NCBI RefSeq assembly: GCF_015207375.1
Contig: NZ_JADEWY010000012.1
Location: 1-64,000, forward strand
Length of the DNA: 64,000 bases
Direction of reading: 5' to 3'
Origin: Coleofasciculus sp. LEGE 07092
GTDB taxonomy: Bacteria; Cyanobacteriota; Cyanobacteriia; Cyanobacteriales; Coleofasciculaceae
Below are positions 1-64,000 of this stretch, in pieces. Every line of letters starts with the position of its first letter. Within the stretch, counting starts at the first letter, position 1. The translations under genes and the position numbers were made by a program. The notes under the pieces are model-generated. The model was not told the origin of the DNA and searched no databases. It worked only from the letters and a program-made list of their open reading frames with translations.

Positions 1-572
1 CAGCTCCCCCGCTCCCCCGCTCTCCACTGATAAATTCCAACACGAGGCACTGACTGAGGAGGTGGTGGGTTGTAAGTCTGTCCCAAGCAAGAATCAGCAG
101 CAAATTTGAGGGCGTTGGCGAAATTTTCGACACCGCCTTCAGTGAAGTAGCGCCATAGCTGGTGAACGGTGGTTAGGGGGACGGTAGAATGACTCATTAA
201 ATCCGGGTCGGGACGGTCATCTCCTGGTAGCATGACCAAAGCAGCACCTGTTTGCTGCACTGTCTCCCGTACCACTTCTAATCCGTAAGACCAGTAGGAA
301 CGTCCGCCTAAAAGCCTTAAAATAACAATTTCAGCAGAAGTCAAGACGTTTTCTGCATAAGTATCGATTGTCAATTGCTGTTGCAACTGCAAGAGGTTGA
401 CTACCCGCACAGGGGGAAAGCCTGTGGGCAATTGCACGATTGATGCCGCCAGAGTCTGAATATCGGTGTCAGCCGCTGTGAGAATAATAATGGGAGCTGG
501 TGTCTGTTCGACAAAAATAACGCCTTCGGCTTGCGGGTTCCACCCTCCCGGTATTGCGCTGATCCGATGCAT
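1..572 (-). CDS. cobN: CobN-type cobaltochelatase large subunit, N-terminal part (cut by window edge)
   Basis: An open frame of about 190 codons runs leftwards from an ATG at 570-572 off the window edge, so only the N-terminus is present. The translation opens MHRISAIPGGWNPQAEG and contains LLGGRSYWSYGLE and MLPGDDRPDPDLM, the N-terminal domain of the CobN/BchH/ChlH chelatase family. The full protein is normally over 1200 residues and, with AAA+ subunits, inserts cobalt into the corrin ring in the cytoplasm. The first 22 bases are a CTCCCCCG tandem repeat that is translated in frame (RAGERG). The family is clear from motifs; CobN rather than ChlH is a judgement from the N-terminus alone. Confidence 0.85.
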   Translation of the reverse strand, partial: MHRISAIPGGWNPQAEGVIFVEQTPAPIIILTAADTDIQTLAASIVQLPTGFPPVRVVNLLQLQQQLTIDTYAENVLTSAEIVILRLLGGRSYWSYGLEVVRETVQQTGAALVMLPGDDRPDPDLMSHSTVPLTTVHQLWRYFTEGGVENFANALKFAADSCLGQTYNPPPPQSVPRVGIYQWRAGERGS

Positions 573-784
573 GGTTTTGCCTTATGGTTTTGTTGAATGA
601 CCCTTTTAACTTAATTAACGGAATTCCTCATAGAACGGTTAATTTGTAAAGCGATTCAGTCCCAATCGATTAAAGAAACCTATCCTAACCAGATTGCGGC
701 ATCTTGGGTAGCATCGAAGAAGGGTTCATACCTGACACGAAATTCTCAGTGAGTGCTGTTGCTTTCTTAAAACGAACCAAAGTC

Positions 785-3187
785 ATGTCGATATTGGGTA
801 ATCCCAGATTCAGCCGAACGTTGCCCTTAATGATGTTCGAGCGGCTGCAAAAGCTATTGCAGCAGATGCAGTCTAGCCTTGGGGAAGGAACTGTGGTTCT
901 GAGATCAGATGACTTGCCAATAGTGCCAATGGGTTTAGAGTATCAAGTAAAGCTGTTTGTAGTTTTGGTTTCTCACTCATTTAGGGTACTGGCGTTGGCA
1001 GCACCGTTAGCGCCAAATGAATTGGCTGTTGATGGTACACAGCCAAGACTGTACCACGTCGGGTTAACCTTCGAGTCAAAAGCGATCGCCTCTTTTCTCA
1101 CCCAACTCGCTCAACGGTTAAAGCAGCATTCAGTTGTTCTGGATTTGCTGCAACTCACTCAAGCCTCTCCACAATCCAACGATCCGGCAATCCAGAGTGA
1201 ATTTACCATCGCGTTGATGGAAATTCTCACTACTGATACCATCAGCCCCCCAATATCGCCTGATCCCATTTATCCCTACGTTTCCGTCTGTCAACCCATA
1301 GAACAGGCACTGCGCCAACAAGTCGAACAGGAACGACTGCTGAATCAAGTAACTACTCAAATCCGTCAAAGTTTGGAATTACCTGCCATTCTGAAAACGG
1401 CTGTAGAAAAGGTACGCCATTTCCTGGAAGTCGATCGCTTAGTTATTTATCAATTTGACTGTCATTCTGCTGTAGCCACCCCTGAGTCTCACACTTCCTT
1501 ATCAGCAAGCCAGGCTGTTGCGATCGCCGAAACCTCAGAACAAGAGGATGAGACAATAGAAAATTCTGCCCCTTCCCCCATTGCTGAGAGGAGTTCGGGT
1601 TGCGTTACCTATGAAGCCAGAGCCTCAGACGCGATCGCATCAGTACTCCATTGGCGGGAGGAGAGAGACTGCTTCATTCACGTCCCGAATTGTAGGAACA
1701 ACTATCGCCAAGGGATCACCTTTGCCATTGATGATGTCGAACTTTCCTACACAACATCGCCTTGCTTGCTCGAACGGCTACGACAAAGTCAAGTTCGGGC
1801 ACTATTAGTGGCACCGATTATCGTCCATGATTGCCTCTGGGGATTGCTCATCGCCCACCAATGTTGTGAACTTCGCCACTGGCAAGACAGCGAAAAACTA
1901 TTTCTGAAGAAAATTGCAGAATACCTAGCGGTTGCTATTCACCAAGCTCAATTGTATGCCCAACTCCAACAGCAAAAAAGCACCTTAGAGCAACGAGTAA
2001 TTGAGCGAACTCAAGAACTGCGGGATGCACTGCAAGCCGCTCAAGCCGCCAGCCTTGCCAAGAGTGATTTCCTAGCAGCAATGAGTCATGAGTTGCGAAC
2101 ACCTCTAACCTGCGTTATTGGCTTATCGGCAACGCTGCTGCGTTGGTCTTTTGGTGAGGGAGGCGCACGGACGATACCTCTTGAGAAGCAGCGGCACTAT
2201 TTAAAAACGATTCAAGAGAATGGGGAACACTTGCTAGAGCTGATCAACGATATTTTGGATTTGTCTCAAGTCGAGGCAGGGAAGACTGTCTTAAACATCA
2301 CAGAGTTTTCCCTATTTCGGCTGGCTCACCAAAGCGTGAGAAGCTTGCAAGAAAAAGCTAACCTCCAAGAGGTAGAACTAGAGATAGATTGGCAGATCAA
2401 AGTTCAGGGCGATCGCTTTCGTGCCGACCAACGTCGGGTTAGGCAAATCCTCTATAATCTGCTGGGCAATGCTATCAAATTCACGCCAGCAGGTGGGAGA
2501 GTAACCTTACGGATCTGGCGAGAAAAAAATTTGGCTATTTTTCAAGTTGAAGATACCGGGATCGGCATTTCCCAAGAACACTTACCTCTACTGTTTGAAA
2601 AGTTTAAACAATTAGAGACAACTTATCACCGCAACTACGAAGGCATGGGTTTAGGGTTAGCCTTGACCAAGCAACTGGTTGAACTCCATAATGGTTCGAT
2701 TGAAGTCGAATCCTTTGTCGGTAAAGGTTCCATCTTTACCGTTTGGTTGCCCATTCAACCTCAACTCCCAGCCCCTTCCAAATCCAATTCAGCGCCCGAT
2801 CAAAGTCCCCAACCTAAAGGAAGCATTGTCTTGGTGGACAATCACGAGACAACCGCGACGACAATTTGCGAAATTCTTACAGCCGCAGGCTATCATGTTG
2901 TCTGGCTGATTGATAGTTCCGGTGCGCTTCCACAAATTGAATTACTTCAACCCCGAGCAGTGATAGTCGATTGGCAACTATCGGCGATGGATGGTCACGA
3001 AATCGGTTATTATCTGCACAACCTGCCTACCACCCAACGAATCAAAGTTCTAGCCTTAACAACTCCCCCCCTGTCCCCACAGGAAGAGCAAGACTTGAGA
3101 ACAAGTGTCGATGATTACTTGCCAAAACCTCTAGAACCTGCTCAGTTATTGCATAAAGTTACAGCCTTACTGAATTATGAATTATGA
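785..3187 (+). CDS. GAF-domain hybrid sensor histidine kinase with C-terminal receiver
   Basis: From the ATG at 785 the protein has 800 residues; a TTG 27 codons upstream is possible but less likely. Order: an N-terminal sensory region of about 170 residues (possibly DICT-like, unproven), a GAF domain (about 175-400), a short coiled coil, HisKA with SHELRTPL (phospho-accepting His near 434), HATPase with N box NLLGNAIKF, DTGIGI and GMGLGL, and a receiver from about 680 with its Asp in IVDWQLS. The receiver acidic pair is VDN rather than the usual two acidic residues. The GAF domain lacks a clear bilin-binding Cys-His pair. A cytoplasmic phosphorelay starter is likely; no membrane spans are seen. 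The REC-HPt gene downstream is a plausible partner. Confidence 0.9.
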   Translation: MSILGNPRFSRTLPLMMFERLQKLLQQMQSSLGEGTVVLRSDDLPIVPMGLEYQVKLFVVLVSHSFRVLALAAPLAPNELAVDGTQPRLYHVGLTFESKAIASFLTQLAQRLKQHSVVLDLLQLTQASPQSNDPAIQSEFTIALMEILTTDTISPPISPDPIYPYVSVCQPIEQALRQQVEQERLLNQVTTQIRQSLELPAILKTAVEKVRHFLEVDRLVIYQFDCHSAVATPESHTSLSASQAVAIAETSEQEDETIENSAPSPIAERSSGCVTYEARASDAIASVLHWREERDCFIHVPNCRNNYRQGITFAIDDVELSYTTSPCLLERLRQSQVRALLVAPIIVHDCLWGLLIAHQCCELRHWQDSEKLFLKKIAEYLAVAIHQAQLYAQLQQQKSTLEQRVIERTQELRDALQAAQAASLAKSDFLAAMSHELRTPLTCVIGLSATLLRWSFGEGGARTIPLEKQRHYLKTIQENGEHLLELINDILDLSQVEAGKTVLNITEFSLFRLAHQSVRSLQEKANLQEVELEIDWQIKVQGDRFRADQRRVRQILYNLLGNAIKFTPAGGRVTLRIWREKNLAIFQVEDTGIGISQEHLPLLFEKFKQLETTYHRNYEGMGLGLALTKQLVELHNGSIEVESFVGKGSIFTVWLPIQPQLPAPSKSNSAPDQSPQPKGSIVLVDNHETTATTICEILTAAGYHVVWLIDSSGALPQIELLQPRAVIVDWQLSAMDGHEIGYYLHNLPTTQRIKVLALTTPPLSPQEEQDLRTSVDDYLPKPLEPAQLLHKVTALLNYEL

Positions 3188-3252
3188 AAATACTGCCAAA
3201 GTGACAGATAATCTAGAGTGGATTTAATTGAGTTAAAAGTGAGGAGAGAAAT

Positions 3253-3591
3253 ATGACAGAATTTATGGACTTCCTGAAGCATAAATTTGCTTATATCGCC
3301 ATTGGAGAATTTAAACCGGGTAAGTTTGAAGAAGCCCAACAGCTTTATGAAAAAGCAGTTTCTACCTACAGCCAAGGTTTTCAAGGAGCGTATCTGCTGC
3401 GAGAACCTGGCACAGATAAAGGAATTGCAGTTATTTTTTGGGAAGATATTGCCGATATGGATGCCAATCAAAGTGAGGCTTATGAGGAAGTTTTAAAACA
3501 GATGTCTCATTTGTTTTTTCATCCGCCAATCACCTCTTTCTATGAAGTATCCAGTGAAATTCAACCCCTAACTGTAACATCAGAAGAATAA
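3253..3591 (+). CDS. Small antibiotic-biosynthesis-monooxygenase-like (dimeric alpha/beta barrel) protein
   Basis: 112 residues starting at an ATG preceded by GAGGAGAG. The pattern of a first strand ([25 protein letters not shown]), a central [20 protein letters not shown] segment and a terminal strand fits the ABM/dimeric alpha-beta barrel fold. Members of this fold range from haem-degrading monooxygenases to proteins of unknown role, so no substrate is claimed. The gene lies 65 bp after the hybrid kinase on the same strand and its 3' end overlaps the convergent REC-HPt gene by about 30 bp. Confidence 0.6.
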
Positions 3592-4376
3592 GATATGTAT
3601 AGTGCTGTTTTTACTTTCTCATACTCTAGCTCCACCTGCATGAGTTGATCGGTGGCAACGGCAGTCGTACCAGCACGAGCCAGATTTTCTAAATCCTTAC
3701 ACAGTTTGGAAAGAGCGATCGCACCTAGGTTTGCACTACTCGACCTCAAACTATGGGCAGCTTGCCGCAAGGCTTCGGGATCATTCGTTGCGATCGCCGA
3801 TCGGATAAATTGTAGTTGTTGTGGAGCATCTTCGAGATATTGCCCGATAACTCCTGTTTGAAGGCTGTTAGCGTTTGCTCCTCCCAGCTTCTGCAAGGAT
3901 TTCAGTACGCTGTGATCAAGAACTTTATGAATCTGTTGAGCATTATCAATAGTCTGCGGTGCTTCAGCTTGAACAGACCGCTGACCTGCCTTCTGCAAGG
4001 CTTCGAGTAAGTCTGGTAACCAAATAGGCTTAGTAATGTAGTCATCCATCCCTGCTTCTAGGCACTTTTCCCGGTCTCCCCGCAAAGCAAAAGCAGTCAG
4101 AGCAATAATACGAGGGCGATTACGAGCAGACCATTCCTCACAGATGCGGCGAGTTGCGGTTAAACCATCCATTTCCGGCATTTCCACATCCATTAATACT
4201 ACATCGTAAGGTTGACGGTGCAAGGCTTGCAAAACTTCGATACCATTCCTGGCGACATCAGCCTGATATCCCAATTTCTCTAGCATCAGCAAGGCAAACT
4301 TCTGGTTGACCCGATTATCTTCAGCCAGCAGAATCCGTAGAGGAATACGTTCCTCTGCTAAGAATGTGGTCTGCAT
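3561..4376 (-). CDS. Response regulator with C-terminal HPt domain
   Basis: 271 residues. The receiver (about 12-130) has the acidic pair in LLAEDN, phospho-acceptor Asp63 in [12 protein letters not shown], and the conserved Lys in YITKPI. A histidine phosphotransfer domain follows, with [14 protein letters not shown] carrying the phospho-His near residue 208. There is no DNA-binding or enzymatic output. REC-HPt proteins accept phosphate at Asp and pass it through His, so this could work with the hybrid kinase whose gene ends 370 bp away. It converges with the ABM-like gene and overlaps it by 31 bp. Domain calls are secure; the partnership is inferred from proximity. Confidence 0.88.
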
Positions 4377-4528
4377 AGTGGTATCTCTATAAGCATGGTT
4401 TCATCGTCTATTGTCTGTTGCCCATTGCGGTTCAGACATACGCCACATTGCGGAACTTAGTAAGTTAAATGGCTGCAAACTGCATAGAAATTTTATAGGC
4501 AATCCATAAGAAAATGATTAAGACGTTT

Positions 4529-4807
4529 TTAATCGTTTTCTGGCTCGACAAGAATGCGCCATTCATGAAACTGATATTTAACACAATTATTCTGAACTAA
4601 AGGGTCACGCTCAACAATTGCTCGCGCCTCTTCTATAGATTCTGCCTCAAACAATAGCATTCCACCTCCTCGTTCTGCCCAGTAACCCGTTTTTGCTTGA
4701 TGTCCTTTGGCAATCAAGTCTTGAACGTAGGCTTTGTGAGCAGGTACATACTGGTCAAAGGTGGGTTTATCAACAATACCTTCTTCAATCTTTACAAACC
4801 AGGGCAT
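4529..4807 (-). CDS. YciI family protein
   Basis: 92 residues from an ATG at 4807. The translation shows the YciI layout: a first strand (PWFVKIEEG), a PAHKAYVQDLIAKG helix with the conserved His, GGGMLLFEAESIEEARAIVERDPLV, and a C-terminal FHEWRIL strand. YciI proteins are small cytoplasmic dimers of the ferredoxin-like alpha/beta barrel type, some linked to dehalogenation or peroxidation chemistry but mostly unassigned. It is the last gene of a possible leftward group TM2 - HhH - YciI, with a 15 bp gap to the HhH gene. Confidence 0.8.
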   Translation of the reverse strand: MPWFVKIEEGIVDKPTFDQYVPAHKAYVQDLIAKGHQAKTGYWAERGGGMLLFEAESIEEARAIVERDPLVQNNCVKYQFHEWRILVEPEND

Positions 4808-4822
4808 TTGTGATCATTCTGC

Positions 4823-5422
4823 TTAAAACCGCAGGTAATACATTAGCTTAGAGGTTAGATGTGGGGGAAGGGCAAGGCGTCGCTGGAAATCAGCTAGATT
4901 ACGGTATTTCCCCAATTCACTTCGATTTTGCACGATCGCTCTGGCAAGAAACAAGTCAACGGCTGGAATTTTAGCCAACTGTTCTGCCGACGCCGTATTC
5001 GGGTTAAGGAGTTGAGGCGTTGCCGGACTCTCAGCATCGTAATAACAAAATCTCAAAATTGGCTGTAACGGGGTGATACGAGCGACTGATATGCTCAGTG
5101 CAGCGGCAATGTCTTCCAAACAACAGAACTGAACGCCGGTGCTGGTGAGTTCCACGAGCGATCGCGCTTGATGAATCGATAGCCCAGGCAGTCTCAACCA
5201 GTCATCCACCGTCGCTTGATTGACATCAATTTTAATCCCCAATGCCGCTGCTGCCTCAATTTCTTGCACCGATTGCAACCGATAGTAAGGATCGCTCTCA
5301 ATCCGCGCTTGGATAGAGAGCCGAGTTGGGTTAAGTCGAGCCGCCGGAAGCAGCCAGTCAAACAATGTCATCATTTCAGGCAATGCGATCAAGTAATTGG
5401 CGACGTTTTTGCTCGAATTCAT
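4823..5422 (-). CDS. Helix-hairpin-helix (ComEA-type) protein
   Basis: 199 residues as drawn. Two or three helix-hairpin-helix segments are visible: IDVNQATVDDWLRLPGLSIHQARSLVE and LNPNTASAEQLAKIPAVDLFLARAIVQ, the ComEA-like pattern N-x-A-(5-6)-L-x-x-(I/L)-P-G. Such proteins bind DNA or protein; there is no signal peptide, so a ComEA uptake role is not supported. As drawn it overlaps the TM2 gene by 47 bp in another frame. An alternative start is the Met-Met at 5374/5371, immediately after the TM2 stop, which would give about 183 residues; neither start has a strong ribosome-binding site. The two genes are probably translationally coupled. Confidence 0.75.
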   Translation of the reverse strand: MNSSKNVANYLIALPEMMTLFDWLLPAARLNPTRLSIQARIESDPYYRLQSVQEIEAAAALGIKIDVNQATVDDWLRLPGLSIHQARSLVELTSTGVQFCCLEDIAAALSISVARITPLQPILRFCYYDAESPATPQLLNPNTASAEQLAKIPAVDLFLARAIVQNRSELGKYRNLADFQRRLALPPHLTSKLMYYLRF

Positions 5423-5771
5423 ATTCCGACATCAGCCCTTCCTGGCGTAAGCTATCTAACTGTCGCAGAGCATCAGCAATTGCACCCACTTGAGCCGGAT
5501 CAACTTCAGGGGGCTGAGGTTGCCCTGATGAAGCCATCGATATAGCATTCAAGTTAAAATTACGGTCAAACTGCTCCGAGTTTTGGAGCAGATACCAAAC
5601 GCCTTCAATTGCACTGGCAATTGTAGGAATAGGCGTCCAAGACAAAAGCAGATACACTACACCCCACCACGGTTGCCCCAGATAAAACTTGTGGAACCCG
5701 GTAATAGGCATCACTACCCCGCTTAACGCCAGTAGCGCAGCGACTTTTCGACTTTTTGGCTTGCTCAACAT
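5376..5771 (-). CDS. TM2-domain membrane protein with SHOCT-like tail
   Basis: 131 residues. Two hydrophobic segments (VAALLALSGVVMPITGFHKFYLG and WWGVVYLLLSWTPIPTIASAIEGV) joined by G-x-H-x-F-Y-L-G form a TM2 domain. After a Pro/Gln-rich linker the C-terminus LDSLRQEGLMSEYEFEQKRRQLLDRI matches the short SHOCT-type oligomerisation helix pair. The role of TM2-SHOCT proteins in cyanobacteria is unknown. It is the first gene of the leftward TM2-HhH-YciI group. Confidence 0.82.
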   Translation of the reverse strand: MLSKPKSRKVAALLALSGVVMPITGFHKFYLGQPWWGVVYLLLSWTPIPTIASAIEGVWYLLQNSEQFDRNFNLNAISMASSGQPQPPEVDPAQVGAIADALRQLDSLRQEGLMSEYEFEQKRRQLLDRIA

Positions 5772-5929
5772 ACTTGCTCTTAACTGGTAGGAATGGCTCC
5801 GTTGTCAAAAAAACCAGCGATTCTCTGCTTCTATGATACGGAAAACCGAATTTTGCGGAAACTTGACCCTGCACTAGAATGTGACTATGAAGCAGCCGTA
5901 CAACCCACTCGGTTGATAAGTTAAGCGCT

Positions 5930-6253
5930 ATGGGTTTTTTTGATTCAGAGATTGTCCAACAAGAAGCCAAGCAACTGTTTGAAGATTATCAATCCCTAGT
6001 TCAATTGGGGAGCAGTTATGGCAAATTTGACCGGGAAGGTAAAAAGTTATTTATCGAAAAGATGGAAGCCATGATGGAGCGCTACCGGATTTTCATGAAG
6101 CGTTTCGAGTTATCTGAGGATTTTATGGCTCAGATGACGGTAGAACAGCTTAATACCCAACTCGGTCAATTCGGCATCACGGCTCAACAAATGTTCGATC
6201 AAATGCACATGACCTTAGAGCGGATGAAGTCGGAAATAGAGAAGCAATCCTAG
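5930..6253 (+). CDS. DUF1825 family protein (conserved in cyanobacteria)
   Basis: 107 residues, beginning MGFFDSEIVQQEAKQLFEDY and continuing with GKFDREGKKLFIEKMEAMM and RFELSEDFMAQMTVEQL, which I recognise as the highly conserved cyanobacterial DUF1825 family. It is all-helical and soluble, with no catalytic motif evident; function unknown. It stands alone, divergent from the TM2 gene, and is followed by a hairpin plus T-run. Confidence 0.9.
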   Translation: MGFFDSEIVQQEAKQLFEDYQSLVQLGSSYGKFDREGKKLFIEKMEAMMERYRIFMKRFELSEDFMAQMTVEQLNTQLGQFGITAQQMFDQMHMTLERMKSEIEKQS

Positions 6254-6273
6254 CAAGCGATCGCTAGACTAAA

Positions 6274-6318
6274 CACCCACCGCTCAATGACCGATGGGTG
6301 ATTCTTTCTTATCTTTTT
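6274..6318 (+). terminator. Probable intrinsic terminator of the DUF1825 gene
   Basis: CACCCA at 6274-6279 pairs with TGGGTG at 6295-6300, followed by a T-rich stretch ending in seven T. It lies 20 bp after the DUF1825 stop codon. The stem is short, so confidence is moderate. Confidence 0.55.
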
Positions 6319-6417
6319 TTTATTCAGAGTCAGGAAATGATATCAAATCCGGTTGAATAGTTACAAAGAAAAACTGGACTAGCTAAAGCTTAAAGGAGAA
6401 CGGCAAGAGGGATTTTT

Positions 6418-6448
6418 ATTCCCATTCCCCATTCCCCATTCCCCATTT
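6418..6448. repeat. Short tandem heptamer repeat (CCCCATT)
   Basis: Four tandem copies of CCCCATT, the complement of the GGGGAAT heptamer, sit immediately against the stop codon of the PBP1A gene. The same heptamer family recurs in this window at 12906, 19638, 36521 and 37282. Confidence 0.85.
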
Positions 6449-8365
6449 CTAGGGACGCTTAAACTTAGAAGGAGGTTCAAAGTACTTCACCGGTTCGTTC
6501 TTTAACGCCTGACGCATGAAATCTCGCCAGATTGGTGCAGCAAATCCACCACCCGTTGCCCCAGCCCCCAGAGGTCTGTAGTTATCATTGCCAATCCAAA
6601 CGGCAGTGGCTAACTGTGGCACGTAACCCACAAACCAAACATCTCGCTCCGAGCTTGTTGTTCCCGTTTTACCTGCGGCTTGCCGTCCGATTTGGGCAGC
6701 GGTTCCTGTCCCGCCATTAATAACGCCAACTAGTACCGAATTGAGGGAAGCGGCAGCCCATGGGTCGAGAATTAGTCTAGGTTTGGGTGTGTTGTCGAGT
6801 AATACGTTGCCACTACTGTCAGTAACGCGGACAATAACGGTTGGGTCAGAGTGCCAGCCGTTATTGGCAAAGGTGGCATAGGCTCCCGCCATTTCCAAGG
6901 GTGTCAATCCAATTGCCCCCAGAGGTAAAGAGGTTACGGGTTCCATCGGACTCTTAATACCCAGCGTGCGGCAAACCTCAATGACTTTATCTAGCCCTAC
7001 AGCTTTACCAATTTTGACAGCAGGAACGTTTCTAGATTGAGTAAGGGCAGTGCGAATGGTCATGGCACCACCGTAACCTCCGCCGTAGTTTCTGGGCGAG
7101 TACCAACCGCTACCATCCCGATAGCTCACAGGAGTATCCATGACTGTAGAAGAGGGCGAGTACTTGCCACTGGCAAAGGCGGCGTAGTATACAAATGGCT
7201 TAAAAGCTGACCCTGGTTGGCGGCGGGATTGTATGGCGCGGTTGAATTGGCTCTTGTCATAACTGACACCGCCGACTAGCGCCTTAACAAAATGAGTTCG
7301 GGGATCGACTGCCGCTAGCGCCACTTGGTCAGCATATAAACCCCGGCGGCGCATATTGGCATGGGCGCGAGTGACGGTTGCTTCCGCCATCTTTTGGAAA
7401 TTGTAATCAATCGTCGTCTGGACTCGCATCCCACCTTTGAGGACGGCATCTTTACCAAAACGCTCGTTCAACTCAGTAACCACGGCTTCCGTGATGTACG
7501 GCAGTTGGCTAGTTTGCCAGGAAGTAACTTTACCAAGTTGCAGGGGTTGCGATCGCGCCTGTTGTTCTTCAGCGGCTGTAATCCATCCCAACTCACGCAT
7601 CCGCATTAAAACCTGGGCTTGGCGTTCTTTGGCTTTTTGGTAGTTAACAAAAGGAGTGTAATCCTCTGGAGACTGAATCAGTCCTGCCAGCATTGCCGAT
7701 TCTGCCAAATTTAGCTCAGAAGCCTCTTTTGCAAAGTAACTTTCAGCAGCGGTTTGGATGCCATAGTTGTTGTGACCCCAATAGATTTGATTGAGGTACA
7801 TTTCTAAAATTTGGTCTTTGGTAAAAATTTGCTCCAGTCGGACTGCCAACACCGCCTCAGCTATTTTGCGGCTAAACCTCTTTTCGCGGTTGAGGAACAA
7901 ATTTTTCACCAACTGCATCGTTAGGGTTGAGCCACCTTCAACCACACTGCCTCGTTCCCAGTTCACTAATAAGGCGCGACCAACGCTATTGGGGTTAACG
8001 CCGTGATGAAGGTAGAAGTGACTATCTTCAATGGCAATTACGGCTCGCTTAAGATTTGGATTGATATTTTCTAATTTGACAACTTCCCGATTGGCTTCAC
8101 CATGAAGGCTGGCAAGGGATTTACCCTTAAAGTCATAGATATAGGTGGTTTCTGTAGGCACATAGCCCCGCAGAACTCTAACATCGGGAAGATTGCGGAA
8201 GCTAGTCGCTAAACCAACTAGCCCACCCGCAACAACCGAGCTAGCTAGCATGGTAATGCCGAGAACAGTTCCGCCTGTTACCTGAGCGACTCCTTGCGCG
8301 AACTGCCAAATCGGCGCTGAGCCACTTTTCCTTTCTTGTTTTTGTTGGATGGTGCTAGACGACAC
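6449..8365 (-). CDS. Class A penicillin-binding protein (PBP1A-type, glycosyltransferase/transpeptidase)
   Basis: 638 residues. One N-terminal membrane span (about 30-55) anchors a periplasmic enzyme. The GT51 glycosyltransferase domain shows EDSHFYLHHG (catalytic Glu), GGSTLTMQLVKNLFL and LEMYLNQIYWG. The transpeptidase domain has the Ser-x-x-Lys motif in QPGSAFKPF, SRN in TQSRNVPA and KTGTT. Together these polymerise and cross-link peptidoglycan. Length is usual for short cyanobacterial PBP1A forms. It is a single gene with about 430 bp of non-coding sequence upstream. Confidence 0.95.
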   Translation of the reverse strand: MSSSTIQQKQERKSGSAPIWQFAQGVAQVTGGTVLGITMLASSVVAGGLVGLATSFRNLPDVRVLRGYVPTETTYIYDFKGKSLASLHGEANREVVKLENINPNLKRAVIAIEDSHFYLHHGVNPNSVGRALLVNWERGSVVEGGSTLTMQLVKNLFLNREKRFSRKIAEAVLAVRLEQIFTKDQILEMYLNQIYWGHNNYGIQTAAESYFAKEASELNLAESAMLAGLIQSPEDYTPFVNYQKAKERQAQVLMRMRELGWITAAEEQQARSQPLQLGKVTSWQTSQLPYITEAVVTELNERFGKDAVLKGGMRVQTTIDYNFQKMAEATVTRAHANMRRRGLYADQVALAAVDPRTHFVKALVGGVSYDKSQFNRAIQSRRQPGSAFKPFVYYAAFASGKYSPSSTVMDTPVSYRDGSGWYSPRNYGGGYGGAMTIRTALTQSRNVPAVKIGKAVGLDKVIEVCRTLGIKSPMEPVTSLPLGAIGLTPLEMAGAYATFANNGWHSDPTVIVRVTDSSGNVLLDNTPKPRLILDPWAAASLNSVLVGVINGGTGTAAQIGRQAAGKTGTTSSERDVWFVGYVPQLATAVWIGNDNYRPLGAGATGGGFAAPIWRDFMRQALKNEPVKYFEPPSKFKRP

Positions 8366-8795
8366 AGCGATTTCACTTCCTCACTCAAAAAATACCGAAC
8401 GTACTCGTGGGGCAATTGGGTTTCAATACATTCTATGTAGATCTATAGATGATTACAGAAATTTCTGGCAAGAGTCAGGATTGTAGCTTAAGTTCTATTA
8501 TGCAATCAACATCTCAGCCCTGCCTAGCCAACAGTTGTGTGCGGGGGAAGCGCAAGTCCCGCTATGATTTGCCATTAGCCCTTGGCATTCCCCCACGGGA
8601 ACACTGTAGCAGGCATAACCTTTATCATCATAGGAGAATCTTGAGATAATAGGTGGTAACTTCACACATGGCATAGTTAGGCATTTTTTTAAGTAATGTT
8701 ACCAGGTTGCCAGGAATTATTACAAGATTCACTATAAAGCTCAACACGCTGCTATACCAAATCAGTCAATCCTAAAAAAAATTCATCCATAACGC
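8366..8795. other. Intergenic region between divergent PBP1A and tyrS genes
   Basis: 430 bp. It must hold two divergent promoters. A short rightward open frame near 8449-8649 has no ribosome-binding site or recognisable protein pattern and is not called. I see no clear RNA element. Confidence 0.5.
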
Positions 8796-10007
8796 ATGTC
8801 CAATTCCCAATTCACAAGTCCCAAGGAACTAACCTGGCTCTACCGGGGTATTAGTGAAATTTTTCCAAACCAACCCGACTCTCAAGATCTCAATGAGAAC
8901 CTAGCACAACGCTTATTAAAAACTGAGCGTCCCTTACGAGTCAAATTGGGAATTGATCCGACAGGTGCGGATATTCACCTCGGTCACAGTATTGTATTCA
9001 GAAAGCTGCGAGCATTTCAGGATGCTGGTCATACCGCTGTCTTGATTATTGGCGATTTTACTGCCAGGATTGGCGACCCTACAGGGAAATCTGATGTGCG
9101 AAAGCAGCTTTCGCCAGCCGAAGTGAAGCAAAATGCTGAAACCTACCTTGAGCAGGTGCGCCCAATCTTGGATTTCGAGACACCGAGCCGCTTAGAAATT
9201 CGCTATAACTCCGAATGGCTAGAGAAACTAGATTTGGGGCAAATTCTGGAGCTGCTAGGCACCATGACTGTAGGGCAGATGCTAGAAAAAGAAGGGTTTG
9301 ACGAGCGCTATAAGCAGGGTAATCCAGTTTACCTCCATGAATTTCTCTACCCCCTAATGCAGGGCTATGACTCCATGGCGGTGCAGGCGGATGTTGAGTT
9401 GGGGGCAACTGACCAAAAATTTAATATTGCTGTGGGACGAGATTTGCAGCGGCATTTTGGTCAAACCCCTCAGTTTGGGCTGCTGATGCCGATTTTGATT
9501 GGCACAGACGGAGTTCAGAAAATGTCTAAGTCCCTGAACAACTATGTTGGTTTGAGGGATGATGCTGTCTCAATGTACTCTAAGCTACGGAATACTCCAG
9601 ATAGTCTTTTGAACCAATATTTTGAATTGCTGACCCATTTGCCCTTAAATGAATTACCAGAGCATCCCCGCGATCGCCAAATAAAACTGGCGTTAAATGT
9701 GGTAAGCCAGTACCACGGTGAGGAAGCTGCTTATAAAGCGAAGGAAACAGCGGAGGGAGGCTCCACAGATGCCTTACGGGAATTTTCTTTATCTAATGTG
9801 GAATTTCCCGCTAAATTGTTCTATATCCTCAATGCTAGTGGTTTGTGCAAGAGTAGTGGGGAAGGGCGGCGGCAGATTCAAGGAGGTGGTGTGAAGCTGG
9901 ATGGCGATCGCCTTTGTGAGGTTGAGTTAACGTTTGATTCTCCAGAGAAACTGGATGGCAAGATTTTGCAAGTGGGTAAAAAGAAATTTGTCCGGTTGGT
10001 TCCATAG
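8796..10007 (+). CDS. tyrS: Tyrosyl-tRNA synthetase
   Basis: 403 residues. Class I synthetase signatures are present: [11 protein letters not shown] (the HIGH motif as HLGH) near residue 55 and KMSKS near 243, with the tyrosine-binding YPLMQGYDS and the [14 protein letters not shown] region. The last 65 residues form an S4-like RNA-binding domain ([16 protein letters not shown]). It charges tRNA-Tyr in the cytoplasm. Length fits the TyrZ-like bacterial branch (about 400 residues). Confidence 0.97.
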
Positions 10008-10534
10008 ATTGGTACACTATTTTTTGCATTTGTCAACCTTTTAACCCTTTTAAGCGGTTTTGGCAATGCTACCGTGCGACAGATTGAGAGCGTGCAATCC
10101 CTGTTTATGAAGGAATCATAAGTAAGCATAAGTTGAGCTGCTACGGAAGAGGGGAAAACCGTAGCGATTTGCCCTAGATAAGTACGGTTAATACGACTCG
10201 CCTAGACTAGCATTGTAAAGTAATTATTTATATAGTTACGGAAGATAACATTAGTTAAAAGTTAACCCAGGCTATAAAACGGTATACCCACTTCTCAAGT
10301 TTTTAGAAAAAATATGAAGCAAAAATTGTAGCTAATCTGCATTGTACTTGCAAGTTCTACATCGCGTCTTGTCATGTAATCCTCGATCATTTAAAACGAT
10401 CGCAGGCAAAGATAGCTGACGAAAGCTTGTCAAGTATATATGTGCAAAGCGAACTTTCCCATCTAGTCTTCAACCTTGGGGACTAGTTTGCTAGAGCTTA
10501 GAAACTTGCTAGCCCTAACGTTCGCTAACTCACA
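10008..10534. other. Long non-coding region upstream of the glycosyltransferase gene
   Basis: With the MITE-like repeat that follows, nearly 700 bp lie between tyrS and the glycosyltransferase gene. AT-rich stretches near 10200-10300 could hold promoters. No tRNA or conserved RNA was recognised. Confidence 0.45.
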
Positions 10535-10629
10535 TATAGCCTTTCTCAAATGTATGAGGTACAACCAATGCTTGCCCAGTAAGGGTTTCATCCCTAAAAA
10601 TGTACCTCACGCAAGCGAAAACCGCTATA
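10535..10629. repeat. MITE-like repeat, family B copy (TATAGC...GCTATA ends)
   Basis: About 95 bp with imperfect terminal inverted repeats: the left end has TATAGC followed by TATGAGGTACA; the right end reads TGTACCTCA then CCGCTATA. The same end structure recurs at 36481-36591 and 53356-53450, with a half copy near 43169. A rightward open frame at 10476-10688 runs through this repeat and is discounted. Confidence 0.65.
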
Positions 10630-10703
10630 GCGACATTATTGCAGTCGTTGGCAAAATATTCAACTGTGTTTCACTTCCTTTGCTGTAAGGAGACAGTAGA
10701 AGT

Positions 10704-11777
10704 ATGCGAGTTGCTCAAGTTTCGCCTCTGTGGGAAAGGGTTCCCCCACCAGGTTACGGTGGCATCGAGCTAGTTGTTGGTCATTTGACTGATGAACTAG
10801 TCCGTCGCGGTCATGATGTTACCCTTTTTGCGTCTGGAGATTCTCAAACCTTAGCACGATTAGAATCGGTTACTCCCCAGGCGCTACGCCTCAATCCAGC
10901 GGTGAAAGAGCCTGCGGCTTATGACTTGCTTCAACTGAGCCGCATCATGGCACAGGCAGAAGCCTTTGACATAATCCACTTTCACACGGGTTTTACAGCT
11001 CTGCCGTTTGCAGAAATGGCAAAAACTCCGGCGGTGCATACGCTGCATGGTGGCTTTACTGAGGATAATCGCCCATTATTTACTCAGTATTGCAACCAAG
11101 CTTATATCAGCATTAGTGACGCGCAGCGAAAGCTCGAACCTCAGCTTAATTACGTGCGAACGGTTTACAACGGCATTAATCCCGACGATTATCCGTTCCA
11201 CGCCCAACCTCAAGATCCGCCCTATTTGGCATTCTTAGGACGGATGTCCCCGGAAAAAGGACCGCAACACGCGATCGCTATTGCCAAGCAGACGGGTTGG
11301 CGCTTGAAAATGGCGGGTAAAGTCGATGTAGTGGATCGGGAATTCTACGAGCAAGAGATTGCCCCCCAAATCGACGGCGAACAGATTCAGTATCTCGGTG
11401 AACTTACCCATGAACAAAAGGTCGAGCTTTTGGGTAATGCCACGGTGACTCTCTTCCCGATTACTTGGAGTGAACCCTTCGGCTTGGTGATGATTGAGTC
11501 GATGTGTGCGGGGACACCTGTAATTGCCATGAATCTGGGTTCAGTGTCAGAGGTAATTGCTCACGGGAAAAGTGGATTTGTCTGCAACAGCGTGGAGGAA
11601 ATGAGCGCGGCTATTCCAGCAGCCATAGAACTCAACCGTCAACAGTGTCATGACTTTGTGGTGCAACACTTTAGTGTCACCCAGATGGTAGACAGCTATG
11701 AGGCGGCGTATCACAAAATCTTGAACGAGCAGATGTCACGAAACGGGCACGTTCATGCACCTGTCTTGAGTCTGTAA
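10704..11777 (+). CDS. Family 4 glycosyltransferase
   Basis: 357 residues, start ATG preceded by AAGGAGAC. The N-terminal domain begins MRVAQVSPLWERVPPPGYGGIE and shows HFHTGF; the C-terminal domain has FLGRMSPEKGPQHAI and the donor-binding E-x7-E region PFGLVMIESMCAGTPVIA. This is the GT-B fold of retaining GT4 enzymes, which transfer sugar from a nucleotide donor, usually at the inner membrane face. Substrate is not readable. It is followed after 34 bp by a small zinc-ribbon gene on the same strand. Confidence 0.92.
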   Translation: MRVAQVSPLWERVPPPGYGGIELVVGHLTDELVRRGHDVTLFASGDSQTLARLESVTPQALRLNPAVKEPAAYDLLQLSRIMAQAEAFDIIHFHTGFTALPFAEMAKTPAVHTLHGGFTEDNRPLFTQYCNQAYISISDAQRKLEPQLNYVRTVYNGINPDDYPFHAQPQDPPYLAFLGRMSPEKGPQHAIAIAKQTGWRLKMAGKVDVVDREFYEQEIAPQIDGEQIQYLGELTHEQKVELLGNATVTLFPITWSEPFGLVMIESMCAGTPVIAMNLGSVSEVIAHGKSGFVCNSVEEMSAAIPAAIELNRQQCHDFVVQHFSVTQMVDSYEAAYHKILNEQMSRNGHVHAPVLSL

Positions 11778-11811
11778 TCGGTTAGCTGGTTTTTAAGGTT
11801 AGAGAAAACGT

Positions 11812-12003
11812 ATGCAAACGAATTTTTCTTGCCCTTGCTGCGGCGCTGCACTACTACGCCATGCAAAAGGCAACAGTCTCTACTGGTTCTGTACATCCTG
11901 CTGGCAGGAAATGCCTGCATCTGCACTGGCTAATATACTGCCTCCTGACAGTTTGTTGACTACCGTTGTTTCTCAGGACGTTCAACCTGAGACGGTTCCT
12001 TAG
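11812..12003 (+). CDS. Small zinc-ribbon-like protein
   Basis: 63 residues with two knuckles, CPCCG and CTSCW, spaced about 24 residues apart, a classic treble-clef/zinc-ribbon arrangement, followed by a variable tail. It probably binds Zn; partner and role unknown. The short gap after the glycosyltransferase gene suggests co-transcription. Confidence 0.65.
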   Translation: MQTNFSCPCCGAALLRHAKGNSLYWFCTSCWQEMPASALANILPPDSLLTTVVSQDVQPETVP

Positions 12004-12007
12004 GTTT

Positions 12008-12145
12008 AATGCCACTGACTTAAGCCAAAATTTATGCAGACTGGGACTAGGGAAGGAAACCCAGCAAACCCTTGTAACACTTGGGTTTCGCTGTAGCTCA
12101 ACCCCACCTACGGATTCTTGAATCTCTGCTTAAGTCAGTGCCATT
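12008..12145. repeat. Candidate 138-bp MITE with 18-bp terminal inverted repeats
   Basis: AATGCCACTGACTTAAGC at 12008-12025 is inverted with one mismatch as GCTTAAGTCAGTGCCATT at 12128-12145. The interior has no coding capacity. It lies in the leader of the cobA-hemD fusion gene. Only one copy is seen in this window, so the MITE call rests on the structure. Confidence 0.5.
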
Positions 12146-12188
12146 CTTCTTATATGATGATGCCAAGACCTAGAACCGTCGCACCATC

Positions 12189-13802
12189 ATGACTGAGAGC
12201 ATCGGCAAAGTCTATCTCCTCGGGGCTGGACCCGGAAGCGTCGCATATCTCACCCTCCGAGGACAACAGCTACTCAATCAAGCCGAAGTATTAGTCTACG
12301 ATGCTTTGGTAGACCCTCAGCTATTCAAGTTAGTCCCCACTAATTGCCGTCAGTTTGATGTAGGGAAGCGAGGCGGAAGCCCCTCCACTCCTCAATCTGA
12401 AATCAACCAACTGCTGGTAGAGCAATGCCAACAAGGTAAGCAAGTGGTGCGACTCAAAAGTGGCGATCCCTTTATTTTTGGTCGCGCTACCTCAGAAATT
12501 CAAGCGTTGATTGCCGCTACCTGTCCGTTTGAGGTTGTACCCGGAATTTCTTCTGCACTGGTAGCCCCGTTGTTGGCAGATATTCCCTTAACTGATTCTG
12601 TCCTAAGTAAATGCTTTGCAGTATTAACCGCTCACCACCCTGAAGAACTGGACTGGGAGACACTAGCCCGCATCGATACCCTATCAATTTTAATGGGTGG
12701 GCGTCATTTAGATACGATTGTCCGCCAGTTACAGAGATATGGGCGATCGCCTCAAACCCCCATTGCTGTCATTCGCGCTTGCGGACGCCCTGAACAGCAG
12801 GTTTGGGTTGGCACATTAGCCGATATTTTTCAGCAAACGGCTGGTGTGTCTCTCTCGCCTGTGGTAATTGTGGTAGGAGAAGTAGTGAACTTGCGGAATT
12901 ATTTAGGGAATGGGGAATGGGGAATGGGGAATGGAGAGAGAGCGTTTCATTTGCCATTAGCTGCATTACACGAGGAGTCTAAGGTGCAATCGTCAACTCG
13001 ACGCCAACTGTCCACTCAACGGCTGAAGGGCAAAACTGTTTTAGTCACTCGTTCTGCCGACCAGTCTAGTAAATTTAGGGATTTATTAGAATGTGAAGGC
13101 GCAACGGTTATTGAAATGCCTGCATTGGTGATCACGCCTCCTTCAAGTTGGGAAGCGTTGGATCGTGCGATCGCAAACTTATCAGATTTTGATTGGTTAA
13201 TTCTTACCTCCAGTAACGGTGTCGAGTCATTTTTTGAGCGGCTCCTGACTCAAGGAAAAGATACCCGTACCTTAGCCGGCGTCAAAATTGCAGTTGTTGG
13301 CAAGAAAACGGCGGCTAATTTAAAAGAACGAGGATTGAAGCCCGATTTTATTCCCCCCGATTTTGTGGCTGATTCCCTGGTTGAACATTTCCCAGAATCC
13401 TTGACTTATAAAAAAGTTTTGTTTCCGCGTGTGGAGACAGGCGGGCGGGAGGTTTTGCTTAAAGAATTAACTGCCCGAGGTGCTGATATTGTTGAAGTTG
13501 CTGCTTATCAATCCGCTTGCCCTGAGCAAATCGCACCGGTTGCGTTTGAAGCCTTGCAAAGGAAAGCCGTTGATATTATTACCTTTGCTAGTTCTAAAAC
13601 CGTCAAGAATTTTTATTACCTTTTAGAGGAAGCATTAAAAGATAAGGGAGATGTTACTCCTCATTCTCTTCTAGAAAACCTCTGTATTGCCTCCATCGGT
13701 CCCCAAACCTCCAAAAGTTGCTATGAATTATTAGGGCGGGTTGATGTGGAAGCTGAGGAATATACTTTAGAGGGGTTAACCCAGGCGATCGCTAGAAGAT
13801 GA
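12189..13802 (+). CDS. cobA/hemD: Fused uroporphyrinogen-III C-methyltransferase / uroporphyrinogen-III synthase
   Basis: 537 residues. Residues 1-240 are a SAM-dependent uroporphyrinogen methyltransferase (VYLLGAGPGSVAYLTLRG, VVRLKSGDPFIFGRA, VVPGISSALVAP), which makes precorrin-2 for sirohaem and cobalamin. Residues about 275-537 are HemD (GKTVLVTRSADQSSKFRDLLECEGA, WLILTSSNGVESFF, DIITFASSKTVKNF), which closes the tetrapyrrole ring. The linker contains the translated heptamer repeat (NGEWGMGNGE), an in-frame expansion. It converges on cysK with two bases between stop codons. Confidence 0.94.
   Translation: MTESIGKVYLLGAGPGSVAYLTLRGQQLLNQAEVLVYDALVDPQLFKLVPTNCRQFDVGKRGGSPSTPQSEINQLLVEQCQQGKQVVRLKSGDPFIFGRATSEIQALIAATCPFEVVPGISSALVAPLLADIPLTDSVLSKCFAVLTAHHPEELDWETLARIDTLSILMGGRHLDTIVRQLQRYGRSPQTPIAVIRACGRPEQQVWVGTLADIFQQTAGVSLSPVVIVVGEVVNLRNYLGNGEWGMGNGERAFHLPLAALHEESKVQSSTRRQLSTQRLKGKTVLVTRSADQSSKFRDLLECEGATVIEMPALVITPPSSWEALDRAIANLSDFDWLILTSSNGVESFFERLLTQGKDTRTLAGVKIAVVGKKTAANLKERGLKPDFIPPDFVADSLVEHFPESLTYKKVLFPRVETGGREVLLKELTARGADIVEVAAYQSACPEQIAPVAFEALQRKAVDIITFASSKTVKNFYYLLEEALKDKGDVTPHSLLENLCIASIGPQTSKSCYELLGRVDVEAEEYTLEGLTQAIARR
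12906..12934. repeat. GGGGAAT heptamer repeat inside the cobA-hemD linker
   Basis: Four tandem GGGGAAT units lie in the coding sequence and keep the frame, adding a Gly/Asn/Glu/Trp-rich stretch exactly between the two enzyme domains. Confidence 0.85.
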
Positions 13803-13804
13803 TC

Positions 13805-14779
13805 TCAATCTGGCAGCAATCCCTTCTGCGCCAACCATTCCTGATTAAACAGCCGTGACTGATAACGAGCACCGCTATCACACAAGATAGTAACAATAGT
13901 GTGTCCCGATCCCATTTGTTTCGCAAGCGCTACTGCTGCGCCCACATTAATACCCGTAGAACCCCCCAAAAAAAGTCCGTCTTTCCGGAGGAGTTGATAA
14001 ACAACATTCACCGCATCTTTATCGGGGATTTGAATAGCATCATCAATGGGGACACCTTCCATATTGGCAGTGATGCGACTGTTACCAATGCCTTCGGTAA
14101 TAGAGTTACCCTCCATTGAAATCTCACCCTTCTTAATATAACTGAACAGCCCACTACCCATGGGGTCAGCAACGACTGATTTTATCGTCGGTTTTTTTTC
14201 CTTCAAAAACATTGAAACACCCGCAAACGTGCCACCTGTCCCCGTAGAGGTGATCCAAGCATCAATCTTTCCATCCGTTTGTTCCCAAATTTCCGGTCCT
14301 GTGGTTTTGTAGTGAGCGAGTCGATTTGCCAAGTTATCAAATTGATTTGCCCAGATCGCATTATCCATTTCTTGGGCAATGCGTCCAGAAAGCTTCACAT
14401 AATTGTTGGGGTTTTTATAGGGTACGGCAGGAACAGGGCGCACTTCAGCACCCAGCGTTCTCAGGGCATCCATTTTTTCTTGGGATTGAGTATCGGGGAT
14501 AATAATCAGACACTTGTAACCTTTGGCATTGCAGATATGCGCTAAACCAATGCCTGTATTACCAGCCGTACCTTCAACAACCGTACCCCCCGGTTTAAGC
14601 AAGCCTTTTTTTTCAGCATCTTCAATAATATAAAGCGCTGCTCGGTCTTTAACCGAACCGCCTGGATTCAGAAATTCAGCTTTACCCAAGATTTCACAAC
14701 CCGTTTCTTCACTGAAGCTATCTAAGCGGATGAGTGGGGTATTGCCAACTGTTCCCACAAAGCCATTTTTAATATCCAT
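13805..14779 (-). CDS. cysK: Cysteine synthase A (O-acetylserine sulfhydrylase)
   Basis: 324 residues. PLP fold-type II signatures: NPGGSVKDRAA with the Schiff-base Lys, the substrate loop EGTAGNTGIGLAH, the phosphate-binding TSTGTGGT and GGSTGIN near the C-terminus. It makes cysteine from O-acetylserine and sulfide. Variant residues (EGTAGNTG rather than EPTSGNTG) are typical of one cysteine-synthase branch, so a beta-synthase-like role cannot be fully excluded. Upstream on the same strand is the peroxiredoxin gene, 83 bp away. Confidence 0.92.
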   Translation of the reverse strand: MDIKNGFVGTVGNTPLIRLDSFSEETGCEILGKAEFLNPGGSVKDRAALYIIEDAEKKGLLKPGGTVVEGTAGNTGIGLAHICNAKGYKCLIIIPDTQSQEKMDALRTLGAEVRPVPAVPYKNPNNYVKLSGRIAQEMDNAIWANQFDNLANRLAHYKTTGPEIWEQTDGKIDAWITSTGTGGTFAGVSMFLKEKKPTIKSVVADPMGSGLFSYIKKGEISMEGNSITEGIGNSRITANMEGVPIDDAIQIPDKDAVNVVYQLLRKDGLFLGGSTGINVGAAVALAKQMGSGHTIVTILCDSGARYQSRLFNQEWLAQKGLLPD

Positions 14780-14830
14780 ATTTTTATTTTTTAAGGAGTC
14801 TGTTTTCCTCTATTAGGATAAGTGAAGCAA

Positions 14831-14855
14831 GTAAGGCGGGCATTACCCACCTTAC
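14831..14855 (-). terminator. Hairpin between peroxiredoxin and cysK genes
   Basis: GTAAGGCGGG pairs with CCCACCTTAC (one mismatch) around a short loop, just after the peroxiredoxin stop. No strong T-run follows on the leftward strand, so it may be an attenuating or 3'-stabilising hairpin rather than a full terminator. Confidence 0.4.
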
Positions 14856-14862
14856 TCAACCC

Positions 14863-15501
14863 TTACTTATTCGGTTGGGGAGTCATGCGCAGATAGGGCT
14901 TAAGTTCTTTGTAGCCCTTGGGAAATCTTTCCTTCAACTCTTTGGGATCTTTAATGGAGGGAACAACTACTACATCTTGACCTTCTTTCCAGTCAGCGGG
15001 AGTTGCCACTTTATAGTTATCGGTTAGTTGTAGGGAATCAATCACCCGCAGGATTTCATCAAAGTTACGCCCTGTGCTAGCAGGATAGGTAAATGTCAGC
15101 CGCAATTTCTTCTGAGAGTCGATGATAAAGACCGAGCGTACCGTTAAAGTATTGTCGGCATTGGGATGGATCATGTCATAGAGATCGGAGACTTGGCGAT
15201 TTGGATCTGCCAGAATTGGGTAATTGACAGTGGTATTCTGGGTTTCGTTAATATCTCCGATCCAGCCTTTGTGAGACTCAACATCGTCAACGCTTAGGGC
15301 TAGCACTTTAACATTGCGCTTCTCGAATTCGGGCTTGAGTTTGGCAACCGTACCCAACTCGGTGGTGCAAACGGGGGTGAAGTCAGCCGGGTGAGAGAAC
15401 AGTACTACCCAGCTATCGCCTGCCCAATCGTAGAATTTGATTTCGCCTTCACTCGATGCCTGTGTGAAGTTGGGGACGGTATCGCCTAATCGCAGAGCCA
15501 T
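14863..15501 (-). CDS. 1-Cys peroxiredoxin (Prx6 type)
   Basis: From the ATG at 15501, preceded by GAGAAAGGAAA, the protein has 212 residues; 16 codons further upstream are open but lack that signal. MALRLGDTVPNFTQAS, the peroxidatic SHPADFTPVCTTELG motif and the long C-terminal extension (KDPKELKERFPKGYKELKPYLRMTPQP) are Prx6-like. It reduces peroxides in the cytoplasm. It is divergent from hisC across about 300 bp. Confidence 0.93.
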   Translation of the reverse strand: MALRLGDTVPNFTQASSEGEIKFYDWAGDSWVVLFSHPADFTPVCTTELGTVAKLKPEFEKRNVKVLALSVDDVESHKGWIGDINETQNTTVNYPILADPNRQVSDLYDMIHPNADNTLTVRSVFIIDSQKKLRLTFTYPASTGRNFDEILRVIDSLQLTDNYKVATPADWKEGQDVVVVPSIKDPKELKERFPKGYKELKPYLRMTPQPNK

Positions 15502-15801
15502 ATCTAAAATTTCCTTTCTCAAGAGGGACAATTTTTTATCTTGCCACAAAAGACCGGTTTTCCGATGGACTTTTAGATCTATTTAGGATTTCCTCAGCTT
15601 TGTTTGATGCGAGTTATCATCGTCAGGTGTTTACGCTCGATAGTTTGGGTGTTGGCTTTGCCAATTGTATGTGGAATCGCAACAAAATATTATGATGTAT
15701 ACTACATTGAGGCACGATTTTGTGTTGTGCCAGTAGGCGAGTGCTCACTCACAATCAAATATATTTTAGACAACCCAAATTAAGTTCAAACAACCAGTTG
15801 A
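15502..15801. other. Divergent promoter region, prx / hisC
   Basis: 300 bp with no gene. AT-rich segments around 15680-15790 could supply promoters for both genes. No conserved RNA or operator was recognised. Confidence 0.4.
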
Positions 15802-16893
15802 ATGAAATTGGATAGTAACAAACTAAAAAGTGAAGCAGGGCTAGCCTGTCCATACCTGCGCCCAAGCATTGATGCAATGGTTGGCTACATCCCCGGCGAG
15901 CAGCCAAAGCCTGGGACAAAAATCATTAAGCTCAATACCAACGAAAATCCCTATCCACCTTCACCTGCTGCGATAGAAGTGCTGCGAAACTTGGATAGTG
16001 AATGGTTGCGACGCTACCCAGATCCCTATGCATCGGAGTTTCGTCAAGCGGCAAGCGAAGCACTAGGAGTTCCTGCTGACTGGATAATCGTTGGGAATGG
16101 CAGTGATGAAGTACTGAATTTAGTGGTACGTGCTTGTGCAGAGCCAGGGCGTAAGGTGGTATATCCCGTGCCAACTTACGTGCTATATCGCACGTTAACG
16201 CAGATGCAGTCAGCAGAGAATATTGAAATTTCCTATCCAGAGGACTACTGTTTACCAATTGAAGAACTGGTGGCAGCCAAGGGTGTGGTAACGTTAATTG
16301 CCTCACCCAATAGCCCGTCCGGGCATGTTGTTGCAAGCGCCCAGCTACGACAATTGGCTTCAAGGTTGTCTAGTGTTTTAGTGATTGATGAAGCTTACGT
16401 TGATTTTGCGGCAGAAACCGCCTTGCCGTTAGTTGAAGAATTCGAGAACGTAATTGTGCTGCGAACGCTATCTAAAGGCTACTCGCTAGCCGGTTTACGC
16501 TTGGGCTTTGGAATTGCTAATCCAAAGTTATTAGCTGGGCTGTTTAAGGTGAAAGATAGCTATAATATTGATGCAATTGCTTGTGCGGTCGGTGCGGCGG
16601 CGATACGCGACCAAGCCTATAAAAACGAATGTGCCACAAAGGTAAAGCGATCGCGAGCCCAGTTGGCAGTAGCTCTCAAGCAATTAGGCTTCCAGTTGTG
16701 GCCTTCTCAAACTAATTTCCTGTTGGCACAACCGCCCAAGGGTAATGCAGAACAAATTTATCTAGCACTAAAGGAGCAGGGGATTTTGGTGCGCTACTTC
16801 AATCAGCCTGGCTTAGAAGATAAACTTCGCATTAGCATCGGCACTAATGAGCAAAATCAAATGCTGATAGCAGCTTTGATTACTCTAACCTGA
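15802..16893 (+). CDS. hisC: Histidinol-phosphate aminotransferase
   Basis: 363 residues. Class I/II aminotransferase fold: LNTNENPYPPSP at the N-terminus, VIDEAYVDF with the PLP-pyridine Asp, and RTLSKGYSLAGLRLGF with the Schiff-base Lys; C-terminal LRISIGTNEQN. It converts imidazole-acetol phosphate to histidinol phosphate. No other his genes adjoin it, as is usual in cyanobacteria. Confidence 0.92.
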   Translation: MKLDSNKLKSEAGLACPYLRPSIDAMVGYIPGEQPKPGTKIIKLNTNENPYPPSPAAIEVLRNLDSEWLRRYPDPYASEFRQAASEALGVPADWIIVGNGSDEVLNLVVRACAEPGRKVVYPVPTYVLYRTLTQMQSAENIEISYPEDYCLPIEELVAAKGVVTLIASPNSPSGHVVASAQLRQLASRLSSVLVIDEAYVDFAAETALPLVEEFENVIVLRTLSKGYSLAGLRLGFGIANPKLLAGLFKVKDSYNIDAIACAVGAAAIRDQAYKNECATKVKRSRAQLAVALKQLGFQLWPSQTNFLLAQPPKGNAEQIYLALKEQGILVRYFNQPGLEDKLRISIGTNEQNQMLIAALITLT

Positions 16894-17031
16894 GTTCTGT
16901 TTAAGCAGCTTGGGACAATGAGAAGTCTAGATGCATCGATGGCTTCTTAGGTTGCCAATTCTCCATCACTGCCTTTGCACCAACTGCTCAATGGATTCTG
17001 CTTCCTCCTGTACAATCAACAGATTTTCCTT

Positions 17032-17153
17032 CAAATAGTCTACAGTCCAATACTCAGGAATACCCATCACCTCATAGATTAGCGAGCGATGGATGACCTG
17101 ACTGACACGCCAGGTTATGCTGCCTGAGGAGGGAAAGTTGAGTTCAGGCGATC
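17032..17153 (-). pseudogene. Remnant of a Uma2-type gene; direct repeat copy A
   Basis: Read leftwards this stretch encodes VIHRSLIYEVMGIPEYWTVDY, the conserved C-terminal strand region of Uma2 family proteins, but it has no intact gene around it. The same roughly 120 bp recur at 17751-17866, on the other side of the intact Uma2 gene. Confidence 0.6.
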
Positions 17154-17188
17154 GTTCTGCTTTAGTTGGGATTAGTCTTCTATTAGGG

Positions 17189-17740
17189 CTAAAACTCTGG
17201 CGACCACAAATCAGCAACCGCCACCTCAAAACCAGGGAGCAAATCGGGAATACTCAAAACATCACCATCACCCAAAATAACGGCTTCCTGATTGGGACGA
17301 TAAATTTCCACCGTATGCTTTTCTGGGTGAGTCAGAATCCCTACTTTTGTTCCTTGAGCGAGGAAATCCTTGATCTTATCCCTGAGTGCTTTTAAGCTAT
17401 CGGTTGGAGACTTAACCTCAACCATCAGATCAGGAGCCAGTTGAGCAAAAGAACCGGGACTTTTGCGCAATCGCTCTGCTAGAACAAAAGAGACATCAGG
17501 TGCTCTTACATTAGAATTGGGGAGGTCAAAACCCGCACTCGAACCTGTCACACGTCCTAACTTGCGAGGTCTAACCCAGTTTCGTAACTGAGCAGCAAGT
17601 TCGAGGGCAACCTCATCTGATTCATAACCTGATGGACTCATAACGATAATGTTCCCCTCAACCAACTCCATGGGATAGTCAGGATTTTGTGCTTGTAATT
17701 TTTCCAGGTCTTTGCGGGTAAGAGTTGTAAGAGTTGCCAT
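17189..17740 (-). CDS. Uma2 family (DUF820) putative endonuclease
   Basis: 183 residues from an ATG with a fine upstream GAGGAGG. The Uma2 pattern is present: MELVEGNIIVMSPSGYESDE, VRAPDVSFVLAERL (acidic metal-binding residue), APDLMVEVKSPTDS (Glu-x-Lys) and the DKIKDFLAQGTKVGILTHPEK segment. The family has a restriction-endonuclease-like PD-(D/E)xK core and is greatly expanded in cyanobacteria; its target is unknown. It lies between two direct repeats that are fragments of a related gene. Confidence 0.85.
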   Translation of the reverse strand: MATLTTLTRKDLEKLQAQNPDYPMELVEGNIIVMSPSGYESDEVALELAAQLRNWVRPRKLGRVTGSSAGFDLPNSNVRAPDVSFVLAERLRKSPGSFAQLAPDLMVEVKSPTDSLKALRDKIKDFLAQGTKVGILTHPEKHTVEIYRPNQEAVILGDGDVLSIPDLLPGFEVAVADLWSPEF

Positions 17741-17750
17741 AGAACCTCCT

Positions 17751-17866
17751 CAAATAGTCTACAGTCCAATACTCAGGAATATCCATCACCTCATAGATTA
17801 GCGCTGGATGACCTGACTGACACGCCAGGTTATGCCGCCTGATGAGATAAAGTTGAACTCAAGCGC
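17751..17866 (-). pseudogene. Remnant of a Uma2-type gene; direct repeat copy B
   Basis: About 90 per cent identical by eye to copy A at 17032-17153, in the same orientation, with a few bases deleted so the reading frame is broken. It starts directly upstream of the ribosome-binding site of the intact Uma2 gene and so supplies its leader. Confidence 0.65.
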
Positions 17867-18044
17867 TCACTAATTCCACCTCAGTCTCTAAAATGAGCGA
17901 ACCGACAGTTCTTTATCTTCTTTGCTCAACAGTCTTGAGACAGATATGTATAAGATGAGATGATAGAAAACAAAAATTAAAATTACGTGAAGAGAGACCC
18001 ATTCTCTCTTCAGGATTGTTTTGTTTGAGTAAAGAGGAGAGTTG

Positions 18045-18500
18045 ATGAACAGATTAGTTCGCCTAGTAGTAGTCTTAGGGCTTTTAGTCGGTTGCTTAGG
18101 TTGGTTCGGGTTGCCCCAGAGGGCAATGGCTGCACCGATGCCTTGGTCTAACGGGGCTTCTTTCAGTCAGGTGGCTTTGCAGGCATCACCTGTTTTAATT
18201 GCCGAGGCTACCTACCGCAATCCAGCGGATGACAAGTTAGCCACTGAGTTTGGTCAAAAAATCGATTTGAACAATACTCATGTTCGCGCCTTTCGGCAGT
18301 ATCGGGGGATGTACCCTAACATCGCTAGCAAAGTTGTTCAGAATGCTCCCTATCAGAAGGTAGAGGACGTTCTGGATATTCCGGGACTTAGCGATCGCCA
18401 AAAACAGCTCCTGCAAGCCAACCTGGATAAGTTTACGGTGACCGAAGTCGATCCGACCTTCGTAGAAGGTGGCGATCGATACAATCCGGGCGTCTACTAA
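18045..18500 (+). CDS. psbU: Photosystem II 12 kDa extrinsic protein PsbU
   Basis: 151 residues from the ATG at 18045, preceded by AGAGGAGAG; the TTG just upstream is discounted. An N-terminal signal peptide ([18 protein letters not shown]...AMAA) directs it to the thylakoid lumen. The mature part has the PsbU helix-hairpin-helix-like repeats ([23 protein letters not shown] and [15 protein letters not shown]). PsbU stabilises the oxygen-evolving cluster with PsbO and PsbV. It is a single gene with a terminator downstream. Confidence 0.96.
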
Positions 18501-18673
18501 AACTAGAGTGCCAATTCAGGCATCGGTAAATTGGGTAGATTCCTAGAGACTAGGAGCTAAAGAGAAAGGGAGTAATGAGATAAGTTTTCTACTCTCTCCC
18601 TCTCCCCTTGCCCTAGTCTGCCAATCTACAGCACACCTACCGAATCGAATTCTCGTTAAAATTCTTTGTCTAA

Positions 18674-18702
18674 CCCACTCCTTCAGGGGGTGGGCTATTT
18701 AT
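18674..18702 (+). terminator. Hairpin terminator downstream of psbU
   Basis: CCCACTCC pairs with GGGGTGGG-type bases around a TTCA(G) loop (18674-18694), followed by a T/A-rich tail. It sits about 175 bp after psbU and 80 bp before nadB. Confidence 0.6.
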
Positions 18703-18777
18703 TACAATTCATTAAATTTCCTTAGGAACCGAGCGAAGTTGAATTCTCTCCCCTCTAACTCTCTATCTCCCCTAGAA

Positions 18778-20493
18778 ATGCCTACCCAGTTTGATGTTCT
18801 CGTGATCGGTGCAGGTGCAGCGGGACTTTACGCCACCCTTTGCCTGTCCGATACATTGCGAGTAGGACTGATTACGAAAGATACCTTATCCACAGGTGCC
18901 AGTGACTGGGCGCAGGGTGGGATTGCCGCTGCTATCGATCCGAAGGACTCACCTGTGCTGCATATCGAGGATACAATCAAGGCGGGTGCTGGTCTTTGTG
19001 ACTCAGATGCTGTGCAGTTTCTGGTGGAACAGGCTGGCGATTGCATTCAGTCTTTAGTAGAGATGGGCGTTGCCTTCGACCGTCACGGCAGCCAGTTGGC
19101 ATTAACCTTAGAAGCTGCGCATTCCCGTGCCCGGGTTCTCCATGCCGCTGATACCACAGGTCGAGCTGTAGTCAGCACTCTTACGGCTCTAGTATTGCGC
19201 TGCCAGAATATCACTGTTTTACAGCAAGCCTTTGCACTCTCGTTATGGATTAATTCCCAAACTGGATACTGTCAGGGAGTCAGCCTGATGTACCAAGGTC
19301 GTCTCAGTTGGGTACAGGCTGGGGCAGTCGTGTTGGCAACCGGAGGTGGGGGTCAGGTGTTTGTGCAGACGACCAACCCAGAGGTTAGCACGGGTGATGG
19401 CGTGGCAATGGCTTGGCGTGCTGGAGCTATGCTGCGAGACTTAGAATTCATGCAATTTCATCCCACCGCCTTGACTAAAGCTGGTGCTCCTCACTTTCTG
19501 ATTAGTGAAGCCGTCCGAGGAGAAGGAGCTCACTTGGTAGATATTCAAGGACGGCGGTTTGCCTTTGATTACCATTCAGCCGGAGAACTTGCACCCAGAG
19601 ATGTAGTCAGCCGTGCAATTTTTAATCATTTACAAAAGGGAGTGGGGAGTGGGGAATGGGGAGTGGGCTTCTGCCGTGAGCGTCAGTCGAACGGGAGTGG
19701 GGAGGATAATTCTCCAACGGTCTACTTAGACTTGCGACCAATTCCAGACGATCGCATTCGCCATCGATTTCCCAACATCATCCAAGTCTGTCAGCAGTGG
19801 GGAATTGACGTATTTCACGAGCCGATTCCCGTCGCTCCCGCTGCTCATTACTGGATGGGCGGCATTGCCACGGATTTGATGACTCGTACCTCAATTCCCG
19901 GTTTGTATGCCGTTGGCGAAACGGCAAGTACAGGGGTCCATGGTGCCAACCGTCTCGCTAGCAACTCTCTGCTCGAATGCATTGTGTTTGGTGCTCAGCT
20001 CTCGAAAATAACCCCTGAGAAATTAGCCCCGATTCCCGATTTCCGATTCTCCATTTCCGATTTAGCGATCGCGGACTGGGCTACTCAAATCGAAAAAATA
20101 GCAGCAATCCGCGCCGAGTTAAGACACCTCGTTTGGCAAAGTGCGGGTATTTCTCGGTCGGCAGAGGGTTTGAACAGTGCGATCGCTCAAGTTGAAATCT
20201 GGCGCTCTGAATTTGCGGCTCTGCCCTTGAGCCAACTGTTAATGAATTTAACCCCTACCGAAACCCTTAAGGTGAATTTACCCGATGCCGACCATCAGTT
20301 GCGAGGTTGGGGAGAGACTTACAATTTACTGGATGTGGCGCACTTAATTCTAAAAAGTGCTGCCTTTCGCACAGAGAGTCGAGGTGGACATTATCGCTCA
20401 GACTATCCGCACCCCGACCCTGACTGGCAAGTCCATACGTTAGTGCAAAGAAATCAATGGTGGAAATCGTCGCTAATCGGAACGTCATTTTAG
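18778..20493 (+). CDS. nadB: L-aspartate oxidase
   Basis: 571 residues from the ATG at 18778 (an upstream TTG would add 13). FAD-binding FDVLVIGAGAAGLYA at the N-terminus; QGGIAAAI, HSRARVLHAADTTGRAV, FMQFHPTAL and GVHGANRLASNSLLECIVFG are NadB/fumarate-reductase flavoprotein motifs. It oxidises aspartate to iminoaspartate, the first step to NAD. About 20 residues (GSGEWGVG...) are inserted in frame near residue 295 by the GGGGAGT heptamer repeat, between conserved blocks, so activity may be kept. Confidence 0.94.
   Translation: MPTQFDVLVIGAGAAGLYATLCLSDTLRVGLITKDTLSTGASDWAQGGIAAAIDPKDSPVLHIEDTIKAGAGLCDSDAVQFLVEQAGDCIQSLVEMGVAFDRHGSQLALTLEAAHSRARVLHAADTTGRAVVSTLTALVLRCQNITVLQQAFALSLWINSQTGYCQGVSLMYQGRLSWVQAGAVVLATGGGGQVFVQTTNPEVSTGDGVAMAWRAGAMLRDLEFMQFHPTALTKAGAPHFLISEAVRGEGAHLVDIQGRRFAFDYHSAGELAPRDVVSRAIFNHLQKGVGSGEWGVGFCRERQSNGSGEDNSPTVYLDLRPIPDDRIRHRFPNIIQVCQQWGIDVFHEPIPVAPAAHYWMGGIATDLMTRTSIPGLYAVGETASTGVHGANRLASNSLLECIVFGAQLSKITPEKLAPIPDFRFSISDLAIADWATQIEKIAAIRAELRHLVWQSAGISRSAEGLNSAIAQVEIWRSEFAALPLSQLLMNLTPTETLKVNLPDADHQLRGWGETYNLLDVAHLILKSAAFRTESRGGHYRSDYPHPDPDWQVHTLVQRNQWWKSSLIGTSF
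19638..19667. repeat. GGGGAGT/GGGGAAT heptamer repeat inside nadB
   Basis: Four tandem heptamers in frame within nadB, like those in the cobA-hemD linker. Flanking sequence in the insert (FCRERQSNGSGE) is also not conserved-looking. Confidence 0.85.
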
Positions 20494-20793
20494 AAAAATA
20501 CCAGCAAGTTAAGACTTACAAAACGTTCCTTTTGACTCCCTGAAAAATTTGATCCTTAAAACTAATCAAAAAAACGGAGTTCCCTCAAGGAAGCTGGGGC
20601 AGAAATTGCCAATTCTGCTGCCGAGCCGACCTTAGCATCGGATTACGTTATTTCTGGGTACTGCACAAGATGTTGGGTTTAATAGCAGCTTAGGGCGATC
20701 AATCGGTGAGGATTCACCTACTATTTTTACTCAATAGAGAATAAAAAATAGTTACGAAACTCCAACAAAATAAATTATCCCCTAGGATCAGTA
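20494..20793. other. Intergenic region downstream of nadB
   Basis: The start of a 543 bp gap between nadB and the RHH-PAS gene. No gene or RNA is recognised in this part; the structured part follows at 20794. Confidence 0.4.
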
Positions 20794-20850
20794 TCTGCCT
20801 ACCATGGATAGGCAGACGCCTGCCCACGAAAATACTTCGGTATTTTTATT
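20794..20850 (+). ncRNA. Structured element: two hairpins and a UUCG-capped terminator
   Basis: TCTGCCTA (20794-20801) pairs perfectly with TAGGCAGA (20809-20816). Then AAAATAC-TTCG-GTATTTT (20829-20846) forms a UUCG tetraloop hairpin followed by TATTT. It could be the 3' end of a small RNA, or the terminator of nadB although that stop is 300 bp away. No known family recognised. Confidence 0.4.
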
Positions 20851-21036
20851 TGCAGAGTCCTGAATGCAAGGGCTTGTCAGCCGATTGCCATTGGATACCC
20901 ACTCCACTAAGTATTTATAGCCATTATGACATCAAATATTTATAATATATTTACGAAAAGTTCACATAAGTATACCTCTAAGCCGATTAAGTTAAAGAAA
21001 ATTAACTCAAGTTAACCTGGTGGAATTGCTATAGAA

Positions 21037-22491
21037 ATGGTTCATAAAGTGTCCAGTCGGGTAGTGACCTTGAGACTACCACAAGATCTGATGCAGGCAG
21101 TGATGGAGCAAGCCGAGGTAACGGGTCAATCCAGAACCGCTGTTATAGTTGGTGCACTGAGGCAAGTGTTTGCTGTTGCTGACAACACATCATCAGATTC
21201 ACTCGAAGGCGTTCAAGAACAACTGAATACACTCAGCCAAGAAGTTGCTGGCTTGAATCAGAAACTAGGTCAGTTCGCAGAGGAAACGGTTTCAGATCAC
21301 TCAGATAACAAGGTTGGTGTTCCAGAAGAAGCACTGCAACAATTAGTCGCTAAAATTGAGCAGCGATCGCGGATACTCGATCAAGTCCTTTCTGCCTCAG
21401 TCGATCACGTCTGTATGTATGACCGATTGGGCAGGTATACTTATGCCAACCGCGCCTTTCTACAGTCCTTGGGACTTGAGGGAACTGAACTGTACGGCAA
21501 GACTTGGGAACATTTGGGCTTGCCAGCAGAAATCATGAAACCTTTTGAAATAAAATTACGCACTGCCTTAGCAATAGGGCAATCCATTGCCGAGGAAATC
21601 AGCTTGCCTACGGTTAACGGTATCAGAGACTACGAATACATTCTCAGTCCTATTCATGGTGCAGATAGTACCGTTGAAGCCGTCGTGTATACGGCAAGAG
21701 ATATTACTGAGCGCCAGCAAGCCCAAGAAGCCCTACGAGAATCGGAGGAAAAGCATCGCAACTTGTTTGAGTGGGCGCACGATTCTATCTTTATTACCGA
21801 CCATTCCACCAATATTCTCTTAGATGTCAACGAACACGCGGCGCGGCGTTTAGGATACACTCGTAAACAACTGCTACAGTTACCGTCTGATAAATTTAGT
21901 CCTCCGATGAACCCTGATGAACGGAAAGCTGTACTTGAACAGTTGTGGCAAACGGGTAGCGTTACCTTTGAACACGTTCATCAATGTAAAAACGGCGCTC
22001 AGATACCCATTGAAGTGAGCAGTCGGGTGATTGAATATGGCGGTCAGTTAGCGATACAAAGCTTTATTCGAGATATCACTGAACGTAGACAGGCAGAATT
22101 GGCGTTGCAAGAAACCCATCGTTTCATCGAGCAGCTTACACAACTCTCACCCAATTTAATTTATATCCACGACTTAATTCAACAGCATCGTACCTACTTA
22201 AACCGTAACGCCAACGAGTTTTATGGTAAAACACCAGAAGCTATCCGAGGGATGGGGATGGTATTTTTTTCGGAATTCGTCCATCCTGAGGATTTGCCCA
22301 AACTCGTTGCTATGCAAAAGCGATTTGCTATGGCTAGAGAAGGTGAGATACTCGAAGACGAGCTGCGTATGAAAGACGCCAATAATCAATGGCAGTGGTT
22401 TCGGATCAAAGAAGTGGTGTTGAATCGAACCAGTGGAGGTTTACCTAAGCAACTTTTGGGTATAGCTATCGGAATGGGAGAGTACAATTAG
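21037..22491 (+). CDS. Ribbon-helix-helix protein with three PAS domains
   Basis: 484 residues. Residues 1-45 (VSSRVVTLRLPQDLMQAVMEQAEVTGQSRTAVIVGALRQVF) form a CopG/Arc-type ribbon-helix-helix DNA-binding domain, followed by a coiled coil (about 55-95). Three PAS domains follow (about 110-230, 240-350, 365-484); the first two each end in DITERxQA. There is no kinase, cyclase or GGDEF output. The simplest reading is a one-component regulator in which PAS sensing controls DNA binding. RHH domains can also be used for dimerisation only, so DNA binding is inferred. Confidence 0.8.
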   Translation: MVHKVSSRVVTLRLPQDLMQAVMEQAEVTGQSRTAVIVGALRQVFAVADNTSSDSLEGVQEQLNTLSQEVAGLNQKLGQFAEETVSDHSDNKVGVPEEALQQLVAKIEQRSRILDQVLSASVDHVCMYDRLGRYTYANRAFLQSLGLEGTELYGKTWEHLGLPAEIMKPFEIKLRTALAIGQSIAEEISLPTVNGIRDYEYILSPIHGADSTVEAVVYTARDITERQQAQEALRESEEKHRNLFEWAHDSIFITDHSTNILLDVNEHAARRLGYTRKQLLQLPSDKFSPPMNPDERKAVLEQLWQTGSVTFEHVHQCKNGAQIPIEVSSRVIEYGGQLAIQSFIRDITERRQAELALQETHRFIEQLTQLSPNLIYIHDLIQQHRTYLNRNANEFYGKTPEAIRGMGMVFFSEFVHPEDLPKLVAMQKRFAMAREGEILEDELRMKDANNQWQWFRIKEVVLNRTSGGLPKQLLGIAIGMGEYN

Positions 22492-22594
22492 CGATCGCCC
22501 TCCCTCTCAATCAATTATCCTATAGAACAGGCAGCATAAGCTGTCAATGGCAGGCTGGGAAACTATTCGGGTATTTTTTATTAAAACGTGCATC

Positions 22595-23197
22595 ATGGAA
22601 TCAACCACCACTCAAGCCCTGAAAGAATGGGCTGTTGCCGTTGATGCTTTAGAACAGGGCAAAACAATCGTACTGCTTCGTAAAGGAGGCATTCGCGAAG
22701 AAGGCAACCGCTTCCAAGTCGCCTATGACCAAGTTTTACTTTACCCCACTTACGAACATCAACAACCTGACTTACTCAAAGCTGAGTACACCCATCAGGT
22801 GACACCAGTCACATCCGGTTGGCATCCAGAAACCGTGCGGGTTGGGAGTTGGGCTGAAATTACTGATATTTTAAGGGTCAGTGAACCACCAGATCTTGAG
22901 GCATTGTCACCCTATCACATCTGGAACGAAAAGTTTGTCAGTGCACGTTTCAAGTGGAAGCCCCGTCAACCTCTCTACATCCTGTTGTTGCGGACTTATA
23001 AACTGACGTCCGTTCACCAGATTCCTTACCGTTCCGAGTATGGGGGTTGTCGTTCATGGATTGATTTAGCTGCACCGATTTCTTTAGAGGGTTCTGTTCC
23101 TGTTTTAGGTGATGGGGAGTACGTCAAGGAAACGGGTCAAATTTGTCAGGTTCTTAAGGAATTAAGGCTACAGAGAATCCCCAGGTTAAGAATGTAA
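22595..23197 (+). CDS. DUF1802 family protein
   Basis: 200 residues from the ATG at 22595; the longer frame from 22547 adds 16 unconserved residues. ALKEWAVAVDALEQGKTIVLLRKGGIREEG, the YPTYEHQ segment and PLYILLLRTYKL are characteristic of DUF1802, a family frequent in cyanobacteria with unknown function. No membrane span. It is the last host gene before the phage-like element and converges with it. Confidence 0.82.
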   Translation: MESTTTQALKEWAVAVDALEQGKTIVLLRKGGIREEGNRFQVAYDQVLLYPTYEHQQPDLLKAEYTHQVTPVTSGWHPETVRVGSWAEITDILRVSEPPDLEALSPYHIWNEKFVSARFKWKPRQPLYILLLRTYKLTSVHQIPYRSEYGGCRSWIDLAAPISLEGSVPVLGDGEYVKETGQICQVLKELRLQRIPRLRM

Positions 23198-23210
23198 CAC
23201 GCCAATACTA

Positions 23211-23224
23211 CGTTATCGTGATAA
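23211..23224. terminator. Short palindrome between host and phage-like genes
   Basis: GTTATCGTGATAAC is a perfect 14-base palindrome just after the DUF1802 stop and before the last gene of the leftward array. It may be a shared terminator stem or an attachment-site element; there is no T-run to decide. Confidence 0.3.
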
Positions 23225-23242
23225 CAAAGCTCTACCACGACA

Positions 23243-23758
23243 CTAGTTGGATTGACACCAGTCCTCATCAGCACGTACCCTTACACGCCGAGCCGGAAGT
23301 GCTCGAACTGTGATATTTAAATCTGGGCATTCATTGTCATCATCATCGTCATCATCATCTGGAGGAGGCGGACAACCAGGACGGCTAAAACTCCAAGGCG
23401 GGTCAGTATGAGGATACCCATTATATATACTTGCAGGACCGCCATTAAAATTTAGATAGAGAGGATAAAATTCCTCTCCCTCAGAGGTAAAAAATCGAAA
23501 ACGAAAAACTGTATAAATTTTGTTAGAATCGAAATTTCTAGCTTGGTTAATACCAGAAACAGAATATATTACCTCCCACAAACAAGGAGATTCATCGACC
23601 CACCGAGGGGCAAAAATTTGATATTTCTCGTGAGAAATGCTACCGATATCAATAGCTTTATCAAATTCCAAAATAAAAGCTGTATTGGCTAAAGCATTCT
23701 GAGGAAAAGATAATAAAATAAATGCTGTACTCAAAAATGTTTTCTTAAACAAACTCAT
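23243..23758 (-). CDS. Secreted protein with poly-Asp stretch, phage-element cargo
   Basis: 171 residues from the ATG at 23758, which has TGGAGGATT upstream and overlaps the replication gene by 14 bp; the longer open frame lacks support. A signal peptide (KKTFLSTAFILLSFPQNALA) precedes a mature domain with several aromatic strands and FNGGPASIYNG, then Pro4-Asp8 and a basic C-terminus with three Cys. No family recognised. Its tight coupling to the Rep gene makes it part of the element; it might be a virion-surface, calcium-binding or superinfection protein, but this is guesswork. Confidence 0.6.
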   Translation of the reverse strand: MSLFKKTFLSTAFILLSFPQNALANTAFILEFDKAIDIGSISHEKYQIFAPRWVDESPCLWEVIYSVSGINQARNFDSNKIYTVFRFRFFTSEGEEFYPLYLNFNGGPASIYNGYPHTDPPWSFSRPGCPPPPDDDDDDDDNECPDLNITVRALPARRVRVRADEDWCQSN

Positions 23759-24629
23759 AATAATCCTCCAGATGATTCCACTCAAGAGATACTGGAATCC
23801 CAACTTGAGCTTGCTCATCCCCAGCCGTGAGATTAGACTCAATGGCATCCAACTGCTTTTGGCTCACATACTGGGATACAAGCCCACCAACCGTCACTGA
23901 GCGAGTTTTCTTCAACTGGTCAGTAATCGCATAAAGCCATTCAGCATCAACCGCTAAATCTGAAGGCTTAACCGAATACTTAACGACCTCTAATAACGCA
24001 TCAACCCAACCTTGATTACCGCGTCGCTGAACAGAACGAACGTATACAACTGGGTCATAATCCAAGTTCGCTGACTCCCGCCAAAACTGAACCCATTGTT
24101 CAGTGTTTAAATAACTCTCAGAGAAATATTCAGGGGGCATTAACAACAAAGCATGATAGTGAGGATGAGCTTCACCTGTTTGGGAACGAGTAACCTCAAA
24201 CGACCGAATATAGCCAGACGGAGAAACACTACGACGAGAAAGCAATCGATGCCATCCTTTAGCCATCGAATCAATCTGTAACCGCAATCGGTCAACAGGA
24301 CAATTACGAACCGTGAAAGTCAGAAAAATCCAACGATAATTGGAAAAATCTGAATGCAGCCGGGAAAAACCCCGAAAAAACTTAGCCCTCCACTTAGAAA
24401 CTTTTGCCCATTGACACAAGGGACATTGCCGACAACGACACCAGCGCACATTTTGAATATGAGCCAAAAGAGTATCCCCTCTTAACTCACCCGGTATCAG
24501 TCGAAAATCAAATCGAGGCGCACAATTCAAAATCCGCTCAGCATATCGCTGAAAATCTGGGCGCTCACTAGCGAGATAGGAAGCTACAATCCCCAAGCTG
24601 TACTGTTTCAAAGAGTCAAAATTGTCCAT
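23745..24629 (-). CDS. Rolling-circle replication initiator (Rep_1-like HUH endonuclease)
   Basis: 294 residues from the ATG at 24629; a TTG six codons upstream is also possible. A Cys-rich segment WCRCRQCPLCQW precedes FLTFTVRNCP (motif 1), AHPHYHALLLM (the HUH metal site as His-Pro-His-Tyr-His) and LLEVVKYSVKP, which holds the candidate nicking Tyr followed by Lys. This is the pattern of pC194/pUB110-type plasmid and phage Rep proteins, which nick a double-strand origin. It stands last but one in the linear array; in a circular genome it would lie just upstream of the repressor and origin region. Confidence 0.85.
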   Translation of the reverse strand: MDNFDSLKQYSLGIVASYLASERPDFQRYAERILNCAPRFDFRLIPGELRGDTLLAHIQNVRWCRCRQCPLCQWAKVSKWRAKFFRGFSRLHSDFSNYRWIFLTFTVRNCPVDRLRLQIDSMAKGWHRLLSRRSVSPSGYIRSFEVTRSQTGEAHPHYHALLLMPPEYFSESYLNTEQWVQFWRESANLDYDPVVYVRSVQRRGNQGWVDALLEVVKYSVKPSDLAVDAEWLYAITDQLKKTRSVTVGGLVSQYVSQKQLDAIESNLTAGDEQAQVGIPVSLEWNHLEDYYEFV

Positions 24630-24671
24630 AAGTACAAAGCGCTGCAATTATGCCTATATTCTCAAGTAAAT

Positions 24672-24732
24672 AGATGGCTTCGCCCTCGCTGCCCTCCACT
24701 CCGTTCCGGGCTACGCTGACGGGCTTCGCGCC
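24672..24732 (-). repeat. GC-rich block between the TPS and Rep genes
   Basis: A 60-bp GC-rich run in otherwise AT-rich DNA, including GGGCGCGAAGCCC, which forms a small hairpin, and a GCCCGGAACGGAGTGGAG stretch. It follows the TPS stop codon directly. It could be a terminator, an inserted repeat or part of an origin. Confidence 0.4.
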
Positions 24733-26112
24733 CTACGGGTTAATCCTCAAAAGGCAACTTAACTCCCCATTGCGAAGCCTCGACCAGCTCAAACAATAGG
24801 GGTCAGGGAACGACTGAAGCTTAATCTCTTCAGAAAAATTCCAGACAGGAGATAAAATGGGAGAAGATTCAGCAATAGCCGCCTCAATTGCCGAATCAGC
24901 AAAAGTTTCATCTAGGAATTTCGCCGCTGTAAAATTCTCTGGTACAGAAACCAAAGTTCCTGGTTCTGGGTCAGCCAAAGCTTCTGAGTCAGGAGTAAGA
25001 ATTTCCGAGTCAGAAACTGGTGGATCGGGAGTGAGAACTTGCGGCTCAGGTGCTGGTGGATCGGGAGTGGGAACCTCAGGCTCAGGTGCTGGTGGATCGG
25101 GAATAGGAACTTCCGGCTCAGGCGCTGGTGGATCGGGAGTAGGAACTTCCGGCTCAGGCGCTGGTGGATCGGGAGTAGGAACTTCCGGCTCAGGCGCTGG
25201 TGGATCAGGAGTGGGAACCTCCGGCTCAAGTGCTGGTAGATCGGGAACAGAAGCCCAATCAACACGATAAATATCTCCCTGGCCCTTCAAGATTTCACGA
25301 ATCTGGGATTCAGACTGATTACCAATCAAAACATCAGGCGAACGCAAAACATAGCCAGACACTCCAAGATAAACTAAGACACTACCCTGGAGAGAACCAG
25401 AAAAATTAGTAGAGACAAAAAAAGAGGGAGAAGACGAAACTAGAAGAATATCCGAAAAAGGAAGCTCAAAAGAAGGTTGAGGAATTATACTCCAATTTCC
25501 TGTATTAACATCGATTGTGTAACGACTAAAAATATTAGGAGGAACAGGGATAAGAGTTGTTTGTTCTGCATCCAACCTACCCACACTAACAATTGAACCC
25601 GCACTGAAATTAATCGATTCTGCTTCAATAACGCCAAAGTTCAAAATAGGATTCTTGACAGAGGAACCAAAAACTAAAAACCGAGGTAAAGCTGAACTAG
25701 ATGAATCAGAATCAAGAGGATTAACGGCAAACCATTCTGCCAAATCTTCAAATCGAATCGAAGTAGCTGTAGTCGCTGTAAAGGCAGCCGGAACGTTTAT
25801 CTGAGCATTAGAACCAAAAACGATACCAGACGGATTGATTAAAAAGAAATTAGGAGTACCACCTGTAACAGTCAGTCGCCCATTAATGTAAGAGAAATTC
25901 CCTCCCGTTACTCGATTGAAAAGATTCTGAACTTCAGGCGGGACAAGAAAATCAAGAGACTGATTACTTCCTAAATTCAACTCCTCAAACGTATGAAAAA
26001 GATTAGCTCCTTTCTGGTCACCCCCTGTTACCTGATAATCATTAAGCTGCTGTTCAATCACAACAGTGGGAACCATAGGAGTAATTTGAGCCAAAACCAA
26101 AGATTCAATCAT
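24733..26112 (-). CDS. Filamentous-haemagglutinin (TPS-domain) protein with Pro-rich repeats, carried by the phage-like element
   Basis: 459 residues from the ATG at 26112, whose first base overlaps the Zot stop and which has GGGAGG seven bases upstream. Residues 10-135 are a TPS domain: GGDQKGANLFHTFEELNL, FFLINPSGIVFGSNAQINV, PAAFTATTATSI. The host TPS-CHAT protein at 37569 has nearly the same motifs. After a unique region, six or so PEVPTPDPPAPE repeats form a stalk, then a 100-residue tail with no membrane anchor. The start MIESLVLAQITP keeps the AQ cleavage-site look of host proteins but has no real signal peptide. It occupies the position of gene IV in Ff phages. Candidate adhesin, tail-tip protein or export adaptor. 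Confidence 0.8.
   Translation of the reverse strand: MIESLVLAQITPMVPTVVIEQQLNDYQVTGGDQKGANLFHTFEELNLGSNQSLDFLVPPEVQNLFNRVTGGNFSYINGRLTVTGGTPNFFLINPSGIVFGSNAQINVPAAFTATTATSIRFEDLAEWFAVNPLDSDSSSSALPRFLVFGSSVKNPILNFGVIEAESINFSAGSIVSVGRLDAEQTTLIPVPPNIFSRYTIDVNTGNWSIIPQPSFELPFSDILLVSSSPSFFVSTNFSGSLQGSVLVYLGVSGYVLRSPDVLIGNQSESQIREILKGQGDIYRVDWASVPDLPALEPEVPTPDPPAPEPEVPTPDPPAPEPEVPTPDPPAPEPEVPIPDPPAPEPEVPTPDPPAPEPQVLTPDPPVSDSEILTPDSEALADPEPGTLVSVPENFTAAKFLDETFADSAIEAAIAESSPILSPVWNFSEEIKLQSFPDPYCLSWSRLRNGELSCLLRINP
25017..25240. repeat. 36-bp minisatellite in the TPS gene
   Basis: About six tandem 36-bp units encoding PEVPTPDPPAPE. Units at 25090-25200 are nearly identical and outer ones are degenerate, as expected for recent expansion. 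Antisense open frames across it are by-products. Confidence 0.85.
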
Positions 26113-26876
26113 CAGCACACCTCCCTATAAGAAATCCAAGGTTTAAGAGGATTGACTAAACAAGGATTTTCCTCAACTCGTGCAAACGAGGAATAACACT
26201 TGAAAAGAAGCTTATCAAGAGCCGTAAGATTACCTTGATAAGTCTTCTCAGCTAACTTAAGACTAGACGCATAAGCCTTGAATCCTGTCACCTGTCCCCC
26301 TAACACTTTCCGCTCAAAAACTGTAAAATTACGAGCTGTAAAAATCCTGAAAAACTTACCAACTAACTCCTGATTCCCACCCAGTTTGTCACTATTCTTA
26401 GTTGGACAATCACAAAATATATACGCCGAAGTCAACTCTCGAATTGTTTTATCAGCCTGGTCTTTATATTGTCCTATCCAAAATATACGCCGCGAATCAT
26501 GCCGAACTTGAGCTAAACTTGCTAGAAAATCTAAAGGAATGTTCTTAAAATTCCTAGCATTTAAATAGACAGCACCTGCTTCATCAATAATATAAAGAGT
26601 CTTTTTCTCTCGCATAAATTCACTCAGAAGAAGCTTATCACCAGATGCACAGGAACGAACTTGAATATACCCATGAATCAATCGACTCAAAAGCCAAGTG
26701 TAGCCATTATAAAGAAAATAGTAATAAAGCGCTTTGGCATTCAAATGGAAGTTAGTAATAATATCCAGTTTTAATGCCTCAGCAATCTCAAACCCCACTA
26801 AAAGACTTACAAATGTTTTACCAGAACCCATCTCACCAACAATACCTGTAATAGTTCCCGGTGGAATATAAACCAT
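26112..26876 (-). CDS. Zot/pI-like filamentous phage assembly ATPase
   Basis: 254 residues. Walker A is GIVGEMGSGKTF near residue 12-22, and Walker B is TLYIIDEAGAVYLNAR near 95. LAQVRHDSRRIFWIGQYKDQADKTIREL matches the Zot/pI pattern of an Arg-rich sensor segment followed by a conserved Gln and Asp-x3-Arg. In filamentous phages pI/Zot sits in the inner membrane and drives virion assembly and extrusion. A clear transmembrane span is not obvious here, unlike Ff pI; YYYFLYNGYTWLLSRLI is the only hydrophobic stretch. The start overlaps the preceding stop (TAATG) and the end overlaps the TPS start. Confidence 0.85.
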   Translation of the reverse strand: MVYIPPGTITGIVGEMGSGKTFVSLLVGFEIAEALKLDIITNFHLNAKALYYYFLYNGYTWLLSRLIHGYIQVRSCASGDKLLLSEFMREKKTLYIIDEAGAVYLNARNFKNIPLDFLASLAQVRHDSRRIFWIGQYKDQADKTIRELTSAYIFCDCPTKNSDKLGGNQELVGKFFRIFTARNFTVFERKVLGGQVTGFKAYASSLKLAEKTYQGNLTALDKLLFKCYSSFARVEENPCLVNPLKPWISYREVC

Positions 26877-27100
26877 TAGAATTTACCTCCCATAATCTTA
26901 TAAATTTTGAAAGGCACGACCAAAGAAAGAACCAAACTTATATTCTGAGCAGCCTCAAGAATTAACTGACCACCAACAAACGGAACCGCACCAGCCAACT
27001 GATTCGCTAAACTAGCTAACTTTAAATCCTCAGGAGTCGCTGGCAGAATTGAAGAAAAGGCTTTAGTAACGTTACAAAAAAACTCTCCAAATGTTCCCAT
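26876..27100 (-). CDS. Small hydrophobic protein, pVI-like position
   Basis: 74 residues with two hydrophobic segments (ANQLAGAVPFVGGQLIL and ISLVLSLVVPFKIYKIMG) and a basic end. No family recognised. It lies between a small pIII-like gene and Zot, the place of gene VI in Ff phages, and overlaps the Zot start. A minor coat or cap protein is likely from position and topology. Confidence 0.65.
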   Translation of the reverse strand: MGTFGEFFCNVTKAFSSILPATPEDLKLASLANQLAGAVPFVGGQLILEAAQNISLVLSLVVPFKIYKIMGGKF

Positions 27101-27112
27101 AAATAATTCCCA

Positions 27113-27442
27113 TTAGAGTACTAAGATGGCAAAATAGAGCATCGCCAAAACAACCCCTGGCTCCACAGAATGCCAAATATCAACTAGCCAACAAGCTTCC
27201 CATTCTTCCCCAAAGAACTCAGCGGAAGGACAGGAAAGAGAACCCAGAGAAGGAGCTGCATAAAAATCAAAGGGAAACCGAGTCTGAAACCTAGACTGGA
27301 TACAACCTAAAACAGTCTGCTCATCAAAAGGATGAAACTCCGGTCCCGTCTCCACTTCAATCTCTACCTGCTGTGACCGCAGTACAGAAGGCTGAACAAC
27401 AAGAAAACAAGCTGACAGCACTAAATACAGAAAAAGCTTCAC
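27113..27442 (-). CDS. Secreted, C-terminally anchored small protein, pIII-like position
   Basis: 109 residues: signal peptide (MKLFLYLVLSACFLVVQPSVLRS), a 70-residue exported part with three Cys (GCIQ, LSCPS, EACW) and an acidic character, and a C-terminal hydrophobic anchor (PGVVLAMLYFAILVL). This is the topology of inovirus pIII and it follows the coat gene and its terminator, as gene III does in Ff. It is much shorter than Ff pIII (about 400), so the receptor-binding part may be elsewhere, for example in the TPS protein. Confidence 0.68.
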   Translation of the reverse strand: MKLFLYLVLSACFLVVQPSVLRSQQVEIEVETGPEFHPFDEQTVLGCIQSRFQTRFPFDFYAAPSLGSLSCPSAEFFGEEWEACWLVDIWHSVEPGVVLAMLYFAILVL

Positions 27443-27453
27443 AGTTTACCTCC

Positions 27454-27480
27454 AAAGTAAAGGGAGGCACTTAGCCCCCC
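27454..27480 (-). terminator. Terminator directly after the major coat gene
   Basis: On the leftward strand GGGGGGC (27480-27474), loop TAAGT, GCCTCCC, then TTTACTTT. It lies 17 bp after the coat-gene stop. Ff phages carry a terminator at the same place (after gene VIII), which makes coat mRNA the most abundant. Confidence 0.75.
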
Positions 27481-27497
27481 TCATCAGAATTAAAGGA

Positions 27498-27758
27498 TTA
27501 GAGATTCCTCAGAACGATATGATCATAGGCACGAGCGGCTGACCGGATACCTAACGGACTAATAACCAGACCACTAAAGGTCACGATCATCGCACCGAGG
27601 GTAGCAACCAGAGTGTCAATCTGCTTAATGGAATCATCGAAGCTAGTCTGAGCACGAACTGGAGCAGCGGAAAAACAAATGGCAAGAGACGCCACTAAAG
27701 CCAGAAAGAAATAACGCTGAATCACAGCACGTTGAAATCGACGAAAGGCTTGGAACAT
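27498..27758 (-). CDS. Candidate major coat protein (pVIII-like)
   Basis: 86 residues. A long basic n-region and hydrophobic core (FRRFQRAVIQRYFFLALVASLAICFSAAPVRA) form a 36-residue signal peptide with a VRA cleavage site. The mature protein is 50 residues: an acidic amphipathic N-terminus (QTSFDDSIKQID), a membrane span (TLGAMIVTFSGLVISPLG) and a basic C-terminus (IRSAARAYDHIVLRNL). That is the exact plan and length of Ff pVIII, whose basic end contacts DNA. There is GAGG upstream and a terminator immediately downstream. Confidence 0.8.
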   Translation of the reverse strand: MFQAFRRFQRAVIQRYFFLALVASLAICFSAAPVRAQTSFDDSIKQIDTLVATLGAMIVTFSGLVISPLGIRSAARAYDHIVLRNL

Positions 27759-27765
27759 AATAACC

Positions 27766-27933
27766 TCACTTAAAGAAGTAAACAGTCAATGCCAGTAGGC
27801 TGCAAAAGCCCAGGTAAATCCCAGAAGCCGAGATAGCCCAATTCAGAGAATCCTGAAAAAAGGAACCCATCTCAGACGTTAACTGGGGGAGGTCGGGCAA
27901 GGTTTGCGCAAAAAAGAACAAAAAATCTGACAT
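27766..27933 (-). CDS. Tiny single-span membrane protein (55 aa), phage element
   Basis: A short frame with TAGGAGGAATT directly before its ATG, the best Shine-Dalgarno in the array. The translation opens MSDFLFFFAQTLPDLPQ and ends ASGIYLGFCSLLALTVYFFK, one membrane span near the C-terminus. It ends 7 bp before the coat gene. Candidate minor coat protein or chaperone of assembly; no homologue recognised. Confidence 0.68.
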   Translation of the reverse strand: MSDFLFFFAQTLPDLPQLTSEMGSFFQDSLNWAISASGIYLGFCSLLALTVYFFK

Positions 27934-27941
27934 AATTCCTC

Positions 27942-28196
27942 CTATTTACTTTTAAGAAAAAAACCAACACCTAAAGCGAGAGCGAAAGCTGAAACAATCC
28001 CCAATCCTTCTCCTGTAAAAAAGCCAACTGTGCCAGAAACAGCATCGCCAACCATTTGAGAAGGACTCCCATAAAGAGCAACAGTCTGATTGACACCAGG
28101 GCAGCAAGGATGCAGTCCATAATCTCTATCACAGTCGATGTTAAGCTGAGATTCCTGTTCATCAGTTATAGGCAGCTCGTAGGGACATTCGTTCAT
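27942..28196 (-). CDS. Small membrane protein with Cys-rich N-terminus (84 aa), phage element
   Basis: The N-terminal 50 residues are polar and acidic with four Cys (NECPYE, NIDCDR, HPCCPG). A C-terminal span (GLGIVSAFALALGVGFFLKS) follows, ending Lys-Ser-Lys. No signal peptide. The start codon overlaps the stop of the 53-residue gene (ATGA). The plan, exposed N-terminus and basic C-terminal tail, suits a virion protein inserted without cleavage. Confidence 0.66.
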   Translation of the reverse strand: MNECPYELPITDEQESQLNIDCDRDYGLHPCCPGVNQTVALYGSPSQMVGDAVSGTVGFFTGEGLGIVSAFALALGVGFFLKSK

Positions 28197-28354
28197 CGCC
28201 TTATTAAGCCCTTAAAAACAGCTATGCCAGCTACTGCCGAAATAAAAGTGATGACATTCGGCATAATATACTGAACAATATTCTGTTGAACAAAATCCTG
28301 TGGTGTCAGATTATCGGGCATCTGAAATTGAATATCCGCTAAAAAATTCATCAT
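28193..28354 (-). CDS. Tiny single-span membrane protein (53 aa), phage element
   Basis: The frame starts at an ATG whose last bases overlap the stop of the 49-residue gene, and its own stop overlaps the next start (ATGA at both ends), which strongly supports it being real. The N-terminus (MMNFLADIQFQMPDNLTPQDF) is polar, then VITFISAVAGIAVFKGLIRR is a span with a basic end. This is pVIII/pVII-like in plan. Confidence 0.68.
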   Translation of the reverse strand: MMNFLADIQFQMPDNLTPQDFVQQNIVQYIMPNVITFISAVAGIAVFKGLIRR

Positions 28355-28500
28355 TTTCTTGACCCCCGACGAACAACTTTTGGACGGGTAGAACGACGTT
28401 GTAGATAAACAGAAAATGCCCAGAGGAAGATAACAAATAAAATCCAGACAAGACCAATTTTAATTATCCAGGGAGCTACTTGAGTAGCAAACCAAACCAT
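28351..28500 (-). CDS. Tiny membrane protein with basic tail (49 aa), phage element
   Basis: Starts at the ATG at 28500, with GAGGAATTAGTT upstream and two bases after the previous stop; a longer in-frame extension to 28590 overlaps the neighbour and is rejected. One span (IIKIGLVWILFVIFLWAFSVYL) is followed by a strongly basic tail (QRRSTRPKVVRRGSRK). A DNA-contacting minor coat protein, or one anchoring the assembly site, would fit. Confidence 0.68.
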   Translation of the reverse strand: MVWFATQVAPWIIKIGLVWILFVIFLWAFSVYLQRRSTRPKVVRRGSRK

Positions 28501-28502
28501 AA

Positions 28503-28844
28503 CTAATTCCTCGGAAGAATTACAAAGAAAACATGAAGCAAAAGCCAGAAAAGAACAACTCCAACAAGGTGAGATATTAACCCAAACCATTCAGGAGTAA
28601 AGTACAAGGAAGTCGTCACTAACTCGGAATTAACCAACAAACTTGATTCAAGCAAACGAGACTTAATCTCTAAAGGAGCTTGTTGACTAGCAATTAACAG
28701 GCAGTCAAGAAACGTTGGGAGGGCAAGAAAATTGTCTGAATACTGGCAAACCCCATCTGAAAATTCCACTAAAAAGCCATTATCTTGATAGCTAAATAGT
28801 GTTAAGAAGATAGATGGCAATACGCCAGAGAATACTGAATCCAT
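28503..28844 (-). CDS. Exported protein with C-terminal membrane span (113 aa), phage element
   Basis: A weak signal-like start (MDSVFSGVLPSIFLTLFS), an acidic exported part of about 65 residues and a strong C-terminal span (FGLISHLVGVVLFWLLLHVFFVIL) ending Pro-Arg-Asn. It overlaps the 3' end of the 43-residue frame by 53 bp in another frame. No family recognised; a virion-tip protein is possible. Confidence 0.55.
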   Translation of the reverse strand: MDSVFSGVLPSIFLTLFSYQDNGFLVEFSDGVCQYSDNFLALPTFLDCLLIASQQAPLEIKSRLLESSLLVNSELVTTSLYFTPEWFGLISHLVGVVLFWLLLHVFFVILPRN

Positions 28845-28923
28845 AAATTAAAGTAACAGCGCTCAAAATTAGGTCAAGAAGCTGATGGGAAGCTTGAATA
28901 AACTCAAAAAACTGCTGAATCAT
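28792..28923 (-). CDS. Tiny single-span membrane protein (43 aa), phage element
   Basis: ATG at 28921-28923 overlaps the stop of the 152-residue gene as ATGA. The translation begins MIQQFFEFIQASHQLLDLIL and has one span (LILSAVTLIYGFSILWRIAIYLL). Its size and place, directly after the presumed ssDNA-binding gene, match Ff pVII (33 aa) and pIX (32 aa). Confidence 0.6.
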   Translation of the reverse strand: MIQQFFEFIQASHQLLDLILSAVTLIYGFSILWRIAIYLLNTI

Positions 28924-29378
28924 GCACTAATCAGCTCAGAATTAATAGAGGATTCTAATTCCTCAAGCTCATTAAATTGCTCTTCAACAGGTTCAGATTT
29001 CCAGTTCAGATGATGACCATCAATTTCTTTTAGCTCCAAAAACTCGAACCAGGTGCCGCCTTGTTCTTGAGAGCCGTAGTTGTCGATCGCTGCTCGAATA
29101 GACGCTACGCAACCGGGACGAAGACCTAAATCTTTGAGTTTTGAGTAAACTTCTGAAGTAACTTTGCATTTCCAGAACACTTCAGCTTCTTCAGCAAAAT
29201 CAGCGGATTTTTCTTTCCCTTTCTTACCCTGTCCCCAGAAAATTGGGGTAACAAATTTCATTAAAATCTTACGGGGTGCGTTTCGCTTTTTTTCTTCCTC
29301 CCGCTGTAGTGCCCATTCTAGGCTAACTAGTCGCAGATTGGGAAAGATTCCAATATATCGATGTTTGACTGTTGCCAT
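28920..29378 (-). CDS. Candidate ssDNA-binding protein (pV-like position), phage element
   Basis: 152 residues, start with GAGGAGG upstream. The middle part (KILMKFVTPIFWGQG, AEVFWKCKVTSEVYSKLKDLGLRPGCVASIRAAID, WFEFLELKEIDG) alternates strands rich in aromatic and basic residues and could be an OB fold; the last 25 residues are very acidic, as in many SSB tails. It stands first among the structural genes, where Ff gene V lies. No family is recognised, so the role is an inference from position and tail. Confidence 0.5.
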   Translation of the reverse strand: MATVKHRYIGIFPNLRLVSLEWALQREEEKKRNAPRKILMKFVTPIFWGQGKKGKEKSADFAEEAEVFWKCKVTSEVYSKLKDLGLRPGCVASIRAAIDNYGSQEQGGTWFEFLELKEIDGHHLNWKSEPVEEQFNELEELESSINSELISA

Positions 29379-29387
29379 AAAACCTCC

Positions 29388-29615
29388 TCAAAAAGGAATA
29401 GACTTACAAAACCAATCGGAGATACCAAGAACTTTCTCCCCAAACTCATCAATTAAGTCACAATCAACAAAGGGAATCATTGAGAAACAAATTAAGGGAT
29501 AAACTAGCAAACGACAATAAAAGTTAAAATAGAGGCGATTATTACCTATAAGTTTGCCGTGCAAAAATCCCCAAAATAAAATCTGCCAGTTCCAATTAGA
29601 GTCATAAAGCGGCAT
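29388..29615 (-). CDS. Small aromatic-rich protein (75 aa), phage element
   Basis: From the ATG at 29615, with AAGGAGG a little far (12 bases) upstream. It is rich in Trp, Phe and Tyr with one hydrophobic segment (LLVYPLICFSMIPFV). It ends 9 bp before the ssDNA-binding candidate. No family recognised; moderate confidence that it is translated. Confidence 0.5.
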   Translation of the reverse strand: MPLYDSNWNWQILFWGFLHGKLIGNNRLYFNFYCRLLVYPLICFSMIPFVDCDLIDEFGEKVLGISDWFCKSIPF

Positions 29616-29650
29616 CTGAATCCAAAACCTCCTTGAAAAAATCAACAAAG

Positions 29651-29803
29651 AGTCTCCCTAGCCATTAGCTTTAAGCCAATAGCTTGATAATCCCAATCTA
29701 GGGAGACTCGCTATACCAAGGTTTCTATTCTTTGGTCTGAAGACCTAACACCATTAAAAAGGCTCCCTGGCTAAAGGGAGCAAAATTGGGGACATAATGT
29801 CCC
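29651..29803. other. Hairpin cluster with CTTGATA motif: candidate replication origin
   Basis: Three inverted repeats in a gene-free stretch: AGTCTCCCTA (29651-29660) with TAGGGAGACT (29699-29708); GCTCCCT (29762) with AGGGAGC (29775-29781); GGGACA-TAA-TGTCCC (29789-29803). The first loop contains AGCTTGATAATCCC. CTTGATA is the nick-site core of pC194/pUB110-type Rep proteins, the class encoded here. It lies on the strand opposite to the phage genes, which needs explaining. Confidence 0.55.
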
Positions 29804-29830
29804 TGATTATTAATTTTTGTAAAGCTTTAA

Positions 29831-30082
29831 CTAATGACGGCTCCAAATCTCGTGAACAGTAGCTAGGCAGAATTTATGAAATAAAGTTGGAGAATGACAA
29901 TTACCTTTAAAAAACCAACGCTTAACAGTCTTGGGTGAACAAAAGCAAATCTTAGCCAGGACCGGATAAGAAACATCCCAATACTGCAAAAATTCCTCTG
30001 GCTCCATTTGGGGAAGCTCTAGTAATGCTAATGCCTGCCAATGCTTACACCCAGGAACGCGGGGATGTCGAGGGGAACTCAT
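29831..30082 (-). CDS. Small helix-turn-helix protein (83 aa), phage element
   Basis: GAGGAG precedes the ATG. MEPEEFLQYWDVSYPVLAKICFCSPKTVKRWF contains a good helix-turn-helix (VLAKICFCSPKTVKRWF). Flanked on both sides by hairpin-rich non-coding DNA. Likely a replication or copy-number regulator, or a transcription factor of the late genes; the HTH is seen, the role is inferred. Confidence 0.65.
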   Translation of the reverse strand: MSSPRHPRVPGCKHWQALALLELPQMEPEEFLQYWDVSYPVLAKICFCSPKTVKRWFFKGNCHSPTLFHKFCLATVHEIWSRH

Positions 30083-30139
30083 AACTACTCCTCAAACTAC
30101 TTACCTGATAAAAGCAATCCATCTTTACTGGTGACGCCG

Positions 30140-30259
30140 GCACCGAACACCACTTCGTTAAATTCCCCGCGCCCGACACCGCCTACTATCATCATCCAAA
30201 ACACTTAATCGATCTAAGGCGGGTCGGGCGTCCGCAAGCCGGGGAATTTTGTTCGGTGC
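30140..30259. other. Long imperfect hairpin: candidate packaging signal or origin
   Basis: Successive paired blocks: GCACCGAAC / GTTCGGTGC (9 bp), AAATTCCCC / GGGGAATTT (9 bp), CGCCCGAC / GTCGGGCG (8 bp), CCGCCT / AGGCGG (6 bp), around a 32-base loop (30185-30216). The 226-bp gap between the small HTH gene and the XRE gene contains no gene. Filamentous phages use such stable hairpins as packaging signals and for complementary-strand origin. Confidence 0.65.
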
Positions 30260-30308
30260 TATAATCTATTTTTTGTGGCTTTCATAAGTAATTACTCCTT
30301 ACTAGTTA

Positions 30309-30566
30309 TCAGTTATGGTTCTTGAACAAACCTAAATCATCGGGTAATTCGTCAAGCGACCTACCTAAAGCACGACAAAAGGCTTTCATTTGAAAAACCG
30401 TTAACTCAGGTTCATCTTCTCCACTTTCCCACCTACTAATAGCAGACTGAGTTAATGATTTAGTTCTTGTCTTATCAGGAATCTGCCTAGCTAACTCAGC
30501 TTGAGTCAAACCAGCTTCCTCCCTCAAACGACGCAAAACCGATTTATCAATCTTCTTCAGGGACAT
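30309..30566 (-). CDS. XRE-family repressor of the phage-like element
   Basis: 85 residues from the ATG at 30566 (a longer frame to 30665 runs through the operator region and is rejected). LRRLREEAGLTQAELARQIPDK...LTQSAISRWESGEDEPELTVFQMKAFCRALGRSLDEL is a complete Cro/C1-type HTH. Two near-identical palindromes lie directly upstream. A lysogeny repressor controlling itself and the rightward promoter is the natural reading. Confidence 0.85.
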   Translation of the reverse strand: MSLKKIDKSVLRRLREEAGLTQAELARQIPDKTRTKSLTQSAISRWESGEDEPELTVFQMKAFCRALGRSLDELPDDLGLFKNHN

Positions 30567-30578
30567 AATAACACAAAT

Positions 30579-30623
30579 ATAAGTATACTCATTGACAAGC
30601 TTCTGTCTCATGAGTATACTCAT
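30579..30623 (+). promoter_or_regulatory. Paired operators and consensus rightward promoter
   Basis: ATGAGTATACTCAT at 30610-30623 is a perfect palindrome; ATAAGTATACTCAT at 30579-30592 differs by one base. Centres are 31 bp apart, three helical turns. TTGACA (30592-30597) and TATACT (30615-30620) are separated by exactly 17 bases and read rightwards towards the IS110-type gene, with the -10 box inside the palindrome, so repressor binding would block it. Confidence 0.75.
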
Positions 30624-30817
30624 CTCCATAGACAACAAAACGAAGACAGCCCAAGCACCCGACAAAAGTGAAAACGGCTATCTTCTGAAAACGTCTATTA
30701 GTGTCCCATGAAAACTCTGGATCAGTAGAACAATTTCATAAGTCGTTGCGTTCGCAGGAGATTCTTGACTGGGTACTTTTGCAGGTTCACTTACTCCCAC
30801 TTATTGAACCTTGAAAA
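30624..30817 (+). other. Leader of the IS110-type gene; possible guide-RNA region
   Basis: About 190 bp from the predicted rightward start to the recombinase ATG. IS110 elements carry a structured non-coding bridge RNA next to the transposase gene, commonly upstream. I cannot fold it reliably by eye and found no clear target/donor loops. Confidence 0.35.
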
Positions 30818-32023
30818 ATGAACAGAAAGATACTCGGCGGAGATATCTGTAAAGACCGTGTTGTCTGTTGGCTTCTAGAGGACAAGCCCGACCACCTACG
30901 GAACTTTTGGAAATCTCAACTCAAATCGAGATCCAAAGACCCCGTAGAAGATACTCAAACTTTCTACTTCACCAAGACAGGCATATCCCATCTGCTTAAA
31001 CTCAAGCCTGATGTTATTGTTCTAGAGCCTACGGGAGTTCATTACTCTTGGTTGTTAGCTCACATCTGCCACTGTGAAGGGATTGAGGTGTTATGGGTTG
31101 GTCATTGTGAGGCAACTCACTACCGCAAATCGAACAAACTCCCCGATAAAAACGACCTAGCAGATGCCTTAGCTCTAGCTGCTTATGCTCATCATTACTG
31201 GGGAAAACCCGATCAGTTCCTCCAGTTCGAACCCGGTGCAATTGTACAAATCAAAGATTTATATCTACAGATGAAATCTCTGACCCGCGTACAGTCACCC
31301 ATCATCAACCGAGTCAGGCAACAACTGTGCCGGGAGTTCCCAGAAGCCGCTTTTAAAGATTCCAAAGTTGGCAAGGACGGATTAACACCTCTTTGGGCAT
31401 GGCTTGGGAATGTTGAGCGCCAAGGAGTACGGCAAAATTTCTACTATGACCGTCTCTACGACAAGTCAGTCGCACCAGCTTACGGCATTGAAATCAGCCA
31501 ATTCTCACAACGATATGCTCAACTACTCTGCCAAATCCACTCCTGGGAGCATGAAGCTGAGAAAAAACTAGCAGAACTGATTCACCTCCCACAGTTCAAA
31601 CGCTACAATCAAATCTTTGATAAGTTCGGAATTGGACTCAGACTAGGAGCGCTGTTACTCTGTCACATTTACCCACTGAGTAAGTTTGAATCTTTGGGCA
31701 GTTTTAAAAAGCGCCTGGGGATGGCAGGAGACGAGATAAGCAGCGGCGACCGTAAAGGATGGAATGCTGGGAGCGGCTCGAAAATGTGCCGAACTGAGCT
31801 TTACCTCTGGATTCTTTGTATCATCGCTCCTAAGAAAAACCGTCCTACCGGAGAAATCGGTCAAAAGCTCGGAGACTTCTATGACACACGTCACGAGCAG
31901 TTTGAGACGAATAATGAGGGTAACGGTAACACCTTTGGGAAACTCATCATCAGCCAGACCGCTGCTTATGGTACAAAGCTACTTTTTAAGGAACTCAAAA
32001 AAGCTCTGATGCTGAAAAACTAA
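30818..32023 (+). CDS. IS110-type DEDD transposase/recombinase
   Basis: 401 residues. The RuvC-like DEDD residues are visible: Asp9 in GGDICKDRVV, Glu70 in VIVLEPTGVHYSWL, Asp113 and Asp116 in DKNDLADALALA. The C-terminal part (FGIGLRLGALLLCHI, SFKKRLGMAGDEISSGDRKG, GSGSKMCRTELYLWI) resembles the Transposase_20 domain with its serine. It is a divergent member. Piv/IS110-type recombinases are known to accompany some Neisseria filamentous prophages, so this gene may integrate the element; it could also be an unrelated insertion sequence. Confidence 0.8.
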   Translation: MNRKILGGDICKDRVVCWLLEDKPDHLRNFWKSQLKSRSKDPVEDTQTFYFTKTGISHLLKLKPDVIVLEPTGVHYSWLLAHICHCEGIEVLWVGHCEATHYRKSNKLPDKNDLADALALAAYAHHYWGKPDQFLQFEPGAIVQIKDLYLQMKSLTRVQSPIINRVRQQLCREFPEAAFKDSKVGKDGLTPLWAWLGNVERQGVRQNFYYDRLYDKSVAPAYGIEISQFSQRYAQLLCQIHSWEHEAEKKLAELIHLPQFKRYNQIFDKFGIGLRLGALLLCHIYPLSKFESLGSFKKRLGMAGDEISSGDRKGWNAGSGSKMCRTELYLWILCIIAPKKNRPTGEIGQKLGDFYDTRHEQFETNNEGNGNTFGKLIISQTAAYGTKLLFKELKKALMLKN

Positions 32024-32043
32024 AGGCTCTCACACCACATTAC

Positions 32044-32117
32044 TACCTGAATTTTCCTGAATATTCGGGTAGTAACTTCTACCACTAGGCTCTAAGTCTT
32101 TATACTTAGAGCCTCTC
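32044..32117 (+). terminator. Two hairpins after the IS110-type gene
   Basis: ACTACCTGAAT pairs with ATTCGGGTAGT (one wobble) and AGGCTCTAAG pairs with CTTAGAGCCT, followed by TCTCTTCG. They may be a terminator and the structured right end of the insertion element. Confidence 0.55.
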
Positions 32118-32176
32118 TTCGTACTACATTGGCAACCTAGAGTGAAAGTGAAAGGGAAGGGCAACAAGAAGTCAAC

Positions 32177-32294
32177 TATCCCTCTTCTGTCACTTTCCGA
32201 AATTCTGACGAATTTCCGTCATTACAGCCAACTACACCTAACGCAAGAATCAGGGTTGGCCCCCCATTTTTCGCAATCTGACAGAAGAGGGATA
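32177..32294. repeat. 114-bp MITE, family A copy 1
   Basis: Core 32179-32292 with perfect inverted ends TCCCTCTTCTGTCA / TGACAGAAGAGGGA, flanked on both sides by TA. A second copy of the same length lies inverted at 36592-36705. No coding capacity. Confidence 0.85.
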
Positions 32295-32335
32295 ATAGTA
32301 AACGCAAGTATGTCTTTATCAGAGGCTTGGCAGTC

Positions 32336-32914
32336 ATGACGCTCACATCCCAGCAAATGACGCTATTAGAGTATCTTAACTATGACGATGGCACGGATAC
32401 TCTTTATGAATTGGTGAACGGGGAGTTGGTGATTATGCCGCCAGAAAGTGAACTCAACAGACGGATTGCCATGTTCTTGTTAGTCTGCTTTCTGCAACAG
32501 GGAATTCCTGCTTATCGGTTGACTCAGAAGACAGAATTGGTAGTGAGTGGTTCACGGGCAACGACGCGCTTACCGGATTTAATGGTGCTTTCTGAAGAAC
32601 TGGCAACGGCGTTAGAAGGGGCGAATCGGTCTACTGTGATGATGGATATGCCGCCGCCAGAGTTGGTGGTTGAAGTGGTGTCACCCGGGAAAAAAGGCAT
32701 CGACCGAGATTATCGTTATAAGCGGTCTGAGTATGCAGCGCGGGGGATTGCCGAGTATTGGATTGTTGACCCGATTGAAGGGCGAGTCACGGTGTTGGAG
32801 TGGGTGGAAGGGTTGTATGAGGAGCGGGTTTTTCAGGGGAATGAGCCGATTGTTTCGCCGATGCTGCCAAATTTAGATTTGACCTGTGAGAGGGTAATGA
32901 ATGCGGGAGGTTGA
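32336..32914 (+). CDS. Uma2 family (DUF820) putative endonuclease
   Basis: 192 residues from the ATG at 32336 (an upstream TTG would add three). YELVNGELVIMPPESELN, TTRLPDLMVLSEELA, PPELVVEVVSPGKKGIDRDYRYKRSEYAARGIAEYWIVDP are classic Uma2 motifs, including the acidic residue and Glu of the nuclease-like core. Function unknown. It begins 40 bp after the MITE, so the MITE may provide its promoter. The C-terminal half corresponds to the degenerate repeats seen at 17032 and 17751. Confidence 0.86.
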   Translation: MTLTSQQMTLLEYLNYDDGTDTLYELVNGELVIMPPESELNRRIAMFLLVCFLQQGIPAYRLTQKTELVVSGSRATTRLPDLMVLSEELATALEGANRSTVMMDMPPPELVVEVVSPGKKGIDRDYRYKRSEYAARGIAEYWIVDPIEGRVTVLEWVEGLYEERVFQGNEPIVSPMLPNLDLTCERVMNAGG

Positions 32915-32930
32915 GCTGAGGTAGAGTTGT

Positions 32931-33065
32931 ATGGGTAAACTTTTTGACCTGTATGCTGAATTAGAACGACGAGCAAGACGAGAAAATATTCCTCTTCGTC
33001 AAAAATCTAATTTTGAAATTCCTACTCCCCACTCCCTAGATATTCAAAAAATTCTGAACTCCTGA
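32931..33065 (+). CDS. Small hypothetical protein (44 aa)
   Basis: Starts 16 bp after the Uma2 stop with GAGGTAG upstream. MGKLFDLYAELERRARRENIPLRQ is helical and charged, followed by IPTPHSL, which comes from a heptamer-repeat fragment, and DIQKILNS. It may be a truncated gene; weak support. Confidence 0.35.
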   Translation: MGKLFDLYAELERRARRENIPLRQKSNFEIPTPHSLDIQKILNS

Positions 33066-33522
33066 ACGTCTTCATTCAGTGTTAATTGTTCATTCATCTG
33101 AGTTGATATTGATAGAAAACAGCAAAACTTTTGCAAATTGCCAGAAGGGTGAAGAGAGTTTATCTCTAAATTCTCCCCAACTCTGCTGCTGCTGTACTCT
33201 CCTACTGACAACATCTTAGCTCCTCTAGGTTAGGAGTGGGTTAAATTACGGCAAAAGCAAAGATTTTTGAAATTGTTGGCAGGGGACTTGACAAATAAGA
33301 TTTTTTGTTCAATCCTTACCAAGGGCTTAAAAATAGCACTTAAGTTATGCTCTAGTCGAAGGAGCTTAACTTAAACGAAGCCTTGGGGTGTTTATCTATA
33401 CATTTTTACAAAGTCTTTATAGATTTGTTTACGAACTCTTCATTTGTACTTAAGCAAACACTCCTGTTCCAGCTTCAAACTATTGATATCAGTAATGTAG
33501 TCCGGTAATCAGCGGTCGCCTA
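33066..33522. other. Intergenic region upstream of the cyclase gene
   Basis: 457 bp without a gene. AT-rich runs around 33280-33440 probably hold the cyclase promoter. No RNA family recognised. Confidence 0.4.
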
Positions 33523-35397
33523 ATGCTTTCCCTCTCAATAATGGACGGTTTATCTTGGAGGCAACCCGTATTAGCTCAAGATGTCACCCTGTCTGACAGT
33601 GTGGTAACGATGGTATTTACTGACCTTGTTAGCTCCACCGCAGTCAAAAAATACTTGAATGGTAGTGATATTACTGCCCGGAATCGTCTCTACTTTGACA
33701 ATATCCTCAAGCCGCACCGCCAACGAGTCGAAACCAGTCTAGCCATTTACGGGGGGCGTGTGGTTAAGACAGAGGGCGACGCTTATTTCCTGGTTTTTGC
33801 CAGCGCTGCTCAGGCAGCACAATGGGCTGTAGCACTCCAAATTAGCCACATGACTGACCCCATTGATACTCCACTGGGTCCGTTACAAGTCAAAATTGGG
33901 ATGCACACGGGCAGTCCTCTCCCAGACGGGGATGATTTTATTGGAGAGGAAGTAGACTATGCGGCTCGTGTTTCCTCACAGGCTAGGGGTGGGCAAATTC
34001 TGCTTTCGGAAGTCACAACGGTACTTGTACGCAACGTCGGGCTAGTTGGTTCAAGACTGGTGCGGCGTGGCACTCGCAACTTGAAAGGCATTGGCAAAGT
34101 GCCGCTTTTTGAACTGCTTTACCTTAGTAAAAAGCAACAGCAGCTTCAGAAAACCAGGAAACCACAACGTTTGGGTGTTCAACTGTTGGCAAGTCTTGCT
34201 GGTGCAAGTGTAGCCATTGGTGTTGGTTTATCAGGGATGCTACAACCCTTAGAGATGAAGACGTTTGATCACCTGATGCAAGCGCGTCCTCAAAATGAAG
34301 CGCCCGATCCGCGCTTGCTGTTGATTACCATTACCGAATCAGATGTGCAGGCTCAATCCCCTGAAAAACGGAAAGGTTCGTCTTTATCCAATTCCAAATT
34401 AGATCAACTGCTCAAAACACTGGTACAGTATCAACCGCGAGTGATTGGCATCGACCTTTATCGGGATTTTCCGATCGAGCCCCAGCATCAAGATTTAGCC
34501 AACCGCTTGGGGCAGGACAATCGTCTGATTAGTGTATGCAAGATTGGTGAATCTGAAGAAAAGCCTGGTATTCCACCGCCGCCAGATATTTCATCAGATA
34601 GCGTGGGAGAGCGGGTTGGTTTTAGCGACGTTGCCACCGATTCCGATGGGATTGTACGTCGTCAGTTGTTAGGTTTAGCTCCTCCCGAACAGTCAGTTTG
34701 TCAAACGAGTAATTCTTTGAGTTTAGCGATCGCTCTGCGGTATCTGGAACCGGAAGGCATTACGGCTCAACTGACTGAAACCGATGATTTGCAGATTGGC
34801 AGTGCTGTTTTTCGCACCTTACAAAAGAACAGTGGCGGTTATAACCCTATTGATGCGGGAGGCTACCAGACCTTACTCAACTACCGTGCTACCGGTTCGA
34901 TGGATGCGATCGCTCCTCAATATACCCTTAAAGAGGTGCTTGAGGAAAAGAAGCTCACCCCCGAATTAGTTCGCGATCGCATTATTCTCATTGGTACTGT
35001 TGATGAAACTTTTCAGGACTTTCACGTTACTCCCTATCATCTAGCTGGGCAGTCCAAAACAGCAGGAGTTGTTCTTCAAGCCCATATGATCAGTCAAATT
35101 ATTAGTGCAGCTCAGGATGAACGTCCCTTGTTATGGTGGTGGTCGCAATGGGCGGAATATCTTTGGATCGGCAGTTGGTCTTTAGTTGGATGTATCGTCA
35201 CTTGGCGCTGTCGGTCAATCTTGGTAATGAGTATAGCCGTCGGAGGAACACTATGCATTCTCTATGGGGGCTGTTACTTCATCTTCACTCAGGGAGGTTG
35301 GGTTCCCTTCGTCCCATCAGCCCTAGCGATAGTGGTTACGAGTGGGCTTGTTAGGGTTTATTATTCACATCCAGTCTTAGCCTATTCAATCGCCTAG
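33523..35397 (+). CDS. Membrane adenylate/guanylate cyclase with C-terminal CHASE2 sensor (inverted order)
   Basis: 624 residues. A class III cyclase domain comes first (about 25-205): metal-binding MVFTDLVSST, KTEGDAYFLVF, VKIGMHTG, and VDYAARVSSQARGGQILLSE. One span (about 225-245), a CHASE2 sensory domain outside the membrane (about 250-520), then three C-terminal spans. Usual CHASE2 cyclases have the sensor first and cyclase last, so the order is reversed. The Asn of the transition-state pair (N-x-A-A-R) is Asp here. It is followed by a DUF928 gene, then the CHAT protein, a familiar cyanobacterial neighbourhood. Confidence 0.85.
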   Translation: MLSLSIMDGLSWRQPVLAQDVTLSDSVVTMVFTDLVSSTAVKKYLNGSDITARNRLYFDNILKPHRQRVETSLAIYGGRVVKTEGDAYFLVFASAAQAAQWAVALQISHMTDPIDTPLGPLQVKIGMHTGSPLPDGDDFIGEEVDYAARVSSQARGGQILLSEVTTVLVRNVGLVGSRLVRRGTRNLKGIGKVPLFELLYLSKKQQQLQKTRKPQRLGVQLLASLAGASVAIGVGLSGMLQPLEMKTFDHLMQARPQNEAPDPRLLLITITESDVQAQSPEKRKGSSLSNSKLDQLLKTLVQYQPRVIGIDLYRDFPIEPQHQDLANRLGQDNRLISVCKIGESEEKPGIPPPPDISSDSVGERVGFSDVATDSDGIVRRQLLGLAPPEQSVCQTSNSLSLAIALRYLEPEGITAQLTETDDLQIGSAVFRTLQKNSGGYNPIDAGGYQTLLNYRATGSMDAIAPQYTLKEVLEEKKLTPELVRDRIILIGTVDETFQDFHVTPYHLAGQSKTAGVVLQAHMISQIISAAQDERPLLWWWSQWAEYLWIGSWSLVGCIVTWRCRSILVMSIAVGGTLCILYGGCYFIFTQGGWVPFVPSALAIVVTSGLVRVYYSHPVLAYSIA

Positions 35398-35666
35398 TTT
35401 GGTTTTTTTGCTTGCGGTTTAACCTAATTTTTATTAATTTTAAGTAGTCCGACATCAAGAAACGTAACGTTGCCAAAAAAATAATGAAATCGCCCGAACT
35501 TTCCTCCACTCCCAACCCCAAGGCTTCCCTCATTAGTAACCTTTATTTGTGTCAAGTTGCTGAGTAGAGAAAGCCAAGTTATAATCGATTAAGATTTCGC
35601 GTTTATCCGGATACTGATACTCAGTTTAGTATTAGTTACTATTCCATAATAGACTTGATTTAAGTC

Positions 35667-36479
35667 ATGAAAAGGATATGGTTATCGTTTCAGCAAATAA
35701 AGCGTGCTGTAGCGATCGCATCGGTGCTCAGTGTCTGTATCATTAATCCTATTAACGCTCAACCTCTACCGAATAGAGGGGCTGATAACGTTTCATCGCT
35801 CAGGCAGATTCATTTTAATTCCCCAGACCTCACGGGCAGGGGACGCCCGGGCGATCGCAAAAGTGCAGCCAGTCGCGGTCAATGTCACCTTGGTAACTCC
35901 TCCGAATCGCTGTATGCTTTAATTCCTGATACAAATTTGGGATTAACGGTAGACGGGCATCCAACGTTTTGGTTCTATTTTCCCGACCAAGTTAGTAAAT
36001 TCCACTCCATGAAATTTGCGCTGTGGAGTGAAAAGGGTCAGAAAATTTACGAAACGACCTATCAAGCGGCAACTATTCAACCGGGTGTTGTCAGTATTCC
36101 TGTGCCAGAAACAGCACCCGTGCTAGAACAGAACCAAAACTACAACTGGATTTTGACCGCTTATTGCGAAGACCCACAACAGGCATCTGATCCAACAGAT
36201 CCCCAAAAAGTCCGAGTCAGAGGTTCAATTCAGCGAATTACACCCACTCCAGAACTAGAGCAAGAACTCAAAGCCGCCGTCACACCCCGAGAACAAGCAT
36301 ACCTCTACGCTCAGAAGGGTGTTTGGTTCAATGCCTTAACCATCCTCGGCAATCTTCGCCGTACCGAAACGGGCAATGGAACCCTTGACACTGATTGGAC
36401 TAATTTGTTAAGTGATATTGGTCTCAACGAGATTTCGCAGAAACCGATTGTCGAATGCTGTAGGGCTTCTAGCAACTAA
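35667..36479 (+). CDS. DUF928 family exported protein
   Basis: 270 residues: signal peptide (AVAIASVLSVCIINPINA), then the DUF928 domain (YALIPDTNLGLTVDGHPTFWFYFP, VSIPVPETAPVLEQNQNYNWILTAYCE). DUF928 genes commonly stand beside CHAT/haemagglutinin and CHASE2 genes in cyanobacteria. Periplasmic, role unknown. An in-frame GRGRPGDRKS stretch looks like a small repeat insertion. Confidence 0.85.
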   Translation: MKRIWLSFQQIKRAVAIASVLSVCIINPINAQPLPNRGADNVSSLRQIHFNSPDLTGRGRPGDRKSAASRGQCHLGNSSESLYALIPDTNLGLTVDGHPTFWFYFPDQVSKFHSMKFALWSEKGQKIYETTYQAATIQPGVVSIPVPETAPVLEQNQNYNWILTAYCEDPQQASDPTDPQKVRVRGSIQRITPTPELEQELKAAVTPREQAYLYAQKGVWFNALTILGNLRRTETGNGTLDTDWTNLLSDIGLNEISQKPIVECCRASSN

Positions 36480-36480
36480 A

Positions 36481-36591
36481 TATAGCGTTTCTTTATCTAC
36501 GGAGGTACACCCTCATGAAGGTAGGGAGTAGGGAGTGGGGAGTAGGGAGTAGGGAATAGGACTGTACCTCATCTAAGTGAGAACCGCTATA
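36481..36591. repeat. MITE-like repeat, family B copy with heptamer repeats inside
   Basis: TATAGCGTTTCT...GGAGGTACA at the left and TGTACCTCA...GAACCGCTATA at the right; the interior (36521-36560) is a run of GTAGGGA/GGGGAGT heptamers. It abuts a family A MITE on its right, sharing the TA. Confidence 0.7.
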
Positions 36592-36707
36592 ACCCTCTTC
36601 TGTCAGACTGCGAAAAATGGGGGTCAAACCCTGATTCTTGCGTTAGGTGTAGTTGGCTGTAATGACGGAAATTCGTCAGAATCTCGGAAAGTGACAGAAG
36701 AGGGATA
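36590..36707. repeat. 114-bp MITE, family A copy 2 (inverted)
   Basis: Core 36592-36705, flanked by TA at both sides, and the reverse complement of 32179-32292 with only a few differences. It inserted at, or was joined to, the TA end of a family B element. Confidence 0.85.
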
Positions 36708-37568
36708 AGTAAGTGAGTATTACTATTTGTCGTTGAAGCAAGGCAGAGGGTATAAGGCAGAAGGGAAGAGAAGTTGACACTCTTAAGATTTTTTAACATA
36801 CCTTCATTTACGTCGAATAGCTTAGAATAAGAAGGGGAGCAAGGAAGAGACGTTGACTACCTTGAAGTCCCCTTATTAATATGTCAGCGTGTCGTACATC
36901 GCAACTGAGTTGTATTTATCTGAGTAGCTTCTGAGCCAAAAAGGGTCAGCTTCTCTAAATCTGGCGATTATAACGGCAGTTTCCTGCCAGAAGAAAAGAC
37001 GCAGTGTAAGCGCTCAAGAATTAATCAAGTCCAGGTTCCTGTAAATTTGTCCTAAGAACGAGCGTCTTTTCCACGGGTAAAGAGCTGGCTCTAGCTTTGT
37101 ACAGCCAAGCGGTCGAACCAATCTGGCGTGCCTGTAAGTTATATCTGAGCTATACCTTGTCTATTGCAAGATTAAGAAAAATCCCCAGTTTCCTTCAAAT
37201 GAAAAACAGTGTAAATTAAAGTCGTGTCAACTTACTAAACCAGCTTGGTAAAAATAACCCATCAGTTGGGATGCGATGAAGAGGGAGTGGGGAGTAGTGG
37301 GAAACTTATGGTAAATTTCCGCCGGGTAGTCTAGTCCAATAGCAATAATAAACAATAGGGGGAGTATTCTCAAAACCTTGACGATCACTGAGAGTTGATA
37401 GTATACCACGCCTCCCGCTACTCCGCTCTTGAGCCGATGACCGCTTCATCTGATTAGGATTCGGTGCAGCTACCTACTTAGAAAGTTCTGTTGATAGGGG
37501 TGAAGAACGCTTATCGGTGAAGTTCGCACTATCAATTCCACCCATTTTTCATACAATCGATTACCCCC
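36708..37568. other. Long leader of the TPS-CHAT gene with structured segment
   Basis: About 860 bp. Inverted repeats: GAAAAGACGC (36993-37002) with GCGTCTTTTC (37062-37071), and GGCAG-TTTC-CTGCC at 36975-36988. A heptamer-repeat trace is at 37282-37302. It might contain a small RNA; nothing recognised. Confidence 0.4.
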
Positions 37569-40500
37569 ATGGTTAATGCTGTCGTTAAAGTAACAACTCT
37601 GCTGTTGGCTGCCTTACCCATTTTGGGAGCGCCCAACCTGGCTTTATCAACAAGCCTTTTAAACGATAATACTATAGTTAAAGACGCATTACCCAGTAAT
37701 CATTCGGTAATAGTGGCTCAGTCTATTACTCCTGCTGATGGTACGGGGACGAATGTCACTCTGACGGGCAACGAATTCAATATTGACGGTGGCACGCCTT
37801 CAACGGATGGGGCGAATTTATTCCACAGCTTCTGGGATTTTGATCTTTTAGCCGGTGAAGTTGCCAACTTTTTATCGAATCCCCAGATTCGCAATATCTT
37901 AGGGCGAGTTGTTGGTGGTCAGGCTTCAATTATTGATGGTTTAATTCAGGTAACGGGGGGTCACTCCAATTTATTCTTAATGAATCCAGCCGGGATAGTG
38001 TTTGGCTCGAATGCTAGCTTAAACGTCCCAGCATCCTTTACAGCGACAACCGCCACTGGCATTGGTTTTGCTGGAGATAATTGGTTCAATGCCATTGGTA
38101 CGAGTAACTACCAGAACTTAATAGGTAATCCCACCCAGTTTGCCTTCGATTTAGCTCAACCTGGCACTCTGATTAATGGGGGCAATCTGGCAGTATTGCC
38201 GGGAGAAACTTTAGCCTTACTGGGTGGCAGTGCTATTAATACTGGTCAACTGACGGCACCGGGAGGTACGATCGCTATTGTTGCAGTACCAGGTCAGCAT
38301 CGCCTCCGCATTAGCCAACCGGGACTACTGTTAAGTTTAGAAATTGATTCGCCACGTCAGGTAGATGGTCAGATGGCATCCATTCGCCCTCAAGATTTAC
38401 CACTGCTACTGACGGGTTCGGCACAGACGGTAGAGACGGGACTGAACGTTTCTCCAACGGGTCAAGTACAGCTCAAAGAGTCGGGGATTCATGTAATAGC
38501 AGAGGCAGGTGAGGCAATTGCTTCCGGCACTCTGGATGTTTCTAATTTTTCCGAAAATAGCAATTCCCAATCGGTAAATGTTTTGGGAAACAAAGTCGGA
38601 GTCTTTGACGCCACGATTAACGCTTCTGGAATTAATGGGGGTACAGTGCGGATTGGTGGCGGTTATCAAGGTCAAGATTCCGTGTTTAATGCCTCCCAAA
38701 CCCTAGTCAGTGAAAATTCAAAAATTACTGCTGATGCTTTAACGAATGGGAATGGGGGTCAGATAACGGTTTTTGCAGAGGGAGTGACAGGCTTTTACGG
38801 GGATATTAGCGCCCGTGGTGGAAACCGGGGAGGTGATGGTGGAGTTGTGGAAGTGTCGGGTAAGGAGTTGCTAATTTTTACAGGTTTTGTAGATGCAGGT
38901 GCTTCTGAGGGTAAACCTGGCAGTTTGTTACTCGATCCCAAGGATATCATTATTGGAGACTCCACCTCTCCCTTGGCACAACTCTTTAATCCGAATACCT
39001 CAACAAGCAACCAATTTGGCTATTCAGTAGCAGCGGTGGGGTCGAATGTCGTGGTGGGAGACCCAGGCGACGATACACTAGCATTAAATGCAGGTGCTGC
39101 TTATTTGTTTGATAGCAGTGGGATGTCACTGCAAGAGTTTTTTAGCCCCAATCCTACTGTTAATGGTGGGTTTGGGACAGCGGTAGCTGGGGTGGGGTCG
39201 AATATACTGGTGGGTGCTCCTGGAGATATGGGAACAGGAGCCGCTTACCTGTTTAATACCAGTGGGATGCGACTACAATCCTTTCGCAAGCCTACTCCAG
39301 TAAGCGGCGATCAATTCGGCTTTTCAGTTACTGGGGTGGGGTCGAATGTGCTGGTGGGTGCTCCTGGAGATGACACTGGGGGAATGAATGCGGGTGCTGC
39401 CTATTTGTTTGAGAGCAATGGCAACCCCCTGCAAACCTTCACCAGTCTTAATGCGACAACGAATGGTCAATTTGGCTATTCGGTAGCTGGGGTTGGGTCA
39501 GATATACTTGTCGGTGCCCCAGGAGAGAACATATTTGTGGGTAGCATCATCAGAACAGCGGGTGCTGCCTATTTGTTTGAGAGCAATGGCAACCCATTGC
39601 AAAGGTTCATCAGTCCTAATCCTACGGATGGTGGTAAGTTCGGTAATGCAGTGGCTGGAGTCGGCTCGAATATACTCGTGGGTGCTCCTGGTGACAATTC
39701 TGGACTGGGAACTATCGGTGCTGCTTATCTGTTTAACAGCAGTGGCGAACCGTTGCAAACCTTCGAGAATCCCAATCCTACCAATAGCGGTAAATTTGGG
39801 ACTTCCATCACGGCAGTAGGCTCGAACGTATTAGTGGGTGCCCCTAGCGATAACCCAGGGCAGGAAACGACAGGTGCTGCTTATGTGTTTGATTTAGAGA
39901 GTGGCAACTTACGGCAAACCTTCCCCAACCCTGACACACTCAGCAATTTCGGTAATGCAGTAACTGGAGTGGGAGGGCAGATATTCATAGGAGCGCCTGG
40001 AAATCCTGACGATACAGGAGTTGTCTATGGGTTTGCATCGAGCTTCACCTTTGAAGATAATCCCAACCAACCCGTTACGATTGATGCCAGCACCATTACC
40101 AATATCACTAGGACGGGAACTGATATGGTGCTACAGGCTAATAATGACATTACTGTAGATCGGGCAATTATTACTCAGTCGGGGGGAGTTGGAGGAGGGC
40201 TAACCTTACAAGCAGGTCGGAGTATTTTTGTCAATGCCGATATTGAGACGGCTAACGGTGATTTAACCTTAGTTGGTAATGATACTAATGCGATCGCTCA
40301 ATTTCGTGATCCAGGACAAGCTGAGATTGTTATCTTGCCTGGAGTAACGCTTAATTCAGGCACCGGCGATACAACCATTAGGCTGGATACGGGTGCTGAA
40401 AGTGGGGATATTACTCTAGGCAATATTATTGCCGGAAATCTGATTGTAGAAAACAAGAGTCTGGGGGGTGGTGTAGAAATTCCGGAAATGACAGCGATTA

Positions 40501-43058
40501 ACCTCACGGGAAACGCTGACATTACCACGACGGGGGGTGACATTCTCAGCAGCAGTACTATCACCACGGCTGGCGGTGAGATTCGCTTCAGCAGTCAGGG
40601 TGGCACGATTCAAGTTGATAATGCCTTGACTCTCACAGGTGACACTTTCCTTTCTACAGGTATTGGTGGTGGTGATATTCTCTTCAACAATCAGATTGAT
40701 GGCAACCGCAACCTCAACCTGACGGCTGGAACTGGCAACGTTAGCTTTGGGGGTGCAGTGGGCAGTATCACCCCAATGGGTAACATTATTATTGAAAGTG
40801 CGGGTAATATAACGGCAAATAATGCGATCGCAGCTAATCGCTTCACTCAGACTACATCGGCAACAGGTGCGATTAACTTGGCAGACTTACAAATTTCGGG
40901 TGGGGATGTAAAGCTAAGTACCGCGAACAATCTCACTACGGGTAATATTACGACGGCTAGGGGTGATATTAATCTGACTAGTGAGACGGGAACTGTTAAT
41001 AGTGATGATTTAAATTCCGGTGGTGGCAAAGTAGAGCTGAGGGCTAGTAGTAATCTGACTACGCAGACTATCACCTCGGTTGGTGGGGATATTCAGGTAA
41101 CAAGTCAGACGGGAAGTGTAAATAGCGGTGACTTAGATTCCGGCGGTGGCAAGGTGGGAGTCAGTGCTAATACTAATCTGACTCTGGGTAATGTCACTAC
41201 GGCAGGCGGTGAGATAAACCTCACCAGTCAAACCGGAGAAGTGAGCACTAATAATTTGAATTCCTCGGCGGCAACTGGGGGTGACATCACGGTGAATGCG
41301 GCTATCAGTATTAAGACTGGAGCGATTGATTCTAGTGGTACTGAAGGGGATGGCGGCAATGTCACTCTTGATCCCCTCAATGATATTAGTGTTGCCTCTA
41401 TCAATGCTCAAGGGGGATCTCGTGGTCAAGGTGGTAATGTTGATATTACAACCCAGAGATTTTTCCAATCTACCGATAGTTTTAGCGATCGCAACGGTAC
41501 AGAGGCTAGCATTTCTACCGCTGGCGGTAATGGTGGTGGTGCTATTACCATTCGTCATGATGGCGGTGCCAGGAATATTCCCTTTGTGGTGGGTGATGGG
41601 AGTGAGAATGGGACGGCGGGAGCAATTACGAGTGGGAATTTTACGATTTCTCCCAATCAGTCGTTTCCAGGAAGCTATACGTTGGGTAATATCCGCCTGA
41701 TTACAACTGATCCGAATAGTCCCACGAATCCTAGTCAACCCAACCTATCATTAGGGATTGATTTTAGTAAAGATTTTCAGTCCATCCTAGAATCACTGAC
41801 GGCGACGAAAGACAGTTCTACTACTAATTCCCCAATTATTGACTTTGGTGTGAATGAGGCGGAGCGACGTTTTACCCTGGAATTTCAGAAATATCTGGGG
41901 CTCCAACCCACTCCCATTCTCACCCTAGACGAAATTCGCGATCGCTTGCGCAATATCGAGGCAGCCACTGGCATCAAACCGGCTATCATCTACGCGGTGT
42001 TCGTACCCGAAACCACTGGGAATGAAAAGGAGCTAGAACTGATTTTGGTAACAGCCAATCAAGAGGTGATTCGTAAGCGAGTGCTAGGGGCAAATCAAAC
42101 GGATGTACTGGCTGTTGGACAGGAATTCCGCCAGGAAATTACTGACGGTGGATTGGGTTATTTTGATGCCGCTCAACAACTGTATCAGTGGCTAGTGGCA
42201 CCATTAGAACCGGATTTACAAGCTCAAGGGGTTGATAATCTCGTTTTTATCCTCGATGCTGGTTTGCGATCGCTACCCTTAGCAGCCCTTCATGATGGTA
42301 ACAATTTTCTGGTACAGCGATATAGTGTAGGTCTAATGCCCAGTGTCAGCTTGACAGATACCCGTTATGTCAGTGTCAAGAACCTACCAATTTTGGCAAT
42401 GGGATCATCAGAATTCCCTGACAACCCTGAACTAAACCAATTACCAGCCGCCTCCGTCGAAGTGCCTTTACTTGCTGATACTATTTGGCAAGGTCGAGGA
42501 TTTCTCAATGAGGAGTTCACCCTTGATAATCTGAAGGCACAACGCCAGCAGATAGCATTTGGGCTGGTTCACTTGGCAACCCACGCTGAATTTAAATCGG
42601 GAGAACTCAGCAATTCCTATATCCAGTTATGGGATACGAAAGTGAGATTGGATCAAGTAAGGACTCTGGGTTGGAATAAACCCCCTGTAGAATTGTTAGT
42701 ACTGAGTGCCTGCCGTACTGCCTTAGGTGATCCAGAAGCGGAACTCGGCTTTGGTGGGTTTTCAGCTAAAGCTGGGGTTAAGTCGGTACTCGCTACTTTG
42801 TGGTATGTCGAAGATTGGGGAACTCTGCCGTTGATGGCTGAGTTTTACAACCAGTTGGACGAAGCCCCCATCAAAGCCGAAGCATGGCGACGGGCACAGA
42901 TGGCAATGATTGAAGGGACGGTCAGGTATGAGGACGGTGAGTTAATATTATCGGATAAACAAATAGCTTTGCCACCCACTCTCGAAAATCTCAGTAATCC
43001 TGACCTATCACATCCTTATTATTGGGCGGCATTTACGATGATTGGTAATCCTTGGTAA
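37569..43058 (+). CDS. Giant secreted TPS-domain protein with seven FG-GAP-like repeats and CHAT protease domain
   Basis: 1829 residues. Signal peptide, then a TPS domain (about 50-250; GANLFHSFWDFDL, FLMNPAGIVFGSNASLNV, SFTATTATGI) for export through a TpsB-type outer-membrane porin. Residues about 455-820 contain seven repeats of FGxxVxxVGSNxLVGAPGD...GAAYLF, enough for a complete seven-bladed beta-propeller. A Gly/Thr-rich beta-helix follows (about 830-1380). The C-terminal 400 residues are a CHAT caspase-like domain with His in LVHLATHAEF and Cys in LLVLSACRTALGD. A surface protease is the expected role; substrate unknown. No TpsB gene is in the window. Confidence 0.9.
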   Translation: MVNAVVKVTTLLLAALPILGAPNLALSTSLLNDNTIVKDALPSNHSVIVAQSITPADGTGTNVTLTGNEFNIDGGTPSTDGANLFHSFWDFDLLAGEVANFLSNPQIRNILGRVVGGQASIIDGLIQVTGGHSNLFLMNPAGIVFGSNASLNVPASFTATTATGIGFAGDNWFNAIGTSNYQNLIGNPTQFAFDLAQPGTLINGGNLAVLPGETLALLGGSAINTGQLTAPGGTIAIVAVPGQHRLRISQPGLLLSLEIDSPRQVDGQMASIRPQDLPLLLTGSAQTVETGLNVSPTGQVQLKESGIHVIAEAGEAIASGTLDVSNFSENSNSQSVNVLGNKVGVFDATINASGINGGTVRIGGGYQGQDSVFNASQTLVSENSKITADALTNGNGGQITVFAEGVTGFYGDISARGGNRGGDGGVVEVSGKELLIFTGFVDAGASEGKPGSLLLDPKDIIIGDSTSPLAQLFNPNTSTSNQFGYSVAAVGSNVVVGDPGDDTLALNAGAAYLFDSSGMSLQEFFSPNPTVNGGFGTAVAGVGSNILVGAPGDMGTGAAYLFNTSGMRLQSFRKPTPVSGDQFGFSVTGVGSNVLVGAPGDDTGGMNAGAAYLFESNGNPLQTFTSLNATTNGQFGYSVAGVGSDILVGAPGENIFVGSIIRTAGAAYLFESNGNPLQRFISPNPTDGGKFGNAVAGVGSNILVGAPGDNSGLGTIGAAYLFNSSGEPLQTFENPNPTNSGKFGTSITAVGSNVLVGAPSDNPGQETTGAAYVFDLESGNLRQTFPNPDTLSNFGNAVTGVGGQIFIGAPGNPDDTGVVYGFASSFTFEDNPNQPVTIDASTITNITRTGTDMVLQANNDITVDRAIITQSGGVGGGLTLQAGRSIFVNADIETANGDLTLVGNDTNAIAQFRDPGQAEIVILPGVTLNSGTGDTTIRLDTGAESGDITLGNIIAGNLIVENKSLGGGVEIPEMTAINLTGNADITTTGGDILSSSTITTAGGEIRFSSQGGTIQVDNALTLTGDTFLSTGIGGGDILFNNQIDGNRNLNLTAGTGNVSFGGAVGSITPMGNIIIESAGNITANNAIAANRFTQTTSATGAINLADLQISGGDVKLSTANNLTTGNITTARGDINLTSETGTVNSDDLNSGGGKVELRASSNLTTQTITSVGGDIQVTSQTGSVNSGDLDSGGGKVGVSANTNLTLGNVTTAGGEINLTSQTGEVSTNNLNSSAATGGDITVNAAISIKTGAIDSSGTEGDGGNVTLDPLNDISVASINAQGGSRGQGGNVDITTQRFFQSTDSFSDRNGTEASISTAGGNGGGAITIRHDGGARNIPFVVGDGSENGTAGAITSGNFTISPNQSFPGSYTLGNIRLITTDPNSPTNPSQPNLSLGIDFSKDFQSILESLTATKDSSTTNSPIIDFGVNEAERRFTLEFQKYLGLQPTPILTLDEIRDRLRNIEAATGIKPAIIYAVFVPETTGNEKELELILVTANQEVIRKRVLGANQTDVLAVGQEFRQEITDGGLGYFDAAQQLYQWLVAPLEPDLQAQGVDNLVFILDAGLRSLPLAALHDGNNFLVQRYSVGLMPSVSLTDTRYVSVKNLPILAMGSSEFPDNPELNQLPAASVEVPLLADTIWQGRGFLNEEFTLDNLKAQRQQIAFGLVHLATHAEFKSGELSNSYIQLWDTKVRLDQVRTLGWNKPPVELLVLSACRTALGDPEAELGFGGFSAKAGVKSVLATLWYVEDWGTLPLMAEFYNQLDEAPIKAEAWRRAQMAMIEGTVRYEDGELILSDKQIALPPTLENLSNPDLSHPYYWAAFTMIGNPW

Positions 43059-43216
43059 GGGAGATGGGGAGCTTGCTCTATATTCATATATGTCCTAACC
43101 GTCTTGGCAGTTGCTATAAAAAGAATTAATAAGCTGATCAAAGAAACTAAAAATTTACCTTTCGAGGGAATGGGAGTTTACCTCATGACTATGAGAAACG
43201 CTATATTTCCTTTTCT
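43059..43216. repeat. Intergenic spacer with half family B repeat
   Basis: The right part (about 43169-43206) reads TTTACCTCATGACT then GAGAAACGCTATA, the right end of family B. A matching left end is degraded or absent. Confidence 0.45.
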
Positions 43217-44776
43217 CTAACAACTAGCAACAGTACCATCTCGGCGGCGATCGCCAGCACCAATCACCGATCCATCTGGGATTTTCATAACGGTATGAAC
43301 GCCGCCAAAAAATAGATTTTTTTCTTGCCAGCGCACTAACTGATGGTTGGCAGAAAGTGTTATTTGGTTAACATCTTCTACTGATAACCCAGGTTCTACA
43401 TGAAAAACAGAATTTTCCCCATGAGTTCTCGGACTATCAACGGCTTCATTAACGGACAGTTTAAAGTCTAAAATATTAGAAATAACTTGTAAAATTGCCG
43501 TTCTAATCCGATTAGAACCTCCAGAACCTAATACAATTTCAGGCTGGTTATTTTTTAAGACGATAGTAGGAGACATCATCGAAGAAATTCGCACATTTTC
43601 TTGCCACTGATGGAATCCATGGGGGTTTAAGTCTTCCTCACCCAACATATTATTCACCATAATCCCCGTACCAGGAATCACGTAGCCGGAGCCTTCCCCA
43701 TTTGATGTCGTAACACTAGCCGCATTGCCATCTCCATCAATCACACTGATATGGGTGGTACTTCCCCATTTATTCATAGTTTGAGTAAGCTGCTGGTTGT
43801 ACTGAGCGAGATGCTCGTCTGCTAAAAATTTGTCAGCAATATTCTCTTGGTAAAGATAAGCGTCATAGCCATCCTTTCTCGCTACATTGGTTAATTTCAT
43901 CACCTGGTACAAAATTTCTAAATGACGCACACTGCCAAAGCCAAGCTTCTCCATATCAACTTGAGATAATAGTTTTAATGCGCAAGCAATCAACGTACCT
44001 CCAGAACTAGGAGGCGGATTGGTTAAGAGAGTATTACCACGATAGTCGATTGTGAGTGGTTCTCGTTCTATTACCTGATAATTTTTTAAATCTTCTACGG
44101 TTAAATATCCACCTAATTGCTGGCAATCTTGCACTAACTGACGGGCAATTTCCCCTTCGTAAAATTCTCTCACACCGTTTTTTGTTAGGTAAGCTAACGT
44201 ATCGGCAAACTCTGACATCATTAACATTCCCCCTGGATTGATGGGTTCCCCTGTCAGAGCAAAGACAAGTTTGCCATCTTTGTGAGCCATAATAATTGGC
44301 TCTAAAACTGTTCTCAAAGAGTAATACTGAAATTTGTTTAAGAGAATTCCCTGTTTTGCATAATGAATGGCAGGTTCAGCTACAATAGGCAAGGGCAGCT
44401 TACCCAATCGGTTATGAACGTGAAACACTCCAGCTAAATTGCCAGGAACTGCCATCGAACCCAGTCCAATATGAAACTCTTGCACAGCATTACCAAAATT
44501 GACACTAACAGGATAAAAGTCAATTCCTTGCCGATTTCGCTTTTGACACGGCGTTTGGGTGAAAAAATCAAACAGGATATTTTGATTAGCCTGAGTATGG
44601 GCTAATAAGAAACCACCACCAGCCGCCGAAGTCAACCCAGGTTCAGTAACAAAAGATGCCAGAATCGCTGCAACTGCTGCATCAAAAGCATTACCTCCCA
44701 AGCGAAACATTTCGATACCCGCTTCAGCAGTTTTTTCATGTCCAGCCGCAATCGTGCCCCGAGTTTTTTGAGCCAT
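43217..44776 (-). CDS. ggt: Gamma-glutamyltransferase
   Basis: 519 residues. GMLMMSEFAD, PPPSSGG, the nucleophile Thr in STTHISVIDGDGNAAS and the oxyanion GSGGSNRIRTAILQV are signatures of the Ntn-hydrolase family. The precursor cuts itself before that Thr. It hydrolyses or transpeptidates gamma-glutamyl compounds such as glutathione. No obvious signal peptide, as in some cyanobacterial GGT proteins. A 5-oxoprolinase gene further right belongs to the same gamma-glutamyl chemistry. Confidence 0.93.
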   Translation of the reverse strand: MAQKTRGTIAAGHEKTAEAGIEMFRLGGNAFDAAVAAILASFVTEPGLTSAAGGGFLLAHTQANQNILFDFFTQTPCQKRNRQGIDFYPVSVNFGNAVQEFHIGLGSMAVPGNLAGVFHVHNRLGKLPLPIVAEPAIHYAKQGILLNKFQYYSLRTVLEPIIMAHKDGKLVFALTGEPINPGGMLMMSEFADTLAYLTKNGVREFYEGEIARQLVQDCQQLGGYLTVEDLKNYQVIEREPLTIDYRGNTLLTNPPPSSGGTLIACALKLLSQVDMEKLGFGSVRHLEILYQVMKLTNVARKDGYDAYLYQENIADKFLADEHLAQYNQQLTQTMNKWGSTTHISVIDGDGNAASVTTSNGEGSGYVIPGTGIMVNNMLGEEDLNPHGFHQWQENVRISSMMSPTIVLKNNQPEIVLGSGGSNRIRTAILQVISNILDFKLSVNEAVDSPRTHGENSVFHVEPGLSVEDVNQITLSANHQLVRWQEKNLFFGGVHTVMKIPDGSVIGAGDRRRDGTVASC

Positions 44777-44894
44777 AGATACTAATATCGAGTCAGACTA
44801 ACGATGATAGGGTTTTGAGCATTATTCACGTCATACTTTCAAAAATCAGGACAGTTTTAGGGTATCGATATCCATAACAGAAGTTAAACCTTAT

Positions 44895-45542
44895 CTAATT
44901 AATAGGCTCTATCTCTCCTTGAATATTCCAACGCGCTTTTTCTTCTAGTTTAAGAAACAACAGCTCAGTAAAATAAATCCGTTCTCGTTGCAATAGGTTC
45001 TGTAAAACTTGCTTTCGTTGAACTCGATAACGTTCATCTGACACCCAGGCATATTCTTGCCGAATAGCTTGAGCGTAAGCTCGGTAATCTACCTCAGAAG
45101 CACCGAGAATTGCTAAGTCGGCATCCAGAATAATTTGGCAGTCAATATCATCGGGCGATGCTTGATGGGTTTTAGTGCTTAAAATCAAGGTTTTAATCCG
45201 ATTGATTGTAGACTTCGGTAAGTTTAACGAGTTTAAGCTAACTTCAGCATAGTCAGCACTTTTTTCTTCGTTATCATTAGATTTAGGATGGTAGATAACA
45301 TCATGGAACCAAGCTGCTAGTTGAATAATCGGAAACTCTAGAGCTAGCGATCGCATTGGCTCTAGTTTCTCTAAAACTTGCTGAATATGTCCCAGTGTGT
45401 GATAGAATCTATCAGCACTAGAATAAGCTGTTACCAAGTCTTGAAAGACCTGGCGGCTAATCTCGGAATTAGCCTGAAATTCCTGTAGCAAACTATCCCA
45501 CTCAGATTGTAGGGTTGCAATAGAGATAGTGAAATTCTTCAT
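44895..45542 (-). CDS. HD-domain metal-dependent phosphohydrolase-like protein
   Basis: 215 residues. YHTLGHIQQVLEKL, AAWFHDVIYHP (the HD pair), and LILSTKTHQ...DADLAILGAS provide the metal ligands. The family (HDIG-like predicted hydrolases next to methyl-accepting or N-methyl enzymes in other genomes) is not biochemically defined. It lies leftward after a 118 bp gap from ggt, possibly in the same unit. Confidence 0.85.
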   Translation of the reverse strand: MKNFTISIATLQSEWDSLLQEFQANSEISRQVFQDLVTAYSSADRFYHTLGHIQQVLEKLEPMRSLALEFPIIQLAAWFHDVIYHPKSNDNEEKSADYAEVSLNSLNLPKSTINRIKTLILSTKTHQASPDDIDCQIILDADLAILGASEVDYRAYAQAIRQEYAWVSDERYRVQRKQVLQNLLQRERIYFTELLFLKLEEKARWNIQGEIEPIN

Positions 45543-45635
45543 TACTATAGCAAAGGGGGGAATTTTCGGGCAATAATTGGTGGGATGGGTGAACCATGCT
45601 AGAATTTCGTCAGCATGATGAGTTATACCCTATAC

Positions 45636-45655
45636 AAACGCGATTCTTCGCGTTT
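45636..45655 (+). promoter_or_regulatory. Hairpin upstream of the 237-residue gene
   Basis: AAACGCG-ATTCTT-CGCGTTT is a perfect 7-bp stem 30 bp before the start codon. It may modulate translation or be a fragment of a repeat. Confidence 0.35.
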
Positions 45656-45684
45656 TACTGTTTATTTGACTGTTAAGGGCATCA

Positions 45685-46398
45685 ATGCTCAATCCATCTG
45701 ATAATAATCCAGAACAGCAGCCCCATCGCCTACAGGCTCTACAATGGCTGCTCCAGAATTATCCCATTCCCTTTTGGGGTGGGGTTTGGGCAATATTTGT
45801 TACGGTTGCGACTGTGGCAGCGATTGGGATGTTCAATCCCGGACCGATTGAACAAGAAACATCTAAACCTACGCCAACTCGAACGACCATTCAAGACTAT
45901 ACGGTACGAGAAGTACCCAAATCTACACCAACTCCAACCCCAGATCAGGAGTTGGCAAGCAAAAAGGCATCCGATCCCCAAACCGCCATAACGACAATTC
46001 GGGAATCTACAGCAAGAGAAGGTTTGCCCCTATCGTTTTTTGGCAGTCTGGCTCTAGGCTGTGCAGCAGGTTCCTTAGTAGTGGCACGGCGGTTGAAGCA
46101 GTCAAGCCAACGTCGTCCATCTCTCAAACGGACTAAATCGGCTACACCTGTCCGCAGAAAGCGACGACGTTCTTCTAAAAAACGCCATCTGGTTCCCCGA
46201 CCTCCCCAGCCTGTTAATTCCCAGCCCACTGTTAAGATTTCAGAGGAGCCGCCCTCAATACCTGATAACAAACAGGCTCAAGTCACGGTGTTGCCTGCCG
46301 AGGAAAACCATCCTTTAGATGGACGGGAAGAAACTTTGGCTGAAATACTGGATTTGCGGAAGCGCGAGTCTTTGGCTTCCCTGATGCGCCGACGGTAG
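45685..46398 (+). CDS. Hypothetical membrane protein with two spans and basic Pro-rich tail
   Basis: 237 residues: a span at about 29-50 (FWGGVWAIFVTVATVAAIGMF), a Pro/Thr-rich exported loop, a second span (SFFGSLALGCAAGSLVVARRL), then a very basic segment (RRKRRRSSKKR) and a helical end (LAEILDLRKRESLASLMRRR). No domain recognised. Topology predicts both ends in the cytoplasm. The gene stands alone. Confidence 0.7.
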   Translation: MLNPSDNNPEQQPHRLQALQWLLQNYPIPFWGGVWAIFVTVATVAAIGMFNPGPIEQETSKPTPTRTTIQDYTVREVPKSTPTPTPDQELASKKASDPQTAITTIRESTAREGLPLSFFGSLALGCAAGSLVVARRLKQSSQRRPSLKRTKSATPVRRKRRRSSKKRHLVPRPPQPVNSQPTVKISEEPPSIPDNKQAQVTVLPAEENHPLDGREETLAEILDLRKRESLASLMRRR

Positions 46399-46460
46399 TA
46401 AAAGCGATCGCGCTATGTTGGTAGACTCAGATCTTTACTAATCCCTATTCCCTTTAAGAG

Positions 46461-47798
46461 CTATTGAATGGAAGCAATGGGAGGATTTCGCAGCAGTTCA
46501 CGAGTTTCTTTCGCGGCTTTTCTCATCAATACTTCTACTTGTGCGTGATTGAGTTGTTGCCGGAGTGCTTGACTCAGATACTGCTGCAAAACTAAGGAGG
46601 CTTCAGAATATTGGGGAATGGGGGGACGTAAGACGGAAGTTTTAACAGCCTCTAATAGTTTGGGTAAATGTTCATATTTATCAACAAGGTCTTTATCCTT
46701 AAATAATGCCTCACGACTTGGCAAAAAACCGCTTTCTAAAACTAAGTTTTTCTGAACGTCCTGGCTAGTCAAGTACTCGATAAATTTCCAGGCTTTTTTA
46801 GGGTACTTCGAGTTTTTGGCGATTCCCAAACCCCAGCTACCGTTACAACTTACACCGTCAACACCTGCAACATGAAGTCTCATGGGTTTGACGCCCACTT
46901 TGCCGCCGTAAAGGGGAGCTTTTGGATCTTCACTGTTGACTTTCTTCCAGACGTTGGGCCAGTTTCGTAGAAACACACCATTGCCTTGCTGAAATTCTTC
47001 TAATGAATCAGCTTCGCTGTACAAAACAACCTCTAAGGGCGAAATATTTTCTTTAATCGTGCTAATTAAAAAATTCACGGCATTAATCGCTGCCTGCTCA
47101 TCAAGTCCTACTTGTAACGTTTTAGGGTCGATCCAAAAACCACCGTAACCCTTCAGTACCTCAAAAAACACGGCGACTAAACCTTCATACCGCCATCCCT
47201 GCCAGAGATAATGCCATTCAGATTTTCCTTGCGATCGCAATTTTTTGGATAAATCGACCAATTCTTGAAACGTTTCGAGACTCTCGATATCCTCCCCCAC
47301 TAAATCTTTGCGATAGTAAAGCAAACCTATCTCTGAACGCAAAGGCAGGCGATATAACTTATCATCATAGACTCCCGCCCTTATCTGACTCTCTATAAAT
47401 CCTTTTTCATCGATCAATTCCTTCCGATTTGTCCATTGGGATAAGTCTCTAAGACACCCTTGGGCAGCCAACTCCGGCACCCAAATGATGTCCGTATAAA
47501 TCAAGTCATAGAAAGAGTTGCCTGATCGACAGTCAATCATATACTCTTCCCTTAATTGGTAGGTGACAAAGCCTCCCAGATTTAGCTTAGTTCTTAAATC
47601 GACCTTAATTTTTGGGTTTTTAGCCTCGAAATCATCGATTAACGTTTGCCAAGAGGTCGCTTCATCGGCAGGAACCAACCAGGAGAGATGGATAGGCGGT
47701 CGATTTAAAAACAGAACAAACAAAACCAAGATTTGGAAGAGGGCGACTAGCAACAGGAGTCTCTTCAACGTGATTCGCTTTCGGAAGGATTGCATCAT
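46461..47798 (-). CDS. ABC-transporter extracellular solute-binding protein (sugar type)
   Basis: 445 residues. An N-terminal hydrophobic signal/anchor (LKRLLLLVALFQILVLFVLFL), then a family 1 binding fold (WQTLIDDFEAKNPKIKVDL, YDLIYTDIIWVPELAAQGCLRDL, GSWGLGIAKNSKYPKKAWKFIEYL). It captures a sugar or glycerol-type osmolyte for uptake; permease and ATPase genes are not adjacent. It starts three bases after the queC stop, so the two are co-transcribed although functionally unrelated. Confidence 0.88.
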   Translation of the reverse strand: MMQSFRKRITLKRLLLLVALFQILVLFVLFLNRPPIHLSWLVPADEATSWQTLIDDFEAKNPKIKVDLRTKLNLGGFVTYQLREEYMIDCRSGNSFYDLIYTDIIWVPELAAQGCLRDLSQWTNRKELIDEKGFIESQIRAGVYDDKLYRLPLRSEIGLLYYRKDLVGEDIESLETFQELVDLSKKLRSQGKSEWHYLWQGWRYEGLVAVFFEVLKGYGGFWIDPKTLQVGLDEQAAINAVNFLISTIKENISPLEVVLYSEADSLEEFQQGNGVFLRNWPNVWKKVNSEDPKAPLYGGKVGVKPMRLHVAGVDGVSCNGSWGLGIAKNSKYPKKAWKFIEYLTSQDVQKNLVLESGFLPSREALFKDKDLVDKYEHLPKLLEAVKTSVLRPPIPQYSEASLVLQQYLSQALRQQLNHAQVEVLMRKAAKETRELLRNPPIASIQ

Positions 47799-47801
47799 CT
47801 T

Positions 47802-48485
47802 TCACCTCTGAACTGCATAGGGCAGGGGGTCTTTCAATCCCAACTCAGAAAAAGCCACCAACCGCAACTGACAAGAATCGCAGACTCCACAAGCTACCTC
47901 GTCCCCAGCATAACAAGACCACGTTTCCTGCCAAGGAACCCCCAACTGATTACCTAACTCGATAATTTCCGTTTTCTTGAGCTGAATCAGAGGCGTGATA
48001 ATCTGAATCGGTTGTCCCTCCCGACCTTGTTTCGTCCCCAACTTGAAGACCTCCTGCATTGCCTGGATATAATCAGGACGGCAATCAGGATAACCCGAAT
48101 AATCTAAGGCGTTGACTCCCATATAAAGCGCGTTGGCACCCATAGCTTCTGCATAGGACAAGCCAAAACTCAAAAAAATCGTGTTTCGGGCAGGAACGTA
48201 GGTAATAGGGATGTTCTCGGACATCTCCTCTAAAGAGCGCTCCTGTGGCAAGTCAAGGTTATCATCCGTTAATGCCGAACCACCCCACTGCCGCAGGTCA
48301 AAGCTGACCACCTGATGGTCTTTTACACCAGCACAGCGAGCGACTGTTCTTGCCGAAGCCAGTTCCCGCCGATGCCGCTGCTGATAGTCAAAGGAAATAG
48401 CGTAACACTCGTAACCCTCGGTTTTGGCTTGATAGAGAACCGTAGAAGAGTCCAAGCCTCCAGATAGCAAAACAACGGCTTTCAA
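47802..48485 (-). CDS. queC: 7-cyano-7-deazaguanine synthase
   Basis: 227 residues. ATP-pyrophosphatase loop LLSGGLDSSTVLYQA at the N-terminus, VPARNTIFLSFG, and the zinc site CGVCDSC plus an upstream Cys in WSCYAGDEVACG. It makes preQ0 from carboxy-deazaguanine in queuosine synthesis. No other queuosine genes are nearby and no preQ1 riboswitch was recognised in the leader. Confidence 0.95.
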   Translation of the reverse strand: MKAVVLLSGGLDSSTVLYQAKTEGYECYAISFDYQQRHRRELASARTVARCAGVKDHQVVSFDLRQWGGSALTDDNLDLPQERSLEEMSENIPITYVPARNTIFLSFGLSYAEAMGANALYMGVNALDYSGYPDCRPDYIQAMQEVFKLGTKQGREGQPIQIITPLIQLKKTEIIELGNQLGVPWQETWSCYAGDEVACGVCDSCQLRLVAFSELGLKDPLPYAVQR

Positions 48486-48848
48486 AATCTAAATCCCTCC
48501 GTTGCATGAAGTAATTACCAAGCTATTGTGTCATTATTTTTAAGTTCAACGACTGAGTGTTGAGTGTACCCGTCAACGGTGGCTCACATCGAAATGCTCT
48601 GCGTCCTCAACAGCCCCTGACTGATGTGGACAACGCAGAAACTGACACACCTATTCGCCGCTGCAAGGCACAGAAAACCACAATGAAAACAGTAGCAGCC
48701 ACTCAAAAGACTTCCCATAGCTGACAAATCGGGGCTAAACTTTGGAATTCTTCACATTTAAAGGTGCTGTGGTACTATCTGGATGGTTTATGGCGGCTGG
48801 TGAATAAGTTAATGGACTTAGTTCCCGTGGTGGAGGAGCATATTAAGA
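48486..48848. other. Divergent intergenic region, queC / oxidoreductase
   Basis: 363 bp with no gene or RNA recognised. It should contain promoters for both flanking genes. Confidence 0.4.
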
Positions 48849-49934
48849 GTGCAAGATAGCATGTATCAAAGACATCTGGATACCCATATCCAGCGCGGTT
48901 TGCCGCAGCCAATCAAGATTGGCGTCATTGGCGTTGGTAATATGGGACAGCATCATGCCCGCGTCTTGAGTCTTTTGAAAGACGTTGAGATGGTGGGTGT
49001 GGCAGACATCAACGTGGAGCGGGGCTTGGATACTGCCAGTAAGTATCGCGCCCGCTTCTTTGAAGATTATCGTGACCTAATTCCCTATGTAGAAGCGGTT
49101 TGCATTGCCGTGCCGACTCTGTTGCATTACGAAGTTGGCATGACCTGTTTACGAGCTGGGCTTCATGTCTTAATCGAAAAACCCATTGCTGCTAGTATTG
49201 CCGAGGCAGAGTCTTTGGTAAATGCGGCAGCCGAGTACCAGCGAATTCTGCAAGTAGGTCACATCGAACGATTTAACCCAGCCTTTCAGGAACTTAGCAA
49301 AGTTCTGAAAACAGAGCAACTGCTGGCAGTGGAGGCTCACCGGATGAGTCCCTACTCCCACCGAGCTAATGATGTCTCCGTCGTGCTGGATCTGATGATC
49401 CACGACGTTGACTTACTGTTGGAGTTGGTAGCTTCGCCGGTTGTCAGATTAACCGCTAATGGCAGCTACACTTCTGATTCCCGATATTTAGATTACGTGA
49501 CTGCCAATTTGGGTTTTGCCAATGGAGTGGTTGCTACCCTAACTGCCAGCAAAGTAACCCATCGCAAAATCCGCCGTATTGCTGCCCATTGCAGAAACTC
49601 CCTGACAGAGGCAGATTTTCTCAATAATGAAATTCTGATTCACCGACAAATAACAGCAAATTGCCGGACGGACTACGGTCAGGTACTGTACCAACAGGAT
49701 GGGTTGATTGAGAAGGTGTACACCAGTAACATCGAACCCTTATACGCTGAGTTAGAGCATTTCGTTAGCTGCTTGCGTGGGGGCAATCAACCGTCTGTCG
49801 GTGGCGAACAGGCACTAAAAGCACTGCGTTTGGCAAGCTTAATCGAACAGATGGCTCTTGATGGTCAAGTGTGGCAACATTTGGATAGAGAGCATCTGGA
49901 TCTAACCTCTCCTGTCGTGGCAGCTTCTTATTAA
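48849..49934 (+). CDS. Gfo/Idh/MocA family oxidoreductase
   Basis: 361 residues from a GTG (an ATG four codons later is an alternative). NAD(P)-binding IGVIGVGNMGQHHARVLS, the EKPIAASIAEAE motif with the catalytic Lys, and the C-terminal alpha/beta domain with DLMIHDVDLLLELV. Substrate, usually a sugar or inositol derivative, is not readable. Confidence 0.9.
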   Translation: MQDSMYQRHLDTHIQRGLPQPIKIGVIGVGNMGQHHARVLSLLKDVEMVGVADINVERGLDTASKYRARFFEDYRDLIPYVEAVCIAVPTLLHYEVGMTCLRAGLHVLIEKPIAASIAEAESLVNAAAEYQRILQVGHIERFNPAFQELSKVLKTEQLLAVEAHRMSPYSHRANDVSVVLDLMIHDVDLLLELVASPVVRLTANGSYTSDSRYLDYVTANLGFANGVVATLTASKVTHRKIRRIAAHCRNSLTEADFLNNEILIHRQITANCRTDYGQVLYQQDGLIEKVYTSNIEPLYAELEHFVSCLRGGNQPSVGGEQALKALRLASLIEQMALDGQVWQHLDREHLDLTSPVVAASY

Positions 49935-50021
49935 CAGCAAATAATGGGTAATGGTATGACTTCCAAGCTATTACCCATTACTAACAAGAAGGTACTGTCA
50001 TATCACAAGTAAACTTAATTG

Positions 50022-50996
50022 TCAATCCCCAACGAATAGCGGCTGGAGCGATCGCCCCATCACCTCACTAACCGTCTGATTGCCTTGGGGACTCAGGTGA
50101 ATGTGGTCACGGTATAACGTTTCTGGTTCTGGCGCACTATTAAATAGCGATAATAAATCTACATAGGGAATTTGTTGGTCTTTCGCCAACTCACTGAGAC
50201 GGTTACGGGCTTTAATCTCATAGTCACGGGGTCCGGGTTCGCCAATTTCCCGCAGTAGGGGTGTCATTAGTAGCAGAAATTCAGCTCCAGCGTCTTGAGA
50301 AAGCGCCTGCATTTGTTGAATCGCCTCCAAATTAAAGCCAACCCGATCGCCTTTCTCTGCCCTCACTGCTGCCATTTCTGGCGGGGATTGGTACGGTAAG
50401 AAGCGGCTGATGGCTTCGATAATGGCTAAAGGAGGTTTGTGACTGGGGTAGAAGCGATCGCGTCCCACGGGAATGGGGGTTGGGGCTGTGGCAAACAAGT
50501 CATCGGTATTAATGACCAATACCACCACTTGGGCGTCGAAGGAGCCAAAACGTTCTAGGTAAGCCAGTTCGTTCCGAGGTCCCCAAGAATTCGCGGAGGC
50601 ATTGAGAACTTCTATGTCTTCAAACGGTATCTGGGGAACAACGCTTCGAGAAGCCTCAGCGACCACAGTTTTCAGTTGAGTTGCTATCAGCGCTGAAATT
50701 GTTTGGTCTTGGTCAGTCCACCAACCCCCGTTGATAATAGAATCGCCCAGCAGCAGCACCCGTAGGGTAGATGGGGTTCGTTCTGGGGAAATGGCATCAC
50801 TACGCATCGAATACTCATTAATGGCGATGCGATTGCCCATCCGCTTCGTGCGTTGGTTGGGCGCTAGCAAGTAGCCAATTTTTTCATCAGCGATGTAAAT
50901 TGGCGGATTGCCAAACCCGAAGACTAATCGCAGGCTGACTTCTACAATTGCCAACAGCCCAACCAACACCGCCAAAATCATCAGCACTACTTTCAC
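50022..50996 (-). CDS. Membrane-anchored SGNH/GDSL hydrolase
   Basis: 324 residues from the GTG at 50996, with GGAGACGAGG upstream; the open frame extends to 51149 without support and would run over the small divergent gene start region. One N-terminal span (VVLMILAVLVGLLAIVEVSLRLV), then block I LLLGDSIINGG with the nucleophile Ser and C-terminal D-x-x-H in YRDHIHLSPQG. The exported enzyme may deacylate polysaccharide or lipid. Confidence 0.85.
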   Translation of the reverse strand: MKVVLMILAVLVGLLAIVEVSLRLVFGFGNPPIYIADEKIGYLLAPNQRTKRMGNRIAINEYSMRSDAISPERTPSTLRVLLLGDSIINGGWWTDQDQTISALIATQLKTVVAEASRSVVPQIPFEDIEVLNASANSWGPRNELAYLERFGSFDAQVVVLVINTDDLFATAPTPIPVGRDRFYPSHKPPLAIIEAISRFLPYQSPPEMAAVRAEKGDRVGFNLEAIQQMQALSQDAGAEFLLLMTPLLREIGEPGPRDYEIKARNRLSELAKDQQIPYVDLLSLFNSAPEPETLYRDHIHLSPQGNQTVSEVMGRSLQPLFVGD

Positions 50997-51123
50997 GCCC
51001 TCGTCTCCTTCTCCAGATGGAAATTCCTGCCTGAGAATCGATTTTCCTTTGCTCACTAATCCTAGACCAAGATATATTCGAGTTGGGAAATCCCTTGAAA
51101 ATGAGAGGAGTGTACAACGCGAT

Positions 51124-51264
51124 ATGTCAGACCTGAATCGTGGCATCATGAAGTTTAAGGGAGCAGATACCCCTCTAGCGATCGCTATCTCAGCGGCGCT
51201 GGTTTTGGGGGGTATCGGCTTCCTGCTCTGGTGGGGATTGCAGACGGCTTACAGCGTAAGCTAA
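51124..51264 (+). CDS. Small single-span membrane protein (46 aa)
   Basis: Begins MSDLNRGIMKFKGADTPL and has one span (AIAISAALVLGGIGFLLWWGL). It is divergent from the SGNH gene. The clean topology supports translation; no family recognised. Confidence 0.5.
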   Translation: MSDLNRGIMKFKGADTPLAIAISAALVLGGIGFLLWWGLQTAYSVS

Positions 51265-51389
51265 TTGCAAGCATTGGGGATAAAGGGATGGAACGCTGCC
51301 AGTTATGAGAAAGCTAGTCTGGCTACGGGCAACGTCCTCCCTTCCTCAAGAAGACAGCAACGGATGCAATCTGACTACAGATGCCATAA

Positions 51390-52511
<1,122 letters not shown>

Positions 52512-52529
52512 AAATTTCCTAACTAACAT

Positions 52530-53288
52530 ATGAAAGAGAATATCCGACAAATATTTCGTCGATTGGGTTTTGACATTGTCAAATACTATCCTTCGGCATT
52601 TGAACGAGCTAAGGCAATTGATGGTCAACGTAAAGGAGCAAAAATTCTCAAGATGTTGACTCTCCATGAAATAGACTTGGTCTTGGATGTAGGGGCAAAT
52701 AGTGGACAATATGCTAGGAGTCTATTGGACATTGGATACCAAGGCAAAATTATTTCCTTTGAGCCCACTTCATCCGCTTATGAACAGTTGGTTCTTTCAA
52801 GTCAGAATAACCCAAACTGGGAAGTTGCAGAGCAGTGTGCAGTTGGGAATATAAATGGTGAAATCGAAATTCATATTTCTGCCAATTCTGAGAGTAGTTC
52901 AGTCCTAAATATTTTACCCACTCATGTAGATGCAGCAAAAAAATCAGCTTACGTTGGTTCTGAAGTCGTCAAAATATACCGATTAGATGACTTGGTAAGT
53001 CATCGCCTTTCCTACTTCCGATCTCCTTTCCTCAAGATAGATACACAAGGTTATGAAGATAGAGTGTTACAGGGATCAGCAAAAATTATTGCACAAATAC
53101 AAGGGCTTTATTTAGAAATGTCTCTGGTTCCTCTTTACGAAGATCAAGTACTCTTTGAAGATATGTTAATAACTATTAAAAATCTAGGTTTTTCTCTCTA
53201 CAATCTGACGCCTGGATTCTCTGACTACCGCACTGGAAGACTGCTTCAGGTAATGGGAACATTTTTTAGAAATGGAATAGAAAGCTGA
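52530..53288 (+). CDS. FkbM family SAM-dependent methyltransferase
   Basis: 252 residues. VLDVGANSGQYARSLLDIGYQGKIISFEP is the SAM-binding site; FLKIDTQGYEDRVLQGS is the FkbM-specific LKIDxEGxE-like block. It probably O-methylates a sugar. It begins 18 bp after the CNNM gene on the same strand. Confidence 0.9.
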   Translation: MKENIRQIFRRLGFDIVKYYPSAFERAKAIDGQRKGAKILKMLTLHEIDLVLDVGANSGQYARSLLDIGYQGKIISFEPTSSAYEQLVLSSQNNPNWEVAEQCAVGNINGEIEIHISANSESSSVLNILPTHVDAAKKSAYVGSEVVKIYRLDDLVSHRLSYFRSPFLKIDTQGYEDRVLQGSAKIIAQIQGLYLEMSLVPLYEDQVLFEDMLITIKNLGFSLYNLTPGFSDYRTGRLLQVMGTFFRNGIES

Positions 53289-53355
53289 GTAACGGAAAAT
53301 TATCAAACACAAGCTAAAACAAGAAATGATTTCCAAAGTCTAACAAATTAAACAC

Positions 53356-53450
53356 TATAGCATTCCCTGATCTAGTGAGGTACATCTTGAAGACTGAAAA
53401 GCTCTGCTTACAAAGTCTTGGTGTACCTCAGTTGCCTGGGAAACGCTATA
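53356..53450. repeat. MITE-like repeat, family B copy
   Basis: 95 bp: TATAGCATTCCC...GTGAGGTACA at the left, TGTACCTCA...GGGAAACGCTATA at the right. Same length as the copy at 10535-10629. Confidence 0.68.
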
Positions 53451-53567
53451 AAACTTTGGGCTAGCGCACTCAATTCAGGGTGTAGAATCGCCGTTAGTGA
53501 TAACTTAGTCTAAACTAGACGGATGAGTTAACAATCTCACCCCTACCCCTCAGTCCCATTCACCCCA

Positions 53568-55244
53568 ATGGAACAGCAGGCAGTTTTCCGCAACCTCGCC
53601 AATTCTCTGAGATCTATCATCGGTCTACTGGATATTGAGCAAAATTCCCAACTCCGCCAAGACGCGATCGCCATCTGCGATTATCTAGAAAATCCTATCT
53701 TTCGGATTGCCGTATTTGGTCCGTTTAATTACGGTAAGTCAACCCTGCTCAATGCCTTACTAGGAAAGCGAACTCTCCCCATTGACCTAATTCCCACCAC
53801 AGGCGCAGCGATTCACCTCGGCTATGGGGAGGAACTGCACACTCGCATTACCCTAACCGATGGCAGAGACATTAGTGAAAGCGGCACTGACATCCTCAAG
53901 CAATTTGCCATTCTAGATGACCAGCGACGGATGCGGGATGATGTTGCTAGGGTTGAGGTTTTCTGTGCCCATCCTTTCCTGCAAACAGGGGTTGAACTCC
54001 TAGATTTACCGGGAACCGATGACCGAGAAGCGCAGGACGTTTTAGTGCGCGACCAACTGCTAACGGTGGATTTAATCGTTCAGGTACTTGATGCTCGCAA
54101 ACTAATGACTTTAGGGGAGCGGGAAAACCTGAGAGATTGGTTAATTGATCGGGGGATAAAAACGATTGTTTTTGTCGTTAATTTCCTAAATTTACTAGAA
54201 CCCGAAGACCAAAAGCAAGTTTACAATCGTATGCTATTTGTCGCCGAGAGTTTTCGCTCAGAGCTACCTAATAATATTAGTAATATCTATCGAGTGGATG
54301 CCCTGCCAGCCTTAAGAGCTAGACTAAAGGGAGATACGGCTGCCGCACAGACAACGGGACTGGCAACTTTTGAATCCGCACTGCAAAGTATCGCGGCGAC
54401 TAAGCATGAGAATCTAGGGATTCGGTTTCCCCGCGTGGAAGCGATCGCAAATCGCGTGAAGCAAGCAAGCGAAGCCAAAGTACAAACGCTCACCGCAGAA
54501 CTAGCTACTGCTGAACAGAAGAATAAGGCAAAGCTGGAAATTAAGCAAAAAGCCCAGAAACTGATTCAAAAAGGGTTTAGTGCCAGCATTTCAGATTTCC
54601 AGGGGTGGCTGTACCTGCCAAAACTGCTCGATCAGTACAAATCTGAACTGGCATTAGCGCTGCAAAACGGTACGTTCAGTTTTTGGGAACAGGGAGCATT
54701 TAAAGAAGCGATCGCCAAATATCAAGACGATATTATCAAATGGGTGCATCAAGGGTGTGAGTTTTTCGACTGCGCGAGCCCTGTCGATTTAAGTATTTCC
54801 TTTCCCAGTGCGCCAGAAGTCATTCTTCCGGAACCTCCACCCCAATCAAGCCGTGCAAAAGACTCCGGGGGGGTAACACCTGTGGCGATCGCTACTGGAT
54901 TGGGTTGGATGTTTGGCGGGCCGATGGGAGCCGCCGTCGCTGGGGGAGCAACCTATTTATTTAATAAAAATCCGAGCAATCTTGAACCCCAAAACTCATC
55001 CACCTCTTATTTGGAGCAAGTGACACAAGTGTATGCTGAGGCGGCGGAAAACTACCTGACTCGCTTTAGCATGGAAGCCTTTACAGCCCTCCAGCACTAC
55101 GAGCAGCTAGCTGCACAAATTATGACGATAAACTTGACTGAAAAACCCGTCAAAAGAACGGCACAGCACCATCAGTTGCAATTATTAGAGACGTTATTGG
55201 AGAATCTGAGTCAGGAATTGGAGGCGTTGAAAGAAAGTTTTTAG
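53568..55244 (+). CDS. Bacterial dynamin-like GTPase
   Basis: 558 residues. G1 GPFNYGKSTLLNALLG near residue 50, Thr of G2 in IPTTGAAIH, G3 DLPGTDD, and a G4-like VVNFLN. Long helical regions follow (about 290-400), then a Gly-rich hydrophobic segment (VAIATGLGWMFGGPMGAAVAGGATYLF) that may insert into membrane, and a helical C-terminus. Dynamin-like proteins remodel or guard membranes. The G4 motif is not canonical (N-K-x-D), as in many dynamins. Confidence 0.87.
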   Translation: MEQQAVFRNLANSLRSIIGLLDIEQNSQLRQDAIAICDYLENPIFRIAVFGPFNYGKSTLLNALLGKRTLPIDLIPTTGAAIHLGYGEELHTRITLTDGRDISESGTDILKQFAILDDQRRMRDDVARVEVFCAHPFLQTGVELLDLPGTDDREAQDVLVRDQLLTVDLIVQVLDARKLMTLGERENLRDWLIDRGIKTIVFVVNFLNLLEPEDQKQVYNRMLFVAESFRSELPNNISNIYRVDALPALRARLKGDTAAAQTTGLATFESALQSIAATKHENLGIRFPRVEAIANRVKQASEAKVQTLTAELATAEQKNKAKLEIKQKAQKLIQKGFSASISDFQGWLYLPKLLDQYKSELALALQNGTFSFWEQGAFKEAIAKYQDDIIKWVHQGCEFFDCASPVDLSISFPSAPEVILPEPPPQSSRAKDSGGVTPVAIATGLGWMFGGPMGAAVAGGATYLFNKNPSNLEPQNSSTSYLEQVTQVYAEAAENYLTRFSMEAFTALQHYEQLAAQIMTINLTEKPVKRTAQHHQLQLLETLLENLSQELEALKESF

Positions 55245-55264
55245 AGATGTTGCATATAACGTCT

Positions 55265-56626
55265 CTACTGTGCCTGTAATGTTCTGATTTGGTCAAGGGC
55301 ATCTAGCCGCTCGCTCAGTTGCCCCTGCTGATCGTACAGTTCGGCAGCTTTCTCAAAATCGTTTATTGCCCCTTGTTTATCACCCATCTCGCGACGGGCA
55401 ATGCCCCGATTGTAGTAAGCGTTGATATGGTTAGAATCAATCTTGATCGCTTGATCGAAATCAGCGCTCGCTCCCTTCATGTCCTTGAGTTGGTAGCGAA
55501 TAATACCCCGGTTATCGTAGGCATCGGCTTCTTTGGTATCAATATCGATGGCTCGGTTGTAATCGGCGATCGCGCCTTGAAAGTCCTCCAGTTCGTAGCG
55601 GACAATACCCCGATTAATATAAGCACTGGTATAATTCGATTTAATCTCAATAGCCTTATCGAAATCGGCGATCGCTCCCTGGTAGTCCTCCGACTCAGCC
55701 CGGACAATACCGCGATGGTAGAAAGCATTGGCACGATAGGGATTAATCTGGATGCTCCAATCGTAATCCGCGATCGCTTTCTGGTAGTCTCCTAATTTAC
55801 GACGGGTATTACCCCGACTGATATAGGCATTGGCATTGTTGGGTTCAACCTCAATGGCTTGATTATAAGCTGCAATTGCTCCTTGGTAATCTCCTTGGTT
55901 GTGAAGGGTGATTCCTTGCTTTAAATAATCATCCGCTTTAACTTGACTGATTTTTTTATCTTGACTGACTTTCCCTGTCAAAAAGCTCTGGATGGGAATA
56001 CCGTAATTTCGATGGTTATCAACTCGATCTTGCCGCCCGTGAATGCCAATGACTAAACCCTGTTTATCCAGCAGCGGTCCTCCATTCATCCCGTCCTTGG
56101 TGGTATTGTTGTAAATCCAGGCATAGCCCAACCTTTCCTCTGACAGTGTACTCATCACTTCACCTTCACTCACCTGAATAGGAGTTTTTTGATGTGCCTG
56201 CTTCGGCGTCGGGGTGCCAGCGACGTAAACTATTTTGCCGATACTCACCTCTTCGGAGTTGCCCAATTTAGCAACAGTGTAGTTGTTGGAACTCTCAAAC
56301 TGCACCACTGCCAAGTCCAAACCCTCATAGCGCTTAAACTTGCCCGCTTTTGCCGAATGATCTTGTCCGTCTGGGGTTATGACTCGACAATCCTTATCAT
56401 TACTAACAATATGCCTCGCTGTCAGTACAGAATAGGTTTTTCCCTGCTTCTTAAAAATTACTCCTGAACCCGAACTGCACTCATCAATAAAAACCGTGAC
56501 TTTATCCGCTATCTTATATACTGGCTGAGTGTCTTGTATCAATTTTTTGGGAGCGCAAGCCACTTGAGACAGGACTACAACAAGAGTAGCATTCCTGAGA
56601 ATTATTGAGAGCTGAGTCTGAATCAT
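55265..56626 (-). CDS. Trypsin-like protease homologue with TPR repeats; catalytic Ser replaced by Asn
   Basis: 453 residues from the ATG at 56626 (the open frame extends 22 codons more). Signal/lipoprotein-like start (LVVVLSQVACAP), S1-like domain with His in LTARHIVS and Asp in GLDLAVVQF; the motif expected as GMSGGP reads GMNGGP (codon AAT at about 56084). About six TPR units follow (ADYDWSIQINPYRANAFYHRG and similar). Probably periplasmic; likely a non-proteolytic binder if the Ser change is real. Confidence 0.85.
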   Translation of the reverse strand: MIQTQLSIILRNATLVVVLSQVACAPKKLIQDTQPVYKIADKVTVFIDECSSGSGVIFKKQGKTYSVLTARHIVSNDKDCRVITPDGQDHSAKAGKFKRYEGLDLAVVQFESSNNYTVAKLGNSEEVSIGKIVYVAGTPTPKQAHQKTPIQVSEGEVMSTLSEERLGYAWIYNNTTKDGMNGGPLLDKQGLVIGIHGRQDRVDNHRNYGIPIQSFLTGKVSQDKKISQVKADDYLKQGITLHNQGDYQGAIAAYNQAIEVEPNNANAYISRGNTRRKLGDYQKAIADYDWSIQINPYRANAFYHRGIVRAESEDYQGAIADFDKAIEIKSNYTSAYINRGIVRYELEDFQGAIADYNRAIDIDTKEADAYDNRGIIRYQLKDMKGASADFDQAIKIDSNHINAYYNRGIARREMGDKQGAINDFEKAAELYDQQGQLSERLDALDQIRTLQAQ

Positions 56627-56864
56627 TCGCGTTACACCCAAATCTGGTAAATGCCTACCCCTTCCAACTTTATCGCCCTCATCAGCGGACACCCCCGATG
56701 TTTAGAATTTTTTTTTAAACTTGAGGTGTTGTCAGTACACCTCCAATTCCTACTGCCTTTAGAGCGATTTTCTCAATCCAGCGATAAAATTTAAACCCCA
56801 AGAACTCGATCAGCGAATTGGGCAATTAAAATAAGGGCATATCAAACGAATCGAATCCTTTCTA

Positions 56865-57776
56865 ATGCCCTACTTGACTAAACCAGAAGACATTAGAACC
56901 GCGATCGCCAATTCCAGCCAATCTACTATTCTGTGGTTGGATACGGAAGTCGCCGACTACAAAACTGAAACTCCCAAATTGTCTTTAATTCAAGTCTTAG
57001 ATGACTCAACAGATATTCAAGGGGAAATAGTTTCGGTTTTAGATGTCTTCAACCAATCCGAACTCGCCAATGAGTTTATTGAAAAAATTATGCTCAATCC
57101 CGCGATTGAGAAGGTTTTTCATAATGCCAACTACGATCTCAAATTTTTGGGTAAGCGGAACGCCAAAAATGTCACCTGTACCCTGGAAATGGCAAAAAAA
57201 ATTCCCTACTATCTAGTGCCACTACCCAATTTTCAACTCAAAACCCTCGCCGAACAACTCTGTCACTTCCCCAATGTGGATAAAACTGAGCAAGGGGGAG
57301 ACTGGGGAAAACGTCCCTTGAGTGCAAGTCAACTGCATTACGCGGCGATGGATGCCGTTTATGTTGCGCAAGTGCATCATCGGATTTTACAACTCATTCA
57401 CCCCGATCCTGACATTGAAGATATCGAAGCCCTCAGCCTGCGATATCGGCAACTCGAACATCGCTGGAAGCAACTGGATACAGAAATTTCCCAACTTAAA
57501 GAACGGCTCAAAGCCGCTATGCGATCGCAAGATGTCCAAGAAGTTAATGGGTTCCGCTTGTCGAGTCAAACACGGACTACCAAAAAAGTGGCATTTAACC
57601 AACTAGCAAACGTCACTCGAGAGCTAGGAATTGAGCTAGATTTGTCGGTGCAACTGACCAAAACTTTGCAAAAAGAACTGGGAGAGACGATAGAGCAACT
57701 GCCAGTGGAAGAGGAGGTAACGACCAACTGGCGACTGTTAATCGAAGAACAGGATAATGAAGAATTACCATTTTGA
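56865..57776 (+). CDS. RNase D-like 3'-5' exonuclease
   Basis: 303 residues. DEDDy motifs: ILWLDTEVADY (Exo I), FHNANYDLKFLG (Exo II), and YAAMDAVYVAQV (Exo III with Tyr). QGGDWGKRPLSASQLHYAAMD is typical of RNase D. A helical C-terminal extension without a clear HRDC domain follows. It trims RNA 3' ends. Confidence 0.88.
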   Translation: MPYLTKPEDIRTAIANSSQSTILWLDTEVADYKTETPKLSLIQVLDDSTDIQGEIVSVLDVFNQSELANEFIEKIMLNPAIEKVFHNANYDLKFLGKRNAKNVTCTLEMAKKIPYYLVPLPNFQLKTLAEQLCHFPNVDKTEQGGDWGKRPLSASQLHYAAMDAVYVAQVHHRILQLIHPDPDIEDIEALSLRYRQLEHRWKQLDTEISQLKERLKAAMRSQDVQEVNGFRLSSQTRTTKKVAFNQLANVTRELGIELDLSVQLTKTLQKELGETIEQLPVEEEVTTNWRLLIEEQDNEELPF

Positions 57777-57869
57777 ATCTGACAAAAGGGCATGGGGAGT
57801 GGGTAATAAAATTAAATGTAACTCAAGACGCTAGGAAAGGCTATCTCCAGTTGAAAAAAGTTAAAAAGC

Positions 57870-58616
57870 TTACTTTACACTCTTTATTTCCTCCTGTCTC
57901 CTCCTTTCTTTTCCTTCAAATTTGTTATGAAAATACTCTTTTTGACCAATCCATGGAAATGGTGAATATTCTGACTGTGAAACTTCGGCTAGAAGAAAAA
58001 CAAACCCAGCAATGATACTCATTACTATATGTTCACCACCATCTTCCAGCAAGCCAAGCCAGGAGTTTAACAAAGAAGACTTAAACGCTATGTGAACCAT
58101 ATCAATGACTATCCCAAATAAAGCCAAAGAACAAAGCATTATTATCAGATACCTGGATGACTTCCTGGCTAGAGAGTCACTAAACCGATAGGCAATAGCA
58201 ATTAAAACAAAGAAAAATAAACCTACGCCAACAGACATGAGCATTTCACCAAAATCCACTGCTCGTAAGTTAAACATAGGCAATAGAGATAGTTTTTGGC
58301 TGAGAATTTTTCCTCCGGTTTCATGAATCTCAAGAGAGTCATCTAGTAATAAATACAGAAACAGGAGAGACCAACTTAGATAAAGTAAAGACCGTTTTTT
58401 GTAGGCGAGAAAAGCCAATAAAATAGCAATCCAATATTCTTTAATGTATTGAAATAGCTCTGCATAGCCTCGATCTTTTTCAATTGAAAAGTTGTAGTTT
58501 GAAATAAAACTGGTGTGCTGATAAATAATGTGGAGGATAATAAAAACTAAATCAGTGGCTAAAAGTAAAAATAAGAACCGAGTTGACCAGTGGTTTAGAT
58601 TTAGATTCAGTTTCAC
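57870..58616 (-). CDS. Hypothetical multi-span membrane protein
   Basis: 248 residues with about six spans (FLFLLLATDLVFIILHIIY, YWIAILLAFLAY, LLYLSWSLLFLYLLL, SVGVGLFFFVLIAIAY, LIIMLCSLALFGIVIDMV, HIVMSIIAGFVFLLAEV). The conserved-looking DDSLEIHETGG and EDGGEHIVMS carry His and acidic residues that could bind metal. No family recognised. Confidence 0.7.
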   Translation of the reverse strand: MKLNLNLNHWSTRFLFLLLATDLVFIILHIIYQHTSFISNYNFSIEKDRGYAELFQYIKEYWIAILLAFLAYKKRSLLYLSWSLLFLYLLLDDSLEIHETGGKILSQKLSLLPMFNLRAVDFGEMLMSVGVGLFFFVLIAIAYRFSDSLARKSSRYLIIMLCSLALFGIVIDMVHIAFKSSLLNSWLGLLEDGGEHIVMSIIAGFVFLLAEVSQSEYSPFPWIGQKEYFHNKFEGKERRRQEEIKSVK

Positions 58617-58937
58617 TGAATGAAATACCTCATACGTTAGTTAGGACTACTAGATTGCGTTCTTAGATTGAAGTAACTTTTTGCTAAAATTATGCAGAGC
58701 CTCTACAGGTAGGCAAGGCTCACCTTACCCCTATAAAGCGCTGTCTCTTGGTTTGGGGCAGGATGTTTGTCTATCTGTGTGAAAGATACTGACTAGGTTC
58801 TTAACGTTCTAATGTACTACAGATTAACGATAGCTTAACCAAAGTTTAATCTGAATCTAATATACTGGAGAGATAATTATATTAAATCTGCCTATTGGGG
58901 GATACTAAAGTATTGCTTTTTTGCTAGGAGGCATTAT
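58617..58937. other. Intergenic region
   Basis: 321 bp between two leftward genes, without a gene or recognised RNA. Confidence 0.4.
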
Positions 58938-59504
58938 CTACGCCAATCGAATTACACGACAGGGATTGCCAGCCGCCACAACATTAGCCGGAATACTTTT
59001 AACCACAACGCTACCTGCCCCGATTGTGGTATTGTCTCCAATCGTTACACCTGGACAGATAATTGCCCCCCCTCCAATCCACACATTATTGCCAATGGTG
59101 ATAGGAGCCGCGAGTTCCCTACCCGTTAAGCGCAGGTTGGGATTGGTGGGATGGTAAGCCGTGTAAATTTGCACGTAGGGATCGCATAGCAGGTTGTCTC
59201 CTAAGTGAACGGTGTTGCAGTCTAGAATCACGCAGCCATAGTTCATGTAGAGGTTGTCACCTGCGTAAATATTGCTGCCGTAGTCGCAGTAGAACGTAGG
59301 AGTGATGTTGGGATTTGTGCCGACTTGTGCAAATAAGTCTTGCAATATCTGCACTCGCTTCTCAACTTCCTCTTCAGTAGTAGCGTTGTAGAGGCGAGTC
59401 AGTCGGTAGGCTTGCTGATGTTCGGCAACTAATTCGGAGTCAGATGCTAGATAGAGTTCACCTGCCAGCATCTTTTGTTTTTCTGTTTTCGGAAGGTCTT
59501 CCAT
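58938..59504 (-). CDS. Sugar O-acetyltransferase (maltose acetyltransferase type)
   Basis: 188 residues from the ATG at 59504; 25 upstream codons are open but unconserved. KQKMLAGELYLASDSELVAEHQQAYRLTRLYN is the Mac N-terminal helix domain; left-handed beta-helix hexapeptides follow with NVWIGGGAIICPGVTIGDNTTIGAGSVV and AGNPCRVIR. It uses acetyl-CoA to acetylate a sugar. Confidence 0.93.
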   Translation of the reverse strand: MEDLPKTEKQKMLAGELYLASDSELVAEHQQAYRLTRLYNATTEEEVEKRVQILQDLFAQVGTNPNITPTFYCDYGSNIYAGDNLYMNYGCVILDCNTVHLGDNLLCDPYVQIYTAYHPTNPNLRLTGRELAAPITIGNNVWIGGGAIICPGVTIGDNTTIGAGSVVVKSIPANVVAAGNPCRVIRLA

Positions 59505-59767
59505 AGCAATTTTTATAAGAACCTCCCTTTTGAATCTAACGTCCTTAGGATACAAGCAGCAAGAGGACTTGAGCTTCACCCAACGGCTTCATCCGGAAGA
59601 ATCATTTGTGTCCTAATTTGGGTACAGCCGTTTGATTCTTGAAATTTACAAGCAGGTTGAATAACCGACGAGGAGGCTATAGAGCTTGCAGCGATATCTG
59701 TAGAAAATCTTTCCACACCCATAGGATAACCTGAACTGAGAATCAAACTATCATTTAAAAAAAGGCT

Positions 59768-61633
59768 ATGAGAGCTTATATGGGTCAAGATTATCAGCAC
59801 GTTATAGAACAGTTAGGTATTAATATTGTTCTTTTGTTTGAGAGGCTAGATGCTCTTTCCAATAGAAGGAAGCTCAGTGAACTTGATAAAAAAATTATTT
59901 GTCAATCTCTGTTGGGCTACTCTCGACAGCAAATCGCGAATCTATCCGATTTATCTGGACAAAATATTAGAGATAGACTGAGTAATTATATCTATCCTAG
60001 AATAGCTGATTTAATGCAGGTTGATCAAGAGCAGATAGCTGGTAACTGGGTAAGGATTCTCAATTTCTTAATCAATCCAGATAATAATTATAAATTGAAT
60101 CCTGCTCCTCAGTTAAATAGTGATAACTTTCAAGGAAGTTTTGGAAGGCAATTTTTTATTTATCCTCCTAATCAAGAGATTGTAAAATCTCAAATTGAAG
60201 GAGCGAAATTTTATCAACAAGGACTTTACTATCAAGCCTTGCTCTGCTTTTCCCAGGCTTGGAGAAGCGAGAAGAAATTATGTACTAAGGGTAATCCAGA
60301 AGTTTTAATTTATATCAATAACTGCTTAATCGAGGATAAAAAATCGCTTTTAGAAGAAAAGGGGATTAAAATATATACCCTAGCTGTAGTTGTCCCCTTT
60401 TATCATAATCAGGGTCAAGTTGCTGCTGAAATTTTGCAAGGAATTGCCCAGATTCAATTTCAGGTGAATCTGCAAAGCTTTAAAAGAACTTCCCTTGAGC
60501 AAGAAATAAGCTTAGACGGAATAAAACCCAATACCAATCTATCCTTTACTGGAATTTTCAATAATCCCGATTGTCAAATAGCCTTACGAATCCTCATTGT
60601 CAATGACCCTAATAATTTATACGATCCCTACAACCAAACAGCCGAAAATTTAGCGAATTTAGTCCCTCAATTAAACTTGATAGCTGTCATCGGACACTAC
60701 TCTAGCGAAATGACCAGAAATGCACTGCATTTTTATTCTAAAAATGGAATAATTTTAGTGAACTCTAGTAGTACATCCAATGAACTTTCTCATTTATCTG
60801 TGGGTGAACGTTCAGCCTTTTTTCGGCTGACGACTCACGATAAAATTAATGCTAAAGGATTGACTGATTATTTAATAGGGAAATTCCCCAAAAATCGTCA
60901 AATAAAAGTTGCTGTTATTTACAACCTAAATAGCACTTATAGTACTTCATACCGGAATACAGTTAGGGAGTATTTAGAACAGTATGAAAAACAGCTTATC
61001 TTTCTAGAAGAGTGTAGTTATATCAGCAATGATTATTATCAAGTCCAAGCTTATCTACAAAAGATTCAACACGATGGGGTTGACATCATTATCATCATTC
61101 CCGATGGCGGAATTGAACCGAATTCCCTTAATAATGCTGGATTGATTAGCCGATTGAATCTCAAAACCTGTCTAATTGCTGGTTCAGCTACTTTTTACCA
61201 GAAGAATGTTCTCCATTGGATTCACGAGCAAAGTCAGTCTAATTTTATGAATCATGATGAGTGTCAAATTGTAGCCTGTATTCCTTGGCATTGGCACAGT
61301 CACGAAAATGGCTGCAATAGTTCTAATTTTATAGCCCAGATGTTTTGTCAAATCGGTACTCAATTATGGGGAGAAGAAAATTTGACGTGGCGGAGTGCAA
61401 CAGCGTTTGACTCTGTATTAATCATTCTGAGAGTTTTAGAAAAATATCAGATCCAAGACGGTCAAGTTTTACTGAGACAGATGGATCGATATTTCAAAAA
61501 ACAGAGAGGAGAAGTGAAGGGAGTTACAGGACATATCAAATTTGATGAAGCAGGCGATCGCATCAATCCACCTACAGAAATAGTTGCGGTAAAATGGAAT
61601 GCACAGCAGCAAAAATGGAAATGGGCACTTTAA
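59768..61633 (+). CDS. HTH-like domain fused to periplasmic-binding-protein fold (no signal peptide)
   Basis: 621 residues. The N-terminal 110 (LDKKIICQSLLGYSRQQIANLSDLSGQNIRDRLSNYIYPRIADLM) look like the HTH/effector-associated modules at the start of cyanobacterial NTPase and WD40 proteins. A short TPR-like segment (AKFYQQGLYYQALLCFSQAW) follows. From about residue 205 the protein is a type I periplasmic-binding fold of the Leu/Ile/Val class (LAVVVPFYHNQGQVAAEILQG, VIGHYSSEMTRNALHFYSKNGIILVNSSSTS). There is no signal peptide, so it should be cytoplasmic. A ligand-sensing regulator is plausible. Confidence 0.75.
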   Translation: MRAYMGQDYQHVIEQLGINIVLLFERLDALSNRRKLSELDKKIICQSLLGYSRQQIANLSDLSGQNIRDRLSNYIYPRIADLMQVDQEQIAGNWVRILNFLINPDNNYKLNPAPQLNSDNFQGSFGRQFFIYPPNQEIVKSQIEGAKFYQQGLYYQALLCFSQAWRSEKKLCTKGNPEVLIYINNCLIEDKKSLLEEKGIKIYTLAVVVPFYHNQGQVAAEILQGIAQIQFQVNLQSFKRTSLEQEISLDGIKPNTNLSFTGIFNNPDCQIALRILIVNDPNNLYDPYNQTAENLANLVPQLNLIAVIGHYSSEMTRNALHFYSKNGIILVNSSSTSNELSHLSVGERSAFFRLTTHDKINAKGLTDYLIGKFPKNRQIKVAVIYNLNSTYSTSYRNTVREYLEQYEKQLIFLEECSYISNDYYQVQAYLQKIQHDGVDIIIIIPDGGIEPNSLNNAGLISRLNLKTCLIAGSATFYQKNVLHWIHEQSQSNFMNHDECQIVACIPWHWHSHENGCNSSNFIAQMFCQIGTQLWGEENLTWRSATAFDSVLIILRVLEKYQIQDGQVLLRQMDRYFKKQRGEVKGVTGHIKFDEAGDRINPPTEIVAVKWNAQQQKWKWAL

Positions 61634-61671
61634 CTAAAAAGCAACTTTCTGCCAACAAATATTCAAACTAA

Positions 61672-61845
61672 CTAGACTACCGCTTGAAAGCCTTCAGAAT
61701 TTACAAGCAAAACTTGATTTTTATGAGTTCGAGTGCCATACATTGCCATTATAACAATGAGTCCGTCAACAATCCAAATACCCTCATCAACCGGTTTAAG
61801 AGTGTTGATCGGTTCGTATAGCTCGATTTCGTCAGCACTCATCAT
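61672..61845 (-). pseudogene. N-terminal fragment of a DUF4336-type gene
   Basis: 57 codons: ELYEPINTLKPVDEGIWIVDGLIVIMAMYGTR matches the start of DUF4336 (metallo-beta-lactamase-like) proteins, then diverges into a short tail and stop. Full proteins are over 200 residues, so it looks truncated, though a small functional gene cannot be excluded. Confidence 0.5.
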
Positions 61846-61983
61846 TCTTTAGGAAAACTGAAGGTTAGATCATCAGAACGCTATTCAATATCACACCTGT
61901 CGTTAAAATAGTCTACACCTGAAGTAGAAAGACTTCAAAGCCCTCTGTTATTCTACCGTTAGACCCGCAGAGGATATAGAGTA

Positions 61984-64000
61984 ATGTTGAAAGTTTTTGC
62001 TGACCGGGGTGGTACATTTACTGACCTTGTTGCTGTTACCGATAATCAAGCGATCGCAAACAACCTCTCCAATCATCCCGAACGTTTTTTAATAGTTCCC
62101 CTTCCCAAAGGGCAATGGGTTATTGTCTATAAATTACTTTCAGAGAATCCTGAACAGTATCAAGATGCTGCGATTCAAGGTATTCGGGATATCATGGGTA
62201 TTTCAGGTAATGAACCTATTCCGACAGCAGAAATAGAAGTCGTAAAAATGGGGACAACAGTTGCAACGAATGCGCTGTTAGAACGAAAAGGCGATCGCGT
62301 TGTACTCCTGATTACCAAAGGGTTTAAAGATGCCCTGCAAATTGGCTATCAGAACCGCCCTGACATTTTTGCCCGTCATATCATTTTACCAACGATGCTT
62401 TATGAGCAGGTCATTGAGGTAGAGGAACGCTACGATGCTAACGGGCAGGAATTAGTTCCGGTAAATATTGAAGAATTCAAAAAAGACTTACAAGCCGTTT
62501 ACAATACAGGAATTAAAAGTTGTGCAATTGTTTTCATGCACAGCTATCGCTATCCTGAACACGAACAACAAGTTGCCCAACTCGCCAAAGAAATTGGATT
62601 TACTCAAATTTCAGTATCCCATCAAGTGAGTCCATTAATGAAACTGGTCAGCCGAGGAGATACAACCGTCGTCGATGCTTATTTAACTCCCATTCTGCGT
62701 CGCTATGTTAACCAAGTCGCCAGTCAGCTACCCGGAGTCAGACTAATGTTTATGAAATCTGATGGGGGTTTAGTCGCAGCCGCACAATTCCAAGGAAAAG
62801 ATAGTATTTTGAGTGGTCCGGCTGGGGGTATTGTCGGCGCAGTACAAACCAGCAAAAGAGCAGGTTTCGAGTTAGTCATTACCTTTGATATGGGTGGAAC
62901 TAGTACAGATGTTGCCCACTTCAAAGGAGAGTATGAACGACAACTCGATTCAGAAATTGCTGGGGCGCGAATGCGAGTTCCTGTATTAGCCATTAATACG
63001 ATTGCGGCTGGCGGTGGTTCAATTCTATTTTTTGATGGTTCTAGTTATCGGGTGGGTCCTGAATCGGCTGGTTCAAACCCTGGACCTGCTTGTTATCGCC
63101 GTGGTGGTTCGCTAGCAGTTACAGATGCCAATGTCATGTTAGGTAAAATTCATCCTCACTATTTTCCCTCTGTCTTTGGAATAGATGGCAATTTGCCTTT
63201 AGATAAAGAGATTGTCATTCAGAAATTTACCCAATTAGCTCAAGACATTGAATCTGCCACAGGAAATTCCCGCACTACTGAACAAGTCGCTGCTGGATTT
63301 ATTGCTATTGCCGTAGAAAATATGGCAAACGCCATTAAAAAGATTAGTTTACAACGGGGTTATGATGTCACTCAATATGTCCTTTGTTGTTTTGGTGGGG
63401 CAGGCGGACAAGTTGCTTGTTTAATTGCCAATACATTGGGGATGAAAACGATAGTTCTGCATCCTTATGCTGGCGTTCTCTCAGCTTATGGAATGGGATT
63501 AGCCGATGTCCGAACAATCAGAGAAGAGGCTGTAGAACGACCTCTCACTCCAGAATCAATCCCTCAATTACAGCAGTTAATGGAGTCTTTAGAAACCAAA
63601 GTGAGAAGTGAACTTACCGTAGATGAAGCAAGCCGTGGAGAGGAAGTTATCCGAAAAGTGAATTTGAAATATGAAGGAACTAATTCTACCTTAACGGTTG
63701 ACTTTACCTGGGATGTGGCAGTGATGCGACAAGAATTTGAGATTGAACATAAATCTCGTTACGGTTTCATTCAATCTGAAAAAGCCTTAATTGCTGAATC
63801 TGCTTCAGTAGAAGTTATTCAGAAAATGGATACTCCCGAAGAAGCTTTAATGACTCGCACTCGTCCTCTTGATGAACCCCCCACCCCTGTTGAAATAGTA
63901 CAGATGTTTACTGCCAACCAATGGCATGATACTCCCGTTTATCAACGGGAAAACCTACAACCGGACGATCGGATTAGCGGACCTGCAATTATCGTCGAAA
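61984..64000 (+). CDS. 5-oxoprolinase (hydantoinase/oxoprolinase), N-terminal part, cut by window edge
   Basis: An open frame of over 670 codons runs from an ATG at 61984 off the right edge. FADRGGTFTDLVAV at the start, KMGTTVATNALLERKGDRVVLLITKGF, LSGPAGGIVGAVQT, TFDMGGTSTDVAHF and CFGGAGGQVACLIANTLGMK are hydantoinase-A/oxoprolinase signatures. In the ATP-dependent enzyme the B part follows in the same chain (about 1200 residues). It opens 5-oxoproline to glutamate, complementing ggt in gamma-glutamyl metabolism. Confidence 0.9.
   Translation, partial: MLKVFADRGGTFTDLVAVTDNQAIANNLSNHPERFLIVPLPKGQWVIVYKLLSENPEQYQDAAIQGIRDIMGISGNEPIPTAEIEVVKMGTTVATNALLERKGDRVVLLITKGFKDALQIGYQNRPDIFARHIILPTMLYEQVIEVEERYDANGQELVPVNIEEFKKDLQAVYNTGIKSCAIVFMHSYRYPEHEQQVAQLAKEIGFTQISVSHQVSPLMKLVSRGDTTVVDAYLTPILRRYVNQVASQLPGVRLMFMKSDGGLVAAAQFQGKDSILSGPAGGIVGAVQTSKRAGFELVITFDMGGTSTDVAHFKGEYERQLDSEIAGARMRVPVLAINTIAAGGGSILFFDGSSYRVGPESAGSNPGPACYRRGGSLAVTDANVMLGKIHPHYFPSVFGIDGNLPLDKEIVIQKFTQLAQDIESATGNSRTTEQVAAGFIAIAVENMANAIKKISLQRGYDVTQYVLCCFGGAGGQVACLIANTLGMKTIVLHPYAGVLSAYGMGLADVRTIREEAVERPLTPESIPQLQQLMESLETKVRSELTVDEASRGEEVIRKVNLKYEGTNSTLTVDFTWDVAVMRQEFEIEHKSRYGFIQSEKALIAESASVEVIQKMDTPEEALMTRTRPLDEPPTPVEIVQMFTANQWHDTPVYQRENLQPDDRISGPAIIVE

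What the first reader, a model, noticed from the sequence alone, without database searches (positions are those of the whole stretch)
23243..32140. Inovirus-like filamentous prophage in a cyanobacterium
Seen: a leftward array of 15 genes with mostly overlapping or near-touching junctions, including a Zot/pI ATPase, an HUH Rep, a pVIII-like coat protein, seven or more tiny membrane proteins, an XRE repressor and two hairpin-rich gaps. Known: this set and the 7-9 kb size define filamentous phages. Metagenomic surveys suggest inoviruses are widespread, but a cyanobacterial element with this gene set would be worth describing. Inferred: order ssb - small coats - pVIII - terminator - pIII - pVI - Zot follows Ff gene order.
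Basis: partly seen in the sequence, partly recalled or inferred. Interest (0 to 1): 0.95.

Follow-up and report, generated by a model that had tools for sequence, protein, structure and literature searches.

The report
Cyanobacterial filamentous prophage with IS110-type integrase
A photosynthetic bacterium carries a dormant filamentous virus of about 9,000 bases, and relatives of it insert themselves into the host chromosome with what looks like an RNA-guided recombinase, a guiding mechanism not found described for filamentous phages in the papers searched.

Summary
The finding is real. Window 23,175-32,146 is an inovirus-type prophage (about 8,969 bp) in a cyanobacterium of the family of Coleofasciculus. 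Its Zot ORF is a true pI: above the Pfam cut-off, best PDB fold match the Neisseria Zot domain. Around it lie a pVIII-like coat, pIII-anchor-like and pVI-like proteins, small membrane proteins and a Rep_1 replicase. Searches gave 13 more such elements in 12 other Cyanobacteriales genomes.

In 6 of 14 elements such a recombinase, or its guide RNA at a contig end, adjoins the phage genes. In one relative (G463), three empty sites define the insertion to the base, and the RNA upstream of the recombinase holds guides for both target halves and both element ends: a bridge RNA. Upstream of many such recombinases, three inoviral ones included, lies a hammerhead-ribozyme motif.

Against: in the window itself the bridge-RNA loops are not recognisable and its guides do not match its own junctions, so RNA guidance is supported for relatives, not for this prophage. 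Virions are untested.

The parts
23175..32146 (.). whole element between its two GAA core copies, 8,969 bp
   Evidence: left end GAATCCCC (G463 left end; 2 GAATCYCC on the + strand of the 64-kb window), right end AACCTAGAGTGAA (same 13 bases as relative L080); joining the flanks gives DUF1802 ending ...LQRK*. Inferred by analogy with G463; no empty site was found for the window itself.
22547..23197 (+). host DUF1802 gene, 3' end overwritten by the insertion at 23,175
   Evidence: PF08819 E 3.4e-72; 18 of 20 family genomes, own included, hold a match; the full-length ones among other genomes end at query residue 202-208 of 216
23243..23848 (-). secreted protein with Asp-rich stretch; likely start near 23,758 (signal peptide)
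   Evidence: sequence; similar place and similar C-terminal end after Zot in L037, L039, L040, L044, L045 by eye; no Pfam hit
23745..24647 (-). Rep_1 (HUH) rolling-circle replication protein
   Evidence: PF01446 E 1.2e-72; top-ranked plasmid match 44% in Calothrix plasmid AP018279, 32% in 'Inovirus sp.' MT135314
24733..26118 (-). TPS-domain protein with Pro-rich repeats, candidate adhesin
   Evidence: PF05860 E 6.4e-33; homologue in L007 37% identical but at another place in that element
26112..26876 (-). Zot/pI assembly ATPase
26876..27100 (-). pVI-like membrane protein
   Evidence: position just before Zot; equivalents by position and size in L007, L008, L037, L038, L039, L040
27113..27442 (-). 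pIII-anchor-like protein (FPFD...CP..FF...C... membrane end)
   Evidence: similar motif by eye in L007, L008, L037, L038, L039, L043, L045, L046; no Pfam hit
27498..27758 (-). pVIII-like major coat: signal peptide, mature 50 aa
   Evidence: positional equivalents in 10 other elements
27766..28923 (-). six small membrane proteins (55, 84, 53, 79, 113, 43 aa)
   Evidence: equivalents in relatives
28920..29378 (-). ssb (pV)-like protein
   Evidence: position and conservation in L007 (tblastx segments 41-43%); no Pfam hit
29831..30082 (-). small helix-turn-helix protein
   Evidence: 37% to L007; sub-threshold HTH hits
30118..30262 (-). strong ssDNA hairpin, candidate packaging signal or origin
   Evidence: z -5.3; L007 equivalent z -4.5
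30309..30665 (-). XRE repressor (likely start near 30,566)
   Evidence: PF01381 E 4e-11; 75% DNA identity to L007 over 30,334-30,638
30640..30817 (+). noncoding leader of the recombinase: diverged or decayed bridge-RNA region
   Evidence: only the 3' tail (30,744-30,820) matches model R1, 20.6 bits, E 0.014; guides do not match the junctions
30818..32023 (+). IS110-type DEDD recombinase, likely integrase; single copy in the genome
   Evidence: PF01548 E 6.5e-7, PHROG transposase E 2.5e-14; single copy; D9 E70 D113 D116 and S309 invariant in 4 inoviral homologues
32024..32130 (+). two strong hairpins in the right end
   Evidence: z -7.65

Best explanation
It is a temperate filamentous phage (inovirus). 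The Rep_1 protein nicks and drives rolling-circle replication. The ssb-like protein coats the single strand. Zot/pI extrudes it through the envelope while pVIII-like, pVI-like and pIII-like proteins assemble around it. The TPS-domain protein is inferred to be an adhesin exported by the host's two-partner secretion or carried at the virion tip. Lysogeny is kept by the XRE repressor, and the IS110-type DEDD recombinase, transcribed away from it, inserts and excises the circle at a GA(A) core. In sister phages this recombinase is steered by a bridge RNA made just upstream of it; in some of them a hammerhead ribozyme motif precedes that region and would set the RNA's 5' end. Shown by sequence: gene set, order, conservation, predicted Zot fold, exact insertion junctions in G463, guide matches in G463 and L043. 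Inferred: virions, adhesin role, transcription and hammerhead cleavage of the RNA, and RNA guidance of this particular prophage.
For: Gene content and Zot. Sisters: of 388 genomes 19 match the Zot profile, own included; 13 strongly, 6 marginally; 14 elements in all; gene order. Recombinase beside the phage genes in window, L043, L038, L046 and L042/L084; L008 ends at its contig edge inside the guide RNA. Empty sites in 3 of 4 congeners define the G463 prophage (12,364 bp) to a 3-base core GAA. Its RNA holds AGCACGAA (left target + core), ATTTCTTC (reverse complement of core + right target), ACATAGAA (right end + core) and GGAGATTC (7 of 8 bases to the left end). L043: left junction predicted from the guides was found, element 12,892 bp. 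Family: right-target guides match the own flank at 54 of 70 non-core positions, cross mean 1.59 of 7, 0 of 100,000 permutations; 20 of 28 pairs with changes on both sides, 0 of 500 shuffles. Window ends and restored stop.
Against: The window's own upstream RNA lacks a recognisable target and donor loop and its guides do not match its junctions (donor score reached by 125 of 500 shuffles, target by 24 of 500). L046 fails at the left target by eye and its donor score is reached by 36 of 500. No empty site for the window. The host genome of L007, the nearest colinear relative, gave no match to the recombinase (that assembly is 89% complete). pIII, pVI and pV are not named by any library searched. 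The TPS model is of very low confidence (pLDDT 33). No virion or expression data.
Confidence: 0.85

Rival explanations
1. The IS110-type gene is an ordinary insertion sequence that landed beside an inovirus integrated by other means (for example host XerCD).
For: IS110-type genes are common in these genomes: 122 of 388, own included, matched the window protein; the L007 host genome gave none; the window's guides do not fit its junctions.
Against: Single copy in the host genome; a recombinase of this kind adjoins the phage genes in 5 of 14 elements though three of them are only 28-38% identical to the window's, and its guide RNA lies at the contig edge in a sixth; in G463 the empty sites show phage and recombinase went in as one 12.4-kb unit.
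Confidence: 0.12
2. A decayed, immobile inovirus remnant kept for a host function such as superinfection exclusion or surface display.
For: Bridge-RNA region unrecognisable in the window; Zot here has no C-terminal membrane helix by eye, unlike L041, L042 and L044.
Against: The main ORFs are open and conserved in frame with L007.
Confidence: 0.2
3. A rolling-circle plasmid-like integrative element that merely borrowed a Zot ATPase.
For: Rep_1 is of the small cyanobacterial plasmid type; other elements use Rep_trans; the wider recombinase family also sits in stretches without a Zot hit.
Against: The coat module travels with Zot in relatives.
Confidence: 0.05

Closest known systems
Thermus filamentous phages phiOH16, Zuza8, Zuza27 (Paulinoviridae where classified)
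   Same: Ff-like gene order; a transposase gene beside the replication gene (annotations), named IS110-family and thought to mediate integration in PMC11437467 (passages seen); L042 Zot is similar
   Different: Same-strand arrangement, other Rep, Thermus host. The region before the transposase showed a two-half donor match in phiOH16 (2 of 500 shuffles reach it) and Zuza8 (0 of 500), not clearly in Zuza27 (30 of 500); no model R1 hit at E<=0.05.
Neisseria filamentous prophages with Piv/IS110 transposase; Acinetobacter Af1
   Same: Inovirus with a DEDD IS110-type transposase (PMC11209303 passages; Neisseria only through citations there and)
   Different: Other hosts and genes; no guide RNA mentioned in the passages seen
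IS110/IS621 bridge-RNA recombination (PMC11208160, passages seen)
   Same: IS110-family recombinase plus RNA with target and donor loops (loop layout of IS621 recalled); matched here in G463 and L043
   Different: Cargo is a whole phage or larger element; in many members a hammerhead motif precedes the RNA; the paper's main text has 0 uses of 'hammerhead' or 'inovirus'
Inovirus survey of Roux 2019 (PMC6813254, passages seen)
   Same: pI-based detection, prophages in many phyla
   Different: Main text has 0 uses of 'cyanobacteria'; figures and supplements not seen, so cyanobacterial inoviruses may be listed there

Membership tests
Inovirus (Tubulavirales) | pI/Zot morphogenesis ATPase | tested here: met
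Inovirus (Tubulavirales) | short pVIII-like major coat with signal peptide | tested here: met
   mature 50 aa in the window; the script gave 49-50 for 3 of 11 proteins, for the other 8 its cut was misplaced and about 45-52 is my reading by eye
Inovirus (Tubulavirales) | pIII and pVI minor coats | tested here: inconclusive
   right position, motif and size; no library hit
Inovirus (Tubulavirales) | rolling-circle Rep and genome of several kb (range recalled) | tested here: met
   Rep_1 E 1.2e-72; 8,969 bp
Inovirus (Tubulavirales) | ssDNA-binding pV | tested here: inconclusive
   positional only
Inovirus (Tubulavirales) | filamentous virion with circular ssDNA | not testable with these tools
   needs culture
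Bridge-RNA IS110 system | DEDD + Ser recombinase | tested here: met
   alignment A2, Pfam; roles of the residues recalled
Bridge-RNA IS110 system | RNA with target and donor loops in this window | tested here: not met
Bridge-RNA IS110 system | the same in sister inoviruses | tested here: met
   G463 and L043; L008/L012 model match E 2.1e-23. Not met at all points in L046; L038 only 14.9 bits, E 0.26
Hammerhead ribozyme upstream of the guide RNA | CUGANGA, GAAA, U-H and three stems (recalled consensus) | tested here: met
   relatives only: 16 distinct motifs, 7 strictly canonical, 0 in 3 passes of Markov shuffles; best Rfam match in two short stretches is RAGATH-1-hammerhead at 20.1 bits, below its 56.3 cut-off; not found in the window
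Hammerhead ribozyme upstream of the guide RNA | self-cleavage | not testable with these tools
   needs in vitro transcription

The most novel reading that the evidence does not exclude
A lineage of cyanobacterial filamentous phages enters the chromosome with a bridge-RNA-guided IS110 recombinase, so that the lysogeny site is written in a phage RNA rather than fixed by the enzyme; in much of the family that RNA is released by a hammerhead ribozyme at its 5' end. The window is a member whose guide region has diverged.
Probability: 0.65. Interest if true: 0.88.

Novelty: new variant of a known kind. Interest (0 to 1): 0.77.

Why it matters
Filamentous phages with IS110-type transposases have been noted before, but the passages seen do not say how they choose a site. 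The exact empty sites and matching guides make that choice readable and testable: change the RNA, predict the new site. It also sets out a whole inovirus group in cyanobacteria and offers natural, probably RNA-guided integrases that carry loads of 12-13 kb. A hammerhead motif ahead of the guide would be a natural way to give it a clean 5' end. In the held papers 'bridge RNA' with 'filamentous phage', and with 'IS110' and 'hammerhead', gave none; 'hammerhead' with 'IS110' gave two papers, in one of which the uses are unrelated (the other was not read).

Tried and rejected
Rejected: generic ATPase instead of Zot; host IS by chance as sole explanation. Led nowhere: scans of viral contigs with Zot; Zot of the window or L038 in phage records, and of the window in plasmids; first scan of genome contigs; Rfam at gathering threshold on the window and on 20 recombinase loci and at E<=5 on 8 loci (five chance hits, no hammerhead); a fixed left-end string GAATC[AT]CC, which missed the true variant GAATCCCC; an empty site for the window through DUF1802; structure of the TPS protein, pLDDT 33. 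A paper listing that joined cyanobacteria and filamentous phage (PMC8569181) turned out to treat a Shewanella phage (passages). L046: right end and right-donor guide fit, left target does not. The generic donor/target score is weak even for the strong cases (G463 6 and 9 of 500, L043 21 and 5 of 500), so it cannot by itself reject the window.

Rows dropped before the count: of 14 aligned elements, L081 (its right flank is a left end), L086 and L087 (same site as L085) and L091 (right end not identified); 10 remained. The right ends used there were picked by eye, partly through their likeness to the donor guide, so the donor count (5 of 5 in all 10) is circular; the right-target test is not, though one cross pair reached 5 of 7. 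In one search one of five measures, the number of pair types, was reached by 42 of 500 shuffles, and helix 5 never varies.

Full report
What is there. The window lies on contig 208 of a 6.7-Mb genome. Its family also holds an 'uncultured Coleofasciculus' bin, so the host is a cyanobacterium. Leftward ORFs from 30,665 to 23,243 overlap or nearly touch. Named by libraries: XRE repressor, Zot, TPS secretion domain, Rep_1. Divergent at the right edge is an IS110-type DEDD recombinase, single copy in the genome.

Is it an inovirus? Zot passes its Pfam cut-off. The AlphaFold model from 13 homologues (pLDDT 86) matches Neisseria Zot 2r2a best in the PDB, and the four named proteins among its ten best viral hits are Inoviridae Zot. 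Of 13 homologues 10 match Pfam Zot and 12 the PHROG Zot family. The pVIII-like protein has a signal peptide and a 50-residue mature part with acidic N end and basic C end. The 109-aa protein carries FPFD...CP..FF...C, a motif that recurs, by eye, before a pVI-like protein and Zot in relatives.

Relatives. With the window Zot alone, 2 of 57 near genomes matched, own and G009, and 3 of a wider draw of 386: own, G081 and a marginal one. The three-sequence profile found 19 of 388 genomes, own included; 13 are strong, 6 marginal at E 3e-4 to 9e-4. Fetched stretches give 14 elements in 13 genomes, window included. L007 is largely colinear with the window but has the TPS gene elsewhere, and a second, full-length pIII-like gene between two copies of the Rep 3' end. 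Rep is Rep_1 (window, L007, L045, L046) or Rep_trans (L008, L037, L041, L042, L043), so modules are exchanged. No relative was found in the viral contigs by three scans.

TPS protein. The host has 25 TPS matches including this one, so capture from a host is plausible. In the window it follows Zot; its Pro-rich repeats and two-cysteine C end are shared with L007. That it is an adhesin is inference.

The recombinase. Homologues adjoin the phage genes in L043, L038 and L046 (38, 34 and 28% identity to the window) and in L042/L084 (50%); with the window that makes five, and the gene is divergent from the operon in four of the five and on the same strand in L046. L008 runs off its contig inside the guide RNA. 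The other 8 stretches end at a contig end in or near the phage, so absence there says little. The wider family also sits in stretches without a Zot hit.

Exact insertion in G463. Three of four congeners (G485, G494, G533) have the empty site; the fourth contig begins too late. Empty in G485: AGCAC-GAA-GAAATCC; G494 and G533 keep the left part and differ to the right (GAAAACG, CAAAACC). Left junction: AGCAC-GAA-TCCCC. Right junction: ACATA-GAA-GAAATCC. Element 12,364 bp with Zot, Rep and recombinase inside.

The guide RNA. Alignment of 14 upstream regions gives two stem-loops with variable internal loops: 92.3% of cells pair against 75.0% in shuffles, 20 pairs change on both sides, no shuffle of 500 reaches the covariation score, slid structures pair 30-57% (the pair-type count alone is reached by 42 of 500). 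The order of guides is that of bridge RNAs (recalled). In G463 the loops read AGCACGAA and ATTTCTTC (target) and ACATAGAA and GGAGATTC (donor; the last with 7 of 8 bases). In L043 the loops predicted TTACAAG-AAA-CCTAT as left junction, found once outside the RNA in 19.9 kb. Over 10 independent elements the right-target guide fits the own flank at 54 of 70 non-core positions; cross pairs average 1.59 of 7, no permutation of 100,000 reaches the sum. Model R1 finds the RNA in 13 of 17 recombinase loci outside its training set at E<=0.01, 15 of 17 at 0.05, with one stray hit at 0.027.

Hammerhead. A search for the recalled hammerhead core with three stems found 16 distinct sequences in the loci held, none in shuffles; among the 29 recombinase loci L048-L076 it is in 10, so it is common but not universal, and it is absent from window, L043 and G463 at these settings. 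In 15 the cleavage point lies 85-256 nt before a recombinase-sized ORF; in the 16th (L008) the contig ends first. Seven are strictly canonical, L046 (inoviral) among them; nine carry one or two extra bases beside stem II, L038 and L008 (inoviral) among these. Stem II and III positions vary with pairing kept; stem I hardly varies; the first stem II pair is G-C in 16 of 16. Rfam gave no match at its threshold and no hammerhead at E<=5 in 8 loci; given two 151-base stretches its best hit in both is RAGATH-1-hammerhead, 20.1 bits against 56.3 needed, E about 0.2. Cleavage is untested.

The window itself. The left end GAATCCCC at 23,175 is one of two GAATCYCC on the + strand of 64 kb and equals the G463 left end; the right end AACCTAGAGTGAA at 32,134-32,146 equals that of L080. 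Joining the flanks lets DUF1802 end with LQRK and a stop, and DUF1802 homology stops near that place. But the leader (30,640-30,817) fits model R1 only in its 3' tail, E 0.014, has no hammerhead motif, and its guides do not fit its junctions. So the boundaries are probable, RNA guidance here is not shown.

Other phages. In Thermus phiOH16 and Zuza8 the region before the transposase matches both halves of a site after it better than 498 and 500 of 500 shuffles; Zuza27 does not stand out (30 of 500 reach it). This hints that RNA guidance may be wider among filamentous phages.

Literature. PMC11437467 (passages) and PMC11209303 (passages) report IS110 transposases in Thermus and Acinetobacter filamentous phages and cite Neisseria work not read here. 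Bridge RNA: PMC11208160, passages only. PMC6813254, passages. PMC8569181 and PMC4524478, passages. Other papers were seen only as search listings. Not-in-print statements rest in open-licence papers; preprints and most subscription papers are not held.

Noticed in passing
L046:1845-1903 (-), L038:4283-4341 (-), L008:18770-18830, L069:1189-1249 and 12 others: Hammerhead-ribozyme motif just upstream of the bridge-RNA region of cyanobacterial IS110-type recombinases.
   Followed up: yes
L081 (contig of 8,811 bases), right after the recombinase: The right end is followed directly by a left end (AAAGTGAATCCCC), as in an excised circle or a tandem pair; contig ends do not overlap exactly.
   Followed up: partly
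L007:294-715 and 2008-2428: A 422-base repeat of the Rep 3' end flanks a second, full-length pIII-like gene (719-1768) with a poly-Asp linker: perhaps a pIII cassette exchange or a tandem prophage.
   Followed up: partly
L043:10521-13067: An 848-aa pIII-like protein that ends in the same anchor motif; no Pfam hit.
   Followed up: no
L131, L132, region before the transposase gene: Possible bridge-RNA donor matches in isolated Thermus filamentous phages.
   Followed up: partly
L042:7737-8891: An ISL3-family transposase gene (PF01610 E 2e-62) lies inside the G463 prophage between the pIII-like and pVI-like genes.
   Followed up: partly
L085, L086, L087: Related IS110-type elements sit just upstream of an rpsN-like gene (label recalled) in three genomes, with right-target guides for that site.
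   Followed up: partly
L038:12586-13161: A DUF1802 gene, the family of the window's insertion gene, also lies about 2 kb from the L038 element; chance or shared hot spot unknown.
   Followed up: no

Follow-up and report, generated by a model that had tools for sequence, protein, structure and literature searches.

Introduction

The Trichodesmium metacaspase-CHASE2 protein is a cyanobacterial CHASE2 receptor (PMC3501461). The receptor analyzed here shares with it a cytoplasmic N-terminal output, one transmembrane (TM) segment, a CHASE2 domain and further TM segments. However, its output is a cyclase, and DUF928, TPS or CHAT partners are not described in the available part of that paper. A Nostoc WD40-CHASE2-DUF928 cluster has been presented as occurring in one of seven species (PMC5587647). 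CHASE2 and DUF928 are found together there as in the present locus, but the partners are WD40 proteins and there is no TPS or CHAT protein. HetF and the TPR-CHAT proteins belong to the CHAT family PF12770 (PMC8406250). HetF functions in division and in the formation of heterocysts, whereas the CHAT domain described here is tied to a TPS exoprotein. In a literature search that had most subscription journals outside its scope, DUF928 was encountered only in PMC5587647 and a CHAT domain together with CHASE2 in no paper.

FHA-like TpsA exoproteins share with this exoprotein the PF05860 TPS domain, the NPAG motif and beta-helix type repeats. Unlike these, it carries a propeller insert and a CHAT C-terminus, and a TpsB gene is not beside it. 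The integrin alpha propeller has the same seven FG-GAP blades; the propeller analyzed here differs in being inserted in a TPS beta-helix, and no beta-subunit partner is seen. Discussion of caspase-like proteins in cyanobacteria has centred mostly on cell death. Those described here resemble parts of envelope signalling, and exported caspase-like CHAT proteases are placed in the context of a receptor.

Gene order at the locus

The window (the whole stretch of DNA analyzed, 64,000 nt) is from a cyanobacterial genome of 6.7 Mb in which family searches match 25 TPS, 15 DUF928, 18 CHASE2, 52 CHAT and 5 TpsB-type proteins. The initial annotation had a CHASE2 cyclase, an exported DUF928 protein and an 1829-residue TPS-propeller-CHAT protein as neighbours, and the open reading frames and Pfam, whose matches all score far above threshold, agree with this (Table 1). 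All three open reading frames are intact and are on the plus strand of the window. The intergenic gaps are 269 bp between the receptor and DUF928 genes and 1089 bp between the DUF928 and TPS genes; this is loose for an operon, so co-transcription is no more than presumptive, which counts against the reading of the genes as one module. A promoter and terminator scan gave signals that were not above those of shuffled sequence. A tandem repeat of the heptamer GTAGGGA is present in the larger gap, at window positions 36521–36560.

Table 1. Features of the locus, with positions in the window.
Feature	Position	Strand	Basis
Cyclase-TM-CHASE2-TM receptor, 624 aa	33523..35397	+	ORF, Pfam
Class III nucleotide cyclase domain, residues 27-195	33601..34107	+	Pfam Guanylate_cyc 5e-12; Ma1120 alignment
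CHASE2 extracytoplasmic domain, residues 231-557	34213..35193	+	Pfam 1.8e-62; hydropathy
DUF928 protein, 270 aa	35667..36479	+	ORF, Pfam
TPS-propeller-CHAT exoprotein, 1829 aa	37569..43058	+	ORF, Pfam
TPS secretion domain, residues 52-272	37722..38384	+	Pfam PF05860 4.9e-45; NCBIfam TIGR01901 1.7e-21
Seven-blade FG-GAP propeller, residues 468-825	38970..40043	+	Pfam, repeat HMM, AF2, Foldseek
CHAT caspase-like domain, residues 1534-1827	42168..43049	+	Pfam PF12770 5.1e-66

A gene set conserved across cyanobacteria

The neighbourhood in the window is a real conserved module that is widespread in cyanobacteria and almost undescribed. A scan with patterns built from CHASE2 only, using one genome per species, gave 80 CHASE2 loci. 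Of these, 67 encode an N-terminal output domain and have 1.5 kb or more of downstream sequence; DUF928 is the next gene on the same strand within 1 kb in 58/67, and the median gap is 31 bp. Where the downstream sequence extends to 7 kb or more (48 loci), a TPS gene is found in 31 and a CHAT gene in 30. Rough chance expectations from the gene densities of the window genome are 0.18 (DUF928), 3.6 (TPS) and 7.2 (CHAT), in a comparison where the loci are related to each other and some are from one genome, so that its p-values should not be read at face value. CHASE2, DUF928 and TPS are ordered on one strand in 15 loci, with DUF928-TPS gaps of up to 1.06 kb.

Sampling that started from DUF928 shows CHASE2 nearby at 25/39 loci, and CHASE2, TPS or CHAT at 30/39. 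At the other nine no partner was seen within the stretch examined. These 39 loci were hand-picked from the best-scoring matches, and among weaker members the fraction may differ; G005:C163 (L235) is not a DUF928 sample and is excluded from the count. In the window's own genome, 11 of 13 DUF928 loci have one or more partner genes. Among 149 genomes, DUF928 is present in 134 of the 137 in which the cyclase-CHASE2 protein finds a match and in 0/12 of the rest, figures whose weight is lowered by kinship.

Relatives of the cyclase-CHASE2 protein in other families are also beside DUF928, TPS and CHAT genes (L104, L111–L116). The three-gene order of the window is repeated in Scytolyngbya (L122: cyclase-CHASE2, DUF928, TPS-CHAT) and, with the propeller included, in G089 (L104). 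CHASE2, DUF928, TPS and CHAT are in one neighbourhood in the window, L104, L114–L116, L122 and others; thus the genes are not scattered in relatives. Of six propeller-TPS loci, only two, the window and L104, adjoin DUF928 and CHASE2 genes. At L101 the contig carries these at a distance of about 14 kb, and at L102, L103 and L105 they were not seen within the stretch examined.

The same counts bear on whether the genes form two unlinked pairs, i.e. a CHASE2-DUF928 envelope sensor and a TPS-CHAT adhesin whose CHAT serves only in maturation or release of the exoprotein. The CHASE2-DUF928 linkage is tighter than that of TPS or CHAT, several CHASE2-DUF928 loci display no TPS, and propeller-TPS-CHAT proteins also occur away from CHASE2. 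However, both TPS and CHAT are near CHASE2 well above chance and the 15 ordered loci are all on one strand, and two separate pairs are considered unlikely. A single module is the preferred reading and its parts are described below.

The receptor

In the window receptor the cyclase is N-terminal to CHASE2. By hydropathy, CHASE2 is preceded by one TM segment (residues 221–239) and followed by C-terminal hydrophobic segments. Ma1120 is the closest solved cyclase and the best match in the PDB (1.2e-14). Alignment with Ma1120 shows that the metal Asp residues D34 and D86, the base-selecting K82 and D138 and the transition-state R149 are all kept. The base-selecting Lys and Asp are also kept in Ma1120, and the transition-state Asn, whose position is occupied by D145 here, is missing in both. 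Unlike Ma1120, the window cyclase is fused to CHASE2 across the membrane. Its product is probably cAMP.

The cytoplasmic part of the receptor is swapped between relatives and may be CHAT-like, AAA_35, kinase, trypsin-like or cyclase. Most relatives carry an extra N-terminal output domain (CHAT-like, AAA_35, Pkinase or Trypsin_2), and the His-Cys dyad is intact in 74/74 of the CHAT-like domains. The window receptor and its nearest relative, L121, have the cyclase alone. As L121 likewise is without the N-terminal CHAT-like domain, its absence in the window is not a recent break. The window DNA from position 33391 onward, which includes the 5′ region, is 70% identical to that of a Coleofasciculus MAG. 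A candidate remnant of a CHAT-like domain upstream of 33523 was rejected, as it is a lone weak tblastn match (25%, E 0.005) inside an intact Uma2 open reading frame.

Three loci of the window's own genome (L084, L086 and L090) show the reverse order, CHASE2 first and then cyclase, and DUF928 is again adjoining. L122:9356–11869 encodes a Trypsin_2-cyclase-CHASE2 receptor whose serine-protease motifs seem degenerate by eye.

The DUF928 protein

The DUF928 protein of the window matches PF06051 at residues 66–261 (9.6e-53, Pfam). It displays an export signal at approximately residues 1–31, an Ig-like sandwich at 91–190 and four helices at 195–249, and the AF2 model of the sandwich and helices is confident (pLDDT 85, 69 sequences). 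A sequence search of the PDB gave no significant match. The only fold match is RoxP (1.8e-4), which has a low TM-score and was not counted as evidence. L082:240–3050 is a tandem of three DUF928 genes with no CHASE2 within the 15 kb examined.

DUF928 follows CHASE2 rather than any given output. This suggests that the two proteins meet in the periplasm, where they may be in direct contact. A family of unknown function thus gains CHASE2 as a likely partner.

The TPS scaffold and its propeller

The TPS domain displays an NPAG motif at residue 139. The initial annotation had a seven-blade FG-GAP-like propeller and named residues 440–830 for modelling. Such a propeller is predicted; the repeat block spans residues 468–825. 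Pfam detects six FG-GAP_2 repeats (1.8e-38) and a local repeat HMM detects seven. Among 21 sets with at least five repeats, the window included, there are seven repeats in 20 and eight in one, which matches the expectation for a closed seven-blade ring. An AF2 model of residues 300–960 (19 sequences) has a mean pLDDT of 85.5 and the propeller is mostly above 90. In Foldseek searches against the PDB the best 50 matches are integrin entries only (E about 1e-14 to 1e-12), and a PDB sequence search with the propeller gives integrin alpha-L as the sole match (E 0.0085).

The predicted fold is well supported by this modelling, and the best PDB matches are to integrin alpha, as the initial description "integrin-like" would have it. 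However, a motif search found no DxDxDG calcium loops of the integrin type anywhere in the TPS-propeller-CHAT protein, and the description is thus valid for the fold only. The propeller is predicted and the gene set is conserved, so neither of the two outcomes that would have refuted the initial annotation was observed.

The propeller begins 15 residues past an LLLDPKDI rung of the TPS beta-helix, and downstream of it the sequence resumes like the unbroken beta-helix of L094. In other TPS proteins where the rung motif was located, the insert is 15–21 residues after the rung. FG-GAP inserts are found at this site in the window, L101, L104, L105 and L102 (four repeats), and DUF5650 inserts in L108, L109 and L110. 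L103 also has a propeller; the rung-motif search matched another spot there. The rung position appears to be a swap site for repeat families. Use of one insertion site by both FG-GAP and DUF5650 families makes ligand specificity directly testable. The DUF5650-type repeats of L108, L109 and L110 number 9–10, and the FG-GAP model also matches the first of these. A 123-bp tandem repeat of 2.5 copies is present at window positions 40929–41243, where the TPS gene encodes the beta-helix.

A TpsB transporter gene is usually, not universally, found beside that of its TpsA protein. The TpsB partner envisaged in the initial annotation is absent from the window's contig (C208); elsewhere the genome has five ShlB/TpsB-like genes against the 25 TPS matches. 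The exoprotein may possibly be served by a shared TpsB.

The CHAT domain and its compartment

The CHAT domain is a predicted protease with H1672 and C1715 as the putative catalytic dyad. The His and Cys are invariant in 61/61 CHAT domains compared. CHAT is fused to TPS in the window. Elsewhere it mostly belongs to a separate TPR-CHAT protein, which has an export signal but no TPS domain. A simple hydropathy rule detects an N-terminal hydrophobic export signal in 33 of 48 CHAT open reading frames that have no TPS domain; most of the remainder are truncated open reading frames or pieces of TPS-type proteins. At L185 and L200, which are sister to the TPS-fused clade, the separate CHAT proteins display lipobox-like signals. 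L115:1466–8329 has TPS and TPR-CHAT as one open reading frame, and the sister loci L114 and L116 have two genes.

As separate TPR-CHAT proteins have an N-terminal export signal only, the periplasm is the simplest common place. C-terminal parts of some TPS proteins, e.g. FhaB and CdiA, are retained in the periplasm. CHAT is thus most likely periplasmic, although a separate TPR-CHAT protein could cross the outer membrane by another route, which counts against this placement. The initial annotation had the whole protein outside of the cell, with the propeller catching a ligand, CHAT cutting it and the cyclase reporting; the TPS domain does imply outer-membrane export, the dyad is intact and the neighbourhood is conserved, but the proposal gives no route from cleavage outside to CHASE2 and the export and lipoprotein-type signals of the equivalent separate proteins point to the periplasm, and this is improbable.

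Proposed mechanism

The preferred reading, with a probability of roughly 0.4, is that the window genes are one copy of an envelope module in which CHAT switches the CHASE2 receptor, via DUF928 or CHASE2, after the propeller has bound. It derives from the order of the genes, the swapping of domains and the compartments that these imply. The TPS beta-helix would be pushed through a shared TpsB pore so that the propeller is shown outside, where a surface or a ligand may be bound. CHAT, at the C-terminus, would stay, or act, on the periplasmic side beside the ectodomain of CHASE2 and DUF928. Once a ligand is bound, the access or activity of CHAT may change, and CHAT would then cut or otherwise switch DUF928 or CHASE2. 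The receptor, which spans the inner membrane, could in turn make its cytoplasmic domain more or less active; in the window this domain is the cyclase, probably making cAMP. The module in the window also has a propeller of integrin shape and a nucleotide cyclase, and thus probably relays surface signals inward. The earlier proposal that the cyclase reports the event holds to the extent that a signalling role fits the anatomy of the receptor.

Alternatively, the locus may be a conflict or cell-death module, in which phage or a competitor is sensed at the surface and a cytoplasmic effector (CHAT-like, AAA_35, kinase or cyclase) responds. The swapped effector domains are of types common in conflict systems, and CHAT-type proteases with intact dyads appear to be on both sides of the membrane. 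One phage-resistant line of Nostoc carries a mutation in a filamentous-hemagglutinin-type gene (PMC10811720). The cyclase parts of relatives L114 and L112 weakly match Pycsar cyclase models (2e-7 and 3.5e-9), but this is taken to reflect no more than kinship among class III cyclases. A PADLOC search with the three window proteins gave no match to a defence model. DUF928 can reach about 20 copies in one genome and occurs in about 90% of the genomes sampled, which better fits routine sensing. A conflict role is therefore considered doubtful.

The envelope module may, more tentatively, be extended to cyanobacteria as a whole. It would be a trans-envelope signalling system, hitherto unnamed, in which a surface exoprotein steers a periplasmic, caspase-like CHAT protease that switches an inner-membrane receptor with interchangeable cytoplasmic outputs, and recognition would be set by propellers inserted at a single fixed site of the exoprotein.

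Other features of the window

An IS110-type transposase gene and a Uma2 gene are directly upstream of the module (window positions 30818–32914). At 59768–61633 the window encodes a 621-aa protein with a periplasmic ligand-binding domain at its C-terminus (PF01094, PF13458). On the minus strand, at 24736–26876, a gene for a 461-aa TPS-domain protein overlaps that of a 254-aa Zot-like ATPase (PF05707, 1.3e-5; PHROG 197, 2.9e-8), which is an odd pairing.
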